DNA of 64,000 nucleotides from Oceanospirillaceae bacterium (GTDB taxonomy: Bacteria > Pseudomonadota > Gammaproteobacteria > Pseudomonadales > Litoribrevibacteraceae): positions 1 to 64,000 of the forward strand of contig JADFAD010000003.1 of the NCBI GenBank assembly GCA_015665455.1. The letters run 5' to 3'. Shown in pieces: positions 1-64,000 of the stretch. The position numbers and the translations under genes were made by a program. Each line of letters begins with the position of its first letter. The stretch's first letter is position 1. The notes under the pieces were generated by a model. That model was given only the letters and a program-made list of their open reading frames with translations. It was not told where the DNA came from and ran no database searches.

Positions 1-42
1 GACCTTCATAAGGTCAATCATTTTTTGACGTAGAGGACTCAT
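1..42 (-). CDS. Tyrosine recombinase/integrase, N-terminal fragment (cut by window edge)
   Basis: Only the first 14 codons are present, reading MSPLRQKMIDLMKV. An ATG at 42-40 is preceded on the minus strand by an AAGGAG ribosome-binding site at 51-56, so this is a well-supported start. The MSPLRQ-M-D-M opening matches my memory of the N-terminal SAM-like DNA-binding domain of tyrosine recombinases that accompany IS91-type transposases. With 14 residues that is a family guess only. The catalytic R-H-R-Y residues would lie outside the window. The upstream DNA holds three CGGAAT palindromes that could be its operators or recombination sites. Confidence 0.5.
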   Translation of the reverse strand, partial: MSPLRQKMIDLMKV

Positions 43-161
43 AACTTATCTCCTTTGATAAAGCCGAAATGGCTAAAGATAAGTGTGAGTTATGATCAGA
101 AAACTAGGGCAAAATTAGGTCTTAAAGTTACCGCGAAGCGGTTTAGTTCAACAGTAATTAG

Positions 162-431
162 ACGGATAAATTCCGTATATTCCGCCCAGTATTTCATCAA
201 TTTGTTGATTAATCGACCATAATTTCACTACAAATCAATGAGCTACAACAATGTTCTACGAGCGCATTCTAGAAACACCAGAGAAAATGCGGAATCATTC
301 CGTCTATTCTGATAACGAATGCGATTGATACGTTACAGTTTCATAATTAATCATTTAATTTCAATACTTTATTTAGCTTGAAGACCCCACTTCTTACACC
401 CTTGGATAAAATACGGAATAATTCCGTATTT
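162..431. promoter_or_regulatory. Three CGGAAT-type palindromes upstream of the recombinase
   Basis: The stretch 43-634 holds no convincing gene. It contains three palindromes built on the same half-site. At 162-176, ACGGA and TCCGT are separated by 5 nt. At 290-302, CGGAAT and ATTCCG flank one base. At 409-431, two perfect 11-bp arms (AAATACGGAAT / ATTCCGTATTT) flank a single A. A further lone half-site (ATATTCCG) lies at 178-185, and a CCGC-GAA-GCGG hairpin sits at 131-141. Repeated, similarly built dyads next to a recombinase start suggest operator or recombinase sites. The role is inferred. Confidence 0.5.
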
Positions 432-634
432 CCTACCTGTTTGAGTCTTGTGATTTAAAATGCTGTAAACACATCTGGTTGTGTGAATGTAGGGCCAAAT
501 GGGATTTACACTTCAGGGTGGTAGGGCGCTGATGCAGTTAAAAGCACATTGGCGTGTTCAGGGATGTCTGTAAATCTTTTAAGAGGGCATTGATCCGTAT
601 AGAATCGTTTTATTCAAAATCATGGATTAGATCG

Positions 635-961
635 ATGTATCGTAAAATATTACTCTTGTTGCTGTCGTTGACTATGGTTGGCTGTGGTACGGTCAATACT
701 GTCTTTCGGGATGACTATGTTGTCAAAGTCAACATGAAAGATGCGAAGACGAAGTGCAGTTCCATTCCTCGTGTGTACAGTGGGTTTTCTTACGATTTTT
801 GTCTATTAAATGCAGAGCCGTATTCCGCATCGTCGGGAATTCAGGCGCTAACCCCATTTGTGTTAGTGGATATTGTTCTTTCTGGTGTGGCTGATACGGT
901 TTTGTTGCCCTATGGAATTTACAAGCAAGTGGACGACGGAAACATTCAATTGAACCGTTAA
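635..961 (+). CDS. YceK/YidQ-family (DUF1375) lipoprotein
   Basis: Small envelope lipoprotein of about 108 residues. The N terminus MYRKILLLLLSLTMVGC is a signal peptide ending in a lipobox-like MVGC, predicting lipidation at Cys17. The mature part keeps the family layout: GTVNTVF after the Cys, a Cys-containing centre, a hydrophobic FVLVDIVLSGVADTVLLPY segment near the C terminus, and a short polar tail. The frame is open back to a GTG at 554, but ATG 635 is chosen because it puts the signal peptide at the N terminus; the ribosome-binding site is weak. Function of the family is unknown. No operon partner is evident: the next gene starts almost 300 bp downstream, and that gap holds only a weak hairpin around 1070-1090. 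Confidence 0.72.
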   Translation: MYRKILLLLLSLTMVGCGTVNTVFRDDYVVKVNMKDAKTKCSSIPRVYSGFSYDFCLLNAEPYSASSGIQALTPFVLVDIVLSGVADTVLLPYGIYKQVDDGNIQLNR

Positions 962-1250
962 TCGATATGGCCTGCCTAGGCCTGATTTTAATCTCGATTA
1001 AATCCAGATATTAACCCCAGTCTAAATGTCGTATCACCCCCAATTTAAACCTCTATCTTAATGCTTCACCAATAAAGCCTGCTTTGGTTCTCTAATGTCG
1101 ATTAACCGATGGGGGCTTTACTGTAATCGGTTGTAATAACTATTTTCCTTATTCTAGCTAGTCTTACTTTTCAGCGAGTTTTTTGTGAAGTAGGTGAGTC
1201 GAGCCCGAACAATAATCTGTATCCATACGATTGGATTTAAGGAGAATAGG

Positions 1251-3155
1251 ATGTCTAACAGTACAAGCCGCGCAGACTTTTTTAACAAGAACCCCGCAGC
1301 TAAGGCGTGGTCAGTTCTTGATGATGCGCTTAATCAGCAGATGGGGGTGACTCCGGGGTGTCCCAAGCTTGAAGAAGGTTGTTTTGAAGACAAGACGGCC
1401 ATAATTATTGGTTCTGGTGTGAGTGGGTTAACAACCGCCTATGAGTTGTTGGCAAAGAAGACGGGCATGAAAGTGACCGTCCTTGAAGCACAGAACCGTA
1501 CAGGCGGTCGCTGTTTGACGTTACGTACTGGGGATACATTAACTCAAGATGAAGACAGTGAACTGTTTAACTCCAAAAAGGGGAGTACTCAAGTTGTTCG
1601 TTTCAGCCGACCACAGGGTGACAATGAACCTTATCTAAATGCGGGGCCGGGCCGAATCCCTTCTGGTCATAAACGTTTATTGCAGTATTTAAAAACGTTC
1701 GGCGTGGATGTTGAAGTCTATGTGATGGACAGTGGTTCGAATTTGGTACAAACGAGTGATGGCTACGGTGGTAACCCTGTTGTTAGTCGTCGCTTAGATC
1801 AGAATACTCGGGGCCATGTGGCGGAAATGGTCTTTAAAAATGCAGAAATTCTTATCGATAGCTTGAATACAGACGGCTCGAATACAAATTGCTCTGCTGA
1901 CAATAAGATTTCACAGGCAGATAAGCTTAAAGACCTTATGGTCAGTTTTGGTGATCTTAGCCCGAACGGAGATTATAACGTAGGGGAGGCACCGGACGGT
2001 CAGGATGAGAACTTAAAGGCGTCTGATCGTGCGGGTTTCTCGGTGCTGCCTGGCGTTGACAGTGGGGTAGTGGCTGAAATGCTGAATCTGAACAGCTTGC
2101 TGGATTCCGGGTTTTGGAAAGTAAATTTTTATCAGCCTCAAGATTTCTTGTGGCAACCAACGTTGTTCCAACCAGTGGGCGGTATGGATCAGGTTCAGCA
2201 TGCTTTTGCGCAACAAGTGGCTGCCCTCGGAGGAACCATTCATTTAAACAGCCCTGTTAAGAAAATTGACTGGGATGAACAAGATCAACAATTTGAAGTT
2301 CATGTCTCTCAATTGGGGTCGGATCAATGCGAAGTACTCAAAGCCGATTATTGCTTCAGTAATGTAGCGATTCCTTTCTTGGAAGAAATGTTATCAGATC
2401 GTCTGCAAGGCTCAGACGATAACAAGGGCTTTGACGAACGCTTTAAATCGGGTCTGAAGGCAGTCTATAAAGCGCAAAACACCCCTGAAGTTAAAGATGG
2501 GTTTCCGGATCGGTTCTTAGCGTGCACCACCAAAATTGGTTGGCAGGCTGAACGATCGTTATGGCAGGGTGGCCCCGTTGCAACCTGTCATCATGAACAC
2601 ATAAAAAGACCGAACTCAGAAAAAGGGGTTGTCCCAATTTTTGGTGGTATTTCACGAACGGATAATGAGATCGTCCAAATATGGTATCCATCGAACGATT
2701 ATCATGATCAAAAAGGGGTTTTGACGGGGTGTTATAACTATTCTAAGAATGCTTATGTCATGGGTAATTTGCCGATAGATACACGCCTTGATCGAGCTCG
2801 CGAGGGTGCCAAACTGTTTGGTAAGAAGTTTGGTGAAGGGTTAAAAGATGGCGTTGCGATTGCTTGGCAGCACATGCCATACATTAAAGGTGGTTGGGCG
2901 CAATGGCACTTGGTGGGTAATGATACCAAAGAAAGTGTTCGCCACTTTAATAACTTAACTCAGGGGACGGGCGTTGATGGCAGTAAGGAACCGAACTTCT
3001 TTATCGTCGGTGATCAGTTGTCGTCATTACCCGGTTGGCAAGAAGGCGCCATTGCTGCAGCATTAAATGCTTTATCACGTGCTGCTGATTGCAACTTACC
3101 GATACCACATCTTGCTAGCTTGCCTGATACACGTGTTATGGTGGAGGGCGTTTAG
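1251..3155 (+). CDS. Flavin amine oxidase family protein (L-amino-acid oxidase / amino-acid monooxygenase-like)
   Basis: FAD-dependent oxidoreductase of 634 residues, probably oxidising an amine or amino acid. The dinucleotide-binding motif GSGVSG (residues 54-59) is followed by an acidic strand end (VTVLEAQ) and the amine-oxidase RTGGR signature. The C terminus carries the second FAD-contacting stretch FFIVGDQLSSLPGWQEGAI. No signal peptide is seen, so it is probably cytoplasmic. The length and the N-terminal extension before the Rossmann motif resemble tryptophan or phenylalanine monooxygenases and L-amino-acid oxidases more than monoamine oxidases. The substrate cannot be read from sequence. 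ATG 1251 is preferred over the upstream GTG 1194 because AAGGAG lies at 1239-1244. It stands alone and ends at a bidirectional terminator. Confidence 0.82.
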   Translation: MSNSTSRADFFNKNPAAKAWSVLDDALNQQMGVTPGCPKLEEGCFEDKTAIIIGSGVSGLTTAYELLAKKTGMKVTVLEAQNRTGGRCLTLRTGDTLTQDEDSELFNSKKGSTQVVRFSRPQGDNEPYLNAGPGRIPSGHKRLLQYLKTFGVDVEVYVMDSGSNLVQTSDGYGGNPVVSRRLDQNTRGHVAEMVFKNAEILIDSLNTDGSNTNCSADNKISQADKLKDLMVSFGDLSPNGDYNVGEAPDGQDENLKASDRAGFSVLPGVDSGVVAEMLNLNSLLDSGFWKVNFYQPQDFLWQPTLFQPVGGMDQVQHAFAQQVAALGGTIHLNSPVKKIDWDEQDQQFEVHVSQLGSDQCEVLKADYCFSNVAIPFLEEMLSDRLQGSDDNKGFDERFKSGLKAVYKAQNTPEVKDGFPDRFLACTTKIGWQAERSLWQGGPVATCHHEHIKRPNSEKGVVPIFGGISRTDNEIVQIWYPSNDYHDQKGVLTGCYNYSKNAYVMGNLPIDTRLDRAREGAKLFGKKFGEGLKDGVAIAWQHMPYIKGGWAQWHLVGNDTKESVRHFNNLTQGTGVDGSKEPNFFIVGDQLSSLPGWQEGAIAAALNALSRAADCNLPIPHLASLPDTRVMVEGV

Positions 3156-3189
3156 AATATTGCCCGTATTTGTTCATTGTTTTGAGAAA

Positions 3190-3240
3190 ATAAAAAGCCC
3201 GCTTTTTTACTTCATCGGAAGTAATCCAGCGGGCTTTTTT
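3190..3240. terminator. Bidirectional intrinsic terminator between the amine oxidase gene and ilvC
   Basis: AAAAAGCCCGC (3192-3202) pairs with GCGGGCTTTTTT (3229-3240), and an inner ACTTC/GAAGT stem strengthens the hairpin. A-runs and T-runs flank both sides, so it can stop both the rightward oxidase transcript and the leftward ilvC transcript. Confidence 0.85.
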
Positions 3241-3387
3241 TGCTAATGCTGCTCAAGTCTAGAGAAGCGTTAGCGAGGCAGTTAAGGCTAGGCAAAAATT
3301 GGTGAGAGAGCGGAGTTTATAAGTTATAAATGAGCAACTCGAACCAATTTTTAACAACGCCTTAACAACACAGGTAGCTTCTAATGA

Positions 3388-4878
3388 TTAGTTAGATGCT
3401 TCTACAATACGCTTCATATCTGTCATGTAGCCACGAAGCTCTTCACCAACGTACTCAACTGGGTGATTACGGATTTCGTCGTTAACTTCAACCAAACGCG
3501 CGTTATCAACAGACGTTGAAGTAAGGTTTAGACCTTTACCAATTACTTCAGTCGTGATGTTAGGCATGAACTTCTCTGCCAATAGAGGCACTGCTGCGTG
3601 AGCAAACAAGTAGCAACCGTATTCAGCAGTATCAGAGATAACAACGTTCATTTCGTAAAGTTTCTTACGAGCGATTGTGTTAGCAATTAGCGGAGTTTCA
3701 TGCAGAGACTCGTAGTAAGCTGATTCTTCAACGATGCCAGACTCAACCATAGATTCAAACGCAAGTTCAACGCCTGCTTTAACCATAGCAACAAGCATGA
3801 TGCCTTTGTCGAAGAACTCTTGTTCGTCGATTACTGCGTCTGTTGCAGCGGCTTTTTCGAAGCCTGTTTCAGCAGTTTCTGCACGCCACTTAAGAAGGTT
3901 AGCGTCGTCGTTTGCCCAATCTTCCATCATAGTCTTAGAGAAGTGACCAGTGATGATGTCGTCTTGATGCTTACGGAACAATGGACGCATAAGAACTTTA
4001 AGTTCTTCAGCCATGTCAAAAGCAACGATTTTAGCTGGGTTAGATAGACGATCCATCATGTTCGTGATGCCGCCGATCTTTAGCGCTTCAGTCACAGTTT
4101 CCCAACCGAACTGAATCAATTTAGCTGCGTATGGGCCGTCGATGCCGTCAGCAACCATTTTCTCGTAGCCCAAGATTGCGCCAGTCTGCAACATACCACA
4201 TAGGATAGTTTGCTCGCCCATAAGGTCAGACTTAACTTCAGCAACGAAAGAAGACTCAAGACAACCTGCACGGTCACCACCTGTTGCAGAAGCGTATGCT
4301 TTAGCAAGATCCCAGCCTTCGCCGCGTGGATCGTTTTCTGGGTGAACAGCAAGAAGAGTTGGAACACCGAAGCCACGCTTATACTCTTCACGTACTTCAG
4401 AACCAGGACACTTAGGAGCAACCATGATTACAGTGATGTCTTCACGGATCTGCATGCCTTCTTCAACAACGTTAAAGCCGTGAGAGTAAGCAAGCGCAGA
4501 GTCTTTCTTCATAAGAGGCATAACTGCAGTTACAACGGCAGTGTGCTGCTTATCAGGTGTAAGGTTAAGTACTAGGTCAGCTTGAGGGATCAAGTCTTCG
4601 TAAGTACCAACAGTGAAACCATTTTCAGAAGCGTTTACGAAAGAAGCACGCTTCTCTTCGATTGCTGCAGCGCGTAGAGCATAAGAAATGTCTAGGCCAG
4701 AGTCGCGCATGTTCAAACCTTGGTTAAGGCCTTGAGCACCACAACCAACGATTACGATTTTCTTACCTTTAAGTGCTTCACAACCGTTTTCAAATTCTGA
4801 ACGGTCCATGAAACGACAACGACCTAGCTGGTCTAGCTGCTCACGCAAGTTAAGCGTGTTGAAATAGTTATTAGACAT
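3388..4878 (-). CDS. ilvC: Ketol-acid reductoisomerase, class II (long form)
   Basis: NADPH- and Mg-dependent enzyme of isoleucine/valine synthesis that isomerises and reduces acetolactate or acetohydroxybutyrate to dihydroxy acids. At 496 residues it is the long enterobacterial type with two C-terminal knotted domains. The opening [15 protein letters not shown] is nearly that of E. coli IlvC. The Rossmann motif [11 protein letters not shown], the SHGFN region, [18 protein letters not shown] and the metal-binding [16 protein letters not shown] are all present. The frame is open to 5022, but ATG 4878 is chosen: AAGGAG lies about 7 nt upstream and homology begins there. It is divergent from ilvY, as in enterobacteria, so induction by substrate through IlvY is expected. 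Confidence 0.96.
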
Positions 4879-4945
4879 ATTCTGTCTCCTTTTTAAGGGT
4901 GAATAGATGTATTCGGTTTTCAATAGCATGCATTCTAGGCTAAGT

Positions 4946-5030
4946 TTAACGTTGCGTAAAATGCTATAATTGCTTTTTCTTGTTGCATTTATTGCAACGG
5001 TTAGTGGATGTGTTGGTTTCAACGTTGCTG
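4946..5030. promoter_or_regulatory. Divergent ilvC-ilvY control region with LysR-type operator
   Basis: The 179-bp spacer holds a perfect dyad GTTGCA-N5-TGCAAC at 4982-4998, containing the T-N11-A layout typical of LysR-type sites. A smaller palindrome CAACGTTG lies at 5020-5027 and a related AACGTTG at 4948-4954. A TATAAT (4965-4970) could be a -10 element. In E. coli, IlvY binds tandem sites between these same genes. The assignment here combines that knowledge with the visible dyads. Confidence 0.65.
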
Positions 5031-5057
5031 TTGAGTTAGTTAGTACAAGGTTTTGTT

Positions 5058-5936
5058 ATGGAATACAAAGATTTAGAGGTGTTTGTTCAGCTTGCCGAGC
5101 ACCAGAATTTAGGGGTTGTGAGCCAGCTTGTGCATTGCAGTTCTTCTACGTTGAGCCGTCGTTTGAAGCGTATGGAAGAATCCGTCGGGACAAATTTATT
5201 TGATCGAGAGGGCATTCGTTTAAAGCTCACGGAAGAGGGTGAGCTGTTTCGTCAGCATGCAGAACAGGTATTGGAGTTATGGCACCAACTCAAACTGTCG
5301 GTTCAGCGACAGGCCAGCGAGTTGCAAGGTCAGCTGAGTATCTATTGCTCGGTGACGGCCAGCTACAGCTTTTTGTCGGAGCTATTGACGCGATTTCGTG
5401 CGCAGCATCCCTTAGTGGACATTCGTTTAATCACAGGGGATGCGGCTGAATCCATTCCTCACGTTCAGTCAGGGGAGGCGGACGTTGTTATTGCTGCTCG
5501 GCCTGACCAATTGCCTGCGAACCTGACCTTTAAAACCATTACGACAGCTCCGTTGTTATTTATTGCGCCTGCACCCGTGCAATCGGTTCCTGAACTGTTG
5601 GAAAGGGACATTCCTTGGCAAAAAGTCCCCTTGGTTTTGTCTGAGACTGGGCTAGCAAGGACACGAGTGGATCGATGGTTTAAAAAGAAACGACTTAAAC
5701 AAAATATTTACGGTCAGGTGTCAGGTCATGAGGCCATTGTGAGTATGGTCAGTTTAGGCTGTGGTGTGGGCGTCGTGCCTGATTTAGTACTAAAAAACAG
5801 CCCATTGATGAACAAAGTTCGTATTTTGGATGTTTTACCTAAACTGGAACCTTTTGCGGTAGGGCTTTGTGCCCAGAATAAACGTTTAAATGAGCCTTTA
5901 ATCGCGGCCCTTTGGCAGACCGTGATGTGGGAGTAA
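5058..5936 (+). CDS. ilvY: HTH-type transcriptional activator IlvY (LysR family)
   Basis: LysR-type regulator of 292 residues expected to activate ilvC when acetolactate or acetohydroxybutyrate is present. Residues 1-60 form the winged helix-turn-helix (DLEVFVQLAEHQNLGVVSQL, then SSSTLSRRLKRMEESVG). The effector domain carries segments diagnostic of IlvY: IYCSVTASYSFL, LITGDAAESI, GHEAIVSMVSLGCGVGVVPD and LCAQNKRLNEPLI. ATG 5058 gives the usual length. It is transcribed away from ilvC across an operator-bearing spacer. The next gene is 160 bp downstream and unrelated. Confidence 0.94.
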   Translation: MEYKDLEVFVQLAEHQNLGVVSQLVHCSSSTLSRRLKRMEESVGTNLFDREGIRLKLTEEGELFRQHAEQVLELWHQLKLSVQRQASELQGQLSIYCSVTASYSFLSELLTRFRAQHPLVDIRLITGDAAESIPHVQSGEADVVIAARPDQLPANLTFKTITTAPLLFIAPAPVQSVPELLERDIPWQKVPLVLSETGLARTRVDRWFKKKRLKQNIYGQVSGHEAIVSMVSLGCGVGVVPDLVLKNSPLMNKVRILDVLPKLEPFAVGLCAQNKRLNEPLIAALWQTVMWE

Positions 5937-6098
5937 GAGATTAGTATCAGATATCCGCATCGCGTATATGAATTTACGCAACAGTCAGTAGGTCAATGAC
6001 GTGCATCGTTCAGGTGTGATGGTTTATACCGCTTTGTGAGGGAACTTCTAATCTTTTAATAATGCTTTGTTAAAACAATAACTATTAAAGGATTAATT

Positions 6099-6992
6099 AT
6101 GACTAATTCAAGAGGATGGCCTTCCAAATCATTGGTGGGGTATGTAGCAGCTTATGGATCTATAGAGCCTGTGAACGTTTCGAATAATATGATCACTGAG
6201 GCACTCGAACATAACTATAATGTGTTTGTATACGCTTTTGGTTACATCGATGAAGACAATAACGTGGCATGGCCTAGTGGGGTAAGTACGCCCTCGTCGG
6301 ATTTAGCAAAACAGCTTAAGAGTATTCACGCAAAAGATGGCTTGGCATTGATTTCATTTGGGGGGCAAAACAATACGTTTTGCCCAAGTGACCCTCTGCT
6401 GGCCGCCTCTAACTGCGTTCACTTTTGTCAGTTGCATGGGTTCGATGGCATTGATTTGGATTTAGAAGAAGTCGATGTCGACTCGGCTTTCCTTGTTTCA
6501 TTCATCAATGAGTTTCGGCGATTAAATGATGACTTATTCATTACCGCTGCGCCTCAAATAGCGGGCGGTTACGGTGGGCCTGCTTCTTTAGCGCCTGATA
6601 CCGTGTTCAGCAGAGCATTTTTACAAGCGGCGAATTTTGATGCGTTGTTGATTCAAGAGTACAACCAATTTGGTGGTGCTGTGTTTGATGGGTTACAAGA
6701 TACGGAAGAAGGGTTTATCTCTGCCAGTTTTGGGCCTCTGACGCAGCTGGTGCCTTCAAATACCAAAATTATAATCGGTGAACCCGCAAACACGGCTGCA
6801 GGTTCCGGCTTGTCTGATCCTACGTCTGTGGTTCGAGACATCCAATCGGGAGAGGTATTACAAAGCCCGCAATATGGTGGCGTAATGGTTTGGGCCGTTA
6901 ATTATGATTATGAGCAAAATTGGTCATTTTCTTTGGACGTCGCACCTGTGGTTCAGTCGGTGTCTGCCCTTGAGGAAACCAGTCTCAGTTAA
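6099..6992 (+). CDS. Glycoside hydrolase family 18 (chitinase-like)
   Basis: Single-domain GH18 TIM-barrel protein of 297 residues, predicted to cleave chitin or another beta-1,4-GlcNAc polymer with retention. The catalytic DxxDxDxE signature is intact as DGIDLDLE (D116, D119, D121, E123), and the SxGG strand appears as SFGG (86-89). The substrate-positioning tyrosine lies in LIQEYNQ and the C-terminal barrel tryptophan in MVWAVNYD. There is no recognisable signal peptide and no carbohydrate-binding module, odd for an extracellular chitinase. It may act in the cytoplasm or leave by another route. AAAGGA lies just upstream of the ATG. Substrate is inferred from family only. Confidence 0.85.
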   Translation: MTNSRGWPSKSLVGYVAAYGSIEPVNVSNNMITEALEHNYNVFVYAFGYIDEDNNVAWPSGVSTPSSDLAKQLKSIHAKDGLALISFGGQNNTFCPSDPLLAASNCVHFCQLHGFDGIDLDLEEVDVDSAFLVSFINEFRRLNDDLFITAAPQIAGGYGGPASLAPDTVFSRAFLQAANFDALLIQEYNQFGGAVFDGLQDTEEGFISASFGPLTQLVPSNTKIIIGEPANTAAGSGLSDPTSVVRDIQSGEVLQSPQYGGVMVWAVNYDYEQNWSFSLDVAPVVQSVSALEETSLS

Positions 6993-7028
6993 TAAAGAGG
7001 GTCTGTGATAGTTATCTCTAGCCAAATA

Positions 7029-7048
7029 AGGCCTCAAATATGAGGCCT
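7029..7048 (+). terminator. Hairpin downstream of the chitinase gene (weak terminator candidate)
   Basis: AGGCCTCA (7029-7036) and TGAGGCCT (7041-7048) form a perfect 8-bp stem with a 4-nt loop. No clear T-run follows, so termination is plausible but not secure. The rest of the 467-bp gap shows no gene. Confidence 0.4.
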
Positions 7049-7384
7049 CAAAATTTACGCAATGGTACTTAAGTATTGTTGTGATCGTGTTTGATCGACG
7101 TTTTAAGACAGACCCTTGATATTCTTTGTTCTTTATTTGTTGGTAGTTAAATCAATGTCTTTCGGATATCTCTATTTCTGTTGTAAGAATCTCGCCCTAA
7201 TTTAAAAGAATTAATGTTTAAGTATTAGTAGAGTTGAATCAAATTAATTATTTACATTTAAAACCTGAAGTTTTCGATCAAATTGTTGGCGTTACCTATT
7301 TTTGCTTTTTTTTCATTGTCTCATTTCCGATTACATTCATAAAAACCTCGCCGTTTGAGCGTTTATTGACCCTTAATTTTTGCT

Positions 7385-7412
7385 TTGACAGGCTCGAACT
7401 TACACATCAATA
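7385..7412 (+). promoter_or_regulatory. Candidate sigma-70 promoter for the beta-propeller cytochrome gene
   Basis: A perfect TTGACA (7385-7390) is followed after 16 nt by TCAATA (7407-7412), a fair -10 element. The start codon is about 48 bp further downstream with an AGGGA ribosome-binding site. The match is by eye. Confidence 0.45.
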
Positions 7413-7459
7413 GGTGTGTTTTATTCGATGAGATTAGAGTTTGATAAGGGACAATAATA

Positions 7460-10400
7460 ATGAAAACAAGAATGAACGGAGCACGAGCGTTGTTGAGTGC
7501 TGGCGTGCTTTACTTAGGCACAGCGGTTGGTGGCATCGCCCTAGCAAGTGAGAGTATGCACCTAGCCATTAAGCCGGTACCTCAACCTGAAAATAACTAC
7601 CAGTTGTTTGAAACATTACAAGTTCGACCTTTGGCGTTATCACCCAACGGTAAGTATTTATTTGCAGTGAATACACCGGATAACCGACTGGAGATCTTTA
7701 AAGTCGGGCGAGACAAGAGCAAGAAGGGTGATCAAAACGCTGCAGACCTCGAGCCTCAGAATTATCTAAAGCGCAAAGATACATTAACCGCGATCGGGTC
7801 GGTCAGTGTTGGGATGGAACCTGTTTCGGTTGCCATGAGAAATAAGCACGAAGCTTGGGTTGTTAATCACCTTTCAGACTCTGTAAGCATTGTGAAGCTT
7901 AATGGTAACGGTGGAAAGGCTCGTGTTATACGAACGCTGCATGTGGGCGATGAACCTCAAGACATCGTATTTGGTGGTGTAGAGGGTAATTTAGCGTTCA
8001 TTACAACAGCGCACAGAGGCCAAAATACAGGGGATGATCCGGATTTATTTAACCCTGAAAGTGGTCGTGCTGACGTTTGGGTATTTGATGCGAACAATTT
8101 GGGCACCGCACCGGGTGGTGAACGCCTTACCAAACTGACGCTGTTTTCGGACAGCCCTAGAGCGTTGGCCGTTAGCCCTGATGGAAGCCGTGTTTATGCC
8201 GCACCGTTCTATTCTGGTAACCAAACGACGGTAGCATCTAAGCATGCCGTTAAGAATGTATATGCGGATCAAATGGACCCAGACAATGCGTTCTTTTTCT
8301 ATGGCAACGATGGGTCACGTCAACCTTTAACGGGCCGTGTGGTTAAGTTCAAGGAAGGCAGTGACGGAGTTAAGCATTGGTTTGATGACCAAGGTACGAA
8401 CTTTGATGATTGGGTGCGAGTGCAGTTACCTGATTATGATGTGTTTACCATTGATGCAACTCAAAACCCTCCTGTAACCATCCCGCAGAAAACCTTTTCT
8501 CACGCGGGCACAACGCTGTTTAACATGGCTGTGAACCCTGTGAACGGGAAAGTCTATGTATCCAATACGGATGCAAATAATGACGTTCGTTTTGAAGGCC
8601 ATAACCCTGGCATGGGTGTTACCTCGGTACGAGGGGATATTGTAGACAGCCGAATTACCGTGCTTGACCCAACCTCCGGTGAGATGAAATACAACGATTT
8701 GAATTCTCACATTGTTGACGGGCAAGGCGATAGCAATGCAAGTTTGGCCTTCCCGCAAGATATGACCTTCAATGCAGACGGCTCTAAATTAATGGTGGTA
8801 GCGCAAGGGTCAGGGAAGTTGGCGATTCTAGATACTGCTGACTTGGAAGCGGGTCAGTTCGTGCCATCGCCGAATGATCATATCTCCTTGTCTGCTGGCG
8901 GGCCTACGGGGGTCGTATTTAATGAAAAAACGGGCAGAGCGTACGTCTTAACACGGTTTGATAATGGCATTTCTGTGGTGAATGTGAAGAAAGGCACTGA
9001 GACTTCGCATGTTCAAATGTTTAATCCAGAACCGGAACACATTGTTAAAGGCCGATCGTTTTTATACGACGCTGCGTTTACGTCAGCTAATGGTACGCAA
9101 GCGTGTGCGAGCTGCCATGTGGGCGGTGATTTAGATCATTTGTCGTGGGATTTAGGGAACCCAGGTGGCATTCCGTTACCCATTACACGCAATGGCCTGA
9201 CCGATGACATTTTCACGTTTTCACCTGATATCTTGAGTATTGCTTTACCGGATTCTGCTGATACCTTTAAGGCGTTTATGCCCGTAAAAGGCCCAATGAC
9301 GACCCAAAGTTTGCGGGGCTTAGATAATCACGGAAGCATGCATTGGCGTGGTGACCGTAATGGTGCAATTAAGCAAGATGGTACGCCATTCTTGGATGAC
9401 AATGGTATGGAAACTGTGTCCGTACAGCCGAACTCTGGCATGTTTGATGAGTTTGCAGGGTTCTTTTCCTTTAACGTTGCGTTTGAAGGATTAGTGGGAC
9501 GTGATGCGCCGTTGACGAAAGAGGATATGACCTCATTTACAGAGTTTGCTTTGGATTTGATGTACCCGCCAAATCCGATCAGAAGTTTGGACAACAGCTT
9601 GTCTCCAGTTGAAGCCGCCGGAAGCGCCATCTATCACCAAGAGATGCCGTTATTGGATGAAGAGGGCGAACCCGTTCTTGATGAAAACGGTGAAATTGTG
9701 ATGACGGAACTTCCCGTGGATCGTCTACACAGCTGTAATGGGTGTCATACGCTCGATCCTGAGGGAAATAAAGGCCTGACAGATCATCCTGGGTTCTTTG
9801 GCACGGATGGCCGTTTGTCTTTCGAAAACTTACCAATGGTATTTAAGGTTGCGCATTTCCGGAATATGTATCAGAAAGTGGGAATGTTTGCATCGTCACC
9901 GGATACAAACAGGATTTTAACGCCGTCAACGGATTTTAACCCTTTGATACCTGCCGTGCGTGGGTTTGGTTATCAGCCTGATGGTGCTGTGGGGTCAGTG
10001 GAGCATCACTTAACGGGGGTTGTATTCATTAAGTCGACCAATCCGGAAGACCCTCTGTCGCCAAACCCTGGTGGGCTGCCAACGTTTGAGTTGGATGAAC
10101 ACGGTGAACCAACCGCAACACCAGACGTTGCAGGTTTTGAGGCGCGTAGAGCGGTGGGTTCCTATTTGATGGCGTTTGATACTAACTTCAAACCCATTGT
10201 TGGTCAGCAGGTTACCTATTACAAAGGAAAAGGCTTCAATGGCGCGTTAAGTAAGGAAAGGATTGCGCTTATGATGCAACGCTCAGAAATGGGTGAGTGT
10301 GATTTGATTGCCAAAGGTTATTTACTGGGTCGGGAACATGGCTTCATTTATGAAGAGGGGGCGTTCCGGTCTGATAGCTCGTATTACCCAATGTTAAAGA

Positions 10401-10543
10401 AATCTGATTTACTTAACTTGGCGACGAATAAGAATCATGCATTGACCTTTACTTGTGTCCCTGCCGGTTCTGGTTATCGAACTGCGATTGACCGAGATGC
10501 CGATGGTATTGCCGATGGAGACGAAGCTTTGTCTCGTCTATAA
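7460..10543 (+). CDS. Secreted beta-propeller / di-haem cytochrome c fusion protein
   Basis: Exported protein of 1027 residues. A signal peptide (about residues 1-29, ending near IALA-SE) is followed by a YVTN/YncE-like beta-propeller of about 480 residues with repeats such as RPLALSPNGKYLFAVN, PRALAVSPDGSRVYAA and GPTGVVFNEKTGRAYVL. The C-terminal half carries two CxxCH haem c sites, ACASCH (C549, C552, H553) and SCNGCH (C759, C762, H763). The spacing suggests a fused di-haem domain related to cytochrome c peroxidase/MauG proteins. It ends in DRDADGIADGDEAL, a calcium-binding-like loop. It probably acts as a periplasmic redox enzyme; the substrate is unknown. It stands alone between a promoter and a terminator. 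Confidence 0.82.
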   Translation: MKTRMNGARALLSAGVLYLGTAVGGIALASESMHLAIKPVPQPENNYQLFETLQVRPLALSPNGKYLFAVNTPDNRLEIFKVGRDKSKKGDQNAADLEPQNYLKRKDTLTAIGSVSVGMEPVSVAMRNKHEAWVVNHLSDSVSIVKLNGNGGKARVIRTLHVGDEPQDIVFGGVEGNLAFITTAHRGQNTGDDPDLFNPESGRADVWVFDANNLGTAPGGERLTKLTLFSDSPRALAVSPDGSRVYAAPFYSGNQTTVASKHAVKNVYADQMDPDNAFFFYGNDGSRQPLTGRVVKFKEGSDGVKHWFDDQGTNFDDWVRVQLPDYDVFTIDATQNPPVTIPQKTFSHAGTTLFNMAVNPVNGKVYVSNTDANNDVRFEGHNPGMGVTSVRGDIVDSRITVLDPTSGEMKYNDLNSHIVDGQGDSNASLAFPQDMTFNADGSKLMVVAQGSGKLAILDTADLEAGQFVPSPNDHISLSAGGPTGVVFNEKTGRAYVLTRFDNGISVVNVKKGTETSHVQMFNPEPEHIVKGRSFLYDAAFTSANGTQACASCHVGGDLDHLSWDLGNPGGIPLPITRNGLTDDIFTFSPDILSIALPDSADTFKAFMPVKGPMTTQSLRGLDNHGSMHWRGDRNGAIKQDGTPFLDDNGMETVSVQPNSGMFDEFAGFFSFNVAFEGLVGRDAPLTKEDMTSFTEFALDLMYPPNPIRSLDNSLSPVEAAGSAIYHQEMPLLDEEGEPVLDENGEIVMTELPVDRLHSCNGCHTLDPEGNKGLTDHPGFFGTDGRLSFENLPMVFKVAHFRNMYQKVGMFASSPDTNRILTPSTDFNPLIPAVRGFGYQPDGAVGSVEHHLTGVVFIKSTNPEDPLSPNPGGLPTFELDEHGEPTATPDVAGFEARRAVGSYLMAFDTNFKPIVGQQVTYYKGKGFNGALSKERIALMMQRSEMGECDLIAKGYLLGREHGFIYEEGAFRSDSSYYPMLKKSDLLNLATNKNHALTFTCVPAGSGYRTAIDRDADGIADGDEALSRL

Positions 10544-10710
10544 GTGCGCAGTAAGTGAGTTAGTAAGTGCGCTAATGAATACGCCTATAAGCAAGCTGCA
10601 AAAGCAAATTACGCCCATATTTTGTTGAGCTGTTAGTGATTTGTGGGTGATTTTTGAGCGAATCGTAGGTGAACGTTTGTTGAACTATTCATTAGCTCAA
10701 CACCGAAGAA

Positions 10711-10743
10711 AGCTCTGCTGGTCATCCAGTGGAGCTTTTTTTG
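10711..10743 (+). terminator. Intrinsic terminator after the beta-propeller cytochrome gene
   Basis: AGCTC..CTGG pairs with CCAG..GAGCT across a 4-nt loop, with a 2-nt internal mismatch, followed by seven T residues. It lies about 170 bp after the stop codon. The rest of the 10544-10924 spacer shows only short AGTAAGTG-like echoes and no gene. Confidence 0.8.
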
Positions 10744-10924
10744 TTCTACCCTTTATGGTTTTTGATCGTCTAATTTCTAGTGATTTTTGAGTTACGTCAT
10801 CATCGTAGTAAGTGCAGTAATTAAATTGGGTTAATTAGAGATATAAATTCGAATAACATTATAATCAGCTTAAGAGTTAGTGATCTTATGGAACGAATAG
10901 AACAGTCGTAAACAAGGTAGTCTA

Positions 10925-12565
10925 ATGACCATAATGCAAATCGTTTATTGGCTTATAGCCAGTCTTGGTAATCTTTGTGCTTTCTACTTATTCAGTCAAA
11001 CAGACAGTGTATTCAGCATTGTTTTTTTGGTGTTCACCTTGGTTTATACGGCCGTAGGCTTTTATGACCTAAAATTCAGTACTCATAATTTGAATCGACT
11101 CTATCCGGTCGTTGCTTACATCCGATACTTTCTTGAGTCATATCGTGTCGAAATTCAGCAGTACTTCATCGCGAACGATACAGAAGAGCGGCCTTTTAAC
11201 CGCGAGCAACGTTCTTTGGTGTATCAACGAGCTAAGAACGTCAGAGATACCATTGCATTTGGTACTCAGCGAAATTTGATGGAAGAAAACTATTTAAGTC
11301 TTTGGCATTCTTTAAGCCCGAAGGAAGTATTTGAAGAGGCGAAACTGATTCGCTTTGGCGGGCCCGATTGTAAACAACCTTATGATGCATCGTATTTAAA
11401 TATATCCGCGATGAGCTTTGGATCATTGAGTGCTAATGCCATAGAAGCCATGAACTTGGGGGCAAAGAAAGCCGGTTGCTATCACAATACCGGTGAGGGC
11501 TCTGTGAGCCCTTACCATCTAAAACACGGTGGCGACATTGTTTGGCAAATTGGCTCCGGGTTATTTGGGTGTCGGAATGACGAAGGCCGTTTTAATCCAA
11601 AGTCATTTGAAGCGATGGCGACTCAGCCTCAAATTAAGATGATTGAAATAAAACTGAGTCAAGGCGCAAAACCGGGGCATGGGGGTGTATTGCCTAAGGC
11701 GAAGATCACCGAAGAAATTTCAAGAATACGTCATATCCCAATGGATAAAGACTGTATTTCGCCTGCCGTTAATCCCGAATGCACGACGCCGATTGATCTG
11801 CTGAATTTTGTACAAACCTTGAGGACGTTAAGCGGTGGAAAGCCGGTAGGCTTCAAATTGTGTATTGGTAATCCAGCGGAGTTCCTAAGCATCTGTAAAG
11901 CCATGCTTGAAACGGGGATAACGCCCGATTTTATTACCGTAGACGGTGCCGAAGGCGGCACAGGGGCTGCGCCAGTTGAGTTCAGTAATCGGCTTGGTAT
12001 GGTGTGTTTAGAAGGTGTCTACTTTGTTCATAATGCGCTGATAGGCGTAGGCCTTAGGGATAAAATTCGTATTATTGCTTCAGGTAAAACGGCTTCAAGT
12101 TTCGATTTACTGTCTAAGATTGCAGTAGGTGCTGATACGGTTAATGCGGCCCGTACCATGATGTTAGCGCTTGGCTGTATTCAATCCAGACACTGCAACA
12201 CCAACAATTGCCCAACCGGCATTGCAACTCAAGATCCTGCTCGTTCAAAAGGTATCAACGTTGAAGATAAGGGCGAACGTGTTTTTAATTTCCATAAGAA
12301 CACACTAAAAAGCTTTTATGAGTTAGTGGGAAGTATGGGCTTAGATGACCCCGCGAAACTGATGCCTCAAATGATCAAACGTAGGACGCCATACGGGATG
12401 TTGATGCCAATTGGCAGTCTTGTTGAGCCTCTACAAACCAAGGCACTTATTGATGGTGAGGTCAGTGACCAATGGCAACAATGGTGGGAAGACAGTCGAG
12501 CGGATCAATTCTATGTGGATGATCTTTATATCATTCGGCCTGCTGAAATAAAGCACTCTGCATAA
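10925..12565 (+). CDS. Membrane-anchored FMN-binding glutamate synthase-like protein (GltB central domain family)
   Basis: Protein of 546 residues with one or two N-terminal transmembrane helices (about residues 5-45), then the FMN-binding TIM barrel of glutamate synthase large subunit. Seen are SAMSFGSLSANAIEAMNLGA, HNTGEGSVSPYHLKHGGDI, GAKPGHGGVLP and the glycine-rich GAEGGTGAAP. Three cysteines with Cx5Cx4C spacing (C418, C424, C429 in CIQSRHCNTNNC) match the 3Fe-4S ligands of glutamate synthase. The glutaminase domain and the C-terminal beta-helix are absent. It is therefore the archaeal-type short form rather than true GltB, and its physiological reaction is uncertain. It is preceded and followed by unrelated single genes. 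Confidence 0.85.
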   Translation: MTIMQIVYWLIASLGNLCAFYLFSQTDSVFSIVFLVFTLVYTAVGFYDLKFSTHNLNRLYPVVAYIRYFLESYRVEIQQYFIANDTEERPFNREQRSLVYQRAKNVRDTIAFGTQRNLMEENYLSLWHSLSPKEVFEEAKLIRFGGPDCKQPYDASYLNISAMSFGSLSANAIEAMNLGAKKAGCYHNTGEGSVSPYHLKHGGDIVWQIGSGLFGCRNDEGRFNPKSFEAMATQPQIKMIEIKLSQGAKPGHGGVLPKAKITEEISRIRHIPMDKDCISPAVNPECTTPIDLLNFVQTLRTLSGGKPVGFKLCIGNPAEFLSICKAMLETGITPDFITVDGAEGGTGAAPVEFSNRLGMVCLEGVYFVHNALIGVGLRDKIRIIASGKTASSFDLLSKIAVGADTVNAARTMMLALGCIQSRHCNTNNCPTGIATQDPARSKGINVEDKGERVFNFHKNTLKSFYELVGSMGLDDPAKLMPQMIKRRTPYGMLMPIGSLVEPLQTKALIDGEVSDQWQQWWEDSRADQFYVDDLYIIRPAEIKHSA

Positions 12566-12652
12566 TAGCTAAGATGATTTGTTGTATTCACTGAGCAGGG
12601 GGCCTAGGATGTGCCGCACAGAAGGTGCCCGTCAGGATTGTTCGTTCATTGC

Positions 12653-12703
12653 ACCCATCATATGAACGAACCTATCATCTGAACGCACCTATCATCTGAA
12701 CGC
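12653..12703. repeat. Three tandem copies of a 17-bp repeat
   Basis: The unit ACCTATCATCTGAACGC occurs exactly at 12670-12686 and 12687-12703. A diverged copy with three or so changes lies at 12653-12669. The array is in the spacer before the DUF6172 gene. A regulatory role is possible but unsupported. Confidence 0.7.
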
Positions 12704-12763
12704 CATCTTCAGATCTAACACTTTTAACAGCTAGATCACCGACCACATTAAATAAGGTTAATT

Positions 12764-13066
12764 ATGAGAAAAACGTTTGCTTTAACGCACCCTAAACTGA
12801 ATCTGGCTCGTTTGGTTGAATCCATTAAATACGATGTGAAAAAGTACATTAAAAGAGAACGAAATAAATCGCTGCCTGAGGGCGTGGATTACTGGTATTT
12901 CGATTGTAAATTTGGTCACACTGAAGAAGAGGCAAAAAGAATCCGACAGTCTGACATTAACAAATGCATTGATGAAGCTGAGCAGCTAAAGCTGGCGTCT
13001 TTTTATTTGGAAATTTTGGTGCAAGAAGGACATAAATCTAAAAGCCAAGATGAAGATTTAAGTTGA
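12764..13066 (+). CDS. DUF6172 family protein
   Basis: Conserved small cytoplasmic protein of 100 residues, recognised from the family pattern: KTFALTHPKLNLARLVESIK, KKYIKRERNKSLPEGVDYW, FDCKFG, and EINKCIDEAE-like SDINKCIDEAE followed by SFYLEILVQEGHK. It is highly charged, with no signal peptide or membrane segment. No function is known. A plain ATG follows AATAAGGTTAATT, a moderate ribosome-binding site. It is about 50 bp upstream of the YnfA-family gene and may be co-transcribed with it. Confidence 0.75.
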   Translation: MRKTFALTHPKLNLARLVESIKYDVKKYIKRERNKSLPEGVDYWYFDCKFGHTEEEAKRIRQSDINKCIDEAEQLKLASFYLEILVQEGHKSKSQDEDLS

Positions 13067-13119
13067 TTCATACTGGCTAATTTAACAAGAGCTCTTTGTA
13101 TTATAAGTGTGAGTGCTTA

Positions 13120-13452
13120 ATGTTCGAATTGAAAACCTTTGCATTGTTTTTCATTACTGCTGTCGCGGAAATTATTGGTTGTTATCTCCCGTATTTGTGG
13201 CTTAAAGAAGATAAGAGTATTTGGTTGCTTGTACCAGCAGCGATAAGTTTGGCTATTTTTGCATGGCTTTTATCATTGCATCCTTCCGCTGCAGGTCGTG
13301 TTTATGCAGCGTATGGCGGTGTGTACATTTGCGTTGCGATTTTATGGCTGTGGCTAGTGGAGGGAATAACCCCAACCTCTTGGGACATTGTAGGGTCTTT
13401 GGTCGCTGTAACTGGTATGGCCATTATAATGTTTGCACCACGGGACGCTTAA
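13120..13452 (+). CDS. ynfA: YnfA-family (UPF0060) inner-membrane protein
   Basis: Four-helix membrane protein of 110 residues belonging to UPF0060, related to small multidrug resistance transporters. Diagnostic segments are [36 protein letters not shown] and [14 protein letters not shown], almost the E. coli YnfA sequence. The frame is open from a TTG at 13096, but homology and hydrophobic topology start at ATG 13120. The ribosome-binding site is weak (GTGAG). The family has been linked to drug efflux in some enterobacteria; transport by this protein is inferred. Confidence 0.9.
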
Positions 13453-13525
13453 CCACAACCTTGAGCGCGTTTTTGTCTTGATGAAGGCACCTTGTTATGG
13501 CAGTAGCGTGTTTTGAGGTGGTCGG

Positions 13526-14722
13526 TCATTTTCCTTGCCGTTGTGCGTAGAACATACAGAGCAACGACGTTCCGCCACACACAAGAAATCCAAATACCAA
13601 TGGAAGAACGGTTCCATCATAGTACTGGCCAATAATACCTCCTATCACGACTGAAATTAGGGTTTGTACGGAGCTTATGACAGAGGTTGCAATACCCGCG
13701 ATATGACCCAAAGGTTGGATTGCCAGAGTATTGAAATTGCCAAACAGGATGCCAAAGCAGAAGAAAGTAACCCCGATGTAGCTTAGTAAGGCGGCCAAAG
13801 ATGGGTGACCTGAATGGCTTTGAGCGTATAAAAAGAACAAGGCTGAACTCACCGTAATGGCCATCAATGCGACCAAGCAAAGCGCTTCCATTTGAAACTT
13901 CATCACCAGTCTAGAGTTCACGAAGGACGAGAAACCAATGGCAAGTGCCAGACATCCAAAGTAGATGGAAAATGTATTGCCCAGTTCGTATTGGATTTGA
14001 AGCATCTGTTGAGCCGTACTCAGGTATCCAATGAAAGAACCGAACATAATACCTGCTGTAAGAATGTATATGCGTGTTAGGGAGTTACTCAGTGTTTCCT
14101 TGATGCCTGACAAAATTACACTGAAGGAGAAAGGCAACCTGTTCTCGATGGCCAATGTTTCGGGTTGCCGAAAATGAAGCCATAGAACACTGGATACCCC
14201 GACAAATAAGATAAACAGAAAAATGGCATGCCAGTTGGCTACCAGCAATATGGCTTGTCCCACGGAAGGCGCGAGTGCCGGGACCATGATAAAGAACACC
14301 ATAATGAGTGACATGACCTTAGCCATTTTAGGGCCTTCAAACTTGTCTCTTATCATGGCGAGCGTAACAACTCGGCATGAAGCGGCGCCGAATCCTTGAA
14401 GCAATCGTCCAGCGAGCATCTCGTTTAAGCTGTTAGAGAAAAGCGAAATTAAATCGCCTATTACAAAAATGCCCACACCTATGTAGATGGCTTTCTTGCG
14501 ACCGTAGGAATCAGAGATTGGGCCGTAGAGCATGAGTCCTAAGGCCATGCCAAAGAAAATAGTCGAAATTATCAGCTGGGCGTCGTTGGGATTCTCAACC
14601 TGAAGGCTGGTTCCTATGTGACTCAGTGCCGGAAGCATTGCATCAATAGTTAGCGCCACCAATGACATTAATATTGCCATGATGCTGATGAACTCGTTTG
14701 TGCCTATTTTTGTTTTATTCAT
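13526..14722 (-). CDS. Bcr/CflA-family MFS drug efflux transporter
   Basis: Major facilitator of 398 residues with about 12 predicted helices, expected to export small drugs with proton antiport across the inner membrane. The N-terminal helix carries the Bcr/CflA signature TIDAMLPALSHIG. The loop 2-3 motif appears as YGPISDSYGRKKAIYIG, and GRLLQGFGAASCRV matches the helix 4 motif of the DHA1 group. It converges with the YnfA-family gene and its start faces the small frameshifted frame at 14853. No regulator lies beside it. The substrate is unknown. Confidence 0.87.
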   Translation of the reverse strand: MNKTKIGTNEFISIMAILMSLVALTIDAMLPALSHIGTSLQVENPNDAQLIISTIFFGMALGLMLYGPISDSYGRKKAIYIGVGIFVIGDLISLFSNSLNEMLAGRLLQGFGAASCRVVTLAMIRDKFEGPKMAKVMSLIMVFFIMVPALAPSVGQAILLVANWHAIFLFILFVGVSSVLWLHFRQPETLAIENRLPFSFSVILSGIKETLSNSLTRIYILTAGIMFGSFIGYLSTAQQMLQIQYELGNTFSIYFGCLALAIGFSSFVNSRLVMKFQMEALCLVALMAITVSSALFFLYAQSHSGHPSLAALLSYIGVTFFCFGILFGNFNTLAIQPLGHIAGIATSVISSVQTLISVVIGGIIGQYYDGTVLPLVFGFLVCGGTSLLCMFYAQRQGK

Positions 14723-14852
14723 TAATACTGCTTAATGTTTTGAATTAGCTGAGATTGAGGAGGGGGCTACAATGGATAGCTTACCTTAATTCTTTTTTAG
14801 TGTGTTGTACTTATTATATGAATTCAGGTTACTTATACGTTGGGAAGTGCAA

Positions 14853-15069
14853 ATGATAAGAACACGGAAACCCTCCATTAAAGAAGGGGCACTCGAAAAG
14901 GAGGCGCTAGATAAGGTTCTTATAACGGTTGGTCCATCCAACTTAGCGTCAAAAAAAGATCATTGAAAAGCTGGGGGTGCATTTTATTAATGAAATAAAA
15001 GTGCCTTTTGATGATCCTGCTTATTTGAATGGCGCTCGCATCAAAAGGCGTTATGAATGGTGCCTTTAA
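14853..15069 (+). pseudogene. Frameshifted small gene, disrupted at a run of seven A
   Basis: ATG 14853 opens a frame of 37 codons that stops at 14966. Just before the stop is a run of seven A (14951-14957). Removing one A joins it to a second open stretch reading on through KIIEKLGVHFINEIKVPFDD to a TAA at 15067-15069. The fused product would be about 71 residues with normal-looking composition. GGGAAGTG precedes the ATG. This looks like a small gene broken by one inserted A, a sequencing error in the homopolymer, or a slippery-site frameshift. I do not recognise the family. Its end overlaps the stop of the convergent sigma-54 activator gene by 4 bp. Confidence 0.4.
15003..15049. repeat. Inverted repeat with 11-bp perfect arms
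   Basis: GCCTTTTGATG at 15003-15013 and CATCAAAAGGC at 15039-15049 are exact reverse complements separated by 25 bp. They lie just past the 3' end of the leftward sigma-54 activator gene. There is no T-run, so a Rho-independent terminator is not clear; it may be an mRNA-stabilising structure. Confidence 0.6.
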
Positions 15070-16502
15070 TGCCAGTGTTTTTTCTTTCTGTGGATGGTTG
15101 ATGGTGCAACTTTCAAGAGTGCCGCAGCTTTCGCTATATTTCCTTCACAGTAATCAATGGCTTGTTCAATCGCCTCTCTTTCAACCACATCAAGGGGTCT
15201 GATGACTATTTCACTAGGCAGAACCTCTGTTGGTGACATAGGTTGTGTTATTTGTCTGGTTGCTGACAGTGATGTAAACGATGTTTGATGTACGTTTTCT
15301 ATTGGTACCGTCACGTTGTTCGGTTGCGCGTTTTTAAAGTCTTGTGCAGTGACGTCTAAAGGTGTGGGAAGCATGCTTAACGTTACTTCAGTGCCATCAT
15401 TTAATACCACAATATTTTGTATGACGTTCTGAAGTTGTCGGGCATTCCCGGGCCAAGAGTAACGTTGTAACCTGAACTTGGCGTCTTTGCTGAACGCTTT
15501 GAAGTTCTTTTGCTCGATTTCTGTGTAGTGCTTCAAGAAAAAATCTGCGATTGCAAGAACATCAGAGCCTCGTTGTCTAAGCGGAGGGAGGTGGATAGGC
15601 ACCACTTGCAATCGATAATAGAGATCTTCTCGGAACGTTCCCTGATTGATCATTTCAATAGGGTTGCGGTTTGTGGCGCAAATGAAGCGGACGTCTACTT
15701 TCTCAAGCACGTCACTTCCGACTTTATGGAACTCACCCGTCTGAATAAAACGTAGAAACTTACTTTGAAGCTCTAAATCCATTTCACCGAGTTCGTCTAA
15801 AAACAAAGTCCCATTATCCGCTGTTTTAGCGGCACCTTCTCGATCCGTGTTAGCGCCTGTAAATGCGCCTTTTACGTGCCCGAAAATTTCACTTTCCATC
15901 AAGCTTTTAGAGATCGCAGCGCAGTTAATGGTGACCAATTCGTTTTCGCTTCTTTTACTGCTTTTATGGATGGCTTGGGCACACAGTTCTTTACCGGTGC
16001 CGCTTTCGCCAGTGATGAAAATAGACGCATCACTTTGTTCACAGCTGCGAATAATTTCATACACTTTGTTCATTGATTCGCTGGCACCAATGAACCCATA
16101 AAAGGACTCTTTAAGCTTTAATTTGGGATAAAGAAGCTCGTGTTTCTCAATGGCATTTCTAACCGTTAGGCATAATCTATCGCGGTTAAAAGGCTTTTCA
16201 ATGTAGTCTGTTACGCCCATTTTGATGATGTTTCTGGCTTGATCTACTTCACCGTGGTTGGTCATGACAATCAGTAAAATAGGAAGATGGTTTGAGCGTA
16301 TATGGCCTATTATTTTTATGCTTTCACTGTCGGTGAAATTCACACCTAAAATCACCAGAGAAGGGGTTTCTTTGCTAATTATATCCAGAGCATTGCTCGT
16401 GTCGGCTCTGATTACGTCGATACGCTCTTCCATTAGAAAAGCAGTGTAGAGTCTTGCGTTTGAATCCCTGCTCTCGATAAGGACCGCTTTGTGGTTACTC
16501 AT
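15066..16502 (-). CDS. LuxO-like sigma-54-dependent activator with a phosphorylation-dead receiver
   Basis: Enhancer-binding protein of 478 residues: receiver-like domain (about 1-120), AAA+ sigma-54 activation domain (about 136-370) and Fis-type HTH (about 438-478). The AAA+ part resembles Vibrio LuxO, with FIGASESMNKVYEIIRS, Walker A GESGTGK (165-171), the sigma-54 contact loop GAFTGA (212-217) and Walker B LFLDE. The HTH ends in GNIAKAAALLKVAPSTIHRK. The receiver keeps the conserved Thr (MTN) and Lys (EKPF), but the phospho-acceptor Asp is Gly53 (SLVILGVNF where LuxO has DLILLDLRL). The output module looks functional, the phosphorylation switch does not. It starts 3 bp after the kinase-like gene, so both form an operon. 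Sigma-54 promoters of the pilin genes are its likely targets (inference). Confidence 0.9.
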   Translation of the reverse strand: MSNHKAVLIESRDSNARLYTAFLMEERIDVIRADTSNALDIISKETPSLVILGVNFTDSESIKIIGHIRSNHLPILLIVMTNHGEVDQARNIIKMGVTDYIEKPFNRDRLCLTVRNAIEKHELLYPKLKLKESFYGFIGASESMNKVYEIIRSCEQSDASIFITGESGTGKELCAQAIHKSSKRSENELVTINCAAISKSLMESEIFGHVKGAFTGANTDREGAAKTADNGTLFLDELGEMDLELQSKFLRFIQTGEFHKVGSDVLEKVDVRFICATNRNPIEMINQGTFREDLYYRLQVVPIHLPPLRQRGSDVLAIADFFLKHYTEIEQKNFKAFSKDAKFRLQRYSWPGNARQLQNVIQNIVVLNDGTEVTLSMLPTPLDVTAQDFKNAQPNNVTVPIENVHQTSFTSLSATRQITQPMSPTEVLPSEIVIRPLDVVEREAIEQAIDYCEGNIAKAAALLKVAPSTIHRKKKHWH

Positions 16503-16505
16503 GTG

Positions 16506-18851
16506 TTAGTTCAAGCCTATGTTCTTTTTTATATCTATTAATTTACGTTCAGTATCATCAATCACTATTTTAATTGTTGCTAATGGGACATTAAAAAATT
16601 TGTGTTGGTCAAAATTATTAATGTCGGAAATGAATTCATTTAACAGAACTTTAAGTTTGAGAAGCTCTTCGTAGAGCTTTTGGCTGCCAAAGTTCAAGGC
16701 TGCACTGGTTGCAGCAGACACAACTTTCTTACACACATCGAATTCACCCTGAGAGATTAAAAGGCTCAGATCATGATGTGTTTCTTTCATTTCCCTTGTG
16801 TACATGTTGATCAGTTCTCGGAAAACGTCTTCGCCGGTGTCTTCAAATAAGCTCTCTAAGGTATTTAAGTTAATGCAATCGTTTGCCTTAAGGTCGGGCT
16901 CTTTCACTTCCGATATGATGTGTTGAGCATCTGACGTTGAATAGTCCTTAGTAATTGCTTTGGGATGGGCTATCGGTGAATAGAGTGATTGATCGATGAG
17001 CCTTGCAAACTGCTCTTGATTGATGGGCTGCGTAATATGGTGCTCTATTCCTGCTTGCTGCATTGATATGGCAAGCCCGCCCGATTGGTTCTTTAGGATT
17101 GCGATTACTTGAACGGACGCGTTAAATTCGCAACTCTTTTTAATGTGGGCAACGGTCTCTGCTCCATCCATTCGCTCCATTTCCATTTCGATCACGATCA
17201 AATCGTATTTCTGCTTGGCGCAGGCGATAACGGAGTCGATCCCGTTACAAGCAAAATCTATCTGACAGTCCCTTTTCGAAAGCGTTTCAAGGATAGGTTG
17301 AATGTTCCTAATGCCATTACCAACGGTTAGCACGTTAAACGTACTCGGTGTGTTAACTATTTTCCGCTGTTCGTGACTGAGTACATAGGGATAAGGGATC
17401 GCTTCATCAATCATTGTTGCTATGAGGTTACCTAAGTTACCTACGTTGTAGATCTCTGGGAAGAGTTGAGAGGCTGTATCATAGCTTCGAGTATCAGATT
17501 CAGACTTAATGGCAATCGAATGCTTTAACGCCAGTTCAGCAAGAATTAAATTATAAAGCTCTGTTGAGTACATTTCGTTAGCGAGAACGATGACTAAATC
17601 ACTGGCTTTATTCTCTTTGATTTCTTCAATGGTCCATATTTCTTCAACCGACGCTCCCCAGGATATTAATTGACGTCTGATTGCACTGTTACGGGAAGGG
17701 TCTGAAATGAGCGTAATGGACTTTCCCTTAAGAAAGTAGCGGTTGTGGGTTAAATGTAAGTCATGAACTTCCGGTAATTCCATGGAGAGTTCAAAGAAAG
17801 CCCGTCCATTATCGAGTACTTTAAAGAAGCCTGATACATCAAGGAGCTGTGACAGTATTTTTACATTGGACGAATGAACACAGAAATCAGCATTGCCTGC
17901 ATTTCGAGTCATTGCTGTTATAAGTTCTTTGGTTGCCATTAACGTATCTTTGGGCGCAATGTAATCGAGACTGATGGTGAGCTTTTTATCGTTCTCATTT
18001 GATGACCCTTCAACTGAATCACTGGGTGATACGGATAAGTTAACTTCGCCCACTGGCTGTGAGCCGCTAACAAAAGACAGTAAGCTGATGAGCAGTTGCT
18101 CTAACCTTTTTGAATCGCCAAATAGCAGTTCAGGAGTAAGAGGGTTTACATAGAAATTAAGCGATGCGCCTAATTGTTGTAAATCTCTGTGATTATTTAT
18201 TGATACCTGCTCAATTAAATCAAAGATATTAAAAGGGCTCGGGTTTATCTTAATGCTGTTTGTGCTCAGTTTGAAGGTATCAACAATCTCATTCGAGGTG
18301 TTGTCTATATCTTCTAGACGATCACTCATTTCAAGAAGCAGCGACTTTTGGTTTTCAGTAGTACCGCTCTCAAAAAGTTGGCTGATAAGGTCTGAAATAC
18401 CATCGATGGGTTTTTTTATTTCATTGGATAGTAGGCCAAGGTGCTTTTCGAGTTCTTCATTATTAACTTTTTGAACGGGCCGGTCGTACGTTCGTAAGTC
18501 TGAGAAGATGGAAAGCTCAAGTCTAGATAAGTTAGTTAACTCTCCATCTATAAGAACTTGCACGACACTTGTTTCAACGAAAGCAGGGAAGCGTTGGCCG
18601 TTACGCCTTTCGAAGATGACTGGCGCATCATCTTCTTTTTTTGTTCGGCATACATCAGAAATTCGTAAAGACTTAGGCTTTATATTGGCTAAATATATTT
18701 GTTGAAGCTCTTCATGCTCATAACCAAGTTCTTGAGTCATTTTATGACTGCCACCAACAATCTCGCCATTAAACTTATGAAATAAGATCAGTTGATCCAG
18801 CACTTCATTGTCTAAAAGTAAGTTTTCTAGCGTGAGAATTGACTTGTCCAA
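16506..18851 (-). CDS. Hybrid-kinase-like protein (PAS, HisKA, receivers, Hpt) lacking all phospho-acceptor residues
   Basis: Predicted cytoplasmic protein of 781 residues. Order: PAS-like domain (about 15-115), dimerisation helices resembling HisKA (about 130-200), degenerate ATPase region (about 205-360), receiver-like region (about 375-480), second receiver (about 505-622) and Hpt-like domain (about 665-745). The HisKA motif reads LSNEIKKP, so the His is Asn143. N and G boxes of the ATPase are not recognisable. The receiver reads YDLIVIEMEMERMDG, with Glu555 for Asp, Gly-Asn for the acidic pair and Gln608 for the Lys. In Hpt, VVSAATSAALNFG replaces the usual AHTLKGSAANLG, giving Ser712 for His. 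The start is TTG at 18851, with AGGA about 8 nt upstream; the next Met is residue 38, inside PAS. Probably a signalling scaffold rather than an enzyme (inference). Confidence 0.82.
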   Translation of the reverse strand: MDKSILTLENLLLDNEVLDQLILFHKFNGEIVGGSHKMTQELGYEHEELQQIYLANIKPKSLRISDVCRTKKEDDAPVIFERRNGQRFPAFVETSVVQVLIDGELTNLSRLELSIFSDLRTYDRPVQKVNNEELEKHLGLLSNEIKKPIDGISDLISQLFESGTTENQKSLLLEMSDRLEDIDNTSNEIVDTFKLSTNSIKINPSPFNIFDLIEQVSINNHRDLQQLGASLNFYVNPLTPELLFGDSKRLEQLLISLLSFVSGSQPVGEVNLSVSPSDSVEGSSNENDKKLTISLDYIAPKDTLMATKELITAMTRNAGNADFCVHSSNVKILSQLLDVSGFFKVLDNGRAFFELSMELPEVHDLHLTHNRYFLKGKSITLISDPSRNSAIRRQLISWGASVEEIWTIEEIKENKASDLVIVLANEMYSTELYNLILAELALKHSIAIKSESDTRSYDTASQLFPEIYNVGNLGNLIATMIDEAIPYPYVLSHEQRKIVNTPSTFNVLTVGNGIRNIQPILETLSKRDCQIDFACNGIDSVIACAKQKYDLIVIEMEMERMDGAETVAHIKKSCEFNASVQVIAILKNQSGGLAISMQQAGIEHHITQPINQEQFARLIDQSLYSPIAHPKAITKDYSTSDAQHIISEVKEPDLKANDCINLNTLESLFEDTGEDVFRELINMYTREMKETHHDLSLLISQGEFDVCKKVVSAATSAALNFGSQKLYEELLKLKVLLNEFISDINNFDQHKFFNVPLATIKIVIDDTERKLIDIKKNIGLN

Positions 18852-18911
18852 AAGAATTCCTAATAAAAATCTGGTGTTAAGCGCTAAATCTTGAAAGGAG
18901 GTTTAGCTGTG

Positions 18912-18969
18912 GTTGCAATATGCAACTTTTGAGTTGCGAGTTGCCATTGTTGTGGTTGCATTATGCAAT
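18912..18969. promoter_or_regulatory. Paired palindromic activator sites, copy 1
   Basis: GTTGCA-ATA-TGCAAC at 18912-18926 is a perfect dyad. TTGCA-TTA-TGCAA within 18955-18969 is a second copy. Centres are 43 bp apart, about four helical turns. The pair lies about 185 bp upstream of the sigma-54 promoter of pilin gene 1 and 60-120 bp upstream of the divergent kinase-like gene. It has the position and form of an enhancer for a sigma-54 activator, and the adjacent LuxO-like protein is the obvious candidate binder. The 18852-19210 spacer has no convincing gene. Confidence 0.75.
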
Positions 18970-19142
18970 TGCTGGTTTGTAACTATTGTAGTCCTTTGTA
19001 AATAGTTTGTAACACTGACATAAATACGAAAATAATATCACCTTTATTTCCTTATTTTTAGCTTGCAATAACAGAAAAATAGAGGCCTGTATGAAGATTG
19101 TCGCGTTTTTACATGTTGTTACGCCCAGTAACTTCGATAAGT

Positions 19143-19158
19143 TGGCACATGAGCTGCA
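19143..19158 (+). promoter_or_regulatory. Sigma-54 (-24/-12) promoter of pilin gene 1
   Basis: TTGGCACATGAGCTGCA has GG at 19144-19145 and GC at 19156-19157, exactly the 12-bp register required for RpoN. It matches the TTGGCAC-N5-TTGCA consensus at all but one core position. The predicted start of transcription is near 19169, giving a leader of about 42 nt before ATG 19211. Confidence 0.82.
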
Positions 19159-19210
19159 TTACCATTGGCAAGAAGGAAACAAAAACAACTAATTTTTTAA
19201 AGGTAATTCT

Positions 19211-19660
19211 ATGAGACTTTCTACACGCATCGCTTCTACACTTGCTTTGACTGCTGTTGCTTCATCTGCTGTTGTTGCAGACACTTTTCAGGCTGCAGTG
19301 ACGGTATTAGACACGCTAGCAATTGCAGAAAATACGGCCGTTGATTTCGGTACAGTTACGAGCACTGATGGCACTTGTATCATGGCTACGGGTGGTGCTT
19401 TATCAGGGACTAATGGTTGTACAGGAACAGCAACACCGGGTGCGTTCACAATTACTGGTTCAGATGTGACGGTTGATTTAACGGTTACCGCTGGTGCTGC
19501 GGTTGATGGTGTAACGTTTGCGCCTGCGATTGATGGCAGTGCTTCACCTACGTTATCTGGTGGTACAACCTCGGTTGCTGTCATTGGCCAGCTAACGCTA
19601 GCTTCTGCAACGGCAGGTGCTAAATCAATCGATTTTGATTTGACTGCGAACTATCAATAA
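19211..19660 (+). CDS. DUF4402 pilin-like major subunit 1
   Basis: Exported subunit of 149 residues. Residues 1-23 form a Sec signal peptide cleaved before DTFQAAV. The mature domain shows the DUF4402 pattern: an opening beta strand, then VDFGTVTSTDGTC, two cysteines (in GTCIMATGG and NGCTG) that could form a disulfide, a Gly/Thr/Ser-rich core, VAVIGQLTLASATAG, and the terminal DFDLTANYQ. Such domains occur as subunits of alternative chaperone-usher fibres. The gene has its own sigma-54 promoter and terminator, consistent with strong single-gene expression. AAAGGT precedes the ATG. The mature protein differs from subunit 2 by one residue, although many codons differ. Confidence 0.85.
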   Translation: MRLSTRIASTLALTAVASSAVVADTFQAAVTVLDTLAIAENTAVDFGTVTSTDGTCIMATGGALSGTNGCTGTATPGAFTITGSDVTVDLTVTAGAAVDGVTFAPAIDGSASPTLSGGTTSVAVIGQLTLASATAGAKSIDFDLTANYQ

Positions 19661-19792
19661 AACTGCAGTCGATTTGAACCTATTCGTAATGCCTGCAGTC
19701 ATGAAGCGCTTTTATTTAGCGGATGTCTCATAAGGTAGGGTGCGATAAAAAATAAACAATCCTGGTTTTTACTGGGTGTATGAATACTATTT

Positions 19793-19827
19793 AAACCAGC
19801 GGGGCAAAATGCCTTGCTGGTTTTTTT
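19793..19827 (+). terminator. Intrinsic terminator after pilin gene 1
   Basis: AAACCAGC (19793-19800) pairs with GCTGGTTT (19816-19823), and an inner GGCA-AAA-TGCC extends the hairpin. A run of seven T follows. It isolates pilin gene 1 from the downstream cluster. Confidence 0.88.
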
Positions 19828-19870
19828 GTTTTAGGGGGATGAGTCTTTCTAACGGACTTTATTATAAGCC

Positions 19871-19942
19871 CTGTCTGTTCTGTCTGTTCTGTCTGTTCTG
19901 TCTGTTCTGTCTGTTCTGTCTGTTCTGTCTGTTCTGTCTGTT
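19871..19942. repeat. Eight perfect tandem copies of a 9-bp unit
   Basis: CTGTCTGTT is repeated exactly eight times (72 bp) in the spacer between the two pilin genes, after the terminator. Perfect identity suggests recent slippage and copy-number variation between strains. The long spacer 19661-20417 otherwise holds the terminator, the second palindrome pair and the second sigma-54 promoter. Confidence 0.95.
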
Positions 19943-20105
19943 CTGCTTTATCTATGCTTAATTGTCCTCAGGCGCATCAGTGGTTTCTTCCTGATTTAAA
20001 TATGATCTTTGTCTTATTCTTTGCCCTGCCTAAATCAATTTTAGTGATCTTGGTGTTGGCTTCTTAAAAGTCAGGCATTTGTGGTTCTAGTTATTTGTAT
20101 TTCGA

Positions 20106-20164
20106 GTTGCATTATGCAACTGAAACAGGCGCATATTGCTTTTGTGTTAGTTGCATAATGCAAT
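20106..20164. promoter_or_regulatory. Paired palindromic activator sites, copy 2
   Basis: GTTGCA-TTA-TGCAAC at 20106-20120 is a perfect dyad, and GTTGCA-TAA-TGCAAT at 20150-20164 a second copy. Centres are 44 bp apart, nearly the spacing of the pair before pilin gene 1. The pair is about 195 bp upstream of the second sigma-54 promoter. The same half-site, same 3-bp spacer and same pairing before both pilin genes support a shared activator. Confidence 0.78.
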
Positions 20165-20348
20165 TTTAGTTTTGTTTCTAAGGTTAATTATTGTAATTCA
20201 ATGTAGTTATTTGATTTATTTCCTTTTTATTTCAATTTTTGGAAATATTTCATATTCCATGAACACCCCATAAATTGGGTTGTTTAGGTAGATAAAGTTA
20301 AAATATTAAGGTTTTTACAATATGTTACATTGGTTTGTTAATCAAAGT

Positions 20349-20364
20349 TGGCATGCAGACTGCA
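20349..20364 (+). promoter_or_regulatory. Sigma-54 (-24/-12) promoter of pilin gene 2 and the assembly operon
   Basis: TTGGCATGCAGACTGCA has GG at 20350-20351 and GC at 20362-20363, the correct 12-bp register. The predicted transcription start is near 20375, leaving about 43 nt before ATG 20418. Leader length and promoter layout copy those of pilin gene 1. Confidence 0.82.
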
Positions 20365-20417
20365 ATTACAAAAGTAACTTTTAAAACAAAATTGAAATGA
20401 ATAACAAAGGTGACTTT

Positions 20418-20867
20418 ATGAAACTTTCTACTCGCATTGCTTCTACTCTAGCTCTAACTGCTGTTGCTTCTTCTGCTGCTGTTGCGGATACATTTCAGGC
20501 GGCTGTAACGGTATTAGATACATTAGCTATTGCAGAAAATACGGCGGTTGATTTTGGTACGGTAACGAGTACTGATGGTACGTGTATTATGGCTACAGGC
20601 GGCGCTTTATCGGGCACTAACGGTTGTACAGGAACGGCGACACCAGGTGCTTTCACTATCACTGGTTCTGATGTAACTGTGGATTTAACGGTAACGGCTG
20701 GGGCTGCTGTAGACGGTGTGACGTTTGCGCCTGCAATTGATGGCAGTTCTTCACCTACGTTATCTGGTGGTACAACTTCCGTTGCTGTTATTGGTCAATT
20801 AACTCTGGCTTCAGCAACGGCTGGTGCTAAATCAATCGATTTTGACTTAACGGCGAACTACCAGTAA
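20418..20867 (+). CDS. DUF4402 pilin-like major subunit 2
   Basis: Exported subunit of 149 residues with the same signal peptide, cysteine pair and C-terminal DFDLTANYQ as subunit 1. Only three residues differ: Lys2 for Arg, Ala21 for Val (both in the signal peptide) and Ser for Ala near residue 111. In contrast, roughly 60 codons carry synonymous changes. An upstream in-frame ATG exists at 20397, but ATG 20418 is preceded by AAAGGTGA and matches the start of subunit 1. A strong hairpin after the stop would make this the most abundant product of a longer transcript running into the minor subunits, chaperone and usher. Confidence 0.86.
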   Translation: MKLSTRIASTLALTAVASSAAVADTFQAAVTVLDTLAIAENTAVDFGTVTSTDGTCIMATGGALSGTNGCTGTATPGAFTITGSDVTVDLTVTAGAAVDGVTFAPAIDGSSSPTLSGGTTSVAVIGQLTLASATAGAKSIDFDLTANYQ

Positions 20868-20892
20868 TAGTTACGACGTTATTGATGATGTC

Positions 20893-20918
20893 AAAGCCAC
20901 TCATGTGAGTGGCTTTTT
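20893..20918 (+). terminator. Hairpin terminator/attenuator after pilin gene 2
   Basis: AAAGCCACTCA (20893-20903) and TGAGTGGCTTT (20906-20916) form a perfect 11-bp inverted repeat with T residues after. No promoter is obvious between it and the next gene 60 bp on. Partial read-through could set the ratio of major subunit to minor subunits and assembly proteins. Confidence 0.8.
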
Positions 20919-20979
20919 AAATGAATAAAAATAATAAGCACTGTTTGATATTTTTCCGCTGCATAAAATAGTTACTACT

Positions 20980-21411
20980 ATGAAACGTTCTCAGCTATTA
21001 ATAAAAGCACTTTTTACCTTTTTGGTTGCAGTGCCGTTGCCATCCGTAGCTGAGTTAAGATTGGATGTCATTGATAGCATGGATTTTGGCACGTTATCCA
21101 TCGAGAATGGTACGTGTACATTAAAGAACAATGGTTCATTGGTCGCTACTAACGGGCAAACTTGCCTTGGCTCAGGATCAATAGCAAAGTTTACGGCAGT
21201 AGGAGAACCTAATTCAGGGATAGTAATCTCCGCATTTCAAAGTGCAGAAAGCCATGGGATTACATTGGTTCCAGAGTTGATTACGTCGAGTTCAAAGACA
21301 TTAAACGGTAAAGGAATAGCAACAATCAAAGTTGCGGGCTCATTAGTTTTTAATCAAGCCAGTTCAGGATCATTACTTCTGAACTACACTTTGAGTATTA
21401 ATTATGAATAG
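20980..21411 (+). CDS. DUF4402-like minor pilin subunit A
   Basis: Exported protein of 143 residues with a signal peptide (about 1-24, ending PSVA-E). The DUF4402 pattern is recognisable but diverged: IDSMDFGTLSIENGTC, a second Cys in GQTCLGSG, then TIKVAGSLVFNQASSGSLLLNYTLSINYE. The family's closing N-Y-acidic/Gln strand is conserved. The subunit lacks the initial TFQAAVTV strand of the major pilins, so its donor strand or position in the fibre may differ. It could be a tip, base or terminator subunit (inference). It lies 11 bp upstream of minor subunit B, so both share a transcript. Confidence 0.75.
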   Translation: MKRSQLLIKALFTFLVAVPLPSVAELRLDVIDSMDFGTLSIENGTCTLKNNGSLVATNGQTCLGSGSIAKFTAVGEPNSGIVISAFQSAESHGITLVPELITSSSKTLNGKGIATIKVAGSLVFNQASSGSLLLNYTLSINYE

Positions 21412-21422
21412 AGTCTTAAAGT

Positions 21423-21908
21423 ATGGTCGGAAGTTCCGTTCCTCAATACTGGAATGCAGCGGCTGGTGCATCGTTGTTTTCACTTATTATTTATTCCTCT
21501 TTTTCGTTTGCAGCCTCACTGACCTCTTTTGCACAGGTTCAAGTAGTTGACGAATTATCGATGGAGGAATCGGTGTCTATTGATTTTGGTGTTTTGGAAA
21601 ATAAAGATGGCACATGTTCAATGGACTCGAGTGGAAATTTAGCCGGAGTTGGCGGACAGACTTGCTCAGGTATAAGTACGCCGGGTGAGTTTAAGATATC
21701 CGGTACGGAAGATCAGACCATTCAGGTTGCTGTAACCTCTGGTACCGCTGTGGATGGCGTTAATTTTGTCCCTGCGATATCAGGTGGGGATATTTATAGT
21801 TTAACCTCGGGCGAAACTACTATTAAAGTCATTGGTGAGCTAGTATTAGATTCGGCTACTTTGGGCCATAAATCAATTACTTATACATTAACTGCAAATT
21901 ATCAATAA
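21423..21908 (+). CDS. DUF4402 minor pilin subunit B
   Basis: Exported protein of 161 residues with a longer signal region (about 1-30, ending SFSFA-A). The mature domain follows the DUF4402 plan closely: FAQVQVVDELSMEE, SIDFGVLENKDGTC, a second Cys in GGQTCSGIS, TPGEFKISG, AVDGVNFVPAISGG, TIKVIGELVLDSATLGHKS and YTLTANYQ. It is clearly homologous to the major pilins throughout, at moderate identity. The chaperone gene starts 13 bp after its stop codon, so it belongs to the assembly operon. Its role in the fibre is not evident from sequence. Confidence 0.8.
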   Translation: MVGSSVPQYWNAAAGASLFSLIIYSSFSFAASLTSFAQVQVVDELSMEESVSIDFGVLENKDGTCSMDSSGNLAGVGGQTCSGISTPGEFKISGTEDQTIQVAVTSGTAVDGVNFVPAISGGDIYSLTSGETTIKVIGELVLDSATLGHKSITYTLTANYQ

Positions 21909-21921
21909 TTAAGGTTTTTAA

Positions 21922-22764
21922 ATGCGTCCCCGTTTCTTGATAGATAAGAATAATAACTTTGTTAGGTCTGCGTTTTGTTCTCTGATGTTTCTTTCATTAA
22001 ATGACTCTGTTAATGCAGCCCAAATGTTGCAGATTCTTCCGCCTAGGATAGTGATAGAGGAAGGGCGTAGTGCTTCTCTCACCTTGGTAAATAGAAATAA
22101 CGAAAGTGGTGAGTATCGATTATCAACACGTAACATTCGCACGGGTGAAGATGGTCGTTTTGAAATCATTACTGAAGCCAATGAAGACGAATTGTTTGCT
22201 GATAAAATGCTTCGATATTCACCGCGCAGAGTGACTGTTGATGGCCAAAGTAAACAAGATGTGCGCGTGGTCGTTAGAAAACCTAAGGATCTTAAAGAGG
22301 GTGAATATCGAAGTCATTTAGTTTTTCGAAGTATACCTAAGCCTCTGGATCAAACGTCTGAAGGTGCTAATTCCATTTCGATGCAGTTCAATCCAACGTT
22401 AGAAATTACGATCCCTGTTATTGTTAGACATGGTGACTTAACTGCTGAAATCAATTTAACAGATCAGAAGTTAACGGTTGATGAAGAAGGGCAACAGCAT
22501 CTAGAGTTCACAATCAATCGAGAGGGAACCCGTTCTATTTACGGTGAGATATCGGCTTGGTGGACGCCTATCGAAGGGCAAAAAGAAGTTCGAATCGGTA
22601 TGGCGAAAGGCATCTCTGTTTATTACCCTAATTCATTACGGTATTTTTCATTACCTGTTTCAGCTGATCAACCCATTTCGAAGGGCCGCATTCGGGTGGA
22701 GTACAAAGAAGACCCTACCTATGGTGGTGATAAAACAACGGAAACTACGTTTTTGTTACCATAA
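21922..22764 (+). CDS. PapD-like periplasmic pilus chaperone (alternative chaperone-usher type)
   Basis: Exported two-domain immunoglobulin-fold chaperone of 280 residues. A signal region covers about residues 1-33 (ending VNAA). The first domain has MLQILPPRIVIEEGRSASLTLVNRN, the usual opening edge strand, and later MLRYSPRRVTVDGQSKQDVRV, which corresponds to the P-R motif of pilus chaperones. FNPTLEITIPVIVRHG marks the domain junction. It should cap DUF4402 subunits in the periplasm and deliver them to the usher. It is longer than FimC-type chaperones. It sits between subunit B (13 bp) and the usher (58 bp). Confidence 0.82.
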   Translation: MRPRFLIDKNNNFVRSAFCSLMFLSLNDSVNAAQMLQILPPRIVIEEGRSASLTLVNRNNESGEYRLSTRNIRTGEDGRFEIITEANEDELFADKMLRYSPRRVTVDGQSKQDVRVVVRKPKDLKEGEYRSHLVFRSIPKPLDQTSEGANSISMQFNPTLEITIPVIVRHGDLTAEINLTDQKLTVDEEGQQHLEFTINREGTRSIYGEISAWWTPIEGQKEVRIGMAKGISVYYPNSLRYFSLPVSADQPISKGRIRVEYKEDPTYGGDKTTETTFLLP

Positions 22765-22822
22765 ACACCTCAAATGTATTTCATAGATATTCCCTCACAA
22801 CTAGAAATGACAGTGTAGTCTT

Positions 22823-25489
22823 ATGCTGTTGTTTCTTGCTTTTCGCCGTTTGGCACTTGTCTGTTTGTTCTTATTTTCATTGTTTGCAAGTGCCAATGAA
22901 AGAATCAACTTGAGCAACGAACTGTATATTGATGACTATGAGTTAATTGTAGATTTTCATTATAAAAAGTATGTCATCAGTCGTGATGTGTTTATTTACT
23001 CTTTACCAGAAACAACTTTGCTGCCCATTCAATACCTTGTTGATGGTGTAGAGTTTCCTATTATTGTTAATCCTCTGAGTATGACAGCCTCAGGCTGGTA
23101 CATTGACCCTGCGAATACATTTGAAATCGATTTTAAAAATAAGACGTTGTTTGTTAAAGGGGTAGAAGAGCCGTTCCCTGACAACGCGATTGTCTATTCT
23201 GATGGTATCGATCTCTATGTTGAGTCGAAACTCATCGAACAATTAACACCGTTAACTTTAACTCTGAATACAAGCCGGTTGAGATTAGAAATTTCTTCTA
23301 AAACGAAGTTGGCATTTGAAACTAAATTAGAGCGAGAAAGCGTACGGTCTGTTTCTTTTGCTAGGAAATCTAAGAGTTATGCTTCCATTGATGATCATTA
23401 TGCTTTGGCTGGCCCGCCCGTTATTGATCTCACATTAGGCTCTCATTTTATTGAGGACGATTCTCCTTTTTATACGCTACAAACATCGTTTGATTTACTT
23501 TGGTTTGAGACCTATTTTTCTAGCACGATGGCGGCGACGAACAGCTCTTCAAAAGAGCGGTTGACGTTTAGAAAGCGGCCTAACAATCCAAATTCACCCA
23601 TGCTAGGTGGGATCTCATTCATTGAATTTGGAGATTCTTTTGCAAAATCCAATCAATTAATTTTTCAAGGCGGTGAAGGGCAAGGATTCAATGTGGATTT
23701 CGGTGCTGTATCTGATCAAGACTCGTTTGGTAAGACAAACATTGAAGGTGATGGTACTCCTGGTTGGGAAGTAGAGCTTTATAGAAACGGGGTTTTGATT
23801 GATTTTGTACAAATTGATGCCAGTGCTAGATATCAATTTACAGACGTTGAGTTGGACTATGGAGATAATGTGTTTGATGTCCGCTTGTACGGCCCTTTAG
23901 GACAAACAGACCATAAAAGAGAACAAATTAATATTGATAATAAGATGCTATCCGAAGGCACTGGCGGGATCTCTCTCAGCTATATTGACGTTGGAGACCC
24001 ATTTATTGAACCGGGTTTTGATGATGCGCTTGATGAAAAGAAAATTGATATTTCAGGGCAGCGTGGTATTTCAAAAAATTTATCGATCAGTGGCGGGTTT
24101 TCTCGTCACGAGTTTGAACAAGACATTGGCGATGAAATTCAAACCATAACCGATGATTACCTTAATATTGGTCTTTCATCCGCTCTTGATTCAATAAATT
24201 TAGGGGTTGATTACTCAAATCAAATGGATAAAGGCTGGGCTGGAAGTGTCAATGGCCAGACTCGTTTATTTGATGTCAGTACGACTCTATCGCATTCTCA
24301 CTACAGTGACTTTGAAAGTGACCGAAACTCGGAAGGTCGTCTCATTCGAGATACTGAGCTACGGCTTAACAGTGCATTTCAGCCTTTTGGTTCCAGACCG
24401 TTACAGGTCAACATGAAAGTGATTAGAGAAACATTTCAGAACATAGGCTCGACATTGGAGCTTGATACCCAGCTTGGATTTCAGCTTTTCTCTGGCGCGT
24501 TTTCTGTATCGAATGTAATTCGGAATTCTGACATTACGAACCAAATAATAGACGGCAGAATCAGTTACTCACAAACGATTACGCGTTCTAGCCAGCTTCG
24601 CTCGTCACTTAACTATTCTGCAAAGCCATCTGTTGCGGTCAATGACAGCGACGTAAACATAACATGGCATCCAACATCTAACATCCGTACCAATGTTGGG
24701 TTTATTGTGAATTTTAATTCAGGGCATACGAACTCAGTAAGCTATTCAATTTCAAAACTGTATGACGCTTTCTCACTTTCTTTGAGCGGTGAAAGTAAGG
24801 AAGATGGCTACAATCAGGTTACTTTGTCGTTGGAGACATCGTTGTCTCCTGTGGATTCTAAGGGACTGAATCTTTCTGGTAAGTCACGTGTTAATAATGG
24901 TCGGCTGCAAGTCCGATCGTTTCTTGATACAGATCATTCAAACGATTGGAGTGAAGGAGATACCCCTATTGCAGGCGTTGGGCTTTATGGACGATCAGAT
25001 TGGAATACCATTAAAACGAACGACGAAGGGATTGCTTATTACCCTGGCTTGAGTGGTGATGTGGCCAGTAAGATCGTAATTGATGAGCGCTCGATTGAGG
25101 ACCCATTTTGGAAAGTATCCTTTCCAGATTCAAAGATTTATTCTCATGCGGGTGGTTTAAAGCGCATTGATATACCCGTGCACATAACAGTAGAGATTGA
25201 AGGGACCATAACAGCTTTAATAGATGGAAAAGAAAAGCCCTTGCCTAATATACCTGTCACGGCTTATCAAGATGGTAAACCTATTGCGACGATCAAATCT
25301 GAGTTCGACGGTTATTATGTTTTTACTGGGTTAATACCCGGTCAATATGATTTACTTTTGGATCAAGCGTATTTAAAGCGATTTAATTTAAATAAAGTCA
25401 TTGAAGCTATGACCATCGATGTGACAGCCGAGGACGGTGTTTTTTATGTTGATCCTTTCATAGTTGAGTTCCCTAAGAAAACTCATTAG
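22823..25489 (+). CDS. Outer-membrane usher-like protein with C-terminal Ig/CNA-B-like domains
   Basis: Outer-membrane protein of 888 residues with a signal peptide (about 1-24). An N-terminal periplasmic region is followed by a long beta-barrel rich in alternating strands (about 180-690). Inside it lies a plug-like segment, GWEVELYRNGVLIDFVQID (about residue 313), typical of FimD/PapC ushers. The C terminus has two carboxypeptidase-regulatory or CNA-B-like beta domains: LDTDHSNDWSEGDTPIAGVG (about 700) and PNIPVTAYQDGKPIATIKSE (about 800). The last reads GYYVFTGLIPGQYDLLLD. Overall similarity to classical ushers is low, so it belongs to an alternative group. It should translocate the DUF4402 subunits. 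The start is ATG 22823 with a poor ribosome-binding site. Confidence 0.8.
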   Translation: MLLFLAFRRLALVCLFLFSLFASANERINLSNELYIDDYELIVDFHYKKYVISRDVFIYSLPETTLLPIQYLVDGVEFPIIVNPLSMTASGWYIDPANTFEIDFKNKTLFVKGVEEPFPDNAIVYSDGIDLYVESKLIEQLTPLTLTLNTSRLRLEISSKTKLAFETKLERESVRSVSFARKSKSYASIDDHYALAGPPVIDLTLGSHFIEDDSPFYTLQTSFDLLWFETYFSSTMAATNSSSKERLTFRKRPNNPNSPMLGGISFIEFGDSFAKSNQLIFQGGEGQGFNVDFGAVSDQDSFGKTNIEGDGTPGWEVELYRNGVLIDFVQIDASARYQFTDVELDYGDNVFDVRLYGPLGQTDHKREQINIDNKMLSEGTGGISLSYIDVGDPFIEPGFDDALDEKKIDISGQRGISKNLSISGGFSRHEFEQDIGDEIQTITDDYLNIGLSSALDSINLGVDYSNQMDKGWAGSVNGQTRLFDVSTTLSHSHYSDFESDRNSEGRLIRDTELRLNSAFQPFGSRPLQVNMKVIRETFQNIGSTLELDTQLGFQLFSGAFSVSNVIRNSDITNQIIDGRISYSQTITRSSQLRSSLNYSAKPSVAVNDSDVNITWHPTSNIRTNVGFIVNFNSGHTNSVSYSISKLYDAFSLSLSGESKEDGYNQVTLSLETSLSPVDSKGLNLSGKSRVNNGRLQVRSFLDTDHSNDWSEGDTPIAGVGLYGRSDWNTIKTNDEGIAYYPGLSGDVASKIVIDERSIEDPFWKVSFPDSKIYSHAGGLKRIDIPVHITVEIEGTITALIDGKEKPLPNIPVTAYQDGKPIATIKSEFDGYYVFTGLIPGQYDLLLDQAYLKRFNLNKVIEAMTIDVTAEDGVFYVDPFIVEFPKKTH

Positions 25490-25553
25490 GCTGGTTGTCT
25501 CTGAATTTAGACCTCATGAATTCCTCGAATATCTTTTAGCTAAGGATGGCTGA

Positions 25554-26258
25554 ATGAACAAACGCATAAGTAATAATGTCCAGATTTATACTTCCTTAAT
25601 GGGCGTTGGGACGCTCTTAATGGGTGTGGTTTTATTTATGACCTTTCCATTGAAAGCGGATCTGGCTAATGGATTCAATACTCCGATCATTGCATTTGAG
25701 TTTGCAACATCAGCATCTGATGTAGCTTTCCTCACAGGCGACGGAGAAGTTGAGACCAATAACAGGCAGAAGATGGATGAAGGTCATCAATGGGATATGT
25801 TATTCCCGTTCTTTTATGGTGGTTTTCTCGGACTTTTACTGCTGAAACGGATGCTAAACGGTCAGCGTTTCTTATCTTTTGGTTTACCCTTTGCGGTATT
25901 AATCATTCCTTTTGATATTTATGAGAATCTAACCTTAATCAGCATGACTGATGCTTTAAGGCATAACGCTTCAATGGAGGCTCTGTTCTTACAACTTCAT
26001 CCTGCAACTTGGTTAAAATGGGGCGCCATTGGTGTTGCTATAAGTGTGCTAACTTGTGGGCTGGTTAGGAACAGAGAATATTGGTCTGCTGTTATTGGTG
26101 CGCTGACATCCTTGAGTATTTTTGTATGTTGGAGATCAAACTCCCAGCCATTGCTTGTTGAAATTATGGCTAACTCTATCTTTTTGTTTTTCGTTTTCTT
26201 TGCAATGAAAGAAAGCCTTAAAACATGGCAAATGGTTAGAGTTAAACAAAAAATATAA
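25554..26258 (+). CDS. Polytopic membrane protein of unknown function
   Basis: I do not recognise this family. The 234-residue protein has about six hydrophobic segments, beginning at residues 12-32. A longer hydrophilic stretch (about 33-80) follows, then helices near 83-98, 105-120, 150-170, 178-195 and 205-220. Acidic and histidine residues cluster in the loop (MDEGHQWDM). It starts 65 bp after the usher stop with a good AAGGA ribosome-binding site, so it may be the last gene of the pilus operon, although no membrane partner is known for such systems. A hairpin-like GC-rich stretch follows near 26310-26335. Confidence 0.7.
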   Translation: MNKRISNNVQIYTSLMGVGTLLMGVVLFMTFPLKADLANGFNTPIIAFEFATSASDVAFLTGDGEVETNNRQKMDEGHQWDMLFPFFYGGFLGLLLLKRMLNGQRFLSFGLPFAVLIIPFDIYENLTLISMTDALRHNASMEALFLQLHPATWLKWGAIGVAISVLTCGLVRNREYWSAVIGALTSLSIFVCWRSNSQPLLVEIMANSIFLFFVFFAMKESLKTWQMVRVKQKI

Positions 26259-26384
26259 ACCTCGTTGAGTTCTTAACTTGAATTCCAATAATCGTTATTA
26301 ATTACGTTAGGTGCCGAAGCACATGAGGTGTTCCGGGTCTAACGACTTTGTTGTCCATGGAATGGTCATGAATAAGGGAATATT

Positions 26385-26987
26385 ATGAACTTTGCACTTG
26401 CAGCGCTCACATTTGGACTTGTGGCGGGCCTGAAGCCTGGGCCGTTAGGCGTTTTCATCATTCATCAGACTATGTCGAAGAGTAACCGGCATGGCATGTT
26501 CGCAAGTATGGCTCCACTCATCAGTGATGGGCCCATCATTTTATTCTCACTGTTCTTGACGGTACAGATAGAAGACATCGATTGGTTAGTGTCGCTTATA
26601 TCCATCTTAGGTGCGCTATATCTTGCTTCTCTCGCTTTCAAAATTTATAAAGCGCCTTTGAGCATAAACCCAAATGGCTCATCAGATGGTAGCTCGAGTC
26701 TACTGACGGCCATCAAAATTAACTTATTAAACCCTGCGCCTTATGTTTTTTGGTTAACGATAGGTAGCAGTTACCTATTAATGGGCGATTCGTTAGAAGT
26801 TGGTGTATTTATTGTTTTTGCTTTGGTGAGTTTATGCGTTACTAAGTATGCAGTGGCATTGGCTATTAAGGCCTTAGGCAGTCGTTTTAGCCCTCGGATT
26901 TACTCTCTAATACTAAGATCGTTAAGTTTTCCTATGTTAGTGTTCAGTGGACAGCTTCTATACTCAGGCATAGTTAAACTTTTGTAG
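26385..26987 (+). CDS. LysE/RhtB-family amino-acid exporter
   Basis: Inner-membrane transporter of 200 residues with about six helices. The N terminus shows the family signature GLVAGLKPGPLGVFIIHQTM, and TAIKINLLNPAPYVFWLTIG matches the conserved N-P-x-x-x-x-F/W segment of helix 4. It probably exports an amino acid or analogue; the substrate cannot be read. ATG 26385 follows AGGGA. It converges with the TSUP gene, leaving 42 bp without an obvious terminator. Confidence 0.8.
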   Translation: MNFALAALTFGLVAGLKPGPLGVFIIHQTMSKSNRHGMFASMAPLISDGPIILFSLFLTVQIEDIDWLVSLISILGALYLASLAFKIYKAPLSINPNGSSDGSSSLLTAIKINLLNPAPYVFWLTIGSSYLLMGDSLEVGVFIVFALVSLCVTKYAVALAIKALGSRFSPRIYSLILRSLSFPMLVFSGQLLYSGIVKLL

Positions 26988-27029
26988 CTGTGATGATTTG
27001 GATAAGTTCCAAATAGTTCTTACAGTCAA

Positions 27030-27821
27030 TTAGCCCCAAGCTTTCCATAAGCCAAAAATACTTATTGCAATCAAGACGCCACCGAGGACTCTAAAAAATG
27101 TAGGTGTCTCTGCGCTCACCATTTTTTCATGAAAGTGCATGCCTAAAATGTGTCCTACGGTTGCGCATGGCAATAACCAAAGATGATGTATTAATTGGAA
27201 GTCGACCCCAGCCCAAACAAATGCGACACATTTAATAACGACTAAGATAAACCAAAGAACAAATAGGGTATCTCTCAATTGGTGTTTAGCTACATGAGAA
27301 GCATAAACAGCCACAATGAGGGGGGCGCCAATCAATGATGTACCACTTACATAGCCACCGAGCATAAGAAAGCAGGTATCCAATGTTCTGCTGTTACTTC
27401 TGAAAGGCTTATTCAGTACGTAACCAATGGCATAAACCATCACGATAAGGAAAATGATGCTGCTCATCAGCTTAGTAGGGAGAACAAGAAGTCCAAATAC
27501 ACCGATCAGTTTCGGGACGATCATAACGCCCATGGAATATTTGAGATACTTCCAATCTATGGTGGACATTGCTTGGTCAGAGCTGCCATTCGTGAGGCTA
27601 TCTTTTTTAACCTTACGATGATTTGTAAATGCGATGAAACTTGAGAAAACCATTAAATGGACAGCAATGATGGGTAAAAATACCAATGGATCGTTATGGA
27701 TCAAGAGAAGAAACGGCAGGCTAAGCACTGCGCCACCAAAACCAAGACCGGAGCGGACAAAACCGCTCCAAACAAACAATAAACCTATGGCAACGTACTG
27801 CCAGACAGCAAGGTTTTCCAT
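27030..27821 (-). CDS. TSUP/TauE-SafE family membrane transporter
   Basis: Inner-membrane protein of 263 residues with about eight helices, in the sulfite exporter TauE/SafE family. Markers are the first helix pair GLLFVWSGFVRSGLGFGGAVLSLPFLLL and the later TSLIGAPLIVAVY, corresponding to the duplicated G-x-G-G-A half-signatures. Family members move organosulfur or other small anions; no substrate is suggested by the neighbours. It is followed on the same strand, upstream, by the M90 peptidase gene 50 bp away, so co-transcription is possible. Confidence 0.82.
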   Translation of the reverse strand: MENLAVWQYVAIGLLFVWSGFVRSGLGFGGAVLSLPFLLLIHNDPLVFLPIIAVHLMVFSSFIAFTNHRKVKKDSLTNGSSDQAMSTIDWKYLKYSMGVMIVPKLIGVFGLLVLPTKLMSSIIFLIVMVYAIGYVLNKPFRSNSRTLDTCFLMLGGYVSGTSLIGAPLIVAVYASHVAKHQLRDTLFVLWFILVVIKCVAFVWAGVDFQLIHHLWLLPCATVGHILGMHFHEKMVSAETPTFFRVLGGVLIAISIFGLWKAWG

Positions 27822-27873
27822 ATTGATACTACTCGTAATTCAGACGTGTCGGGGTTTGTTGAATAATTAAAAT

Positions 27874-28713
27874 CTATAACTTTGGTAAACAACAGCGTTT
27901 ATACTTTTTACCACTGCCACAAGGGCACGGGCTATTACGTCTTGGTTGAATATCAGCTTCAATTTCAGCCAAGTTTTGCTGGTAGAAATCACTTAAATAG
28001 CTATAAAGTTTTGGATGTTTCTGTTTAAGCATTTTTGGTCGTTCAAAGAAGTATTCTGAAGTAACAGCAAGAAATTCGGCTTTGTTCGTGGCTGCATATT
28101 GTCGAATGTTACTCTTGTTTTCTTCTACTTCCGATATTTTGTACTGAACGAGATCAAACCAGGGCGCACAATATTCGAAATGTTTTACTCGCTCGGGGAA
28201 GCCGTCACAATCACCGTCCGCCATGTCGATGAGGTGCACGAATTCATGAATGCCCACATTTTGTTTGTCTCTATCGTTGGCGAAGCCTTGATGTAAAGCC
28301 GGTTTGCTTAAGGCCATCTTTCCTTCCATGGGCCCGGTTCCCACCATACCTGTAATTCGAGCATCCGGTGTACCGCATTCAAACTTGTCATTAAACGAAG
28401 CAGGCAGCAAGTAGACTGTTTTGATATTTAGGTAATGCCAATTAGGAAAGCCCCATACTGGTATAAGCGCACTGGCAGCAACAAGCAACTTGTCTTGATC
28501 TGTTATGTCTACATTAACAGCGCCTTCGACCGCTGTAGTTTGAAGGAAAAGAAGGCTTCGTTGTTCGAATTTTTGTTTGTCTTCCGCATTCAGGTTTCTA
28601 TAAAAAGTAACATGGTTGTTTAAATACGTAGACCACTCTTCAAGCCAAGGTGTCACTGTGGGGTCTTGTTTCATGAATAATGATTGAAGAAATGATTTAA
28701 TAGCTTGAAACAT
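27874..28713 (-). CDS. MtfA-like zinc metallopeptidase (M90) with C-terminal SEC-C motif
   Basis: Putative cytoplasmic zinc-dependent peptidase of 279 residues. The body aligns with E. coli MtfA, including the gluzincin HEFVH motif (156-160) followed by LIDMADGD, and KAEFLAVTSEYFFERP, which supplies the third ligand region. MtfA binds the Mlc repressor in enterobacteria; whether that holds here is unknown. The last 20 residues, PCPCGSGKKYKRCC, are a SEC-C zinc-binding motif absent from E. coli MtfA but seen fused in some marine relatives. The frame also has an ATG at 28746, but ATG 28713 has AAGGATAGGA upstream at suitable spacing. Confidence 0.85.
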   Translation of the reverse strand: MFQAIKSFLQSLFMKQDPTVTPWLEEWSTYLNNHVTFYRNLNAEDKQKFEQRSLLFLQTTAVEGAVNVDITDQDKLLVAASALIPVWGFPNWHYLNIKTVYLLPASFNDKFECGTPDARITGMVGTGPMEGKMALSKPALHQGFANDRDKQNVGIHEFVHLIDMADGDCDGFPERVKHFEYCAPWFDLVQYKISEVEENKSNIRQYAATNKAEFLAVTSEYFFERPKMLKQKHPKLYSYLSDFYQQNLAEIEADIQPRRNSPCPCGSGKKYKRCCLPKL

Positions 28714-28905
28714 TAAAAATCCTATCCTTTGATTAATTTCGTCCATGCATCGTGCTTATAAAATTGAGAGAAGTCCGATAGAATTCAGAGCCTGAATGCC
28801 CTCAATGATTGCAGCTATGGTAATGCATTCAACGGGTTGTGTAATCCAAAGTGTTTATGAATCATTGCTTTTGATTAATTCTAATGACTGAATCGAGATA
28901 TATAA

Positions 28906-29424
28906 GTGATAACTCTTATTTTAGGTGGTGTTCGTTCAGGTAAAAGTAAGCTCGCCGAACAATGGGCGAAAGACAGTGAGTTGAATGTTTGTTATATCGC
29001 TACCAGTGAACCTCTCGATAATGAGATGTCCGACCGTGTGATGCTTCATCGGGAGCGAAGACCTACTCAATGGGGATTGGTTGAAGAGCCCATCTTATTA
29101 GCGGATGCTTTGCTCAGTGCAGCAACCAAAGATACGTGCATTCTTGTTGATTGTTTAACACTGTGGCTGACAAATTTGTTAATGAAGGACGATGATGCGT
29201 TGTTTGCGCGTGAAAAACAGGCCTTACTAGATGTTATACCAACGTTGCCTGGCAAGTTAATTATGGTCAGTAATGAAACCAATATGGGCATTGTGCCTAT
29301 GGGAGAACTTTCTCGTAAGTATTGTGATGAGGCCGGTTGGTTACATCAATCCATAGCCGAATTAAGTGATCAAGTGGTATTAACTGTGGCGGGCTTGCCA
29401 CACGTTTTAAAAGGGAATGTCTAA
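28906..29424 (+). CDS. cobU: Adenosylcobinamide kinase / adenosylcobinamide-phosphate guanylyltransferase
   Basis: Bifunctional enzyme of late cobalamin assembly: phosphorylates adenosylcobinamide and attaches GMP. The 172-residue length is normal. The P-loop is GGVRSGKS near the N terminus, followed by YIATSEP and HRERRPTQWGLVEEP, which hold the family's guanylylation histidine. VDCLTLWLTNLL and VSNETNMGIVPMGELSRKYCDEAG are diagnostic. The start is GTG 28906. It leads a tight cobU-cobT-cobC set, 3 bp before cobT. I looked for a cobalamin riboswitch upstream and saw none. Confidence 0.94.
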   Translation: MITLILGGVRSGKSKLAEQWAKDSELNVCYIATSEPLDNEMSDRVMLHRERRPTQWGLVEEPILLADALLSAATKDTCILVDCLTLWLTNLLMKDDDALFAREKQALLDVIPTLPGKLIMVSNETNMGIVPMGELSRKYCDEAGWLHQSIAELSDQVVLTVAGLPHVLKGNV

Positions 29425-29427
29425 ATT

Positions 29428-30501
29428 ATGAATTGGATTAATCAGCCAACCGCAGAGTTGAATCAAGAAACCAAGTTTGCAGCAGAGCAACGTCAACAGG
29501 TCTTAACCAAGCCGGCGGGGTCACTCGGCCAGCTTGAACAATTGGCCATTCGTTTGGCAGCTATGCAAGGGAATGAACTACCGCAAATTGATAAGATTTA
29601 TATCTCAGTATTTGCAGCGGATCATGGCATCGCTGCAGAAGGCGTGTCAGCATACCCTCAAGCGGTTACAGCACAGATGATCGCTAATTTTTTAGCCGGT
29701 GGCGCGGCCATCAGTGTTACGGCGAAGGCATTGGATGCGACTTTAGAAATTGTAAACCTAGGAACTGTGGAGGAGTTGCCTGACGCATTTCTAATGCTTA
29801 CCGAAACAAGCTCGAATGCATTGCATCAAGCGGTTTTAGGTAAAGGGACACTAAGCTTTTTAAACCAGCCTGCAATGACCAGCGAACAGCTTCAACAGGC
29901 GTTTAATGAGGGTAAGCTGGCCGCAGAACGCGCATTAGCATCTAAAAATCAGTTATTCATTGGCGGAGAAATGGGCATTGGTAATACAACGGCTGCCACC
30001 GCTTTGGCTTGCGCATTACTTGAGAAACCTGCTTCGACGGTGGCTGGACCAGGAACCGGTGTAACACCAGAGGGGGTGGTGTATAAATCCGAAGTAATAG
30101 AAAAAGCCATTACGCATCATAAGGATAGTTTAATTGATGGTGTATCCATCATGCGTTGTCTTGGTGGTTTTGAAATTGCTGCACTTTGCGGCGCCTATGT
30201 GCGATGTGCTCAATTAGGGTTGCCAATTTTGGTTGATGGCTTTATTTGTAGCGTTGCAGCGCTGTTTGCTCAAGCGATTAATCAAGGAAGCCGCGATTGG
30301 ATGATCTTTGCTCATCAGTCTGCGGAGCCAGGTCATAAGATCATTTTAGACTCGCTGGATGCCAAGCCTTTATTGCAGCTTGGAATGCGACTGGGTGAGG
30401 GCAGTGGTGCTGCTATTGCTGTTCCTTTAATTAAAACTGCCTGTTCGCTCCATAATAATATGGCAACGTTTGCTGAGGCTGGGGTAGATGACAAAGGCTG
30501 A
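29428..30501 (+). CDS. cobT: Nicotinate-nucleotide:dimethylbenzimidazole phosphoribosyltransferase
   Basis: Makes alpha-ribazole phosphate, the lower-ligand precursor of cobalamin. The 357-residue protein begins with the family's loading segment KPAGSLGQLEQLAIRLAA. It carries FAADHGIAAEGVSAYP, the phosphate-binding GEMGIGNTTAATAL, GPGTGVTPEGV and the catalytic glutamate in RLGEGSGAA (E324). The ATG is 3 bp after the cobU stop and its 3' end overlaps cobC by 14 bp, so translation is likely coupled. Confidence 0.95.
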   Translation: MNWINQPTAELNQETKFAAEQRQQVLTKPAGSLGQLEQLAIRLAAMQGNELPQIDKIYISVFAADHGIAAEGVSAYPQAVTAQMIANFLAGGAAISVTAKALDATLEIVNLGTVEELPDAFLMLTETSSNALHQAVLGKGTLSFLNQPAMTSEQLQQAFNEGKLAAERALASKNQLFIGGEMGIGNTTAATALACALLEKPASTVAGPGTGVTPEGVVYKSEVIEKAITHHKDSLIDGVSIMRCLGGFEIAALCGAYVRCAQLGLPILVDGFICSVAALFAQAINQGSRDWMIFAHQSAEPGHKIILDSLDAKPLLQLGMRLGEGSGAAIAVPLIKTACSLHNNMATFAEAGVDDKG

Positions 30502-31066
30502 AACCTCGTTTCGACTTTCTGCGTTGCGTCACGGTATTACTGACGCTGGAAAAGCTTACATAGGGAAAACGGATGCTGTTCTGACTCAAGAAGGGCGTCA
30601 GCAGATGCTGGATTCCGTCAGTCAGCAAGTTACAGCGACGGGTTATCCAGAATGGGATGTCATCGTAACGTCTCCTTTGCTGAGATGTTATGAGTTTGCA
30701 AAAGAACTGTCGGCCATGCTTGCTATCCCTTATGAGGTTAATGATGCATTCAGAGAGTATGACTTTGGCGTGATGGAAGGTCTAACAGCCATTGAGGTCT
30801 TGGATAAACACCCTGGCGTGTTGGAAAGGTTTTGGGAAGATCCCATGCTAAATCCTCCTCCTGAGGGTGAGAACCTAGCGGCATTTGAAGATCGCGTTTT
30901 AAACGGTTTGGAATTATTAAAGATTCAATACTCAAGCAAGAAGGTACTTCTGGTAACCCATGGAGGCGTCATACGCTCTCTACTGTGTCACAAGCATGGA
31001 AAGCCGATTCAAGCATTGATGTCGTTTGAAGTGACACACGGCGAACTGAAAGCGTCCCTATTTTAA
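30488..31066 (+). CDS. cobC: Alpha-ribazole phosphatase (histidine phosphatase family)
   Basis: Histidine phosphatase of 192 residues, predicted to remove the phosphate from alpha-ribazole phosphate before joining to cobinamide-GDP. The catalytic RHG (R14, H15) lies in SALRHGITDAG. The second arginine is in TSPLLRCYEFA, the acidic partner in FREYDFGVMEG, and the second His in VTHGGVIRSLL. It overlaps cobT by 14 bp. The usual next gene, cobS, is not present here: a convergent sirtuin gene follows 25 bp downstream, so cobS must be elsewhere or missing. Confidence 0.88.
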   Translation: MTKAETSFRLSALRHGITDAGKAYIGKTDAVLTQEGRQQMLDSVSQQVTATGYPEWDVIVTSPLLRCYEFAKELSAMLAIPYEVNDAFREYDFGVMEGLTAIEVLDKHPGVLERFWEDPMLNPPPEGENLAAFEDRVLNGLELLKIQYSSKKVLLVTHGGVIRSLLCHKHGKPIQALMSFEVTHGELKASLF

Positions 31067-31091
31067 TTAACTTCTCTCTCATGTAAGTTTC

Positions 31092-31826
31092 TCAAGGCCG
31101 CCCCTCAATGTATTCTGACGCCGTCATTTTATGGTATTTCACATGAGGATAGGGAAACGGAAGTTGGATCGGATTTGGGTCCACTATTTCTATTGGTGTG
31201 TTCTGCTGGATAGCGATCTCTAGAGCCATTTGAGTGATGTTTACACTGAATGATGTTCCCATGAAGACAATGCAGTCTGCGTTCATCATTCGTTGTTGTG
31301 CCTCTGAAATTCGGTAGAGTTCGGTGTAGTATTCATCGAAGAGTAAAACATAAGGCTTATATGAAATATTCTTTTCAGGCTTAAGTGAGTGTTTGTCGAT
31401 GTTAAAGATATTTAACAAGGATTCTGTGAGTTCGTCTTCATTCACTTTATCCCACGGTGTTATAAGGGTTTCAACCTCCTCACCTTGGGTGTGAAGTAAT
31501 GTCATCTGATCCAAGCGGCCATGTATAGAAATATAATCTTTGTTGCCTGCTTTCCCATCCAGACCATCGATGTTTTGAGTGATCAAATTTTTGTTTGCTA
31601 GCCAATGGTGAACTTTGTTTGGCCCATGATTTCTATACGTTGCAAACCGATGGTAGTACCAAGATAGAAACTCAATTGGGGTGTCTTTATACATTCGTCG
31701 AGTGGCCATTTCTTGTGGGGTATAATTGTGACTTCCTATCGTCCAAAAACCGTCTTCGCCTCGGAAGGTTGGAATACCACTTTCGGCACTTACTCCGGCG
31801 CCAGTAATATAAAGAATATCGTTCAT
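31092..31826 (-). CDS. Sir2-family NAD-dependent deacylase without the zinc-binding cysteines
   Basis: Sirtuin-like protein of 244 residues. The NAD-binding motifs are intact: ITGAGVSAESGIPTFRG (residues 7-23), TQNIDGLDGKAG and the catalytic His102 in ISIHGRL. YKPYVLLFDEYY takes the place of the bacterial RP-VVWFGE strand, and FMGTSFSVN matches the conserved GTS-x-x-V region. The two C-x-x-C pairs that hold the structural zinc in ordinary sirtuins are absent between residues 102 and 165; there is only one Cys in the C-terminal half. The fold without zinc is known in some sirtuin-like proteins, so activity as deacylase, ADP-ribosyltransferase or NADase stays open. Confidence 0.82.
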   Translation of the reverse strand: MNDILYITGAGVSAESGIPTFRGEDGFWTIGSHNYTPQEMATRRMYKDTPIEFLSWYYHRFATYRNHGPNKVHHWLANKNLITQNIDGLDGKAGNKDYISIHGRLDQMTLLHTQGEEVETLITPWDKVNEDELTESLLNIFNIDKHSLKPEKNISYKPYVLLFDEYYTELYRISEAQQRMMNADCIVFMGTSFSVNITQMALEIAIQQNTPIEIVDPNPIQLPFPYPHVKYHKMTASEYIEGRP

Positions 31827-32090
31827 TTGTTGTAGAACCTGATCTGAATCAAGGAAAGTTAGAGTAAAGTCTACTGTAACAGAATCCTTTCTAAGAGACT
31901 GAAACTAATGGTCTTAATGAGATTAATGCTTTTGTATTATTACAAATATTGAACTGTTGTTTCTATTTAAGCACTTTGTGATAAAAAGACAATTTTTAGG
32001 GTGTTCAGTCTAATTTTGGTTGGTATGTTTTCTTGAGTATACAGGGAGCGTGGTAAGCGCTTAATAAGCATCGCAGAGTGAGTATTTCTT

Positions 32091-32531
32091 ATGAGCAAAT
32101 TAAAGACTATCCAAGAAAAAGTTGAAGGATCAATTGAAAGCGGTATCAACACATTTGAACAATATTACGGCTCTGTAGCTGGTAAAACGTTCGACGTTGT
32201 TGAGTCAATTGAAGAAAAAGCTAAAAGCATCACAGCGAAAGACATTCGTGAAAAACATAACGAGAAAGCAACTAACGCATTTGATGGTGTTCGATCTCTA
32301 AATACAAGCGCTAGTGAATTCATTAATAAGCTGCTTGCTAAGCTTGAAAAAGACGTTGAAAACGTTGTCGAAGAAGTAAACGAAGCGGTTGATGAAGTTA
32401 AAGAAGCTGTTGAAGACGTTGCTGACGAAGTTAAAGAAGCGGTTGAAGAAGTTAAAGAAGCCGTAGCTGAAGCAACTGAAGCGCCAGTTAAGAAAACTCG
32501 TCGTTCGCGCAAGAAAACTGAAGAAGCATAA
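32091..32531 (+). CDS. Phasin-like coiled-coil protein with repetitive acidic/basic C terminus
   Basis: Helical protein of 146 residues. Residues 1-85 resemble phasin-type amphipathic helices (LKTIQEKVEGSIESGINTFE, TFDVVESIEEKAKSI). Residues 90-130 are a repetitive coiled coil built on V-K-E-A-V-E-E/D units, and the end KKTRRSRKKTEEA is strongly basic, as in PhaF/AlgP-type tails. It could coat polyhydroxyalkanoate granules and contact DNA, or act as a nucleoid or envelope-associated coiled coil. No PHA genes lie nearby, so the granule role is only one option. A strong terminator follows. Confidence 0.7.
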   Translation: MSKLKTIQEKVEGSIESGINTFEQYYGSVAGKTFDVVESIEEKAKSITAKDIREKHNEKATNAFDGVRSLNTSASEFINKLLAKLEKDVENVVEEVNEAVDEVKEAVEDVADEVKEAVEEVKEAVAEATEAPVKKTRRSRKKTEEA

Positions 32532-32564
32532 TTAAAACTCAACAGTAAATTTGGGTTGATTAGA

Positions 32565-32590
32565 AAAGAGCGCTTAGGCGCTCTTTTTTT
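32565..32590 (+). terminator. Intrinsic terminator after the phasin-like gene
   Basis: AAAAGAGCGC (32565-32574) and GCGCTCTTTT (32579-32588) form a perfect stem with a 4-nt loop and a T-run. The upstream ATG (32591) of the next frame touches it, one reason to prefer the later start of that gene. Confidence 0.92.
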
Positions 32591-32629
32591 ATGTTTAAAT
32601 ATAGAGACGTTTTTAAATTAAAGAACATC

Positions 32630-33301
32630 ATGGCTAATACTTTATATTATATTCATGACCCTATGTGCTCTTGGTGTTGGGGGTTTCGTCCTACTTGGGA
32701 TGAATTGACGCGACATTTAACCTTAAACAAACCTTCGGACATTAACATTCAGAATGTAGTAGGCGGACTCGCACCTGATACAAACCTGCCAATGCCTTTG
32801 GAATTACAACAAACGATTCAACACCATTGGCGACGCATTCAAAACTTGTTAGGAACTGAATTTAATTTTGATTTTTGGACGAACAATCAGCCTCGACGAT
32901 CTACTTACCTTGCTTGCCGAGCCGTAATTTCGGCGTCTAAGCTGCAATATTTAATTTCTATTGAGAACATTTCGTTAGAAAACGAAATGATCAATGCGAT
33001 TCAACAGGGCTATTATTTACGTGCAATGAATCCTTCGGATGCTGCCTGTTTAACCATGTTGTTCGCTGAAATTTGTGAAAAATTCGAAATAAACAGTGAG
33101 TCCATTAATGAGTTTAACGCGTTGCTATCATCTGAAGACGTTGAACATGAGTTACAACGGCAGATTACGTTGGCAAGAATATTAACAGAGAGTGGTTTTC
33201 CTTCGTTAGTTATGAAAATAGAGGACAATTTTTATCCTGTTTCAGTTAATTATAAAGACTGGAGTGTTATGAACGATGAAATACTGGCATTGATGCACTG
33301 A
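32630..33301 (+). CDS. DsbA-family thioredoxin-fold protein (CSWC active site)
   Basis: Predicted cytoplasmic thioredoxin-fold protein of 223 residues in the DsbA/FrnE superfamily. The N terminus LYYIHDPMCSWCWGFRPTW is a strong subgroup signature with a CSWC redox pair; QPRRSTYLACRAVISA and YYLRAMNPSDAACLTMLFAE follow in the helical insert. The cis-Pro loop is recognisable in ESGFPSLVMK. No signal peptide is seen, so a disulfide or isomerase role in the cytoplasm is likelier than periplasmic oxidation. ATG 32630 is chosen over ATG 32591, which sits on the terminator. Confidence 0.82.
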   Translation: MANTLYYIHDPMCSWCWGFRPTWDELTRHLTLNKPSDINIQNVVGGLAPDTNLPMPLELQQTIQHHWRRIQNLLGTEFNFDFWTNNQPRRSTYLACRAVISASKLQYLISIENISLENEMINAIQQGYYLRAMNPSDAACLTMLFAEICEKFEINSESINEFNALLSSEDVEHELQRQITLARILTESGFPSLVMKIEDNFYPVSVNYKDWSVMNDEILALMH

Positions 33302-33378
33302 TTTTTCTTTTAATTCTGAACGTTTTTAATACACTACCAATCATTGCTTTCTGAACTTCTATATTAACAAGAGACTTT

Positions 33379-33747
33379 ATGCCTGCATTAATATTTAAAT
33401 TGAATGGTGTTCCTGAAGATGAAGCCGATGATGTTCGCGCTTTATTAGATGAAAATGAGATTGAATATTACGAGACCCATGCGGGTCGTTGGGGTGTCTC
33501 AATGCCCGGAATATGGTTGAGTGACGAAGAACAACTGGTTGAAGCTCGTACCTTGATTGATACTTACCAAAGAGAGCGAAGCACGAGGCTCAATCAAGAA
33601 TGGAATGAACTAGAAGCCCAAGGGAACTTACCGAGTGTATGGAGTAAGTTTCTACATAATCCAATTAGAATGGCGTTAGCGTTGCTGGCCATTGGCGTCG
33701 TTATTGGTTTAAGTATTTACCCGTTTTTAGATTTGCTGGACTTATAA
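33379..33747 (+). CDS. DUF6164 family protein
   Basis: Conserved protein of 122 residues found in many gammaproteobacteria. Residues 1-70 form a small ferredoxin-like domain (PALIFKLNGVPEDEADDVR, then YYETHAGRWGVSMPGIWL), related to the DUF2007-type signal-transducing proteins. A single C-terminal transmembrane helix (about 97-118) anchors it. The role is unknown. AAGAGAC precedes the ATG. It converges with the saccharopine-dehydrogenase-like gene across a hairpin. Confidence 0.75.
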   Translation: MPALIFKLNGVPEDEADDVRALLDENEIEYYETHAGRWGVSMPGIWLSDEEQLVEARTLIDTYQRERSTRLNQEWNELEAQGNLPSVWSKFLHNPIRMALALLAIGVVIGLSIYPFLDLLDL

Positions 33748-33802
33748 GCGACAGATAGAGGTGATGTCTACAGACGCTTATTAGAGCTATGGAAGAGAAA
33801 TA

Positions 33803-33829
33803 GGGGTTCAGTGGCAAAGAAAGAACCCC
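33803..33829. terminator. Hairpin between convergent genes
   Basis: GGGGTTC (33803-33809) and GAACCCC (33823-33829) form a 7-bp stem with a 13-nt loop. It lies between the DUF6164 gene and the convergent dehydrogenase gene. Neither strand has a good T-run, so termination is plausible only. Confidence 0.4.
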
Positions 33830-33841
33830 ATATTCATGTTG

Positions 33842-35080
33842 CTAGTCAATTACCTCAAAGTTCAAGTCCGCTTTTTCTGTCAAGCGATTCAAGAATCGAT
33901 CATCAAAGATGGTTGCTGGAGTCCAAAAGCCGCCATCTTTATCCTCACTTTTTAAGTCCAACGCAAGGTAGGCCGCTGCTTGACCAAGCATTTTTGAGGT
34001 GGAGCCATAACCAGGATCTCCTTTACCTGTGACCTTGGTTTTAATCTTGTCACCGGAAGGCGATGTGCCAACAAAGCGTAGATCGTAGTAGCCGTTTACC
34101 TGTTCTGAAGGCGTAGGACCTTCTCCTGGTTTCGGTAGAACAAATTTTTCCAGAGCCCATCGGCTAGGCTTAATCGCAACACCAGCCATGAAGCCAGCTA
34201 AACCTGCGACAACAATGTTTGCTCTGATTCGGCCTTTAAACCCTCTACCTGCCAACATAGCTTCATCGTATTTGAAGTCTTTGCCATATGAATTACCTGA
34301 TAATGCATTCGACCTGTGAACAACACGAGTATTGATGCCCGACATAATGAAAGGGGCCGCCCATGCGTTTAAGTCAGAATCCAGTTCAGTTGTTTTTACG
34401 TTGTGTTGACGAGCAGTAAAACCATGATTTTCAGGGCAAATCGAATATGGATTAGCCAATTCTTTTCGAAGGGCTGGGTCGGCAACGGCTTCTTTGGTTA
34501 TATTCACCATGCTTGCGACAGTACCTCCAGAAGCGCCACCCTTAGCAGCTTTCACTCGCATCTTAACTGTGTTGCAATGGCTGTTGAATTTGGTTTGGGC
34601 TTGTTGCTGTAAGAAATAAACCCCCATATCAGAAGGAATGGAATCAAAACCACAGCAATTGACGATACGAGCACCGGATTGTTTCGCTATGTGTTCGTAT
34701 TTAGTGACCATACGTTTGATCCACTGAACTTCGCCCGTCAGGTCACAATAATCAGTGCCTGTTTCTGCGCACGCCTTGACCAGAGGTTCACCATAAAGAG
34801 CATATGGACCTACTGTAGATACAATGACTTTGGCTTGACGACACATATTGGAAAGGGCGTTTTCATCAGAGGCGTCCGCGATGATTATCTCGATATCAGA
34901 CGCTTGATCACCTAATTCAAACTTTAGTGCATTCAGCTTAGGTTCTGATCTTCCGGCAAATGCCCAGGTAAGCTTTTCTTGTCCTTCTTTGTTGAACGTT
35001 GCGAGAAGGTATTTTGCTAGAATTTGGCCTACAAAGCTGGTCGCTCCGAAAATTACCAAGTCAAATTTAGGTGTACTCAT
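33842..35080 (-). CDS. Saccharopine dehydrogenase-like NAD(P)-binding protein (trans-acting enoyl reductase type)
   Basis: Protein of 412 residues with an N-terminal Rossmann domain: FDLVIFGATSFVGQILAKYL supplies the GxxGxxG site, and TVGPYALYGEPLVKACAETG with DYCDLTGEVQW match the saccharopine-dehydrogenase-like family. RIVNCCGFDSIPSDMGVYFL is diagnostic of the subgroup that includes mycobacterial trans-acting enoyl reductases. The C-terminal half is the family's catalytic/dimer domain. It probably reduces a lipid or polyketide-type substrate; none is suggested by neighbours. It is a single leftward gene between two hairpins. Confidence 0.85.
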   Translation of the reverse strand: MSTPKFDLVIFGATSFVGQILAKYLLATFNKEGQEKLTWAFAGRSEPKLNALKFELGDQASDIEIIIADASDENALSNMCRQAKVIVSTVGPYALYGEPLVKACAETGTDYCDLTGEVQWIKRMVTKYEHIAKQSGARIVNCCGFDSIPSDMGVYFLQQQAQTKFNSHCNTVKMRVKAAKGGASGGTVASMVNITKEAVADPALRKELANPYSICPENHGFTARQHNVKTTELDSDLNAWAAPFIMSGINTRVVHRSNALSGNSYGKDFKYDEAMLAGRGFKGRIRANIVVAGLAGFMAGVAIKPSRWALEKFVLPKPGEGPTPSEQVNGYYDLRFVGTSPSGDKIKTKVTGKGDPGYGSTSKMLGQAAAYLALDLKSEDKDGGFWTPATIFDDRFLNRLTEKADLNFEVID

Positions 35081-35182
35081 TGTTCATCCTTATGCAATGG
35101 CGTTTTTATTTTTTACTGTGAATACCCTGAGACTACTTTAATTAAGCGTTGGGTGCATCCATCAATTTACTGAATTACAAAC

Positions 35183-35206
35183 CAAAAAAGCGACCAAAAG
35201 GCCGCT
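35183..35206 (-). terminator. Intrinsic terminator of the lipoprotein gene at 35243
   Basis: On the minus strand AGCGGCC-TTTT-GGTCGCT forms a 7-bp stem with one G-T pair, followed by six T. It lies about 35 bp beyond the stop of the leftward lipoprotein gene. Confidence 0.75.
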
Positions 35207-35242
35207 GTAAATGTAGAGAAGGAATTTTATGAAAATCGTAGC

Positions 35243-36298
35243 CTAATCTAGCGAGGCTACAATGTCGCAAGCATTGGCACTGTTTAAGTCGAATGGCATG
35301 AGTGCTGACGATAAGCGGTTGCCAAATGATGAGTTCTTTTCTTGAAGTAACCCTTTTTCAGTGACTAGCAAGTCATAACCACTGAATAAAGGCGGTTGAC
35401 CAATGGCAATAGCGCTTGGTGAATTGAACGAAAGCACACCTGTATTAGAGAGTTCAATGAACTCCTCTGCGCCTGTAGAGTCACTTACGTGGCGTTTAAT
35501 GTATTTAATATTTCCGTCCAAGTAACTGGTTAATGCAATACCGCCACAGTATGGCATGATGTCGTCGACGATGGTTGCTAGACCTCCTTGCCACATGAGG
35601 GTTTCGTTTGTTTCTGTCAGTCCGTTGACCTCAATAGACGTTGGAACATTTCCAGTTTCATCGAATGCATAACGTTTGACTGCGTTGCCATCAGAGACAT
35701 ACAGATAGTCGTCTTGAATTCTTACGCCGTTGGGGGTTGAGATTCCGTGATTTATACCTACAAAATCTTCTTCAAGTTCTGAGATAACAGGCTCATCACC
35801 CGTGTAATCGAATGTGATACGTGCAACCCCTGACGCAGCGAATAAATTGTAGTCTGCGACTAGCAATTGACCTTCCTTGGTAAATGCTATGCCGTTAGGT
35901 AAAAAGAGTTGATCATAGATATCGCCGGAGTTCGGCGTGATTTTCTTGAACTCTAATTGTGAATCATTTGTGTTGGCCGCAAGTAAATGATTGTTTGTGA
36001 AAATCAACCATTTGGTTTCAACGCAAGATGAGAAAACCCAGTTTTCATATTGTGAAATGCCGGTGAAGTTACACTTAATTTCTTTGCCATTGCCATCTAC
36101 ATAAAGAGGTGTAGATTCAAAATTACTGTCTGATCCAGTGATTTCGTAGATGTTATTACCACCCGTTACGAGTAAACGACCATCATCGATGAATAATATG
36201 TTTTCAGCATCACCGATGTGGGTGATGTTTTCTTTATCAACGCAACCCGTCACTGCGGCCGCGATAGTCGCAATGGCGATACATTTCGTTAAGTGCAT
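35243..36298 (-). CDS. Lipoprotein with predicted beta-propeller (SMP-30/NHL-like)
   Basis: Exported lipoprotein of 351 residues. The signal peptide ends in a lipobox AAVTGC, giving a lipidated Cys19. The mature protein is built of repeated short beta units, for example NILFIDDGRLLVTGGNNIYEI, LPNGIAFTKEGQLLVADYN and TPNGVRIQDDYLYVSDGNAV, typical of six-bladed SMP-30/NHL propellers. Four other cysteines could form disulfides. No catalytic residues stand out, so binding and hydrolysis are both open. It is alone in its orientation and ends at its own terminator. Confidence 0.7.
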   Translation of the reverse strand: MHLTKCIAIATIAAAVTGCVDKENITHIGDAENILFIDDGRLLVTGGNNIYEITGSDSNFESTPLYVDGNGKEIKCNFTGISQYENWVFSSCVETKWLIFTNNHLLAANTNDSQLEFKKITPNSGDIYDQLFLPNGIAFTKEGQLLVADYNLFAASGVARITFDYTGDEPVISELEEDFVGINHGISTPNGVRIQDDYLYVSDGNAVKRYAFDETGNVPTSIEVNGLTETNETLMWQGGLATIVDDIMPYCGGIALTSYLDGNIKYIKRHVSDSTGAEEFIELSNTGVLSFNSPSAIAIGQPPLFSGYDLLVTEKGLLQEKNSSFGNRLSSALMPFDLNSANACDIVASLD

Positions 36299-36446
36299 GG
36301 AATGTCCTTATTTGTTTTTATTTTTATGTGTGCAAACGATGGTTATGCAAACAACAAACAAAAGGAACTAGCCATTTGGGTAGGTGGGGTTTGATGTGTC
36401 TTTTATAGCGGCTGAGAGGTATCGTATTTGAGCTGTTCAGGATGAA

Positions 36447-36833
36447 TTATATGAAATCTTGCCATGCAGAAATCAGTTCCTTGAAGTCTTCTAAACCGCA
36501 CATTGCGTGACCTTGCTGGTCATCAAGCGCCAGTTCATCTATTTCGAAATCCACATCTTCATCGTAAATTAAATCATCGAATCCTTGGAAACCAATGTCA
36601 GTAGCACTGATAATGGCATCTTCTCTTGTCAACTTTAATGCGTAATCGCTACCCTCTAATAGAAAGGTTTTCTGAACACCCAGTTCAATGTTTTTTATTC
36701 CTTCATTTAACTTAGTTATTCTATCTTTCTTGTTGGATACTTCTTCAGTCAACCAATGACCAAAGGCTTCGTGATCCATCGAGCACTTTGCTTTGGGTTT
36801 AGATGTAAAATCGGTAGTAAAGTGATATTCCAT
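36447..36833 (-). CDS. yacL: YacL family protein (UPF0231)
   Basis: Small acidic cytoplasmic protein of 128 residues. It matches the UPF0231 pattern of E. coli YacL: the opening MEYHFTTDFTSKPKAKCSMD, EAFGHWLTEEV, EGSDYALKLTREDAII, and the closing MCGLEDFKELISAWQDFI. No function is assigned in the family. It is divergent from rmuC across about 125 bp with no clear dyad. Confidence 0.85.
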   Translation of the reverse strand: MEYHFTTDFTSKPKAKCSMDHEAFGHWLTEEVSNKKDRITKLNEGIKNIELGVQKTFLLEGSDYALKLTREDAIISATDIGFQGFDDLIYDEDVDFEIDELALDDQQGHAMCGLEDFKELISAWQDFI

Positions 36834-36959
36834 TGGATGATCGTCGTTTGTTTTTCGGGCGGCTATTTTAACTGACTCAAAACTTTATAGAAGCCCCATG
36901 CAATGGTATTTTGTCGGTATCTTTAATTATTGTTATTGCTTAATGGATGTTTATTCAAC

Positions 36960-38477
36960 ATGGAACAAATGGGTCTTTTAATAGGAATTTTAATCAGCTC
37001 TGTGGTTGTTGCTTCAATTGCTGGTTTTTTAGTTGCTTTATTTATGTCACGTAAAAACATTGAAGCACTGAAGTTAGAAAACGGTCGTCTCAGTATGTCT
37101 CTTGAAGTATCTTCGGACAGATCGTTAGATCTTGAACAGAAGCTCATGACTAAAGAGGTCGAGAATCAGGGGCTTGTTGAACAAAAGCACACCGCAGAAC
37201 GGCAAATGGAGAAAAGCTTAACAGAGACACAAGCCCTACATGACGCCAGTCAATTGGCTTTGCATAGAGAAAAAAAGCTGGAGCATGAGTTATCCGGTGT
37301 TCGTCTTGAATTGGAACAAACAAAAGCAAGCCTTGCAGATAGAAATGCAGAGTTTAGCCAGTTACAAACAAGTTTGAATGAACGAGATTTAAAGCATAAA
37401 GAACAGTTGGATCTATTAGAAAAAAATAGAAGTCAGATGGTCAAAGACTTTGAAAACTTGGCCAACCGAATCTTTGACGAAAAAGGTAAGCGCTTTACTC
37501 AGACCAATCAACAAGCCATGAACAGTATGCTTGCTCCATTTCAAGAGCAGATTAAACACTTTAAAGAACGCGTTGAGGCGATTCATACCGAAGATACGAA
37601 GAGTCAGGCAAGCTTATCAAAAGAGTTAGAGCAGTTAAGAACACTGAACCAACAGATTACGGATGAAGCGAGCAATTTGACAAAAGCGTTGAAGGGAGAC
37701 AACAAAAAGCAGGGCTCTTGGGGCGAACTTCAAGCGGAGATGATCCTTGAAAACTCAGGGCTGTCGAAAGGTGTGGAGTTTCATCGAGAAGCAAACTTTA
37801 AAGATGATGACGGAAAAAATAAACGGCCTGATTTAATCATCAGTTTGCCGGGCGGTAAGAGTGTCATTATTGACAGTAAAGTCTCTCTTGTTGCTTATGT
37901 TAGTTCAGTCGAAGCGGAAACTGAAGAAGAAAAAAATCGATATTTACGTCTTCATGTTGAATCCATTCGAAATCATATAACCGATTTATCCGGTAAAGAT
38001 TATACAAATTTGAATGGCATGAACTCGCCCGATTTTGTGTTGATGTTTATGCCCATTGAACCTGCGTTTTTAGCGGGTGTTGAGCATGATCGTACCTTAT
38101 TTAACTTTGGTTTTGAGCGGAACGTTGTTTTGGTAACGCCAACAACCTTGTTACCTATCGTAAGAACGATTGCTAATCTGTGGGTTATGGAGCGCAGTAA
38201 TGAACAAGCCCGTGAAGTAGCAGATCAAGCGGCTGGTGTATTTAACCAGTTGTGTGTGTTCTCTGAAAAGCTAATTAAAGTAGGCAATGGATTGAGACAG
38301 GCGACTAAAAACTATAACGATTCGATAGTGTCTTTAGCTGGTCAACAAGGTCTTCATGCTAAGGTCACCAAGTTCAAGGATCTATCGGTTAAAGTGTCTA
38401 AGAAACTCCCTGAACATGGTGAAAGCCAACTGGAAGTAGATGATGACAAATTAAAGATGTTATTAACAACAGACTAA
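36960..38477 (+). CDS. rmuC: DNA recombination protein RmuC
   Basis: RmuC-family protein of 505 residues. An N-terminal transmembrane helix (about 5-28) is followed by a long coiled coil (about 35-200) and a C-terminal nuclease-like domain. Signature segments are FENLANRIFDEKGKRF, KQGSWGELQAEMILENSGL, KRPDLIISLPGGKSVIIDSK, PDFVLMFMPIEPAFLAG and NVVLVTPTTLLPIVRTI. In E. coli, loss of RmuC raises the frequency of inversions at short repeats. The frame opens at 36930, but ATG 36960 begins the conserved protein. It is unlinked in function to its neighbours. Confidence 0.94.
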   Translation: MEQMGLLIGILISSVVVASIAGFLVALFMSRKNIEALKLENGRLSMSLEVSSDRSLDLEQKLMTKEVENQGLVEQKHTAERQMEKSLTETQALHDASQLALHREKKLEHELSGVRLELEQTKASLADRNAEFSQLQTSLNERDLKHKEQLDLLEKNRSQMVKDFENLANRIFDEKGKRFTQTNQQAMNSMLAPFQEQIKHFKERVEAIHTEDTKSQASLSKELEQLRTLNQQITDEASNLTKALKGDNKKQGSWGELQAEMILENSGLSKGVEFHREANFKDDDGKNKRPDLIISLPGGKSVIIDSKVSLVAYVSSVEAETEEEKNRYLRLHVESIRNHITDLSGKDYTNLNGMNSPDFVLMFMPIEPAFLAGVEHDRTLFNFGFERNVVLVTPTTLLPIVRTIANLWVMERSNEQAREVADQAAGVFNQLCVFSEKLIKVGNGLRQATKNYNDSIVSLAGQQGLHAKVTKFKDLSVKVSKKLPEHGESQLEVDDDKLKMLLTTD

Positions 38478-38668
38478 CTGCCTTAAACGGGCAGTAGCTT
38501 GTGTTGCATTTGAGTCATCAGAACACACTATTTTAGACATGGTTGAGGAACAATAACTGACAATAGCTATAGTTTATCATTTAAACAAGGCAGAAGTTCG
38601 AGATAAACTCTCAACGGGTATCTTTGAATGTCTATGGCTTGTGTCCAATACATGCGTGGAGAAAAATA

Positions 38669-39841
38669 ATGAAAAGGGCGTTAATCGGTTTGTTTTTATT
38701 GGTCAGTATTCATGTGTTTGCGGTAGAAGGTTATAACGATATCTACTTGGATCGAGAGCAGGATCTCTACATACAAGGCATTTCATGTGGTGACTTAAGT
38801 CAACCCAGAACATTGAAATCTTCCGTGGTGTATTCAAATAACAAAAACATCGCGACAGGCACGTACTATTACAGTTCTAAGTACGGCAATTTCTCCTATA
38901 CGTTCGCGCCTTTGGAGGGCCAACCTTCGCAGGTAATGAAACGAGGATTATTGAAAGAAGGTCAGACGGATAAATCCCAAATGGTGATTGATCTCTGTTT
39001 AGTTGGCCCGCTGAAAGGGTTGCCTACAGCTATTACGAAAAACCTTCAGCTGATTAAGTTAAGTGTTGATGATCCAAACTGGAGTAAAACGATGGATCAA
39101 TATTCGATGTTAACGGGAAGACCTGCATTCTCATTAGATCAGTATGAAGATCCCAGAGCGGTTAAGAGATACATTGAGCACGATCAAAAAGTATTTGATG
39201 CAAATCAGGCATACTTAGCCGCGTTAGTGACGCAATTTAATGATGATTTCGTAAACAATATTCTCACTGAATTACCAAGAAAGTTGGATGATGCTATTAA
39301 ATATGCGAATCAAGAAGATGGGTTTGTGGCTACTAAGGTTTACCCCGTGGTAGAAAAACCTAGTGTTTGGACGCCAACATCAGAGCGCCGTTATAATGAT
39401 CAATTAAGACAGTTAGCTCAAATGCATGAATGGGATAAAGTCATTCAAGCGAACTTTGATTGGTTTTTTAATTTAACGGGGCGAAATAACTCGTTAGTCA
39501 CAACACGGGTTGAAAGTGAGCCTTCCCCTAAGTGGGTGGAGCAAACGTTACATAGAACAGCGACTGTATTTGGTGTCTTCGAAAACGGTAAAACACTTGC
39601 CTTGGAGTTCACTGTTAAGTCCAGTAAGGTCGATGCACAATTATTTGATAATCTTGATCAGATACAAGCTAAATCTGAAATAAACAGACAAAGTATGATT
39701 GTCGGCAAGAAGGTACCTCGTGTAATCGTTGCTGTCCCAAAAGAAGGCGCTCTAACGGTCTACAATCCAACAGAGAAAGTTAACTTATTCTTTTCACCCT
39801 TTAGAAATAAAGACATAGGTGATACCTATCAGTATTTCTAA
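38669..39841 (+). CDS. Secreted protein of unknown function
   Basis: I do not recognise the family. The 390-residue protein has a signal peptide (about 1-18, KRALIGLFLLVSIHVFA-VE) and no other membrane segment, so it is periplasmic or secreted. The mature part is mixed alpha/beta, with a Cys pair in GISCGDLSQP and DLCLVGPL that could be bonded, a Tyr-rich stretch YYYSSKYGNFSYTF, and a helical centre. The frame opens at 38624, but ATG 38669 is preceded by GGAG and starts the signal peptide. It ends 21 bp before the methyltransferase gene, so the two may be co-transcribed. Confidence 0.72.
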   Translation: MKRALIGLFLLVSIHVFAVEGYNDIYLDREQDLYIQGISCGDLSQPRTLKSSVVYSNNKNIATGTYYYSSKYGNFSYTFAPLEGQPSQVMKRGLLKEGQTDKSQMVIDLCLVGPLKGLPTAITKNLQLIKLSVDDPNWSKTMDQYSMLTGRPAFSLDQYEDPRAVKRYIEHDQKVFDANQAYLAALVTQFNDDFVNNILTELPRKLDDAIKYANQEDGFVATKVYPVVEKPSVWTPTSERRYNDQLRQLAQMHEWDKVIQANFDWFFNLTGRNNSLVTTRVESEPSPKWVEQTLHRTATVFGVFENGKTLALEFTVKSSKVDAQLFDNLDQIQAKSEINRQSMIVGKKVPRVIVAVPKEGALTVYNPTEKVNLFFSPFRNKDIGDTYQYF

Positions 39842-39862
39842 CTCAGTAATGGTTAATACAAC

Positions 39863-40489
39863 ATGGATGATCAAACAACTTATTTAAACTATGCACCAGC
39901 GGCGGATCGAAATAAGGCGCCGATCTGGTCCGTTTTAAATAACTACTTAAAGGATAATGACCATGTGTTGGAGGTTGGATCAGGCTCAGGTCAACATGCT
40001 TTGTATTTTAGTTCTCAAAATCCAACCTTGAACTGGCAATGTGCAGATCAGCAAGAATACGAAGTGCCTTTGAAAATGAATTTAGAGGCGCTTAACCCTG
40101 GTGGGTTTACATCGCCCATCGTATTGGATGTTCAAAACAAGAGACATGTTGAACGTATTAAGAACCTTAAAGATCTGGACGTTGTTTATACGGCTAATAC
40201 TCTGCACATCATGAATTGGGACGCGTGCTTATCTTTTTTTTCTATGGTCGGGTCGGTTTTAAGAGTCGGGGGGCGTTGCTGCATTTATGGGCCTTTCCTA
40301 TATGAAGATAGGCCAACGACGGAAAGTAATTTGCAATTTAATGAGTGGCTGAGACAAAGAAGTGCGGGCAGTGCAATCCGCTCTTTTGAAGACGTAGTAA
40401 GAGTACTGCATGGCCTAGGGTTTGAATTACTGAGCGATACCGATATGCCTGCAAATAATCAGCTCTTGGTGTTTCAAAAACAAAGGTAG
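39863..40489 (+). CDS. DUF938 SAM-dependent methyltransferase
   Basis: Class I methyltransferase-like protein of 208 residues. The SAM-binding motif is VLEVGSGSGQHALYFS, and the family hallmarks are YAPAADRNKAPI near the N terminus, WQCADQQEYEVPLK, VVYTANTLHIMNW and YGPFLYEDRPTTESN. DUF938 proteins are widespread with no assigned substrate; the THxxHI-like segment is normally part of the active site. The gene follows the secreted unknown by 21 bp and converges with the ROK kinase. Confidence 0.85.
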   Translation: MDDQTTYLNYAPAADRNKAPIWSVLNNYLKDNDHVLEVGSGSGQHALYFSSQNPTLNWQCADQQEYEVPLKMNLEALNPGGFTSPIVLDVQNKRHVERIKNLKDLDVVYTANTLHIMNWDACLSFFSMVGSVLRVGGRCCIYGPFLYEDRPTTESNLQFNEWLRQRSAGSAIRSFEDVVRVLHGLGFELLSDTDMPANNQLLVFQKQR

Positions 40490-40517
40490 TTATTAAGTCT
40501 TCTTAGATTTAGAACGA

Positions 40518-41414
40518 CTATTTCCAAAGCCAAGCAGCACCTCGAACCCCACTTGAATCGCCGTGCTTGGCTGGAACAACTTTGGTATTGATTGTGTCTG
40601 AAAATACATAATCTTTTATGTATCTAGGCACAAGTTCGTATAGTTCACTAATGTTTGACATCCCGCCACCAAGCACAATGACATCAGGATCAATAATATT
40701 AATAATGCCGGTTAGATTCGCTGCAAGCCTACGAGCGTAATCATCTAAATGGACTTTAGCGTTGACTGCGTTTGATGTCTCACCTGATCGAGCTAGACAG
40801 ATTATTTCGTGAGAGGAGAGGTGCTCGTCGAATTTCTCTGTAAATCGAACCTCAAAGTTTGGGCCAGATAGGTAGGTTTCAATGCAGTCTTGTTTGCCGC
40901 AATAGCAATCTCTACTCTCATGAGGGAAGTGATTTAACGGGTTGTGCCCCCATTCACCAGCTATACCGTTGTTACCATTGACCAAGTGTTTGTTGACGAC
41001 TAATCCACCCCCTACGCCTGTACCAATGATTACACCAAAAACAGTGTTTGCTCCTTGCGCGGCACCGTCACAGACTTCAGACCAAGTAAAACAGTTGGCA
41101 TCATTTGCTAATCGAACTGGACGGTTTAAAACGTTTGCTAAATCTTTATCTAATGCTTGCCCGATCAAACACGTTGAATTTGCGTTTTTAACCTTACCTG
41201 TTTCGCCTGAAAGCGTTCCGGGGATTCCCACCCCGACAGGGCAATCAATCGGGACGATGCTCTCTGTTTGTTGAACAAGAGTTGAAATGGCATTCAGTGT
41301 CCCTGAATAATTTCCTTTTGGCGTAGCAGTTCTTTGTCGGTGTATGATCTCATTGCTGTCAGACAACACAACACATTCAATTTTAGTACCGCCTAAATCT
41401 ATGCCAATTTTCAT
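40518..41414 (-). CDS. mak: ROK-family sugar kinase (fructokinase Mak-like)
   Basis: ATP-dependent sugar kinase of 298 residues. The ATP motif IDLGGTKIE opens the protein; GVGIPGTLS, VKNANSTCLIGQALDKDL, LANDANCFTWSE (catalytic Asp) and FGVIIGTGVGGGLV follow. The zinc site is GEWGHNPL plus CYCGKQDCIETYLSGP. The KNANST segment and the overall spacing are close to E. coli Mak (fructokinase), which also phosphorylates other hexoses. N-acetylglucosamine kinase is a less likely alternative. No sugar transporter lies beside it, so the substrate in vivo stays open. Confidence 0.88.
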   Translation of the reverse strand: MKIGIDLGGTKIECVVLSDSNEIIHRQRTATPKGNYSGTLNAISTLVQQTESIVPIDCPVGVGIPGTLSGETGKVKNANSTCLIGQALDKDLANVLNRPVRLANDANCFTWSEVCDGAAQGANTVFGVIIGTGVGGGLVVNKHLVNGNNGIAGEWGHNPLNHFPHESRDCYCGKQDCIETYLSGPNFEVRFTEKFDEHLSSHEIICLARSGETSNAVNAKVHLDDYARRLAANLTGIINIIDPDVIVLGGGMSNISELYELVPRYIKDYVFSDTINTKVVPAKHGDSSGVRGAAWLWK

Positions 41415-41485
41415 TTTTCAGGGTTCTGCGATTAAAAGGGGAAGGTAATATTATAACGAAGCTTTGGTTTGTCCAATACGCGATG

Positions 41486-41998
41486 TTAAATCATATAACT
41501 CGTTGGCTTAATCACCATGAAATAGATGTTTAGCAATGGCAATATTGTTGCGAAAGCACCAAAGCCCATCCATATTTTATTAAGGGCCCAATATTCAGGC
41601 GGGATGGCATTATTTTGTACAAAGGTTTTCGCCAGCTTTGCTTGCCGGTATTGAATTGGAAGAAGAATAAACACCCAAATAAGACCGGACACGATGAACA
41701 GGCCATATCCCCAACCCAGCCAATAGACTGCATTGGGATCTAACCCTTGCACTATTGAATTTAAAACTCCAGTGACAATAACTAGGCCTGCACCAGAGGC
41801 TGTAAATACGAAATCGGTCAGCGTGACTTGTCGCTGAGCGAAAGCAATGATGGTCGGGTTGCGGGTTCTATCAGCCATGGTTTTCCACCAAGCCGTTACG
41901 ATTATGTTTCCTAAAAAAAGAATCACGCCGAATATATGTAAACTTTTTAACAGCAAGAAATGATCAGGGTTGAGCCATTCCATATTGAGCCATGCCAT
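41486..41998 (-). CDS. DUF2269 family membrane protein
   Basis: Integral membrane protein of 170 residues with four predicted helices (about 14-34, 57-78, 92-112 and 140-160). LLLKSLHIFGVILFLGNIIVTAWWK with its conserved His, and LTDFVFTASGAGLVIVTG, are the DUF2269 signature. The function is unknown; histidines in the membrane suggest haem or metal binding but this is speculation. It is divergent from the TetR regulator, with two matching palindromes between them, so it is the likely target of that regulator. Confidence 0.82.
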   Translation of the reverse strand: MAWLNMEWLNPDHFLLLKSLHIFGVILFLGNIIVTAWWKTMADRTRNPTIIAFAQRQVTLTDFVFTASGAGLVIVTGVLNSIVQGLDPNAVYWLGWGYGLFIVSGLIWVFILLPIQYRQAKLAKTFVQNNAIPPEYWALNKIWMGFGAFATILPLLNIYFMVIKPTSYMI

Positions 41999-42033
41999 AA
42001 GTAACCCTCTACGTTGAATCTAATTATTATTGT

Positions 42034-42085
42034 GTTGACTGTGTCTACATATAAAAATTTACGTTAAGCCGTTGACGATGTCAAC
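42034..42085. promoter_or_regulatory. Two GTTGAC-N3-GTCAAC-type operators between DUF2269 and TetR genes
   Basis: GTTGAC-GAT-GTCAAC (42071-42085) is a perfect dyad, and GTTGAC-TGT-GTCTAC (42034-42048) a close second copy; centres are 37 bp apart. The position between the divergent genes suggests autoregulation by the TetR protein and repression of the DUF2269 gene. Confidence 0.65.
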
Positions 42086-42106
42086 ATGACAAGGGACAAT
42101 TGGAGA

Positions 42107-42718
42107 ATGACAAATAAAACCAATTCTAAAAACAGTTACCACAAGGGTAATCTACGCGAATCATTAATTACTGAAGCCGCGTTGATGATACAGGAGCAGG
42201 GTATTACAGCCGTCACATTACGTGAGTTAGGTCGACGTCTTGAAGTCTCTCGAACTGCGCCGTATAGACATTTTGAAGATAAAACCGATTTACTGTGTTC
42301 TGTGGCAGAACATGGTTTTCGTGTATTTCAAGACACGCTAGCAACAGAACGTTTAAGTGAAGGTGTTCGGCCAATTTCCCGTTTTCAGAACATGGGGCGA
42401 GCGTATATTTGTTTCGCTCTGGAAAACACCTCTTATTATCGCCTGATGTTTCGTGAGTCTATGGTGGTCGATCATCAGACGCAAAGTTTGAAAGAAGCAG
42501 GGGACGCGGCGTTTAATGAATTACGGCTTATTCTCAAACAATGTCAGGATGACGGTGCGGTGGTGAAAGAAGATTTAGATCTGCAAGCAATGTTTGTCTG
42601 GTCTACGATGCATGGTTACTGCAGTCTTGTACTTGATAAGTACCATGATGAAGATAAGAAGTTATCCGCGATGACAGAACACATAATTACAAAAGTAACG
42701 CGTGGTGTTGTCGTTTAA
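42107..42718 (+). CDS. TetR-family transcriptional regulator
   Basis: DNA-binding repressor of about 203 residues. The HTH covers YHKGNLRESLITEAALMIQE to GITAVTLRELGRRLEVSRTAPYRHFEDKTDLL. The C-terminal ligand domain contains MGRAYICFALENTSYYRLMF, typical of the WHG-type TetR C-terminal domain. An in-frame ATG at 42086 abuts the operator dyad and has no ribosome-binding site; ATG 42107 is chosen with AAGGGA about 11 nt upstream, though a GGAG is too close. The ligand is unknown. It is divergent from the DUF2269 gene, its likely target. Confidence 0.85.
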   Translation: MTNKTNSKNSYHKGNLRESLITEAALMIQEQGITAVTLRELGRRLEVSRTAPYRHFEDKTDLLCSVAEHGFRVFQDTLATERLSEGVRPISRFQNMGRAYICFALENTSYYRLMFRESMVVDHQTQSLKEAGDAAFNELRLILKQCQDDGAVVKEDLDLQAMFVWSTMHGYCSLVLDKYHDEDKKLSAMTEHIITKVTRGVVV

Positions 42719-42809
42719 CTGAACATAAACGCAATAAGTGTGTTTATGTTCGTTTACTATTATTTACTCAGATTCATACCTTTAAAGACATTCATGAGCG
42801 GTTAACCGC

Positions 42810-43220
42810 TTAAGATGACGCTCTGGATTTACCTGCGGCTTTAAGGTCCGCAAGATATTGCTCCCAGTTTTGATCGTGCTTCTCAGCCAGTTCCCATAAG
42901 TAATTCCAAGTATATATACCGGTATTATGCTTATCATCAAAGGTGATTTTGATGGCGTAACTTCCCTGATGTTCAATGCCTAAGATATTGACCAGTTTTT
43001 TACCAAACTGAAGCACGGCTTGATCAGAGGTGTGGCCTTGTACTTCCGCTGATGGCGAAAACACCCGTAAGTATTCCGCAGACAGGCTTTTCGAAATTTG
43101 CTGTTCGTCATTGCTTGTATAGATAAGCTCTAGGACTTGTGATTGCCGATGATATTTTATTTCCAGAGGAATCTTAGATCGATCGACTTTTTTATGTTGC
43201 TGACCGTACTCAATGCTCAT
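42810..43220 (-). CDS. DUF971 family protein, partner of ApbC
   Basis: Protein of 136 residues with the DUF971 fold (the N-terminal domain of gamma-butyrobetaine hydroxylase). Markers are IPLEIKYHRQSQVLELIY, SAEYLRVFSPSAEVQGH, GSYAIKITFDDKHNTGIYTWNYL and a charged tail. A GH rather than a zinc-site set of cysteines is seen. It lies 20 bp downstream of apbC on the same strand, a pairing seen in other gammaproteobacteria, which suggests a role in Fe-S protein maturation (inference). Confidence 0.85.
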   Translation of the reverse strand: MSIEYGQQHKKVDRSKIPLEIKYHRQSQVLELIYTSNDEQQISKSLSAEYLRVFSPSAEVQGHTSDQAVLQFGKKLVNILGIEHQGSYAIKITFDDKHNTGIYTWNYLWELAEKHDQNWEQYLADLKAAGKSRASS

Positions 43221-43240
43221 TCGCTGTTTCTCGTAGATAT

Positions 43241-44404
43241 TTAATCATTCACAAAGGTTATTTCAGGCAATGGGGTAATAAAGCCAGGCTGTGTAATGTT
43301 GACCGCCATTCGTAATGCAATACTTCTATATCGTTGAGCAACTTCTCCATCAGGTTCAGCTAAAATGATGGGCAAACCTGCATCCGCTTGTTGACGAATT
43401 TTCATGGTTAAAGGCAACGCACCTAACAACTCAGTATCGTACTCACGAGATAACTTATCACCGCCGTGTTGACCAAAGATATGTTCTGTCTTACCACATT
43501 GAGAGCAGGTATGGGTTGCCATATTCTCAATAACACCAATCACAGGAATATCAACTTTGGTGAACATTTCGATGCCTTTCTTCGCATCTATTAATGCAAT
43601 ATCTTGGGGCGTCGTAATGATAACTGCGCCTGCTATGGCAAGTGTTTGAGCAACCGAAATTTGAACATCGCCAGTCCCCGGAGGCATATCAATTAATAAA
43701 TAATCCAGATCTCCCCAAAGGGTCTGATTTATTAATTGTTGAATGGTCTCACTGGCGACAGGGCCTCGCCACATCAGAGGTGTTTTCTCTGTCACCATAA
43801 CACCCATAGACATAACTTCTAGGCCATGAACACTTATCGGCGCATAGTAGCGCATGTCTCGTGTTTGAGGTGTGACTCCAGGAGGGATACCCAACAAGAG
43901 TGGTTGACTGGGACCGAACAGATCCGCATCGAGTAGGCCTACCTTTGCGCCTTGTTCAGCCAGTGCTAATGCTAGATTTACAGACGTTGTTGATTTCCCT
44001 ACGCCACCTTTTCCTGAAGAAATTGCAATAATATTCTTGATTCGGCTGACTTCTTGTCGTTGACCTAGGTGCGTTGGAATCTTCCAGGTAACGTTTACAG
44101 ACACTTTCTCAAGTTCTAAATCTTTGAGTGCCGTACTTTCAGAGAAGCAAAGAGATTCAAGTGGCGGAGTGATTGCATTAATTATGCTATCTCTTATTTT
44201 GAGTGCAGGGTAATTCAATTCGATATGAATAATCAGTTGTTTCTTAATACGGACTATTTTGGAAATGGCATTTGTCGAGATTAGATCGGAGCCTAGGTAC
44301 GGATCGGTGTAGCTGTCAGAAATAGTTTGTTTGATTAAATCAGTGAGCTCAGGTGGAAGTGCTGCCTCTTTGTTTTTTCGTAATAACTTATTCAAAAAGG
44401 ACAT
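43241..44404 (-). CDS. apbC: Iron-sulfur cluster carrier ApbC/Mrp
   Basis: P-loop ATPase of the Mrp/NBP35 family that carries 4Fe-4S clusters to apo-proteins, 387 residues. An N-terminal MIP18-like domain (about 10-100) precedes the deviant Walker A SSGKGGVGKSTTSVNLALAL, DADLFGPSQPLLLG, IDMPPGTGDVQI and the cluster-binding CSQCG. The frame is open to 44458, but ATG 44404 (MSFLNKLL) is chosen because the upstream residues are not conserved; the ribosome-binding site is weak (AGAGA). It precedes the DUF971 gene as an operon. Confidence 0.93.
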   Translation of the reverse strand: MSFLNKLLRKNKEAALPPELTDLIKQTISDSYTDPYLGSDLISTNAISKIVRIKKQLIIHIELNYPALKIRDSIINAITPPLESLCFSESTALKDLELEKVSVNVTWKIPTHLGQRQEVSRIKNIIAISSGKGGVGKSTTSVNLALALAEQGAKVGLLDADLFGPSQPLLLGIPPGVTPQTRDMRYYAPISVHGLEVMSMGVMVTEKTPLMWRGPVASETIQQLINQTLWGDLDYLLIDMPPGTGDVQISVAQTLAIAGAVIITTPQDIALIDAKKGIEMFTKVDIPVIGVIENMATHTCSQCGKTEHIFGQHGGDKLSREYDTELLGALPLTMKIRQQADAGLPIILAEPDGEVAQRYRSIALRMAVNITQPGFITPLPEITFVND

Positions 44405-44646
44405 AGATACTATCTCTCGCGGTAAATACTTGGATGAATGCTGCATTCCGGCGGGCATTTTACCCGTATGGCTGAATATCGGCTAGTGCTTGTTTATAAA
44501 GATAAGATTCCCTAACTGTGTTGAAAAACCTATCATGACAAGATTGGTGTCAGGAACGGCTTTACCTTTAACGGTAGACATTAGCGGTAGAAATCGATTC
44601 AGAGCGTAATTCTTAATCGAAAAGGATAATAAGGAATAGGGTTATC

Positions 44647-45081
44647 ATTAATTTATTTGAGAAATTTGAGAAAGTTATTTTAGGTATTTTACTTGTTTTG
44701 ATGGGGCTTGTGGTTATTGCCGCGTTATTAGAGGTGTGTTTCGAGTTAACTCGATTTGTCATGGACGCCGACGGTTTCTTATTGGATCTTCAAGAAATCT
44801 TTACCGTGTTAGGTTGGTTCTTAGTTGTATTGATTGCCCTTGAGTTAATGGCTTCTGTTGCTGCATTTCTAGAAGAGAAAGTCATAAAGGTTGAATTCAT
44901 GTATGTCGTTGCTATAACGGCAGTTGCTCGAAAGATTGTCACTATGGATTCTAAGGAAGCTGAACCTTTGTATCTGGTAGGTCTTGCTGGTGTGATTTTA
45001 GCGCTATCCATTGGCTATTATCTATCTAAGAAAGCTTCATTTAAATTTAGGATAGAGAATAAAGGTTCTTTGAATCCATAA
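44647..45081 (+). CDS. PsiE-family membrane protein, probable AUU start
   Basis: Inner-membrane protein of the phosphate-starvation-inducible PsiE family, about 144 residues, four helices. Motifs are LLEVCFELTRF, GWFLVVLIALELMASVAAF, KVEFMYVVAITAVARKIV and a C-terminal helix. The first usual start codons (TTG 44698, ATG 44701) fall inside helix 1 and cut it. The frame stays open upstream, coding NLFEKFEKVILGILLVLMGL, which completes the helix. Between 44617 and 44698 there is no ATG, GTG, TTG or CTG, but ATT at 44647 follows AAGGAATAGGG at suitable spacing. An AUU start is therefore likely; a mutated ATG is the alternative. The family's function is poorly known. Confidence 0.65.
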   Translation: MNLFEKFEKVILGILLVLMGLVVIAALLEVCFELTRFVMDADGFLLDLQEIFTVLGWFLVVLIALELMASVAAFLEEKVIKVEFMYVVAITAVARKIVTMDSKEAEPLYLVGLAGVILALSIGYYLSKKASFKFRIENKGSLNP

Positions 45082-45229
45082 CTCGTTATCGGATCACTCC
45101 AACTTTCGATGGACGTCTGCGGGTAATTTTTTTACATAAGCGTGTTATATCGATCTTTATAATGAGTCCATCTGCGTTGTCGCTTCTTAATATGTGTTTA
45201 GAAATAAATACAAAAGGAAAGGCAACTCA

Positions 45230-46609
45230 ATGAAATTACTAAAAATATCGTGCATTTGTGCTCTCAGTGTATCAGTTACAGGCTGTAAAATTGCTGACAC
45301 AATGGCCGCTTATGCGGCGACTACTATGTGTACCAAAGTGTTCTTATCTGGTTTATCAGAAAAGCATATTATGGACACTGATCTCATTCCTGCCTCGAAA
45401 GGTGCGGTCAAAGCGGCTCTAATTAATGTGGATTATCAGGATGAGTCCGTCCAAGTGCGTTTTTTGGACAGCACCAAAAAAGCCATTTATCGCGAGAACC
45501 TTGGTTGCACCCTAACGGGCGGCGTCTCTGAAGAGACGTTACGTGCTCAAAAACTCCCTGATGTGGATTTTACTGAGTTATCTCCGAGCGTAAGTTGGCC
45601 TTATGGTTCGGCTGGGGTAAGCCCAGTGAATGGGGTGAATGTTGAGGCCATTGATGATGCGGCTAATGTACTGTTCGAAGAAAAATCTCATTATGACATT
45701 AATACCAGCAGTGTCCTTGTTGCGTATCAGGGTAAGTTAGTTTATGAAAAATACGCGGAAGAATATGACCCTCTCACACCTGTTGCGTTGTTTTCTGCCT
45801 CTAAGACAGTAACGGCCGTTCTATCTGGCATGTTGCAAGATGATGGCTTATTGGATGTTTATCAAGCTGCTGATGTAGAGGAATGGTCAAACGCAAATGA
45901 CCCTAGATCTGCTATTACGCCCTATCAACTAATGACCATGACCAGCGGTTTAGGATCAGAAAAGACAAACCAACAGATTGACCCTGATGTGTTCGATTTT
46001 TTAACTGTGGATGACATGGCTCATGCGTTTACCCAAAAAGGCTTGTACGCACAGCCGGGAACAGCATGGCATTACAATACGGGCAATACGCTGATTCAAA
46101 CCCGTTTAATTCAAGAGAAGCTAGGTGGGAATCTGGGTAATCTCTATGAGTACATGCAGTCTAGGCTGTTTTATAAAATACAGGCCAAGACAGCTGTTGT
46201 TCAGCCGGATAATTCTGGGAACATGGGCATAGGTGCGTTTATGTTTATGTCGCCTAGGGATATGGCCCGTTTTGGTTTACTTCTTGAAAACTATGGGGCA
46301 TGGAGGGGAGAACAGATAATTTCCTCTCAGTGGTTAGAAACGATGCTGGATGCCGTTGAACAACCGAATCCTTGGAACCGAGATTACGGCGTTGGTATTT
46401 TTCCAAATACTCAAAAAGTTGGTGAAGCTTTTTGGCCTATGCTGCCGAGCGATACTATGTCTGCTCTTGGACTAAGAGGCCAGTTGATTATTATTGTACC
46501 GTCCATGGATTTAGTGATTGTACGTACTGGTGATGCCCATGATGAACAAGAAATATTGGTCGATATAGGCCGGTTCATTCATGATCTGTTACCTGCCTTA
46601 CCTTTATAA
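45230..46609 (+). CDS. Serine hydrolase lipoprotein (class C beta-lactamase/penicillin-binding-like)
   Basis: Exported serine hydrolase of 459 residues. The signal peptide ends in SVTGC, predicting a lipidated Cys19. The catalytic pair is SASK (S189, K192 in LFSASKTVTAVLSG), the Tyr motif is YNT in WHYNTGNT, and LRGQLIIIVPSMDLVIVRTG matches the closing strand of the family with a GQ in place of KTG. The N-terminal 130 residues are an extra region with a Cys pair. Such proteins are esterases, peptidases or PBP4B-like enzymes more often than antibiotic hydrolases. The frame opens at 45194; ATG 45230 has AAAGG upstream. A hairpin terminator follows. Confidence 0.84.
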   Translation: MKLLKISCICALSVSVTGCKIADTMAAYAATTMCTKVFLSGLSEKHIMDTDLIPASKGAVKAALINVDYQDESVQVRFLDSTKKAIYRENLGCTLTGGVSEETLRAQKLPDVDFTELSPSVSWPYGSAGVSPVNGVNVEAIDDAANVLFEEKSHYDINTSSVLVAYQGKLVYEKYAEEYDPLTPVALFSASKTVTAVLSGMLQDDGLLDVYQAADVEEWSNANDPRSAITPYQLMTMTSGLGSEKTNQQIDPDVFDFLTVDDMAHAFTQKGLYAQPGTAWHYNTGNTLIQTRLIQEKLGGNLGNLYEYMQSRLFYKIQAKTAVVQPDNSGNMGIGAFMFMSPRDMARFGLLLENYGAWRGEQIISSQWLETMLDAVEQPNPWNRDYGVGIFPNTQKVGEAFWPMLPSDTMSALGLRGQLIIIVPSMDLVIVRTGDAHDEQEILVDIGRFIHDLLPALPL

Positions 46610-46648
46610 TTGATGTAACTCATTCATATTACCTAAAGTTTGTTTTGA

Positions 46649-46684
46649 CCACCTAACCAGAAAGTACTGTTTAGGTGGGTTTTC
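46649..46684 (+). terminator. Hairpin terminator after the serine hydrolase gene
   Basis: CCACCTAA (46649-46656) and TTAGGTGG (46671-46678) form a perfect 8-bp stem followed by GTTTTCTC, a modest T-run. Confidence 0.65.
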
Positions 46685-46826
46685 TCTGGTAATAATCAGT
46701 CTCTTTTTCTGAATCTAAGTTTTAGTAATACTATGGTGTTGATTTTATGGTTTAATTCCGAATTCGATAGTATTCGAAAATAGGACAATGAATTTCTATA
46801 TTGCTTTAAATACATAAGGATATGTT

Positions 46827-47702
46827 ATGAAATACAGGGAGTTATTCTTACTTAAATTGATGGTGCTTTCACCTGTGCTACTGGCGCTGACGCTTATGGC
46901 CTCGTGTGCTTATAAGTCTGACTCGGCCAAAGCCAGTGAATCAAAAATCAAATCGTTTGATGGCACTGAAATAGTGTATGGCAAACAAGGCTCAGGGAAA
47001 CTGGCCGTTGTCTTTATTCATTGCTGGTCTTGCAACAGTTCTTTTTGGAACAATCAAGTGGGTAGTTTCTCAAAAGCTAATCAAGTGGTTTGGCTTGATT
47101 TGGCGGGGCATGGTAAGTCCACCAGTAAGCGTTTGGATTATTCAATGGCTAACTTTGGAGCAGACGTAGCTGCAGTCGTTAATGACATTGATGCGCATAA
47201 AGTTCTATTGGTTGGGCACTCAATGGGTGGGCCTGTTGCGATAGAAGCCGCTGAAATATTAGGTGATAAGGTCGTAGGGATTGTGGGTGTGGATACCTTC
47301 TATACGCCGTTTACTTATCCTTCTGAACGCGAGCAAATTGCGTCCTTTGTTAGGCCTTTCGAAATAAATTTTAAAGAATCATCAGAAAACTTAGTTCGTT
47401 CTATGTTTACGCCCAATGTTAATCCAGAACTTGTGTCGTCAGTGGTTCAACAAATGGGTGGGGCGAATAAGACCATGGCCGTAAACGCACTTTACAACAT
47501 CTTTACTTGGAGTTCTGAGAAAGGCCCAAGCTTATTAAGCAAGTATGAAGATAAGCTGTTCAATATCAATGGCGCTCCGACCGGAGAAGAAATAAAACAA
47601 CATAAGAGCGTTAATTTAATTGATGGTGTAGGGCATTTTGTCGCCCAAGCCAAGCCGGCTGAGTTTAATACTGCGCTGATGGAAATTATTACCAAATTGT
47701 AG
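46827..47702 (+). CDS. Alpha/beta hydrolase, probable lipoprotein
   Basis: Exported alpha/beta hydrolase of 291 residues. The signal peptide ends in LMASC, predicting lipidation at Cys27. The oxyanion segment is FIHCWSCN, the nucleophile elbow VGHSMGGP (Ser132), and the catalytic His lies in GVGHF near the C terminus; the acid is probably in VGVDTF or the following helix. The nearest enzymes are haloperoxidase-like esterases; the CWSC where HGxx is usual gives an unusual Cys pair beside the active site. AAGGA precedes the ATG. It stands alone between terminators. Confidence 0.83.
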   Translation: MKYRELFLLKLMVLSPVLLALTLMASCAYKSDSAKASESKIKSFDGTEIVYGKQGSGKLAVVFIHCWSCNSSFWNNQVGSFSKANQVVWLDLAGHGKSTSKRLDYSMANFGADVAAVVNDIDAHKVLLVGHSMGGPVAIEAAEILGDKVVGIVGVDTFYTPFTYPSEREQIASFVRPFEINFKESSENLVRSMFTPNVNPELVSSVVQQMGGANKTMAVNALYNIFTWSSEKGPSLLSKYEDKLFNINGAPTGEEIKQHKSVNLIDGVGHFVAQAKPAEFNTALMEIITKL

Positions 47703-47725
47703 AAAAGAGTTACTCGACGTGATGA

Positions 47726-47754
47726 AAAGGAGCCAAGTTTTAGCTCCTTTTTTT
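47726..47754 (+). terminator. Intrinsic terminator after the alpha/beta hydrolase gene
   Basis: AAAGGAGC (47726-47733) pairs with GCTCCTTT (47743-47750) across a 9-nt loop, followed by TTTTTGTTTTT. Confidence 0.9.
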
Positions 47755-47761
47755 GTTTTTA

Positions 47762-47775
47762 TTAACCTCGATCAA
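47762..47775 (+). promoter_or_regulatory. Possible FNR/DNR-type box upstream of the hemerythrin operon
   Basis: TTAAC-CTCG-ATCAA compares with the FNR/DNR consensus TTGAT-N4-ATCAA: the right arm is perfect and the left arm matches at three of five positions. It lies about 100 bp before the hemerythrin start. The match is weak by itself, but this regulator family commonly controls such genes. Confidence 0.35.
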
Positions 47776-47878
47776 TGAACTGTTATTTCTTCAATTTAGA
47801 GCTCCGAATCCTTTATCTTTTAAACCACGTACTGGATAGAATCTTACTCATCAAGTTTTGTTGTGAGAGGTAATGTCC

Positions 47879-48313
47879 ATGTCCATCAATGAATACATGT
47901 CGAATAAACATCGTGAGTGTGACGATGTTTTTTCACAGGCCGAAAACTTTGTAGCAGAAGATAAATGGGATGAAGCGCATAAGCATTGGCAACAGTTCCA
48001 TGGCGAGCTGGAAGAGCATCTAACCATGGAAGAAGCGGTCCTCTTTCCTAAATTTGAGCAAGCGACGGGCATGACAGAGGGGCCAACGTCGGTCATGCGA
48101 ATGGAGCACGCTCAAATGAGAGCGTTGTGCGATAAGCTGGCTAATGCAGCGTTAGCGAAAAATAAAGAAGCGTATCTTGGTTTGTCAGAAACGCTAATGA
48201 TCTTGATGCAACAACATAATATGAAAGAAGAACAGATGCTCTATCCTATGACCGATCGCGTACTAGGTGATTCAGGTCCAGTGATTCAAGCCATGGAAAA
48301 TCATGACAGTTAA
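47879..48313 (+). CDS. Hemerythrin HHE-domain protein
   Basis: Four-helix di-iron protein of 144 residues. Iron ligands are visible in order: NKHREC, FHGELEEHLTMEEAVLFP, RMEHAQMR and QQHNMKEEQMLYP. Hemerythrins of this layout bind oxygen or nitric oxide or help repair Fe-S centres. The partner genes support a nitric oxide or low-oxygen role (inference). ATG 47879 is favoured over ATG 47873, as GAGAGG is 8 nt from the former and only 2 from the latter. It overlaps the DUF2249 gene by 11 bp. Confidence 0.87.
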   Translation: MSINEYMSNKHRECDDVFSQAENFVAEDKWDEAHKHWQQFHGELEEHLTMEEAVLFPKFEQATGMTEGPTSVMRMEHAQMRALCDKLANAALAKNKEAYLGLSETLMILMQQHNMKEEQMLYPMTDRVLGDSGPVIQAMENHDS

Positions 48314-48635
48314 TTCGTCCATTGATAAATCCCTTGCTGATTTGGCTTTCATTGAGCTTGATGTCTCTTCATTAGAAGCCCCTGAGCCCATGAAAGCCAT
48401 TTTATGGGCGTTACATGAGATGCCTGCAAAGCACTGGCTTAAGGTGACTCATCGTAGAGAACCGTTTCCTTTGTATAAAACGCTGAAAGAAAACGGATTT
48501 GGCCAAAAGTGTGAAGAAAAAGGGTATGACGAGAAAGAACGTGATAACAAAGAGTATGGAGGTCAGAACCCGAAATTCTTAATTTCTATCTGGCGATTAC
48601 GTGAGTTAGAGGGCGTAATTCCAAATCACAAATAA
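48303..48635 (+). CDS. DUF2249 domain protein
   Basis: Small cytoplasmic protein of 110 residues with a single DUF2249 (TusA-like) domain: IELDVSSLEAPEPMKAIL, LPPxxxL-like HEMPAKHWLKVTHRREPFPLY and the closing FLISIWR. Such domains are often found with hemerythrins, NnrS and nitrite or nitric oxide reductases. The ATG lies inside the end of the hemerythrin gene, indicating translational coupling, and the membrane protein gene starts 16 bp after the stop. Confidence 0.85.
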   Translation: MTVNSSIDKSLADLAFIELDVSSLEAPEPMKAILWALHEMPAKHWLKVTHRREPFPLYKTLKENGFGQKCEEKGYDEKERDNKEYGGQNPKFLISIWRLRELEGVIPNHK

Positions 48636-48651
48636 ACCGAGTACTTTGTAA

Positions 48652-50010
48652 ATGAATTTAGACGGCCTCTCGTTTGAAAATATCCCAAAGTTCACAACGC
48701 CTTTACGATTCTTCGCGACGGCACCTATTTTTGGTTTGTTGGCCAGTTTGTTACTCATCATGCCTGATGTTTGGCTTAGCCGTTGGCAGCCTCAATTTAT
48801 TGCTATGACACACCTATTTACGCTGGGATTCATCGCAATGATTATGTTTGGTGCGCTCATTCAAATTCTTCCTGTATTGGGCGGGGTTGGGCTACCCAAT
48901 GTCGATAAAACAGCACCTATTATTCATGCGTTATTTGTTGGTGGTGTTGCATTGTTTCCTTTGAACTTTCTATTCCCTTCGGAATGGTCAGTGCTTGCCA
49001 GTTTATTTCCTTTGATTACTGCCATTGGTGCGTTAGTTGTCTGTATTACTTGGGTGTTATTCAAAACCAATAAGGGAAACGTCTCTATCCGAGCTATTCG
49101 TTTAGCGTTAATGAGTTTGTTTGTAACCGTAATCAGCGGTGTGATCCAACTATCGTCCTACTATTACACTGACGCGATGGGTCTCTTACAAGCTGTATTT
49201 CAAGGTAAAGATTTAACCAATCTACATATGGCTTGGGGGGTACTTGGTTGGGTTGTTATCTTGATTATGGGTGTGAGTTTTCAAGTGATACCTATGTTTC
49301 ATGTCACTCCAGACTTTAAACAAGGGATTAAACAATGGTTGCCAGCCATTCAGTTCAGTTTATTGGTAGGAATGACCACTGGCATAATGTATAAACTGTC
49401 GATCATGGTATGGCTATCCATGGTGTTTACTGGAATCGTACTCCTTGTTTATGCCTACAGTGGCTTAGGGTTACTAGCTCATAGGAAACGCAAGGTACCT
49501 GACAGCACGGTTAATTTTTGGAAACTGGCGTTTTCCGCTTTGATTATCTCCATAGCGGTATTTTGTATCGCATCAATATTGCCTTTAATAGGGTTAGGTC
49601 ATCGGGCAGCTGAAGCACAATTACTGGCGGTGACTGTATTTATAGCCGGCTTTGTTATGTCTGTTATTTTAGGCATGTTAATTAAGATCGCCCCGTTTTT
49701 AGCCTATTTACATCTTCAACAAAGTGCTATGAACTGCTTTCAAGCCATGAGTGCATTGCCCAACATGCATGAACTCCTTGCCCCTAACCTCGGTAAATGG
49801 TTATTCAAAACCTACACCATTACGTTGCCTGTGTTGTGCATAGTGCCTTTAGTGCATGAATTATCGGTATTGGCTGGTTTGTTACTGGTTTCAGTATTCT
49901 TACAATTACTGATCTTGCAATGGAAAACGTGGCAAGTTTATAACTCAGCACAACAGAATGTGGATGCGTTAGTTGAAAAGCACGGTGTGATGAATTTTGA
50001 TCAGTTTTAA
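48652..50010 (+). CDS. Haem-copper-oxidase-like / NnrS-like 12-helix membrane protein
   Basis: Inner-membrane protein of 452 residues with about 12 helices. MTHLFTLGFIAMIMFGALIQ, and HMAWGVLGWVVILIMGVSFQ followed by VIPMFHVTP, carry histidines at positions expected for haem or metal, as in NnrS and the oxidase subunit I-like proteins found in denitrification clusters. It has no clear copper-site triad, so catalytic reduction is unlikely. The gene follows hemerythrin and DUF2249 at short spacing, a combination seen in nitric oxide response loci. Its function is inferred from that context. Confidence 0.75.
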   Translation: MNLDGLSFENIPKFTTPLRFFATAPIFGLLASLLLIMPDVWLSRWQPQFIAMTHLFTLGFIAMIMFGALIQILPVLGGVGLPNVDKTAPIIHALFVGGVALFPLNFLFPSEWSVLASLFPLITAIGALVVCITWVLFKTNKGNVSIRAIRLALMSLFVTVISGVIQLSSYYYTDAMGLLQAVFQGKDLTNLHMAWGVLGWVVILIMGVSFQVIPMFHVTPDFKQGIKQWLPAIQFSLLVGMTTGIMYKLSIMVWLSMVFTGIVLLVYAYSGLGLLAHRKRKVPDSTVNFWKLAFSALIISIAVFCIASILPLIGLGHRAAEAQLLAVTVFIAGFVMSVILGMLIKIAPFLAYLHLQQSAMNCFQAMSALPNMHELLAPNLGKWLFKTYTITLPVLCIVPLVHELSVLAGLLLVSVFLQLLILQWKTWQVYNSAQQNVDALVEKHGVMNFDQF

Positions 50011-50174
50011 AATCAACAATGTCAGGGCAGAATAGATGGCTGTCTGTTGTTTGGTTTCTTTGATTAGGCGTTTCTATTTGTGGGAGTAGGTAAGTCAATG
50101 AAAATTGCAGTTTATTGTGGGTCTAGCTGTGGTAATGTTTCTTGCCGTTTATTTAAATTTATTAAGTTAAAACT

Positions 50175-50612
50175 ATGACTCCAAAAATCAAGCTGAAGAA
50201 AGTCTGGTCGAGTAAAGATTCAATCGAGTTACTCTCTACGGTTTGTGATGGTGTTTCATCGTTTACAACAAAGGTGGATGTTCCTGCTGACCACTTAGAT
50301 GAGCTAATTGCAGACTTACAACAATTTAATGGTGACGGAAATGATCGGGTTTTTAACATCGAACTCGGGGCGTTTGGTCCTTTTGAATCTAATGGTGCGT
50401 TGTTCGCACGAGTTCATACCGACGAAAAAGGCGATTTATACATTTCTACCGCGCAGGAGTCCAAATTTAGAACATTTTCTGGTGAGTTGGTTGCTAGTGA
50501 AGCAAAGATGTACCTTAAAACGAAGCCTGATCATTTGAGTGAGTTTATTGATGGGTTAAAACAATTGGCCACCGATTTAGCGGACGAAATCATCTTGGTT
50601 TGTGTTCAGTAA
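50175..50612 (+). CDS. Conserved-looking cytoplasmic protein of unknown function
   Basis: I do not recognise the family. The 145-residue protein is acidic, without signal or membrane segments, and predicted mixed alpha/beta: IKLKKVWSSKDSIELLSTVC, SSFTTKVDVPADHLDELIADL, ELGAFGPFESNGALFARVHTD and a helical end. The repeated layout of beta strands and the VPADHLDEL loop resemble small ligand or immunity-type domains but nothing decisive is visible. Codon use looks like that of the neighbours. No operon partner is evident: the gap is 164 bp upstream and about 330 bp downstream. Confidence 0.6.
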   Translation: MTPKIKLKKVWSSKDSIELLSTVCDGVSSFTTKVDVPADHLDELIADLQQFNGDGNDRVFNIELGAFGPFESNGALFARVHTDEKGDLYISTAQESKFRTFSGELVASEAKMYLKTKPDHLSEFIDGLKQLATDLADEIILVCVQ

Positions 50613-50943
50613 CCCGTCAGGATTTTTATGACTAACAACCCTTTAATACCTGTCTAGTTCAATAAAGAAGTTCCTTTAATACATTCACGTCTCAATAAAA
50701 TAAACTCATATATTTGTTCTGTTTATTAAGATTTCGATCCCATGGAGAACGATAACTTTATGCAGGCACCATATCTCCAACTAAACATAGAACTACTAAA
50801 TGTCTCACACTAAGGCGCTACAAAACGGCTAGCATGGGAGGATATAATCTTAGTGTTTTCAGTGGTTATTAATGGATAACCCATCTATATTTTTAAGTAT
50901 GAAATGTAACTAACTACTACACAGTTTTGAAGTGGATTTTCTC
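50613..50943. other. Spacer without recognisable features
   Basis: I see no convincing gene, hairpin with T-run, or repeat here. Short open stretches exist but lack ribosome-binding sites and conserved-looking content. Confidence 0.5.
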
Positions 50944-51267
50944 ATGGCGTTTGCCATATGGACGGTCACTATGTCGCATATATGTTATCTATCTCATCCT
51001 AAGAAATGCTTTTGTCAGATTCCTAAGTCAACACTCAATAAGTGGGTGATAGAGCGTTATATTAAGAATAAACCGACACTGGAGCTTCTAGAGTCAGCTA
51101 CAACCGTTGCTGATAAGGAAGCCATATCAGCAGTTGCTTTACTTGACGCAGATGATGAAACACTTCTCGATATGATGGGGGATGTGAATCTTTCAGATCA
51201 CCATATTTTGCATTGTAGAGAACAAGCAACGAGACTCGTTTCTAAATTGAAACAAGGCGTTGTATGA
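50944..51267 (+). CDS. Small hypothetical protein
   Basis: Unrecognised frame of about 107 residues. It opens with a short hydrophobic stretch (MAFAIWTVTM), then a Cys-rich part (ICYLSHPKKCFCQIP), followed by a helical region with an acidic centre (VALLDADDETLLDMMGDVN). ATG 50944 has GGA about 9 nt upstream; a later ATG at 50971 would drop the hydrophobic start. The composition of the second half looks like real coding sequence, the first half less so. Its stop lies 175 bp before efpL. Treat it as tentative. Confidence 0.4.
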   Translation: MAFAIWTVTMSHICYLSHPKKCFCQIPKSTLNKWVIERYIKNKPTLELLESATTVADKEAISAVALLDADDETLLDMMGDVNLSDHHILHCREQATRLVSKLKQGVV

Positions 51268-51441
51268 GGTTTATTTGGTTTTAGGAAATCACTTAAAAAC
51301 ATGGATGATTCTAAACGCAAATAGCTAAACAGCCTATCTTGGATTACTTCAGTGATAAAAAATGTTCGTTGAAGGTATGAAACCATTGATTAAACAGCCG
51401 ATTATAGTACTCTTTGGGTTTTTATATCAGGGCTGCATAAG

Positions 51442-52017
51442 ATGCCAAAAGCAAGTGAAATTAAGAAGAATTCAGCGGTAGAATTTAACGGTAACGTATA
51501 TATCGTAAGAGACATTGAGCGCTCAGTGCCGCAAGGCCGTGCAGGTGGCAGCATCTATCGTATGCGTATGTACGATGTTGTGACTGGGAACAAAATCGAC
51601 GAAACTTTCAAGGATTCAGACATGTTAAACATGGCTGACCTAATTAGACGTCCTGCAATGCTTTCTTATATCGATGGTGATGAATATGTCTTCATGGATA
51701 ATGAAGATTTCACAGCATATAATATTAATAAAGAGTCGATTTCTGAAGAAATCCTATTTATTAATGAAGGAACTCAAGGCCTACAAGTCGTCATCGTAAG
51801 TGAGTCTCCAGTTGGCCTAGATATGCCTGCAAGTGTTGAACTTGAGATTACGGAGACTGACCCTTCAATTAAAGGTGGCTCTGCAACCGCTAGAACAAAA
51901 CCTGCGATACTTTCAACGGGCCTAACGGTTCAAGTTCCAGAGCACATTGCTACTGGTGATCGCATCAAAGTAAACGTTGAAGAGCGCAAGTTTATGGGGC
52001 GAGCAGAAGCTAAATAA
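51442..52017 (+). CDS. efpL: Elongation factor P-like protein EfpL (YeiP)
   Basis: EF-P paralogue of 191 residues that helps ribosomes through proline-rich stalls. Three beta-barrel domains are present: N-terminal [20 protein letters not shown], central [20 protein letters not shown], and C-terminal [19 protein letters not shown]. The closing [10 protein letters not shown] matches YeiP rather than EF-P. The loop that carries the modified Lys in EF-P reads VPQGRAGG with Arg33, the residue used in EfpL without modification. ATG 51442 gives the usual length. A stable hairpin follows the gene. Confidence 0.93.
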
Positions 52018-52034
52018 GCTTCTTTTTACCCCCT

Positions 52035-52059
52035 GAAGCGATACGTTCTGTATCGCTTC
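52035..52059 (+). terminator. Hairpin after efpL
   Basis: GAAGCGATAC (52035-52044) and GTATCGCTTC (52050-52059) form a perfect 10-bp stem with a 5-nt loop. The sequence after it is TGATTTT, a weak T-run. The spacer 52018-52576 otherwise holds only the remnant described next. Confidence 0.65.
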
Positions 52060-52221
52060 TGATTTTAAATCAGTTTTATTTCTTCCTTTGTGCCAGTCCG
52101 GCCCTGAATTACGTTATCTGTAGAGTCAGTGATTCATAATCCATCTGATTGCTAGCCAGTTGTCATTGAATTTTCGTGTTTATTCACCCGACTTGTATCT
52201 AGAGTAGCTAAGCTATAATAG

Positions 52222-52398
52222 TTAACGTTTGAAGCAAAATTTGTGATCGGGAGAGGATCAGAAGCAGACGTTACGAATGCAGTCATAACCGAAATATTTC
52301 TAAACATGGAAAAGACTGGGAGTTTAGAAAAATTGTCTAAAAGTATCCATGGCCCTTATATCGATTGGCAACCAAAAATTGAACCCAGCACGAAATGA
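52222..52398 (+). pseudogene. Possible remnant of a periplasmic solute-binding protein gene
   Basis: An open stretch of about 58 codons ends at TGA 52396-52398 and has no normal start before GTG 52243. It reads FVIGRGSEADVTNAV, then ITEIFLNMEKTGSLEKLSKS and PYIDWQP. This resembles the C-terminal end of family 3 (amino-acid type) solute-binding proteins, where G-x-G, an A/T-x-A-V helix and a final W-x-P are usual. The rest of such a gene is absent upstream, so it is read as a decayed fragment. A chance open frame is the alternative. Confidence 0.35.
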
Positions 52399-52576
52399 CC
52401 TTGAAAAGTTTATCGCCCCAGTCAATTAATGACTTTTTAATGAAGAAAGGCCATTAGAAATGTGAACTCCTTCCATTACTTAGCTGTTTCGTTCAAGCCT
52501 CGAATAATGTCGCTCTTTTACTCTTAAGTGGTTGTTTGATCTTCTTACAAAAATAACTATTTAGAGGAATTTGAAT

Positions 52577-53443
52577 ATGTCTCGGGAAAGTCTATTTCAC
52601 ATCATTGCATGTGCTTTATTGTTTACGATCATTGCTATCGCTAGCAGTAAAAGTATGGCTGACACACTCTGGATGAGCGATGGTTCAACCGTTGAATTTC
52701 AGGATACTAAAAAAGTTGCAGGTGTCATGATTCCTGACAGCTCGTTTGGTGACCAGGCTTACGAAGGCGCTGTTGATCACGATGCATACTTCGGAACATA
52801 CCAATTACCCGTAGATGTTTCTTCCTACGTGAGTGTTGAAGCAGAGTGGGGTGTGTTTTTACCTGCGGACTTCTCGGGTGTTGCTGATGAACATACAAAA
52901 GTAATATTACAAGGCGTTATAGATACTAAATTTTTCTCCGAGTTTCTGAAGGATCAGACCCTTTGGTTGCCTGCTTCAATAGGCAATAACTTAATTGCGT
53001 CAGGCGAAGGCATTGAAACGACGCTCGGTGCGTTAAAACGGGGGGAAATAGACGCAGTCATCAATGTGCGTTATCAGGACGTTGAAGGAAGAGATCAAGA
53101 ATTCTCCTCGAACAGCCAATCTTTAGAAAACCTACCATTGATTGAGTTGGTGAATGGAGTGTTAAACATTGACAGTAGTGTTAATTGGGTTAATTTAGGG
53201 GCCATTGAAGAAAGCAGCGCTTTTGTAAATGATAAATCAATAAGAACCTCAGCCATTTTAAGAAGCATAGCTGAACTGCCGCTGTCAGGATTACCGTTAT
53301 GTATGGACTCGATTAAACTGTTGACGTTAAAAAATATCAGCCGGCATGTAATCAATAAGGGTAAGTATATGGCAGGAGGCGCCTCTATGGAGGTACTGGA
53401 TCAAAATGGCGATCAAGTAGGGGATGGGCATGTGTTCTTTTAG
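52577..53443 (+). CDS. Secreted protein of unknown function
   Basis: I do not recognise the family. The 288-residue protein has a signal peptide (about 1-29, ending KSMA-DT). The mature protein begins LWMSDGSTVEFQDTKKVAG, and contains GVFLPADFSGVADEHTKVIL and VNWVNLGAIEESSAF. It seems beta-rich and acidic. A Cys occurs in LPLCMDS only. AGAGGA precedes ATG 52577 at 8 nt, preferred over the TTG 52571. It is followed 112 bp later by an AraC-type regulator, with no sign that they are linked. Confidence 0.68.
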   Translation: MSRESLFHIIACALLFTIIAIASSKSMADTLWMSDGSTVEFQDTKKVAGVMIPDSSFGDQAYEGAVDHDAYFGTYQLPVDVSSYVSVEAEWGVFLPADFSGVADEHTKVILQGVIDTKFFSEFLKDQTLWLPASIGNNLIASGEGIETTLGALKRGEIDAVINVRYQDVEGRDQEFSSNSQSLENLPLIELVNGVLNIDSSVNWVNLGAIEESSAFVNDKSIRTSAILRSIAELPLSGLPLCMDSIKLLTLKNISRHVINKGKYMAGGASMEVLDQNGDQVGDGHVFF

Positions 53444-53555
53444 TCTCTAAGTAACCGTATCTAGTTATTAGTTGGCTTGTTTTATTCGCATAAAAGTAAG
53501 ATTGAAGTATTCCTTCGTCGGGTTCAATCTTACTTAAAGAACCATTCGATTGTGT

Positions 53556-54383
53556 ATGAAAATGGAGTGTATTGACGAATTCATGGAAGAGTCTACTGAG
53601 AAGCAAGCTAGGGTTTATATCTACGATCGCTTAGTGGTTTTATTAAGGTCTTCATTTTATGCTGAAATGCATAAACATCATGCAATTCAGTTAGTGCTTG
53701 GATTGGATGATTCTTTTGAACTGAGCTGTGGTGACGTTCAACAAGTCTACGATTCAATTTTAATTCCACCGAATGTCTCTCACCAAATACAACCGGGTCA
53801 TGGTTGGCATATTACGTTGTTAATTGAGCCAGAAAGCAATACCGGTAAGGGATTGATTGAAACCTATGACCTTGTCGATTCGCCTGTTGCATTTGAGCAT
53901 GAATCGACCTCAGGACTAAAGAGCGTACTGATCGAACAGACGTCTTATTTGTCGAAGAACGATTTATTAACCTATAGCGAAGTTGATACTTTAATTACTG
54001 ACTGGCTTAGGGTAATTGCTGAGCCTTTGGCCGTGTCTTTATGTGATGACAGAATTCAGCGAGTGCTTGATATCATTCATACCAATATAACGTGTGACCG
54101 AGTTAAGCGCCTTGAGTTTCCGGAAGTTGGGCTGTCTAAAAGCCGACTTGCTCATCTTTTCGTTGAACAGATAGGGATAACATTATCTCGTTACGTGTTG
54201 TGGGTAAGAATGAAAACTGCAGTTAGATATATTCTGTCTGGCGCAAGTTTGACTGAAAGTGCTCATCAAGCCGGTTTTTCAGATCTAGCGCATTTGAGCC
54301 GTTCATTTAAAAATACGTTTGGTTTAACTATGTCTGATTTATTCAAAGAAGGTGAGAAGGTTAATGTGTTTTTTGGTGATTAA
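53556..54383 (+). CDS. AraC-family transcriptional regulator
   Basis: Regulator of about 275 residues. The N-terminal half is a cupin-like sensing domain (MHKHHAIQLVLGLDDSFEL, SILIPPNVSHQIQPGHGWHI) with several histidines that could bind metal or ligand. The C-terminal 100 residues hold the double HTH: LEFPEVGLSKSRLAHLFVEQ and, second, ASLTESAHQAGFSDLAHLSRSFKNTFG, which keeps the family's G-F-S-D-x-x-H-x-S-R-x-F-K pattern. The start is uncertain (TTG 53550, ATG 53556, ATG 53562). It converges with the hybrid kinase gene 23 bp away. Target genes are unknown. Confidence 0.85.
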   Translation: MKMECIDEFMEESTEKQARVYIYDRLVVLLRSSFYAEMHKHHAIQLVLGLDDSFELSCGDVQQVYDSILIPPNVSHQIQPGHGWHITLLIEPESNTGKGLIETYDLVDSPVAFEHESTSGLKSVLIEQTSYLSKNDLLTYSEVDTLITDWLRVIAEPLAVSLCDDRIQRVLDIIHTNITCDRVKRLEFPEVGLSKSRLAHLFVEQIGITLSRYVLWVRMKTAVRYILSGASLTESAHQAGFSDLAHLSRSFKNTFGLTMSDLFKEGEKVNVFFGD

Positions 54384-54406
54384 GGTTCGCTCGCTCATTG
54401 ATATGT

Positions 54407-57400
54407 TTATTCAAAACTTGCGAGCTTTTGAGCCAGCGTATTGATTGATTTGGTTGTTATACCAATGCAGCTTCCGTAGTCATTAACTAATTTCTCATCA
54501 GGAACTGATTGCGTGTTAACTGCATCTTCAATGGCTTCTGCATGACTTGCCACATCCTTTAGGAACATGAAATTGGCAGTCCCCATAATCGAGTGTGCTT
54601 TTTCCTTTAGTTCATTCAATTCGTTATTTTCAATGAGGCAGGAGAACTCATGCTCGCTGCTTTCTAATTCTTTACTGAATTTAACCAGAAGATTGATATA
54701 AACCGCAGGATCATGTTTCCAAATAGTCATGGCTTCCTCTATATCAATACCCTGCAGGTTAAGAGACGCCAATGCATCGGCTATGTCTTGATCACCTTCT
54801 ATGATAGGGGTGTTCTGAAGGTCTTCCGTAGGTAGCCAAGTTTTTAGCACTTCCCTAAGCTGATAAAGGTCAAATGGCTTACTTAGATAGTCGTTCATAC
54901 CTAGGTCTATGCATTTGTCTCTAAAACCGGCCATCGCTGTAGCAGTGATGGCCACGATAGGTAGGTTCTTGTATTTTTCTTGTGCTCGAATACGTTCGGT
55001 GGCTTCAAACCCGCCCATGATAGGCATTTGAATGTCCATAAAGACGAGCTCATAGTCCCCTGCATGTATTTTTTCTAACGCTTCTTCGCCGTTATTCGCC
55101 ACGTCATTCTTTATCCCAAGGTTATTGAGGATGGACGTAACTAATAGTTGGTTGGTCTCTATGTCATCAACAACAAGAATTCGACTTGGCTTAGAATCAT
55201 CCAAGTATGTCTGTTTGGACGCAAGTTCTGTCGTTGAAGGCTGAGATGCATTGTCATTGGAGCCCGATTGCGCTGCGTTAACTAAGGCATTTAACCATCG
55301 CTTCGAGATAGGTTTGTCGATGAGGGTGACTGATGTGTTCTCTATGAATAAATCGTGAACGCTGCTACTGTTAAAATACGAGACAGTGATGGTTAATTTC
55401 GAATGTTGGCGTTGTTCGAGTTTATGAATGGTTTTTTTAAGCTGCTCGAGAGTAGCCACTCCGTTTTCATCAATTAAAACCTGATTAGGTTCTGATGTGA
55501 GCGTATCTTCCTTTATATCAAGGAGTAGGGGCTCCAATGATGCATACGTTGTCACATTGAACTCATGATCTTCAAAGTGATTTACTAGAATATCGTTAGC
55601 GGTTTGGTTGCCATTTACAATAATGACATCAGGCGCTGAGTTTGTTTTCGTGATTGTATTTGAATTGTATGTTTCAGAGGCATGATCAGTGGGCAATGCA
55701 AAAGGGATGTTAAAAATACAACGTGTTCCTATATTTTGCTCACTTTCTAATCGTATCTTGCCATCCATGAGCATCAGAAGTTCTCGTGTGATTTTGAGTC
55801 CTAAACCACTGCCACCGTATTTACGTGTTGTTGACAGGTCTTCTTGTGTGAAAGAGTTAAAAATATTGGGTAAAAACTCTTTGTTTATTCCTATGCCGGT
55901 ATCCCTGACGCAAAATGCCAATTCAACGTTCTCATTTACCTGAGAACTTAACGTAATACTAATTTCAACTTCACCGGATGAGGTAAACTTCAAGGCATTA
56001 CATATTAAGTTATTGAAAACTTGTTTTAACCTGTGCGGATCTCCAATTAAGTCTGTAGGAACATCACTCGCCACAGATAACAATAATTCGAGTCGTTTTT
56101 CATTAACATCCACCAAAAAATTGTTGAATGTCTTATCAAGTAAGTCGTTGAGGTTAAACGGAATTTTCTCAACGTCTAACATGCCTGCGTCTAATTTCGA
56201 TAAATCCAAAATGTCATTAATCAGCGTTAATAATGATCTGGCTGATGAATCGATGTATTGGGAGTATTCACGGTGGCGAGGAGAGAGCGTGTCTTCGAGC
56301 ATTAGCGAGTTGAACCCAAGAATGGCATTCATCGGTGTTCGAATCTCATGGCTCATGTTCGCAAGAAAGTCACTTTTTGATTGGTTTGCACGGTCAGCAA
56401 CGTATTTTTCTCTTAGAGCACTTTCTTTCGCTTTTCTTTCACTGAGATCAACAAGCATCCCCTCAATGATTTTCATATCACTGTGCTTGCTATGAACGAC
56501 ATTCATCGAAATTTCACAGAGAACGGGGTCACCTAAGTTATTGATGACTTTGGTCTCGATACAAGCAGGCATGTCGTTGAGCACTTGGTTTATCAAATTG
56601 CTGTATTCGTCTTCGGGTAGATTGATTAATTCTAACAGCCCTTGTTGATCTGAAATCAGTTCTTGAGACGATTCGTAGCTGAGTAAATTAACGATGTATT
56701 TGTTCGTTGTGATTAAACTTCCGTTTAATTCGGCTTGGAAAATCCCCACTTTTGACGTTTGAAATATATTTTCAAAGTAATCACGTGCGTCTTCAATTTC
56801 TTTAATTCGAGTACTGAGTGAATCTTTAATTCCGTTAAATGCAGTTGCAAGGTCATTAATTTCTTTAGAGGTGTTTTCAGGCGATTGAATGTCCGTTTCA
56901 TTAATTTTAGCCGTGTCGATTTGTTTGATTTGGCCTATGAGATTCAATAGAGGCTTATGTAAAAATTTTCTTACGGCAAAGAAGAAGAGCAGGGTGAGGA
57001 ATACCGACTTGATGACGGCACTAAGTAGGATCAGCATAAAGCTAACCTCAATTCTGTCAATGATTACCGAGCGATCCGAATATAAAGTGACGGTGGCTAA
57101 GTAAATGGTATTTTCACCAAAGCGATAGTTAAGATCGTATTCGTGTAGAAATTCAGACGCCGTTTTTTGATATTGATTGATATGTATATTGGAATCTTTG
57201 TTTTCTATTTTAATTCCGGTGACAACTGATAGCTTAATGATGCCCTGTGCAATGGCCTCAAGTTGCTTCTTATCCGCAGACCAAAGCGCAGTGGTTAAGG
57301 ACTCAGTGAATACGCCATCAATAGTCTTGAGTTCATTGAGAATGTCTTGTTCGGCGTCGAAGTATTCGTAACTCAAATGGAATAACGTGACAAACGTAAG

Positions 57401-57478
57401 AACCACAAAATAAATCGAGAGTATCGATTTAAGTAAGAGTACAGAAATGCCTTTCTTGGTGTTAATTCTGTTTGGCAT
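54407..57478 (-). CDS. Membrane-bound hybrid histidine kinase with receiver and Hpt domains
   Basis: Sensor kinase of 1023 residues. Two transmembrane helices (about 13-35 and 146-168) enclose a periplasmic domain; a HAMP-like linker, PAS domain (about 235-350), HisKA with SHEIRTP (His377) and HATPase with the G box GSGLGLKI follow. After a degenerate receiver (about 610-710) comes a full receiver (about 765-880, LVVDDIETN, phospho-acceptor Asp815 in FMDIQMP, SKPF) and an Hpt domain with His962 in AHSIMGTANF. All relay residues are present, in contrast to the kinase-like protein at 16506. It overlaps the upstream binding-protein gene by 17 bp, so that protein probably feeds its sensor. Confidence 0.92.
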   Translation of the reverse strand: MPNRINTKKGISVLLLKSILSIYFVVLTFVTLFHLSYEYFDAEQDILNELKTIDGVFTESLTTALWSADKKQLEAIAQGIIKLSVVTGIKIENKDSNIHINQYQKTASEFLHEYDLNYRFGENTIYLATVTLYSDRSVIIDRIEVSFMLILLSAVIKSVFLTLLFFFAVRKFLHKPLLNLIGQIKQIDTAKINETDIQSPENTSKEINDLATAFNGIKDSLSTRIKEIEDARDYFENIFQTSKVGIFQAELNGSLITTNKYIVNLLSYESSQELISDQQGLLELINLPEDEYSNLINQVLNDMPACIETKVINNLGDPVLCEISMNVVHSKHSDMKIIEGMLVDLSERKAKESALREKYVADRANQSKSDFLANMSHEIRTPMNAILGFNSLMLEDTLSPRHREYSQYIDSSARSLLTLINDILDLSKLDAGMLDVEKIPFNLNDLLDKTFNNFLVDVNEKRLELLLSVASDVPTDLIGDPHRLKQVFNNLICNALKFTSSGEVEISITLSSQVNENVELAFCVRDTGIGINKEFLPNIFNSFTQEDLSTTRKYGGSGLGLKITRELLMLMDGKIRLESEQNIGTRCIFNIPFALPTDHASETYNSNTITKTNSAPDVIIVNGNQTANDILVNHFEDHEFNVTTYASLEPLLLDIKEDTLTSEPNQVLIDENGVATLEQLKKTIHKLEQRQHSKLTITVSYFNSSSVHDLFIENTSVTLIDKPISKRWLNALVNAAQSGSNDNASQPSTTELASKQTYLDDSKPSRILVVDDIETNQLLVTSILNNLGIKNDVANNGEEALEKIHAGDYELVFMDIQMPIMGGFEATERIRAQEKYKNLPIVAITATAMAGFRDKCIDLGMNDYLSKPFDLYQLREVLKTWLPTEDLQNTPIIEGDQDIADALASLNLQGIDIEEAMTIWKHDPAVYINLLVKFSKELESSEHEFSCLIENNELNELKEKAHSIMGTANFMFLKDVASHAEAIEDAVNTQSVPDEKLVNDYGSCIGITTKSINTLAQKLASFE

Positions 57479-58304
57479 GAAGGTCTTCTAGTGTTTTGTA
57501 TTCTTTAGTATTTTTATATTCTTTGTATGAGTTCCAAATATTTTCTGCAACGCCTGTGTTCTGCTCATAAAAGTGTTTGGAAAATATAAGATAGTAGGTC
57601 TTCGTCGTTAACGGTGTCTTATGAGTAAGGATATTGTCTACTAAGTATGGGAAACGGTTGAATACGGACGTCCCTGTGCCTTCAGGAAGGGCGGCAGCGT
57701 CGAGTTTTCCGATATAAACATCTTTTAATATTCCGACCTCCCGTTGCATTTCAAGGACATTGATACCTTTAGCTCGAAGATCTTTAACAATTGAATAGGA
57801 TTGGATGGAGCCGATTGGACCTTCAAAATTTGATAGCTTTTGACCATCCCATTGAATCTGACTGCTTTTGTTGTAGTAGAGGTAGTAGTAACTGTTTCTG
57901 AGCGATCTGCTTGGGTCCAGCTTTCCATCTTTCGTGGGGTAGACTGCGTATTCTGCTCGTTCATCCTGATAGCTTGCATCTAAGATACCATCGGCCATGC
58001 CCGTTTTAAGCAATTCTAAACCTCTTGACCAAATAATGGGTTTTAGACGTATATTAAAACCATACTTCTGAGGTAGAGCATTACCTATTGTATGATAGGG
58101 CATTCGGCTGTCCGGACTGATCGAAGTGATATCCGAAATATCAAGCGTACCTTGAGAGTCGTCGTACAGTATGACTATTTCTTTGTTGTTTTCAGAAGCG
58201 ATTGCGGTGTTAAAACAGATTAAGCAAGATAATACCAGGCCGACTATTTTGTATGCCAGAGATGTTCTTACTGTTTGTTGTGTAAAAAATACGCACGAAA
58301 TCAT
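57462..58304 (-). CDS. Periplasmic solute-binding protein (family 3-like), probable ligand sensor of the hybrid kinase
   Basis: Exported protein of 280 residues with a signal region (about 1-37, ending AIAS-EN). It has the two-lobed SBP family 3 plan: GNALPQKYGFNIRLKPIIWSR, RGLELLKTGMADGILDASYQ, IGSIQSYSIVKDLR, IYIGKLDAAALPE-like VYIGKLDAAALPEG and KTYYLIFSKHF. No transporter genes lie nearby, and the 3' end overlaps the hybrid kinase gene by 17 bp. It is therefore more likely a sensory binding protein than an importer component. The ligand is unknown. Confidence 0.83.
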   Translation of the reverse strand: MISCVFFTQQTVRTSLAYKIVGLVLSCLICFNTAIASENNKEIVILYDDSQGTLDISDITSISPDSRMPYHTIGNALPQKYGFNIRLKPIIWSRGLELLKTGMADGILDASYQDERAEYAVYPTKDGKLDPSRSLRNSYYYLYYNKSSQIQWDGQKLSNFEGPIGSIQSYSIVKDLRAKGINVLEMQREVGILKDVYIGKLDAAALPEGTGTSVFNRFPYLVDNILTHKTPLTTKTYYLIFSKHFYEQNTGVAENIWNSYKEYKNTKEYKTLEDLHAKQN

Positions 58305-58363
58305 AAAATTTAATAGTCTTAAGTAGGATAAATTAATTGATGTAACTTATTGATATATTTTAT

Positions 58364-58969
58364 TTAAATCTTATAAAATCCTTTCTTTTCTGTTATTTTT
58401 ATTAGATCAATAATGGAGTGAGCGCCTAATTTTTTCATCAAGCTGGTTCTATGGTTGTTGATCGTTCGTTCGCTGTTGAAAAGCTTTTCTGCAATTCCAC
58501 TGTTGGTCATGCCTTGAAGAACCAGTTCAAGTACATGGACTTCTTTTTTGGTTAATATATTTTCAACGCTGCTCAAGTATTGTTCTATTTCTTTATCAAG
58601 GTAGCGATTGCCATTTAACACGGATTCCAGCGCAATCAGTATTTCGTTTGGACCTCCGGCTTTACTAATAATGGCGTCGGCGTTTAAATCGTGAAGTTGT
58701 CGAAACAAACCGCCTGATTGCAATCCCGTCATGTAGACAATTTTACTTGAAGGGAAATACTTTTTGATGAAATGGAGCATTGCCACGGGGCCTTCACTGG
58801 GCATTTGGCAATCAAGAATAAATACATCGACGTGAAGGTTTTGATCAATCGTCCTGAGTTCATCGGTTGAGTTGGCTTCACCTACTACGTTATAACCATA
58901 ACTGTTGATTAATAGTTTTAGACCGTCTCTAAAGATTTTATGATCATCGGCGATGATTACGTTTTTCAC
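58364..58969 (-). CDS. NarL/FixJ-type response regulator
   Basis: Response regulator of 201 residues. The receiver has IIADDHKIFRDGLKLLI, the phospho-acceptor Asp53 in FILDCQMPS and Thr/Lys at VYMTG and ISKAG. The LuxR-type HTH covers about residues 135-200, with LTKKEVHVLELVLQGMTNSG and FNSERTINNHRTSLMKKLGA. It lies just upstream of the binding-protein and hybrid kinase genes on the same strand, 59 bp away, so it is the probable output of that relay (inference). The 210-bp spacer before it holds no gene. Confidence 0.92.
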   Translation of the reverse strand: MKNVIIADDHKIFRDGLKLLINSYGYNVVGEANSTDELRTIDQNLHVDVFILDCQMPSEGPVAMLHFIKKYFPSSKIVYMTGLQSGGLFRQLHDLNADAIISKAGGPNEILIALESVLNGNRYLDKEIEQYLSSVENILTKKEVHVLELVLQGMTNSGIAEKLFNSERTINNHRTSLMKKLGAHSIIDLIKITEKKGFYKI

Positions 58970-59179
58970 TTATTGGCTCTCGTAAAGACTAAACGACATA
59001 GGTTTAGTTAATATCTGCTCTTTCTAATATTATATACGCGACTTGTATGAAAATAGTAGAAGTGGTTCAAACCAATGAGTGGATCAATCTTTTTAGATGT
59101 TTGTTCATGCATGGTCAATAACATCTCTGCAAATATAATCGGGCTTTAACTCCATACTTTTTACAATAAGAGAATAAGA

Positions 59180-59632
59180 ATGAAACAATTAACAACGTCC
59201 TTGATGCTTTTGGCATTATCTTCATTAAGTCACGCTTCCACCGAGTCACTTCAGACCGAGTCACTTCAGACCGAGTCACTTCAGACCGAGTCACTTCAGA
59301 CCGAGTCACTTCAGACCGAGTCACTTCAGACCGAGTCACTTCAGACCGAGATAGGCCAAAGGGAAGTTCTTTTGGATAACGACATCGTTGAGGTCGTCAG
59401 ACTGACGTACCCTGTAGGTACTGAGAGTGGCATTCATACTCATACGCACCCAAACCGTGCTGTGTACTTTGTGAAAGGCGGTAAGTTGGAACTCGTGCCT
59501 GAAGACACCCAGAAGAAATCCAAAGTGATCAATGTGCCTGATGGTAAGTCACTGTTCTTACCAGCAACAACGCATAATGTTAGAAACATTGGGGACACTG
59601 AAGTCATTATTATTGAGACTGAAATCAAGTAA
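59180..59632 (+). CDS. Secreted cupin with a 7-fold TESLQ repeat after the signal peptide
   Basis: Exported protein of 150 residues. The signal peptide (about 1-19, ending SHA-S) is followed by seven exact copies of T-E-S-L-Q (about 21-55), encoded by perfect 15-bp repeats, then a single cupin domain. The cupin metal motif is HTHTHPNRAVYFVKGGKLEL, and the second is ATTHNVRN, so metal binding is likely. The repeat unit keeps the frame at any copy number, so it is a length-variable linker. Function of the cupin is not known. The stop overlaps the convergent diguanylate cyclase gene by 8 bp. Confidence 0.85.
   Translation: MKQLTTSLMLLALSSLSHASTESLQTESLQTESLQTESLQTESLQTESLQTESLQTEIGQREVLLDNDIVEVVRLTYPVGTESGIHTHTHPNRAVYFVKGGKLELVPEDTQKKSKVINVPDGKSLFLPATTHNVRNIGDTEVIIIETEIK
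59240..59350. repeat. Seven perfect 15-bp tandem repeats plus a partial copy inside the cupin gene
   Basis: ACCGAGTCACTTCAG occurs seven times without change from 59240 to 59344, followed by ACCGAG. All copies are in frame. Identity at the DNA level, including third positions, suggests recent expansion. Confidence 0.97.
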
Positions 59633-60722
59633 ACACTTTTTTTGTTGATGAGGAACTGAATTGATAACCGTTTTTGCCGTTCCTCTTCACTTCATACATT
59701 GCTTTATCGGCTTGTGAAATCAACTCTTGTGGGCTTACTCCGTTTTCAGGATAAAGGCATATACCTATAGAACTGCTGATCATTATTCTGCAATCGTCAA
59801 TACTGATAGGAGCTCGTATTGAAGCGCATAAAATATTCGCCATGTTATCAACGTCTGTTCTGCTTTTTACATCGGTCATAATTACAATAAATTCATCACC
59901 TCCGTAGCGAGCGACAGTATCTGTTTCTCTTAGACAATAAGCCATACGATTCGTCGTCTCTATGAGTACCTCATCACCAATACGATGACCGAATTCATCA
60001 TTGATGGGTTTAAAACCATCAAGATCAATAAATAATACAGCAACCATCGCATCATTTCGTCTTGCCCAAGCACACGACTGGTTTAAGCGATCCACCAACA
60101 AGTATCGATTTGGTAGTTGTGTCAGAGCATCGTGAGTGGCGATGTGCGTTATTTGCTTTTCGATTTCTTTTTGTTGTTTGATTTCTTCTTGAAGTTCACT
60201 TGTGCGTTCTTCAATGGTCTCTTCGAGCATTTGGTTGTAGTGAATCAGCGCCTGTTCAGCTCGTTTTTTCGCGGTTGTGTCGACCGACACAATAATAAGG
60301 TGTTGAATATCATTGTTGTCGTTAAATACAGGCACAATGGTTGAGTGGAACCAAAGCTCGTTATTATCAAGGTCTAAAACAGGTTCTTCTTGAGTTACCA
60401 CTTGTCCACTTTGAACGGCCTTATCCAGGCTCGAAATCATGGAACTCTTAAAAGATTCAGGGTAGAAACTGAAGGGGTAAGGTTTACCGTAATATTCTGA
60501 AATGTCTTCTATTTTTAACGAATCGATACCCGCTGTGCTCATATATTGTAAGTTGTAATTGAGATCCACGATCTTGTTACAGTTGGGAGAGCTCTCTAAC
60601 CATGTTATTTCTGTTGATTGGGTTGTATTGAGATGAGACAGCTTTAGGTTTAAACGTCGAATCTCTTGTTCCAGTGTTTTAATTCTTTTCTTAAGTGCTC
60701 TATAGGTAGGTTTTGTTGGCAT
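59625..60722 (-). CDS. PAS-GGDEF diguanylate cyclase
   Basis: Cytoplasmic protein of 365 residues predicted to make cyclic di-GMP. An N-terminal coiled coil (about 8-32) is followed by a PAS domain (about 45-150), a second coiled coil (about 155-192) and a GGDEF domain. The active site is intact, ARYGGDEF (274-278), and the inhibitory I-site R265-x-x-D268 lies five residues before it, so feedback inhibition is expected. No EAL domain is present. It converges with the cupin gene. Confidence 0.92.
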   Translation of the reverse strand: MPTKPTYRALKKRIKTLEQEIRRLNLKLSHLNTTQSTEITWLESSPNCNKIVDLNYNLQYMSTAGIDSLKIEDISEYYGKPYPFSFYPESFKSSMISSLDKAVQSGQVVTQEEPVLDLDNNELWFHSTIVPVFNDNNDIQHLIIVSVDTTAKKRAEQALIHYNQMLEETIEERTSELQEEIKQQKEIEKQITHIATHDALTQLPNRYLLVDRLNQSCAWARRNDAMVAVLFIDLDGFKPINDEFGHRIGDEVLIETTNRMAYCLRETDTVARYGGDEFIVIMTDVKSRTDVDNMANILCASIRAPISIDDCRIMISSSIGICLYPENGVSPQELISQADKAMYEVKRNGKNGYQFSSSSTKKVFT

Positions 60723-60872
60723 AATATGATTGGTGTTTTTTATTGGGATCGGTTGAGTATAGACATAAATTGGGGTGTTTGTGATACGTACTCAGTAGTG
60801 TTGCTATAGGGGGTAAAACCACCCATGTTTGTATGTTCGATTAAGAATGAAGATTCGTTTAATCGGGTTGTA

Positions 60873-60915
60873 TAAAAAACGCCCAGCCAATCGGAGAACG
60901 ATTGCCATGGGCGTT
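60873..60915 (-). terminator. Intrinsic terminator of the beta-helix protein gene
   Basis: On the minus strand AACGCCCA pairs with TGGGCGTT (60878-60885 and 60908-60915), with an inner CAATCG/CGATTG stem, followed by six T. It lies about 40 bp after the stop of the leftward gene. Confidence 0.9.
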
Positions 60916-60954
60916 GGTAACTATGGTGCTTGTATTATGCTTCGCTAATGAACC

Positions 60955-63900
60955 CTAGTTTTGGTTGGGTTGTGTCACTTGTGGACAGATATCACTCGGG
61001 CAGGGTTTGCCCAGTTGCTCCCAGATGTATGACGTTAAGGTAATGGGTCCACCGTATAAGCCATTTCCGGGTGCCGCAAAACCTCTTGCACCATTAATGG
61101 TATCGTCAGGGCCAACTTGGTCTTCTTGATCCGTTCGTGTTGGACCTGTGTAGCTGTAGTTGGCAAACTTTTCTTTAATAAGATCTTCGTGCGGGTAAGG
61201 CCAGAGTGCATGTTCTGTTAGCTCATCCCACCCTGTATCACCACGAAAGGTACCTGAACGACCTAAACGATTGACGATATGCGCACCCAGTCGCTTTCCA
61301 TCTTCACCGGCCGTTGCTAACGCTGATTCGTCGTCAATCCTTGGGAGATAGGTTAATCCGTTTGTTGTTGGATTGATTTCAAGTTTGTTCGGGAAGTAAA
61401 CGTTTCCGCCATAACTGCCATTCGGAATCGACCAGTCTGTCATACCGTTATCGAAAAAGTTAACGTAGTTGAATGTGATTTCACTCACTGATATTCCCAT
61501 TAAACCTCTAGGGTTCGTTTGTTCTCCATCCCAGCCCGATTGGTAAATAATGGAGTTTGAGATCCTTAAAGGGTGATAAGCATGGTAAAAATAACTTCTT
61601 GCTTGGGTATCGAAGCGTCCCAGAGTTAACTGTTCCGTTTCTAAAGGGCCGGTCATATTGATGTAGTTTAACGGACCGCTGTGACCATGGTTATCTCGGG
61701 CGACGGTATCACCCCAGCCGATGCTGTTTTTAACGTAATTGAATTTAGCATCTGCATGATCGTCATTCATTCCCGTAAAGGGTAGGGAATTGTTGACTGA
61801 AATGCCTGAGTGATAGGTACTGTTCTCTGGATAGCCTTTACAATCGGAGGCCGCGTAACCAAACGAGTTGGACATGTAAGTATGGCGTACCCAGAATTTA
61901 TCTGAGTTGCTGTCAATCACGATGGCATTCTGCCAGTCAATGTTTTTACTGCAATAGGTCATCATGCTGCCAACGGGCTCACGGCCAATGTATCCATCGA
62001 TACGAGATACCGCACGCCTGACTACACTGTTCATACTTTTTCTAAAACTGATCTGGTATCTGGCGTGTCCCCAAGTATAAATATCTTCCATGAGAACCTG
62101 ATTTGAACGGCGCACATAGACGTTGGTTGAACCACAGGTGTTGCTGCTTGTGAAACTGCATTCAGCCATTCTTCCTGAGTCGGATGCCCCCATATCAATC
62201 AACTTCATGTGTTGGACGTTACTGATAAAAATCCCTGTTTGCAGTGAGTTATTTACATGAATACCTCTGAATGAAATGTATTCAAGAGGGTTGGCGCCCA
62301 CGTATTGCTCAGGCCAATCCGGGTTAATCCAATTGCCTGTTACCCTAAATACGGAACCGTTTTTGCCTTCACCGTCCAAAATTACTTTTCCGGGATTCTC
62401 GGCAATGACGGTGGTAAAGTGTTGTTCGTCGCCAGAAGGTGGGAGTGAACCGCCTGCAAAATTATTGATGAAGTCTGACTCTTCGCCACGGTACACGCCA
62501 TCCCTGATAATCAAAGTACCACCAGGGATAAGGGCATCCAGACCATCGGCCACGGTGTTATAAGGCTCATTTTCTCCTACATAGATGATTTGTGGTACAT
62601 CGCCAACTGTGACAATCCAAGTTTCGATGGTTGAAGAACCATCTGGCGCGGTTGCTTTCACGCCAAAATGCATGCTTTCACTGGCCATGTCCGAAGGTAC
62701 ATCCCATTGGTAGCTACCTGTAGCCGGATCAACTGTTGCTTCATCAGGCCCGTATTCTTTCGTCCAAACGACATTTAAGGCACTCAGTTGTGTGGGTTGA
62801 TAGTGGTAGAAGGTATTCGTATCAATGGATTGATCATTAACGTGTTGGATTTTTACAACAGAAGTGACTTCTGGCGCGGTTGAAACGCTATGCGATGAAG
62901 ATAAGGCTGAAATTTGATTGGCATCGCCATAAGCAGCCACTTGATAATGGTAGGTTTGATCTGCTGTCAGGTTGACATCTTCATAGTGGGTTGAAGAGGT
63001 TCTGGCTATCTCAACGTTATCTCGATAGACGATATAGCCAAGTAAATTAGAGGTGTCTGTGGGCGCATCCCATTCAAGACCTATGGACGTTGCCGTAACA
63101 CTCGAAGTTTCCAGTGCAGAAGGCGCTGAAGGAGCAGAGGCGGGTAGCGTTAGGGTAGTTACTGTCAATGTTGGTGTGGGTTCCGATTCATTTCCTTCCG
63201 TAGTATGGGATGTCACTTTGTATTGATAGTTCATGTCCGCTTCAAGACTTGCGTCGGTAAAACTTAGGTTGTTTGTTCGCCCAACTTCTAGGTCGTCGCG
63301 ATAGATAACGTACCCGATGATGTCATCATTAATTGATGACGCTTCCCAATTCAGTTGCGTTGAACCGTGGGTCGTATTGGATGCACTTAGATGAACAGGA
63401 GGGGACAATAATTCCGGTGATACAATGCCCGATTGACTGTTACTGGTTAACCAATCGAAGTCCCAATTTCCACTTTCGGCCTGCAGGGTTATGTGGCTGT
63501 CTTCAGGGGTTGCAGGTAGGTTTTCAAGCGGGTGACTGACCATGAGCTCTTCACCACGATAGATCAAGAGATGTTCATCTTCGATATTTAATGTGATGGT
63601 TTGCCACGTATTTTCGTCAATCAGTAAGCCGTATCCGTTTCCTGAGTAATATTGTGTGTCATAACCTGCACGAACAATCTTAAAGAAACCGGAGCTGCTG
63701 CCTTTCATGATGAGTGAATAGGTGTGTTGGTTCTTTTCCCCGTTGGGTCCCGTGAATAAGTGGAATTGGAGTGTGGCATAACTGGGTGTGCCAGCAGCGG
63801 GCTTGGCCCTGAATCTTACCGTCGCGTTGAAATCTGACACAAGAGGTTGTTTGCTTATGAGTTCATTCTCAACACTTGAGGTTAACGTGAGTATACTGTT

Positions 63901-64000
63901 TTGATTAAGGTGAGACTCAGCATGGGTCCACTGGGTCAGGTCATCAAACTCTTCTCTGTAATGGTTGCCCGCCGTGGCGATGGCATCTAAATCCCAATTT
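60955..64000 (-). CDS. Large extracellular protein: jelly-roll/LamG-like, FN3 repeats and right-handed beta-helix (5' end cut)
   Basis: The frame is open through the right edge, so the true start lies outside the window; a GTG at 63840 that could be taken as start falls inside a domain. At least 1014 residues are encoded. Order from the edge: a LamG/DUF1080-like beta domain (FDDLTQWTH, then SYATLQFHLFTG, TWQTITLNIEDEHLLIYRGEE), two fibronectin type III domains (APSAPSALETSSVTATSIGL), a cadherin-like region (WTKEYGPDEATVDPATGSYQ), and a pectate-lyase-like beta-helix (TVADGLDALIPGGTLIIRDG to the C terminus). Such proteins bind or cleave polysaccharides. No catalytic residues can be assigned with confidence. 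A terminator follows the stop. Confidence 0.82.
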   Translation of the reverse strand, partial: NWDLDAIATAGNHYREEFDDLTQWTHAESHLNQNSILTLTSSVENELISKQPLVSDFNATVRFRAKPAAGTPSYATLQFHLFTGPNGEKNQHTYSLIMKGSSSGFFKIVRAGYDTQYYSGNGYGLLIDENTWQTITLNIEDEHLLIYRGEELMVSHPLENLPATPEDSHITLQAESGNWDFDWLTSNSQSGIVSPELLSPPVHLSASNTTHGSTQLNWEASSINDDIIGYVIYRDDLEVGRTNNLSFTDASLEADMNYQYKVTSHTTEGNESEPTPTLTVTTLTLPASAPSAPSALETSSVTATSIGLEWDAPTDTSNLLGYIVYRDNVEIARTSSTHYEDVNLTADQTYHYQVAAYGDANQISALSSSHSVSTAPEVTSVVKIQHVNDQSIDTNTFYHYQPTQLSALNVVWTKEYGPDEATVDPATGSYQWDVPSDMASESMHFGVKATAPDGSSTIETWIVTVGDVPQIIYVGENEPYNTVADGLDALIPGGTLIIRDGVYRGEESDFINNFAGGSLPPSGDEQHFTTVIAENPGKVILDGEGKNGSVFRVTGNWINPDWPEQYVGANPLEYISFRGIHVNNSLQTGIFISNVQHMKLIDMGASDSGRMAECSFTSSNTCGSTNVYVRRSNQVLMEDIYTWGHARYQISFRKSMNSVVRRAVSRIDGYIGREPVGSMMTYCSKNIDWQNAIVIDSNSDKFWVRHTYMSNSFGYAASDCKGYPENSTYHSGISVNNSLPFTGMNDDHADAKFNYVKNSIGWGDTVARDNHGHSGPLNYINMTGPLETEQLTLGRFDTQARSYFYHAYHPLRISNSIIYQSGWDGEQTNPRGLMGISVSEITFNYVNFFDNGMTDWSIPNGSYGGNVYFPNKLEINPTTNGLTYLPRIDDESALATAGEDGKRLGAHIVNRLGRSGTFRGDTGWDELTEHALWPYPHEDLIKEKFANYSYTGPTRTDQEDQVGPDDTINGARGFAAPGNGLYGGPITLTSYIWEQLGKPCPSDICPQVTQPNQN

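Follow-up and report, generated by a model that had tools for sequence, protein, structure and literature searches.

LuxO-type paired sites upstream of putative sigma-54 promoters of duplicated pilin-like genes, and a neighbouring activator with a degenerate receiver, in an Oceanospirillaceae bacterium

The window analysed here is a stretch of 64,000 nucleotides from an Oceanospirillaceae bacterium of the Litoribrevibacteraceae (assembly GCA_015665455.1, contig JADFAD010000003.1, positions 1 to 64,000 of the forward strand). It contains a presumed fimbrial operon in which both major pilin-like genes are preceded by a sigma-54-type promoter and, farther upstream, by a pair of palindromes; on the opposite strand lie the genes of a LuxO-like activator and of a hybrid-kinase-like protein (Table 1).

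Table 1. Genes and sequence elements of the fimbrial locus, with positions in the window
Feature	Position	Strand	Remarks
LuxO-like sigma-54 enhancer-binding protein	15066..16502	-	degenerate receiver, position 53 Gly; AAA+ core and Fis-type HTH intact
PAS and hybrid-kinase-like protein, TTG start	16506..18851	-	3 bp upstream of activator gene
Enhancer site 1A, GTTGCAATATGCAAC	18912-18926	none	exact TTGCAW3TGCAA
Weak middle site, TTGCGAGTTGCCA	18934..18946	none	21/22 bp from 1A/1B, 2 mismatches
Enhancer site 1B, GTTGCATTATGCAAT	18955-18969	none	exact TTGCAW3TGCAA
Third element, TTTTTACA-N3-TGTTAC, copy 1	19106..19122	none	kept in both promoters
Putative sigma-54 promoter P1, TTGGCACATGAGCTGCA	19142..19158	+	TTGGCAC-ATGAG-CTGCA, GG 19144, GC 19156
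Major pilin-like gene 1	19211..19660	+	ORF, cysteines conserved with homologues
Predicted intrinsic terminator after pilin 1	19793..19823	+	z -5.1
Enhancer site 2A, GTTGCATTATGCAAC	20106-20120	none	exact TTGCAW3TGCAA
Enhancer site 2B, GTTGCATAATGCAAT	20150-20164	none	exact TTGCAW3TGCAA
Third element, copy 2	20312..20328	none	kept in both promoters
Putative sigma-54 promoter P2, TTGGCATGCAGACTGCA	20348..20364	+	TTGGCAT-GCAGA-CTGCA, GG 20350, GC 20362
Major pilin-like gene 2	20418..20867	+	ORF, three residues differ from pilin 1
Predicted terminator or attenuator after pilin 2	20893..20916	+	z -4.3
Minor pilin-like gene	20980..21411	+	homology to pilins 1 and 4 and relatives
Pilin-like gene, weak DUF4402	21423..21908	+	E 0.0039, below cut-off
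Periplasmic fimbrial chaperone	21922..22764	+	weak PapD_N; predicted fold
Presumed outer-membrane usher with SdrD_B-like C-terminal domain	22823..25489	+	beside chaperone, conserved with chaperone

The predicted fold of the chaperone matches CfaA, CsuC and CupB2 (E about 1e-9 to 1e-8), and WxL-interacting proteins as well; by this fold match, the operon would encode the PapD-like chaperone of chaperone-usher fimbriae. For the 22823..25489 product, neither Pfam (usher family PF00577) nor the PDB gave a sequence match to an usher, and the usher is assigned by position. The pilin model is all-beta (pLDDT 75), and fimbrial proteins are among its weak structural matches; since none of these matches is significant, the label "pilin" is based on the surrounding operon and on the fold of the chaperone. 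The locus resembles the Csu and CFA/I chaperone-usher classes in the fold of its chaperone, which matches CsuC and CfaA, and in the order pilins, chaperone, presumed usher, but differs from them in that none of its pilins reaches the cut-off of a Pfam family. Neither RpoN nor LuxO is named in a review of fimbrial regulation from 2022 (PMC9820224).

Promoters P1 and P2 match the sigma-54 consensus TGGCAC-N5-TTGCA with its fixed GG/GC spacing, and a gene for RpoN is present in the genome. The positions of the two -24/-12 elements given in the initial annotation were reproduced, and so were the similar leaders of 42-43 nt: transcription would start at about 19169 and 20375, which gives predicted leaders of 42 nt to the ATG at 19211 (pilin 1) and of 43 nt to the ATG at 20418 (pilin 2). 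The same annotation had spoken of twin promoters. The two are duplicates, and hence count as a single origin kept twice instead of two independent ones; they remain informative because their flanks have diverged. Outside the elements, ungapped identity upstream of the two genes is 34% over 130 bp, as compared with 21-34% at other offsets. Kept amid this near-random sequence are the palindromes and the distance between them, both promoters and, immediately ahead of each promoter, GTTTTTACA-N3-TGTTAC; decayed flanks around kept elements point to one origin of P1 and P2 and to retention of the elements by selection. The distance from the third element to the -24 GG is about 22 bp, and the genome contains no exact copies of this element other than the two listed in Table 1. 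The second enhancer lies 11-12 bp farther out than the first, that is, by one helical turn, so that the helix face is kept.

To judge by the decay of the DNA upstream of them, the pilin genes are an old duplication. They share 85% identity at the DNA level and differ by 63 synonymous codon changes and three replacements. In comparison with the other linked loci described below, duplication of the major pilin gene together with its promoter was seen in the window only. The strong predicted terminator behind each major pilin gene fits an extra output of the main subunit. The region between the pilin genes, upstream of the second enhancer, also contains a perfect 9-bp tandem repeat, CTGTCTGTT, with 8.3 copies at 19871-19945.

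Two copies of GTTGCA-N3-TGCAAC, about 185-195 bp upstream and with centres 43-44 bp apart, had been attributed to each promoter, and all four palindromes were recovered at the places given. The first palindrome of each pair is a perfect copy, but the second ends in TGCAAT and thus has one mismatch. Centre spacings of 43 bp (pilin 1) and 44 bp (pilin 2) agree with the earlier figures, and the proposed distance fits the nearer site of each pair, with 182 and 193 bp between centre and GG, but not the farther sites, at 225 and 237 bp. Relative to the predicted transcription starts, the pairs are positioned at about -250/-207 (pilin 1) and -262/-218 (pilin 2). This arrangement of sites and promoters supports the proposed geometry of a sigma-54 enhancer. 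The middle site TTGCGAGTTGCCA between 1A and 1B was matched in quality in 0.4% of interior shuffles and forms a tandem repeat of period 21; a regular three-site array was rejected, a good middle site being present only at pilin 1 and at one of the related loci (L149, see below).

When each pilin promoter region was subjected to dinucleotide shuffling, an equal pair arose in none of 1000 shuffles in either case. The genome scan which had been proposed as a check found the palindromes to be rare elsewhere: GTTGCAN3TGCAAY occurs at five places in the 4.85-Mb genome, four of them at the pilin promoters. The shorter TTGCAN3TGCAA is found at 11 places, versus seven for the reversed control. Five of the 11, namely the four pilin sites and one site at a polysaccharide locus, are located upstream of a sigma-54 promoter, all of them near a LuxO-like activator gene; the other six are within genes or have no sigma-54 promoter.

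Among 391 genomes of the order, paired TTGCAN3TGCAA motifs 18-46 bp apart are present in six (control, 0). The pairs of the other five genomes (L123-L127), mostly CTTGCA-N3-TGCAAG and 31-43 bp apart, are located at the start of HxlR-type genes; they are probably autoregulatory HxlR operators, and were rejected as further members of the group. Together with the five HxlR proteins encoded in this genome, they bring up the idea that some unrelated repressor, such as an HxlR-family protein, uses the palindromes of the window as operators, and that the sigma-54 promoters are there by coincidence. However, HxlR genes occur at none of the 11 TTGCAN3TGCAA sites of this genome and none is near the pilins, and a position some 200 bp ahead of a sigma-54 promoter and next to the gene of a LuxO-like activator suits an enhancer and not a promoter-overlapping operator, which makes the operator explanation extremely improbable in our view.

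All four palindromes contain the exact 13-mer TTGCAW3TGCAA, which the initial annotation had overlooked and which is the published enhancer site of Vibrio LuxO, a quorum-sensing activator (PMC10162802, PMC3352281, PMC11443567; sites from ChIP-seq, PMC10328515). As in the LuxO/qrr system, this 13-mer, often paired, is located upstream of sigma-54 promoters, and the NtrC-type activator has a related receiver, ATPase and HTH. In V. cholerae, the main LuxO targets in ChIP-seq are the four qrr loci (PMC10328515), whereas the apparent targets in the window are fimbrial structural genes and not small RNAs; moreover, the receiver Asp is lost in the window activator and the enhancers are farther upstream than those reported for qrr promoters. 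In Vibrio, LuxO is coupled to LuxU and controls the qrr small RNAs. Rfam gave no match in the window or in the locus of the paralogue discussed below; since Vibrio-family comparison loci were likewise unmatched, this search does not speak against qrr RNAs. SypG of V. fischeri is another LuxO-related activator that serves several sigma-54 promoters of a surface/biofilm locus (PMC10162802); it differs in having polysaccharide gene targets, a kinase-fed receiver, and a motif of its own, TTCTCAN3TGMDWN. At V. fischeri qrr1, the SypG site overlaps the LuxO site (PMC10162802). When half-sites in the regions upstream of sigma-54 sites at 80 LuxO-like loci were subjected to a permutation test, TTGCA came second among 60, surpassed by TGTCA, a result that lends support without being exclusive. 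The top half-site around the LuxO-like genes (loci L022-L101), in the form TGTCA-N3-TGACA, is perhaps the site of another subgroup.

The product of the activator gene matches Sigma54_activat (2.3e-67), Response_reg and HTH_8 in Pfam. Its best NCBIfam match is LuxO (NF041946, equivalog; 546 bits, below the curated cut-off of 800), and its best PDB match is LuxO as well (5ep0); with best family and structure matches to LuxO but a score under the cut-off, the protein is termed LuxO-like and not LuxO. The hallmarks of NtrC-type activators, i.e., an AAA+ domain with GAFTGA loop, Walker motifs and a Fis-type HTH, are all present. The phosphoacceptor Asp of the LuxO receiver is replaced in the alignment by the Gly of Table 1, while it is retained in the close LuxO-like homologues inspected. 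This D-to-G exchange confirms the pseudo-receiver; the loss is shared by three relatives, with other substitutions. FleQ, FlrA and VpsR-type proteins are sigma-54-family activators with atypical receivers which control surface structures, are not under ordinary phosphorylation, and sense c-di-GMP. The family closest to the window activator, in contrast, is LuxO and not FleQ. Loss of the Asp is compatible with another ligand or partner.

The kinase-like protein encoded next to the activator matches Response_reg and, weakly, PAS in Pfam, with no recognisable HATPase or Hpt match. Its catalytic residues are missing: the His of the H-box is replaced by Asn (SNEI, aligned with SHEI of RetS), the receiver Asp by Glu (aligned with the Asp of 6qrj), and the His of an HPt-like region, read by eye, by Ala. 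RetS, the best solved-structure match, shares a related dimerisation and ATPase-like region, but the similarity is weak (32 bits), and RetS retains the His, whereas the window protein has lost His, N-box and receiver Asp. RetS reportedly acts on GacS through direct contact. A search for orthologues of the kinase-like protein in 195 genomes of the order yielded weak matches of 23-24% at most and no close relative. Autoregulation of its gene through the first palindrome pair, as proposed earlier, is unsupported: the minus strand has no GG/GC-type sigma-54 site from 18841 to 19140. Sites 1A and 1B, 61-118 bp from the kinase start codon, could as well repress the kinase gene or do nothing there.

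With every catalytic residue of the kinase-like protein gone, receiver and kinase might merely be decaying, the fimbrial locus being silent or constitutive. We consider this very improbable in view of the long intact frames, the intact ATPase, the conserved enhancer elements, the excess of synonymous changes over replacements between the pilins, and the finding that several diverged relatives lack the Asp but have kept the rest. Decay is possible for the kinase, but is hard to square with enhancers that have been kept.

Searching the 391 genomes of the order with the presumed usher revealed four further loci (L146, L147, L148 and L149) in which a LuxO-like activator gene adjoins the same fimbrial operon; there was no match in the other genome of the same family, and an usher search in 369 genomes of the class brought up one more, distant locus, with no activator in the stretch covered. 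A sigma-54 promoter precedes the first pilin gene in L146, L147 and L149; in L148, the activator gene is beside the usher gene, and the pilin end is on another contig. Candidate pairs 42 bp (L146), 41 bp (L147) and 40 bp (L149) apart were found 168-250 bp from the promoter. Equally good pairs occurred in 47, 1 and 0 of 1000 shuffles, respectively; for L147, the pair scored first in this test adjoins the activator gene, and an equally good pair is located upstream of the pilin. Of the three loci with a promoter, one thus has a clear paired site, another a good one and the third a weak one, the L146 pair being degenerate and only marginally above chance.

All five fimbria-linked activators retain intact ATPase motifs and an intact HTH. 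The receiver Asp, in contrast to these, is lost in four of the five, with Gly in the window, Ser in L146 and L148, and Tyr in L147; L149 has Asp. In one tree the linked activators fall into two groups, and in a thinned tree they form one clade (86% SH-aLRT); because the activators of the window and L149 are long branches, a single origin is rated as possible. In L146 and L147, a protein with a weak receiver match takes the place of the kinase-like protein, and L147 also encodes an Hpt-HD protein whose Hpt motif still reads LHTIKG. The neighbours thus differ from that of the window, and the partner of the activator would therefore vary between genomes. The genes with the weak receiver match, located beside the activator gene (L146 4660-5475, L147 4821-5702), encode Glu or Asn where the Asp would apparently be, and an uncharacterised C-terminal region. 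The usher gene of L147 is in two frames (11153-13923), and may be a broken gene or reflect a sequencing error.

A second LuxO-like activator of this genome, encoded on contig 6 (164955-166379) beside the polysaccharide locus, has an intact receiver Asp and is 44% identical to the window activator; it may share the pilin sites. Were the pilin enhancers mainly used by this paralogue, the window protein would either compete with it or be a decaying copy, and pilin expression would follow a phosphorelay. The polysaccharide locus indeed has an exact TTGCAN3TGCAA site at 168798, about 2.3 kb from the activator, and a sigma-54 promoter, TGGCACATCCATTGCA, which starts 86 bp on, before a gene of that locus; in V. 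fischeri, a second activator, SypG, is documented to make overlapping use of LuxO sites (PMC10162802). However, the centre of the contig 6 site contains G/C (ACC), and there is one good copy only, whereas the window activator, with ATPase and HTH intact, is adjacent to the pilins, and its linkage to the fimbrial operon recurs in four other genomes; we regard main use by the paralogue as unlikely. With an activator whose Asp is intact, and with TTGCAACCTGCAA ahead of a consensus sigma-54 promoter, the contig 6 locus itself (L128; G000 contig 6, 158000-176000) resembles the SypG arrangement.

The initial annotation had linked the neighbouring activator to the pilin genes; this link is upheld on stronger grounds than were then available, namely a LuxO-family site, a LuxO-like activator, and recurrence elsewhere. 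We think it likely that a fimbria-dedicated LuxO-type enhancer-binding protein, probably independent of phosphate, activates both pilin promoters. The activator encoded at 15066-16502, or a close relative of the same DNA specificity, would bind the paired LuxO-type sites and oligomerise across sites four helical turns apart; with the DNA looped, its intact AAA+ ATPase would open the sigma-54 holoenzyme at P1 and P2, resulting in high expression of the major fibre subunit. Since the activator has no phosphoacceptor and the kinase-like protein no catalytic residues, control is probably exerted via protein contact, ligand binding or amount instead of phosphate. More tentatively, and with considerable doubt, one may envisage a fimbria-dedicated LuxO-type branch that has given up phosphorylation (in four of five members) but kept the LuxO enhancer code, and that is driven here by a catalysis-dead hybrid-kinase scaffold, the relay passing by contact straight to the twin pilin enhancers.

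Four points are new: the sites appear to be those of LuxO, the linkage recurs in other genomes, four of the five linked activators lack the receiver Asp, and both promoters carry a putative third element. The activation proposed would mean that the LuxO enhancer code reaches beyond quorum-sensing small RNAs to the direct control of a fimbrial operon, and, as far as sequences can tell, such a code can persist while the phosphate switch is lost. The locus would thus offer a clean test case for the control of sigma-54 activators without phosphorylation, as well as a concrete candidate regulator, together with its sites and promoters, for chaperone-usher fimbriae of a poorly characterised group.
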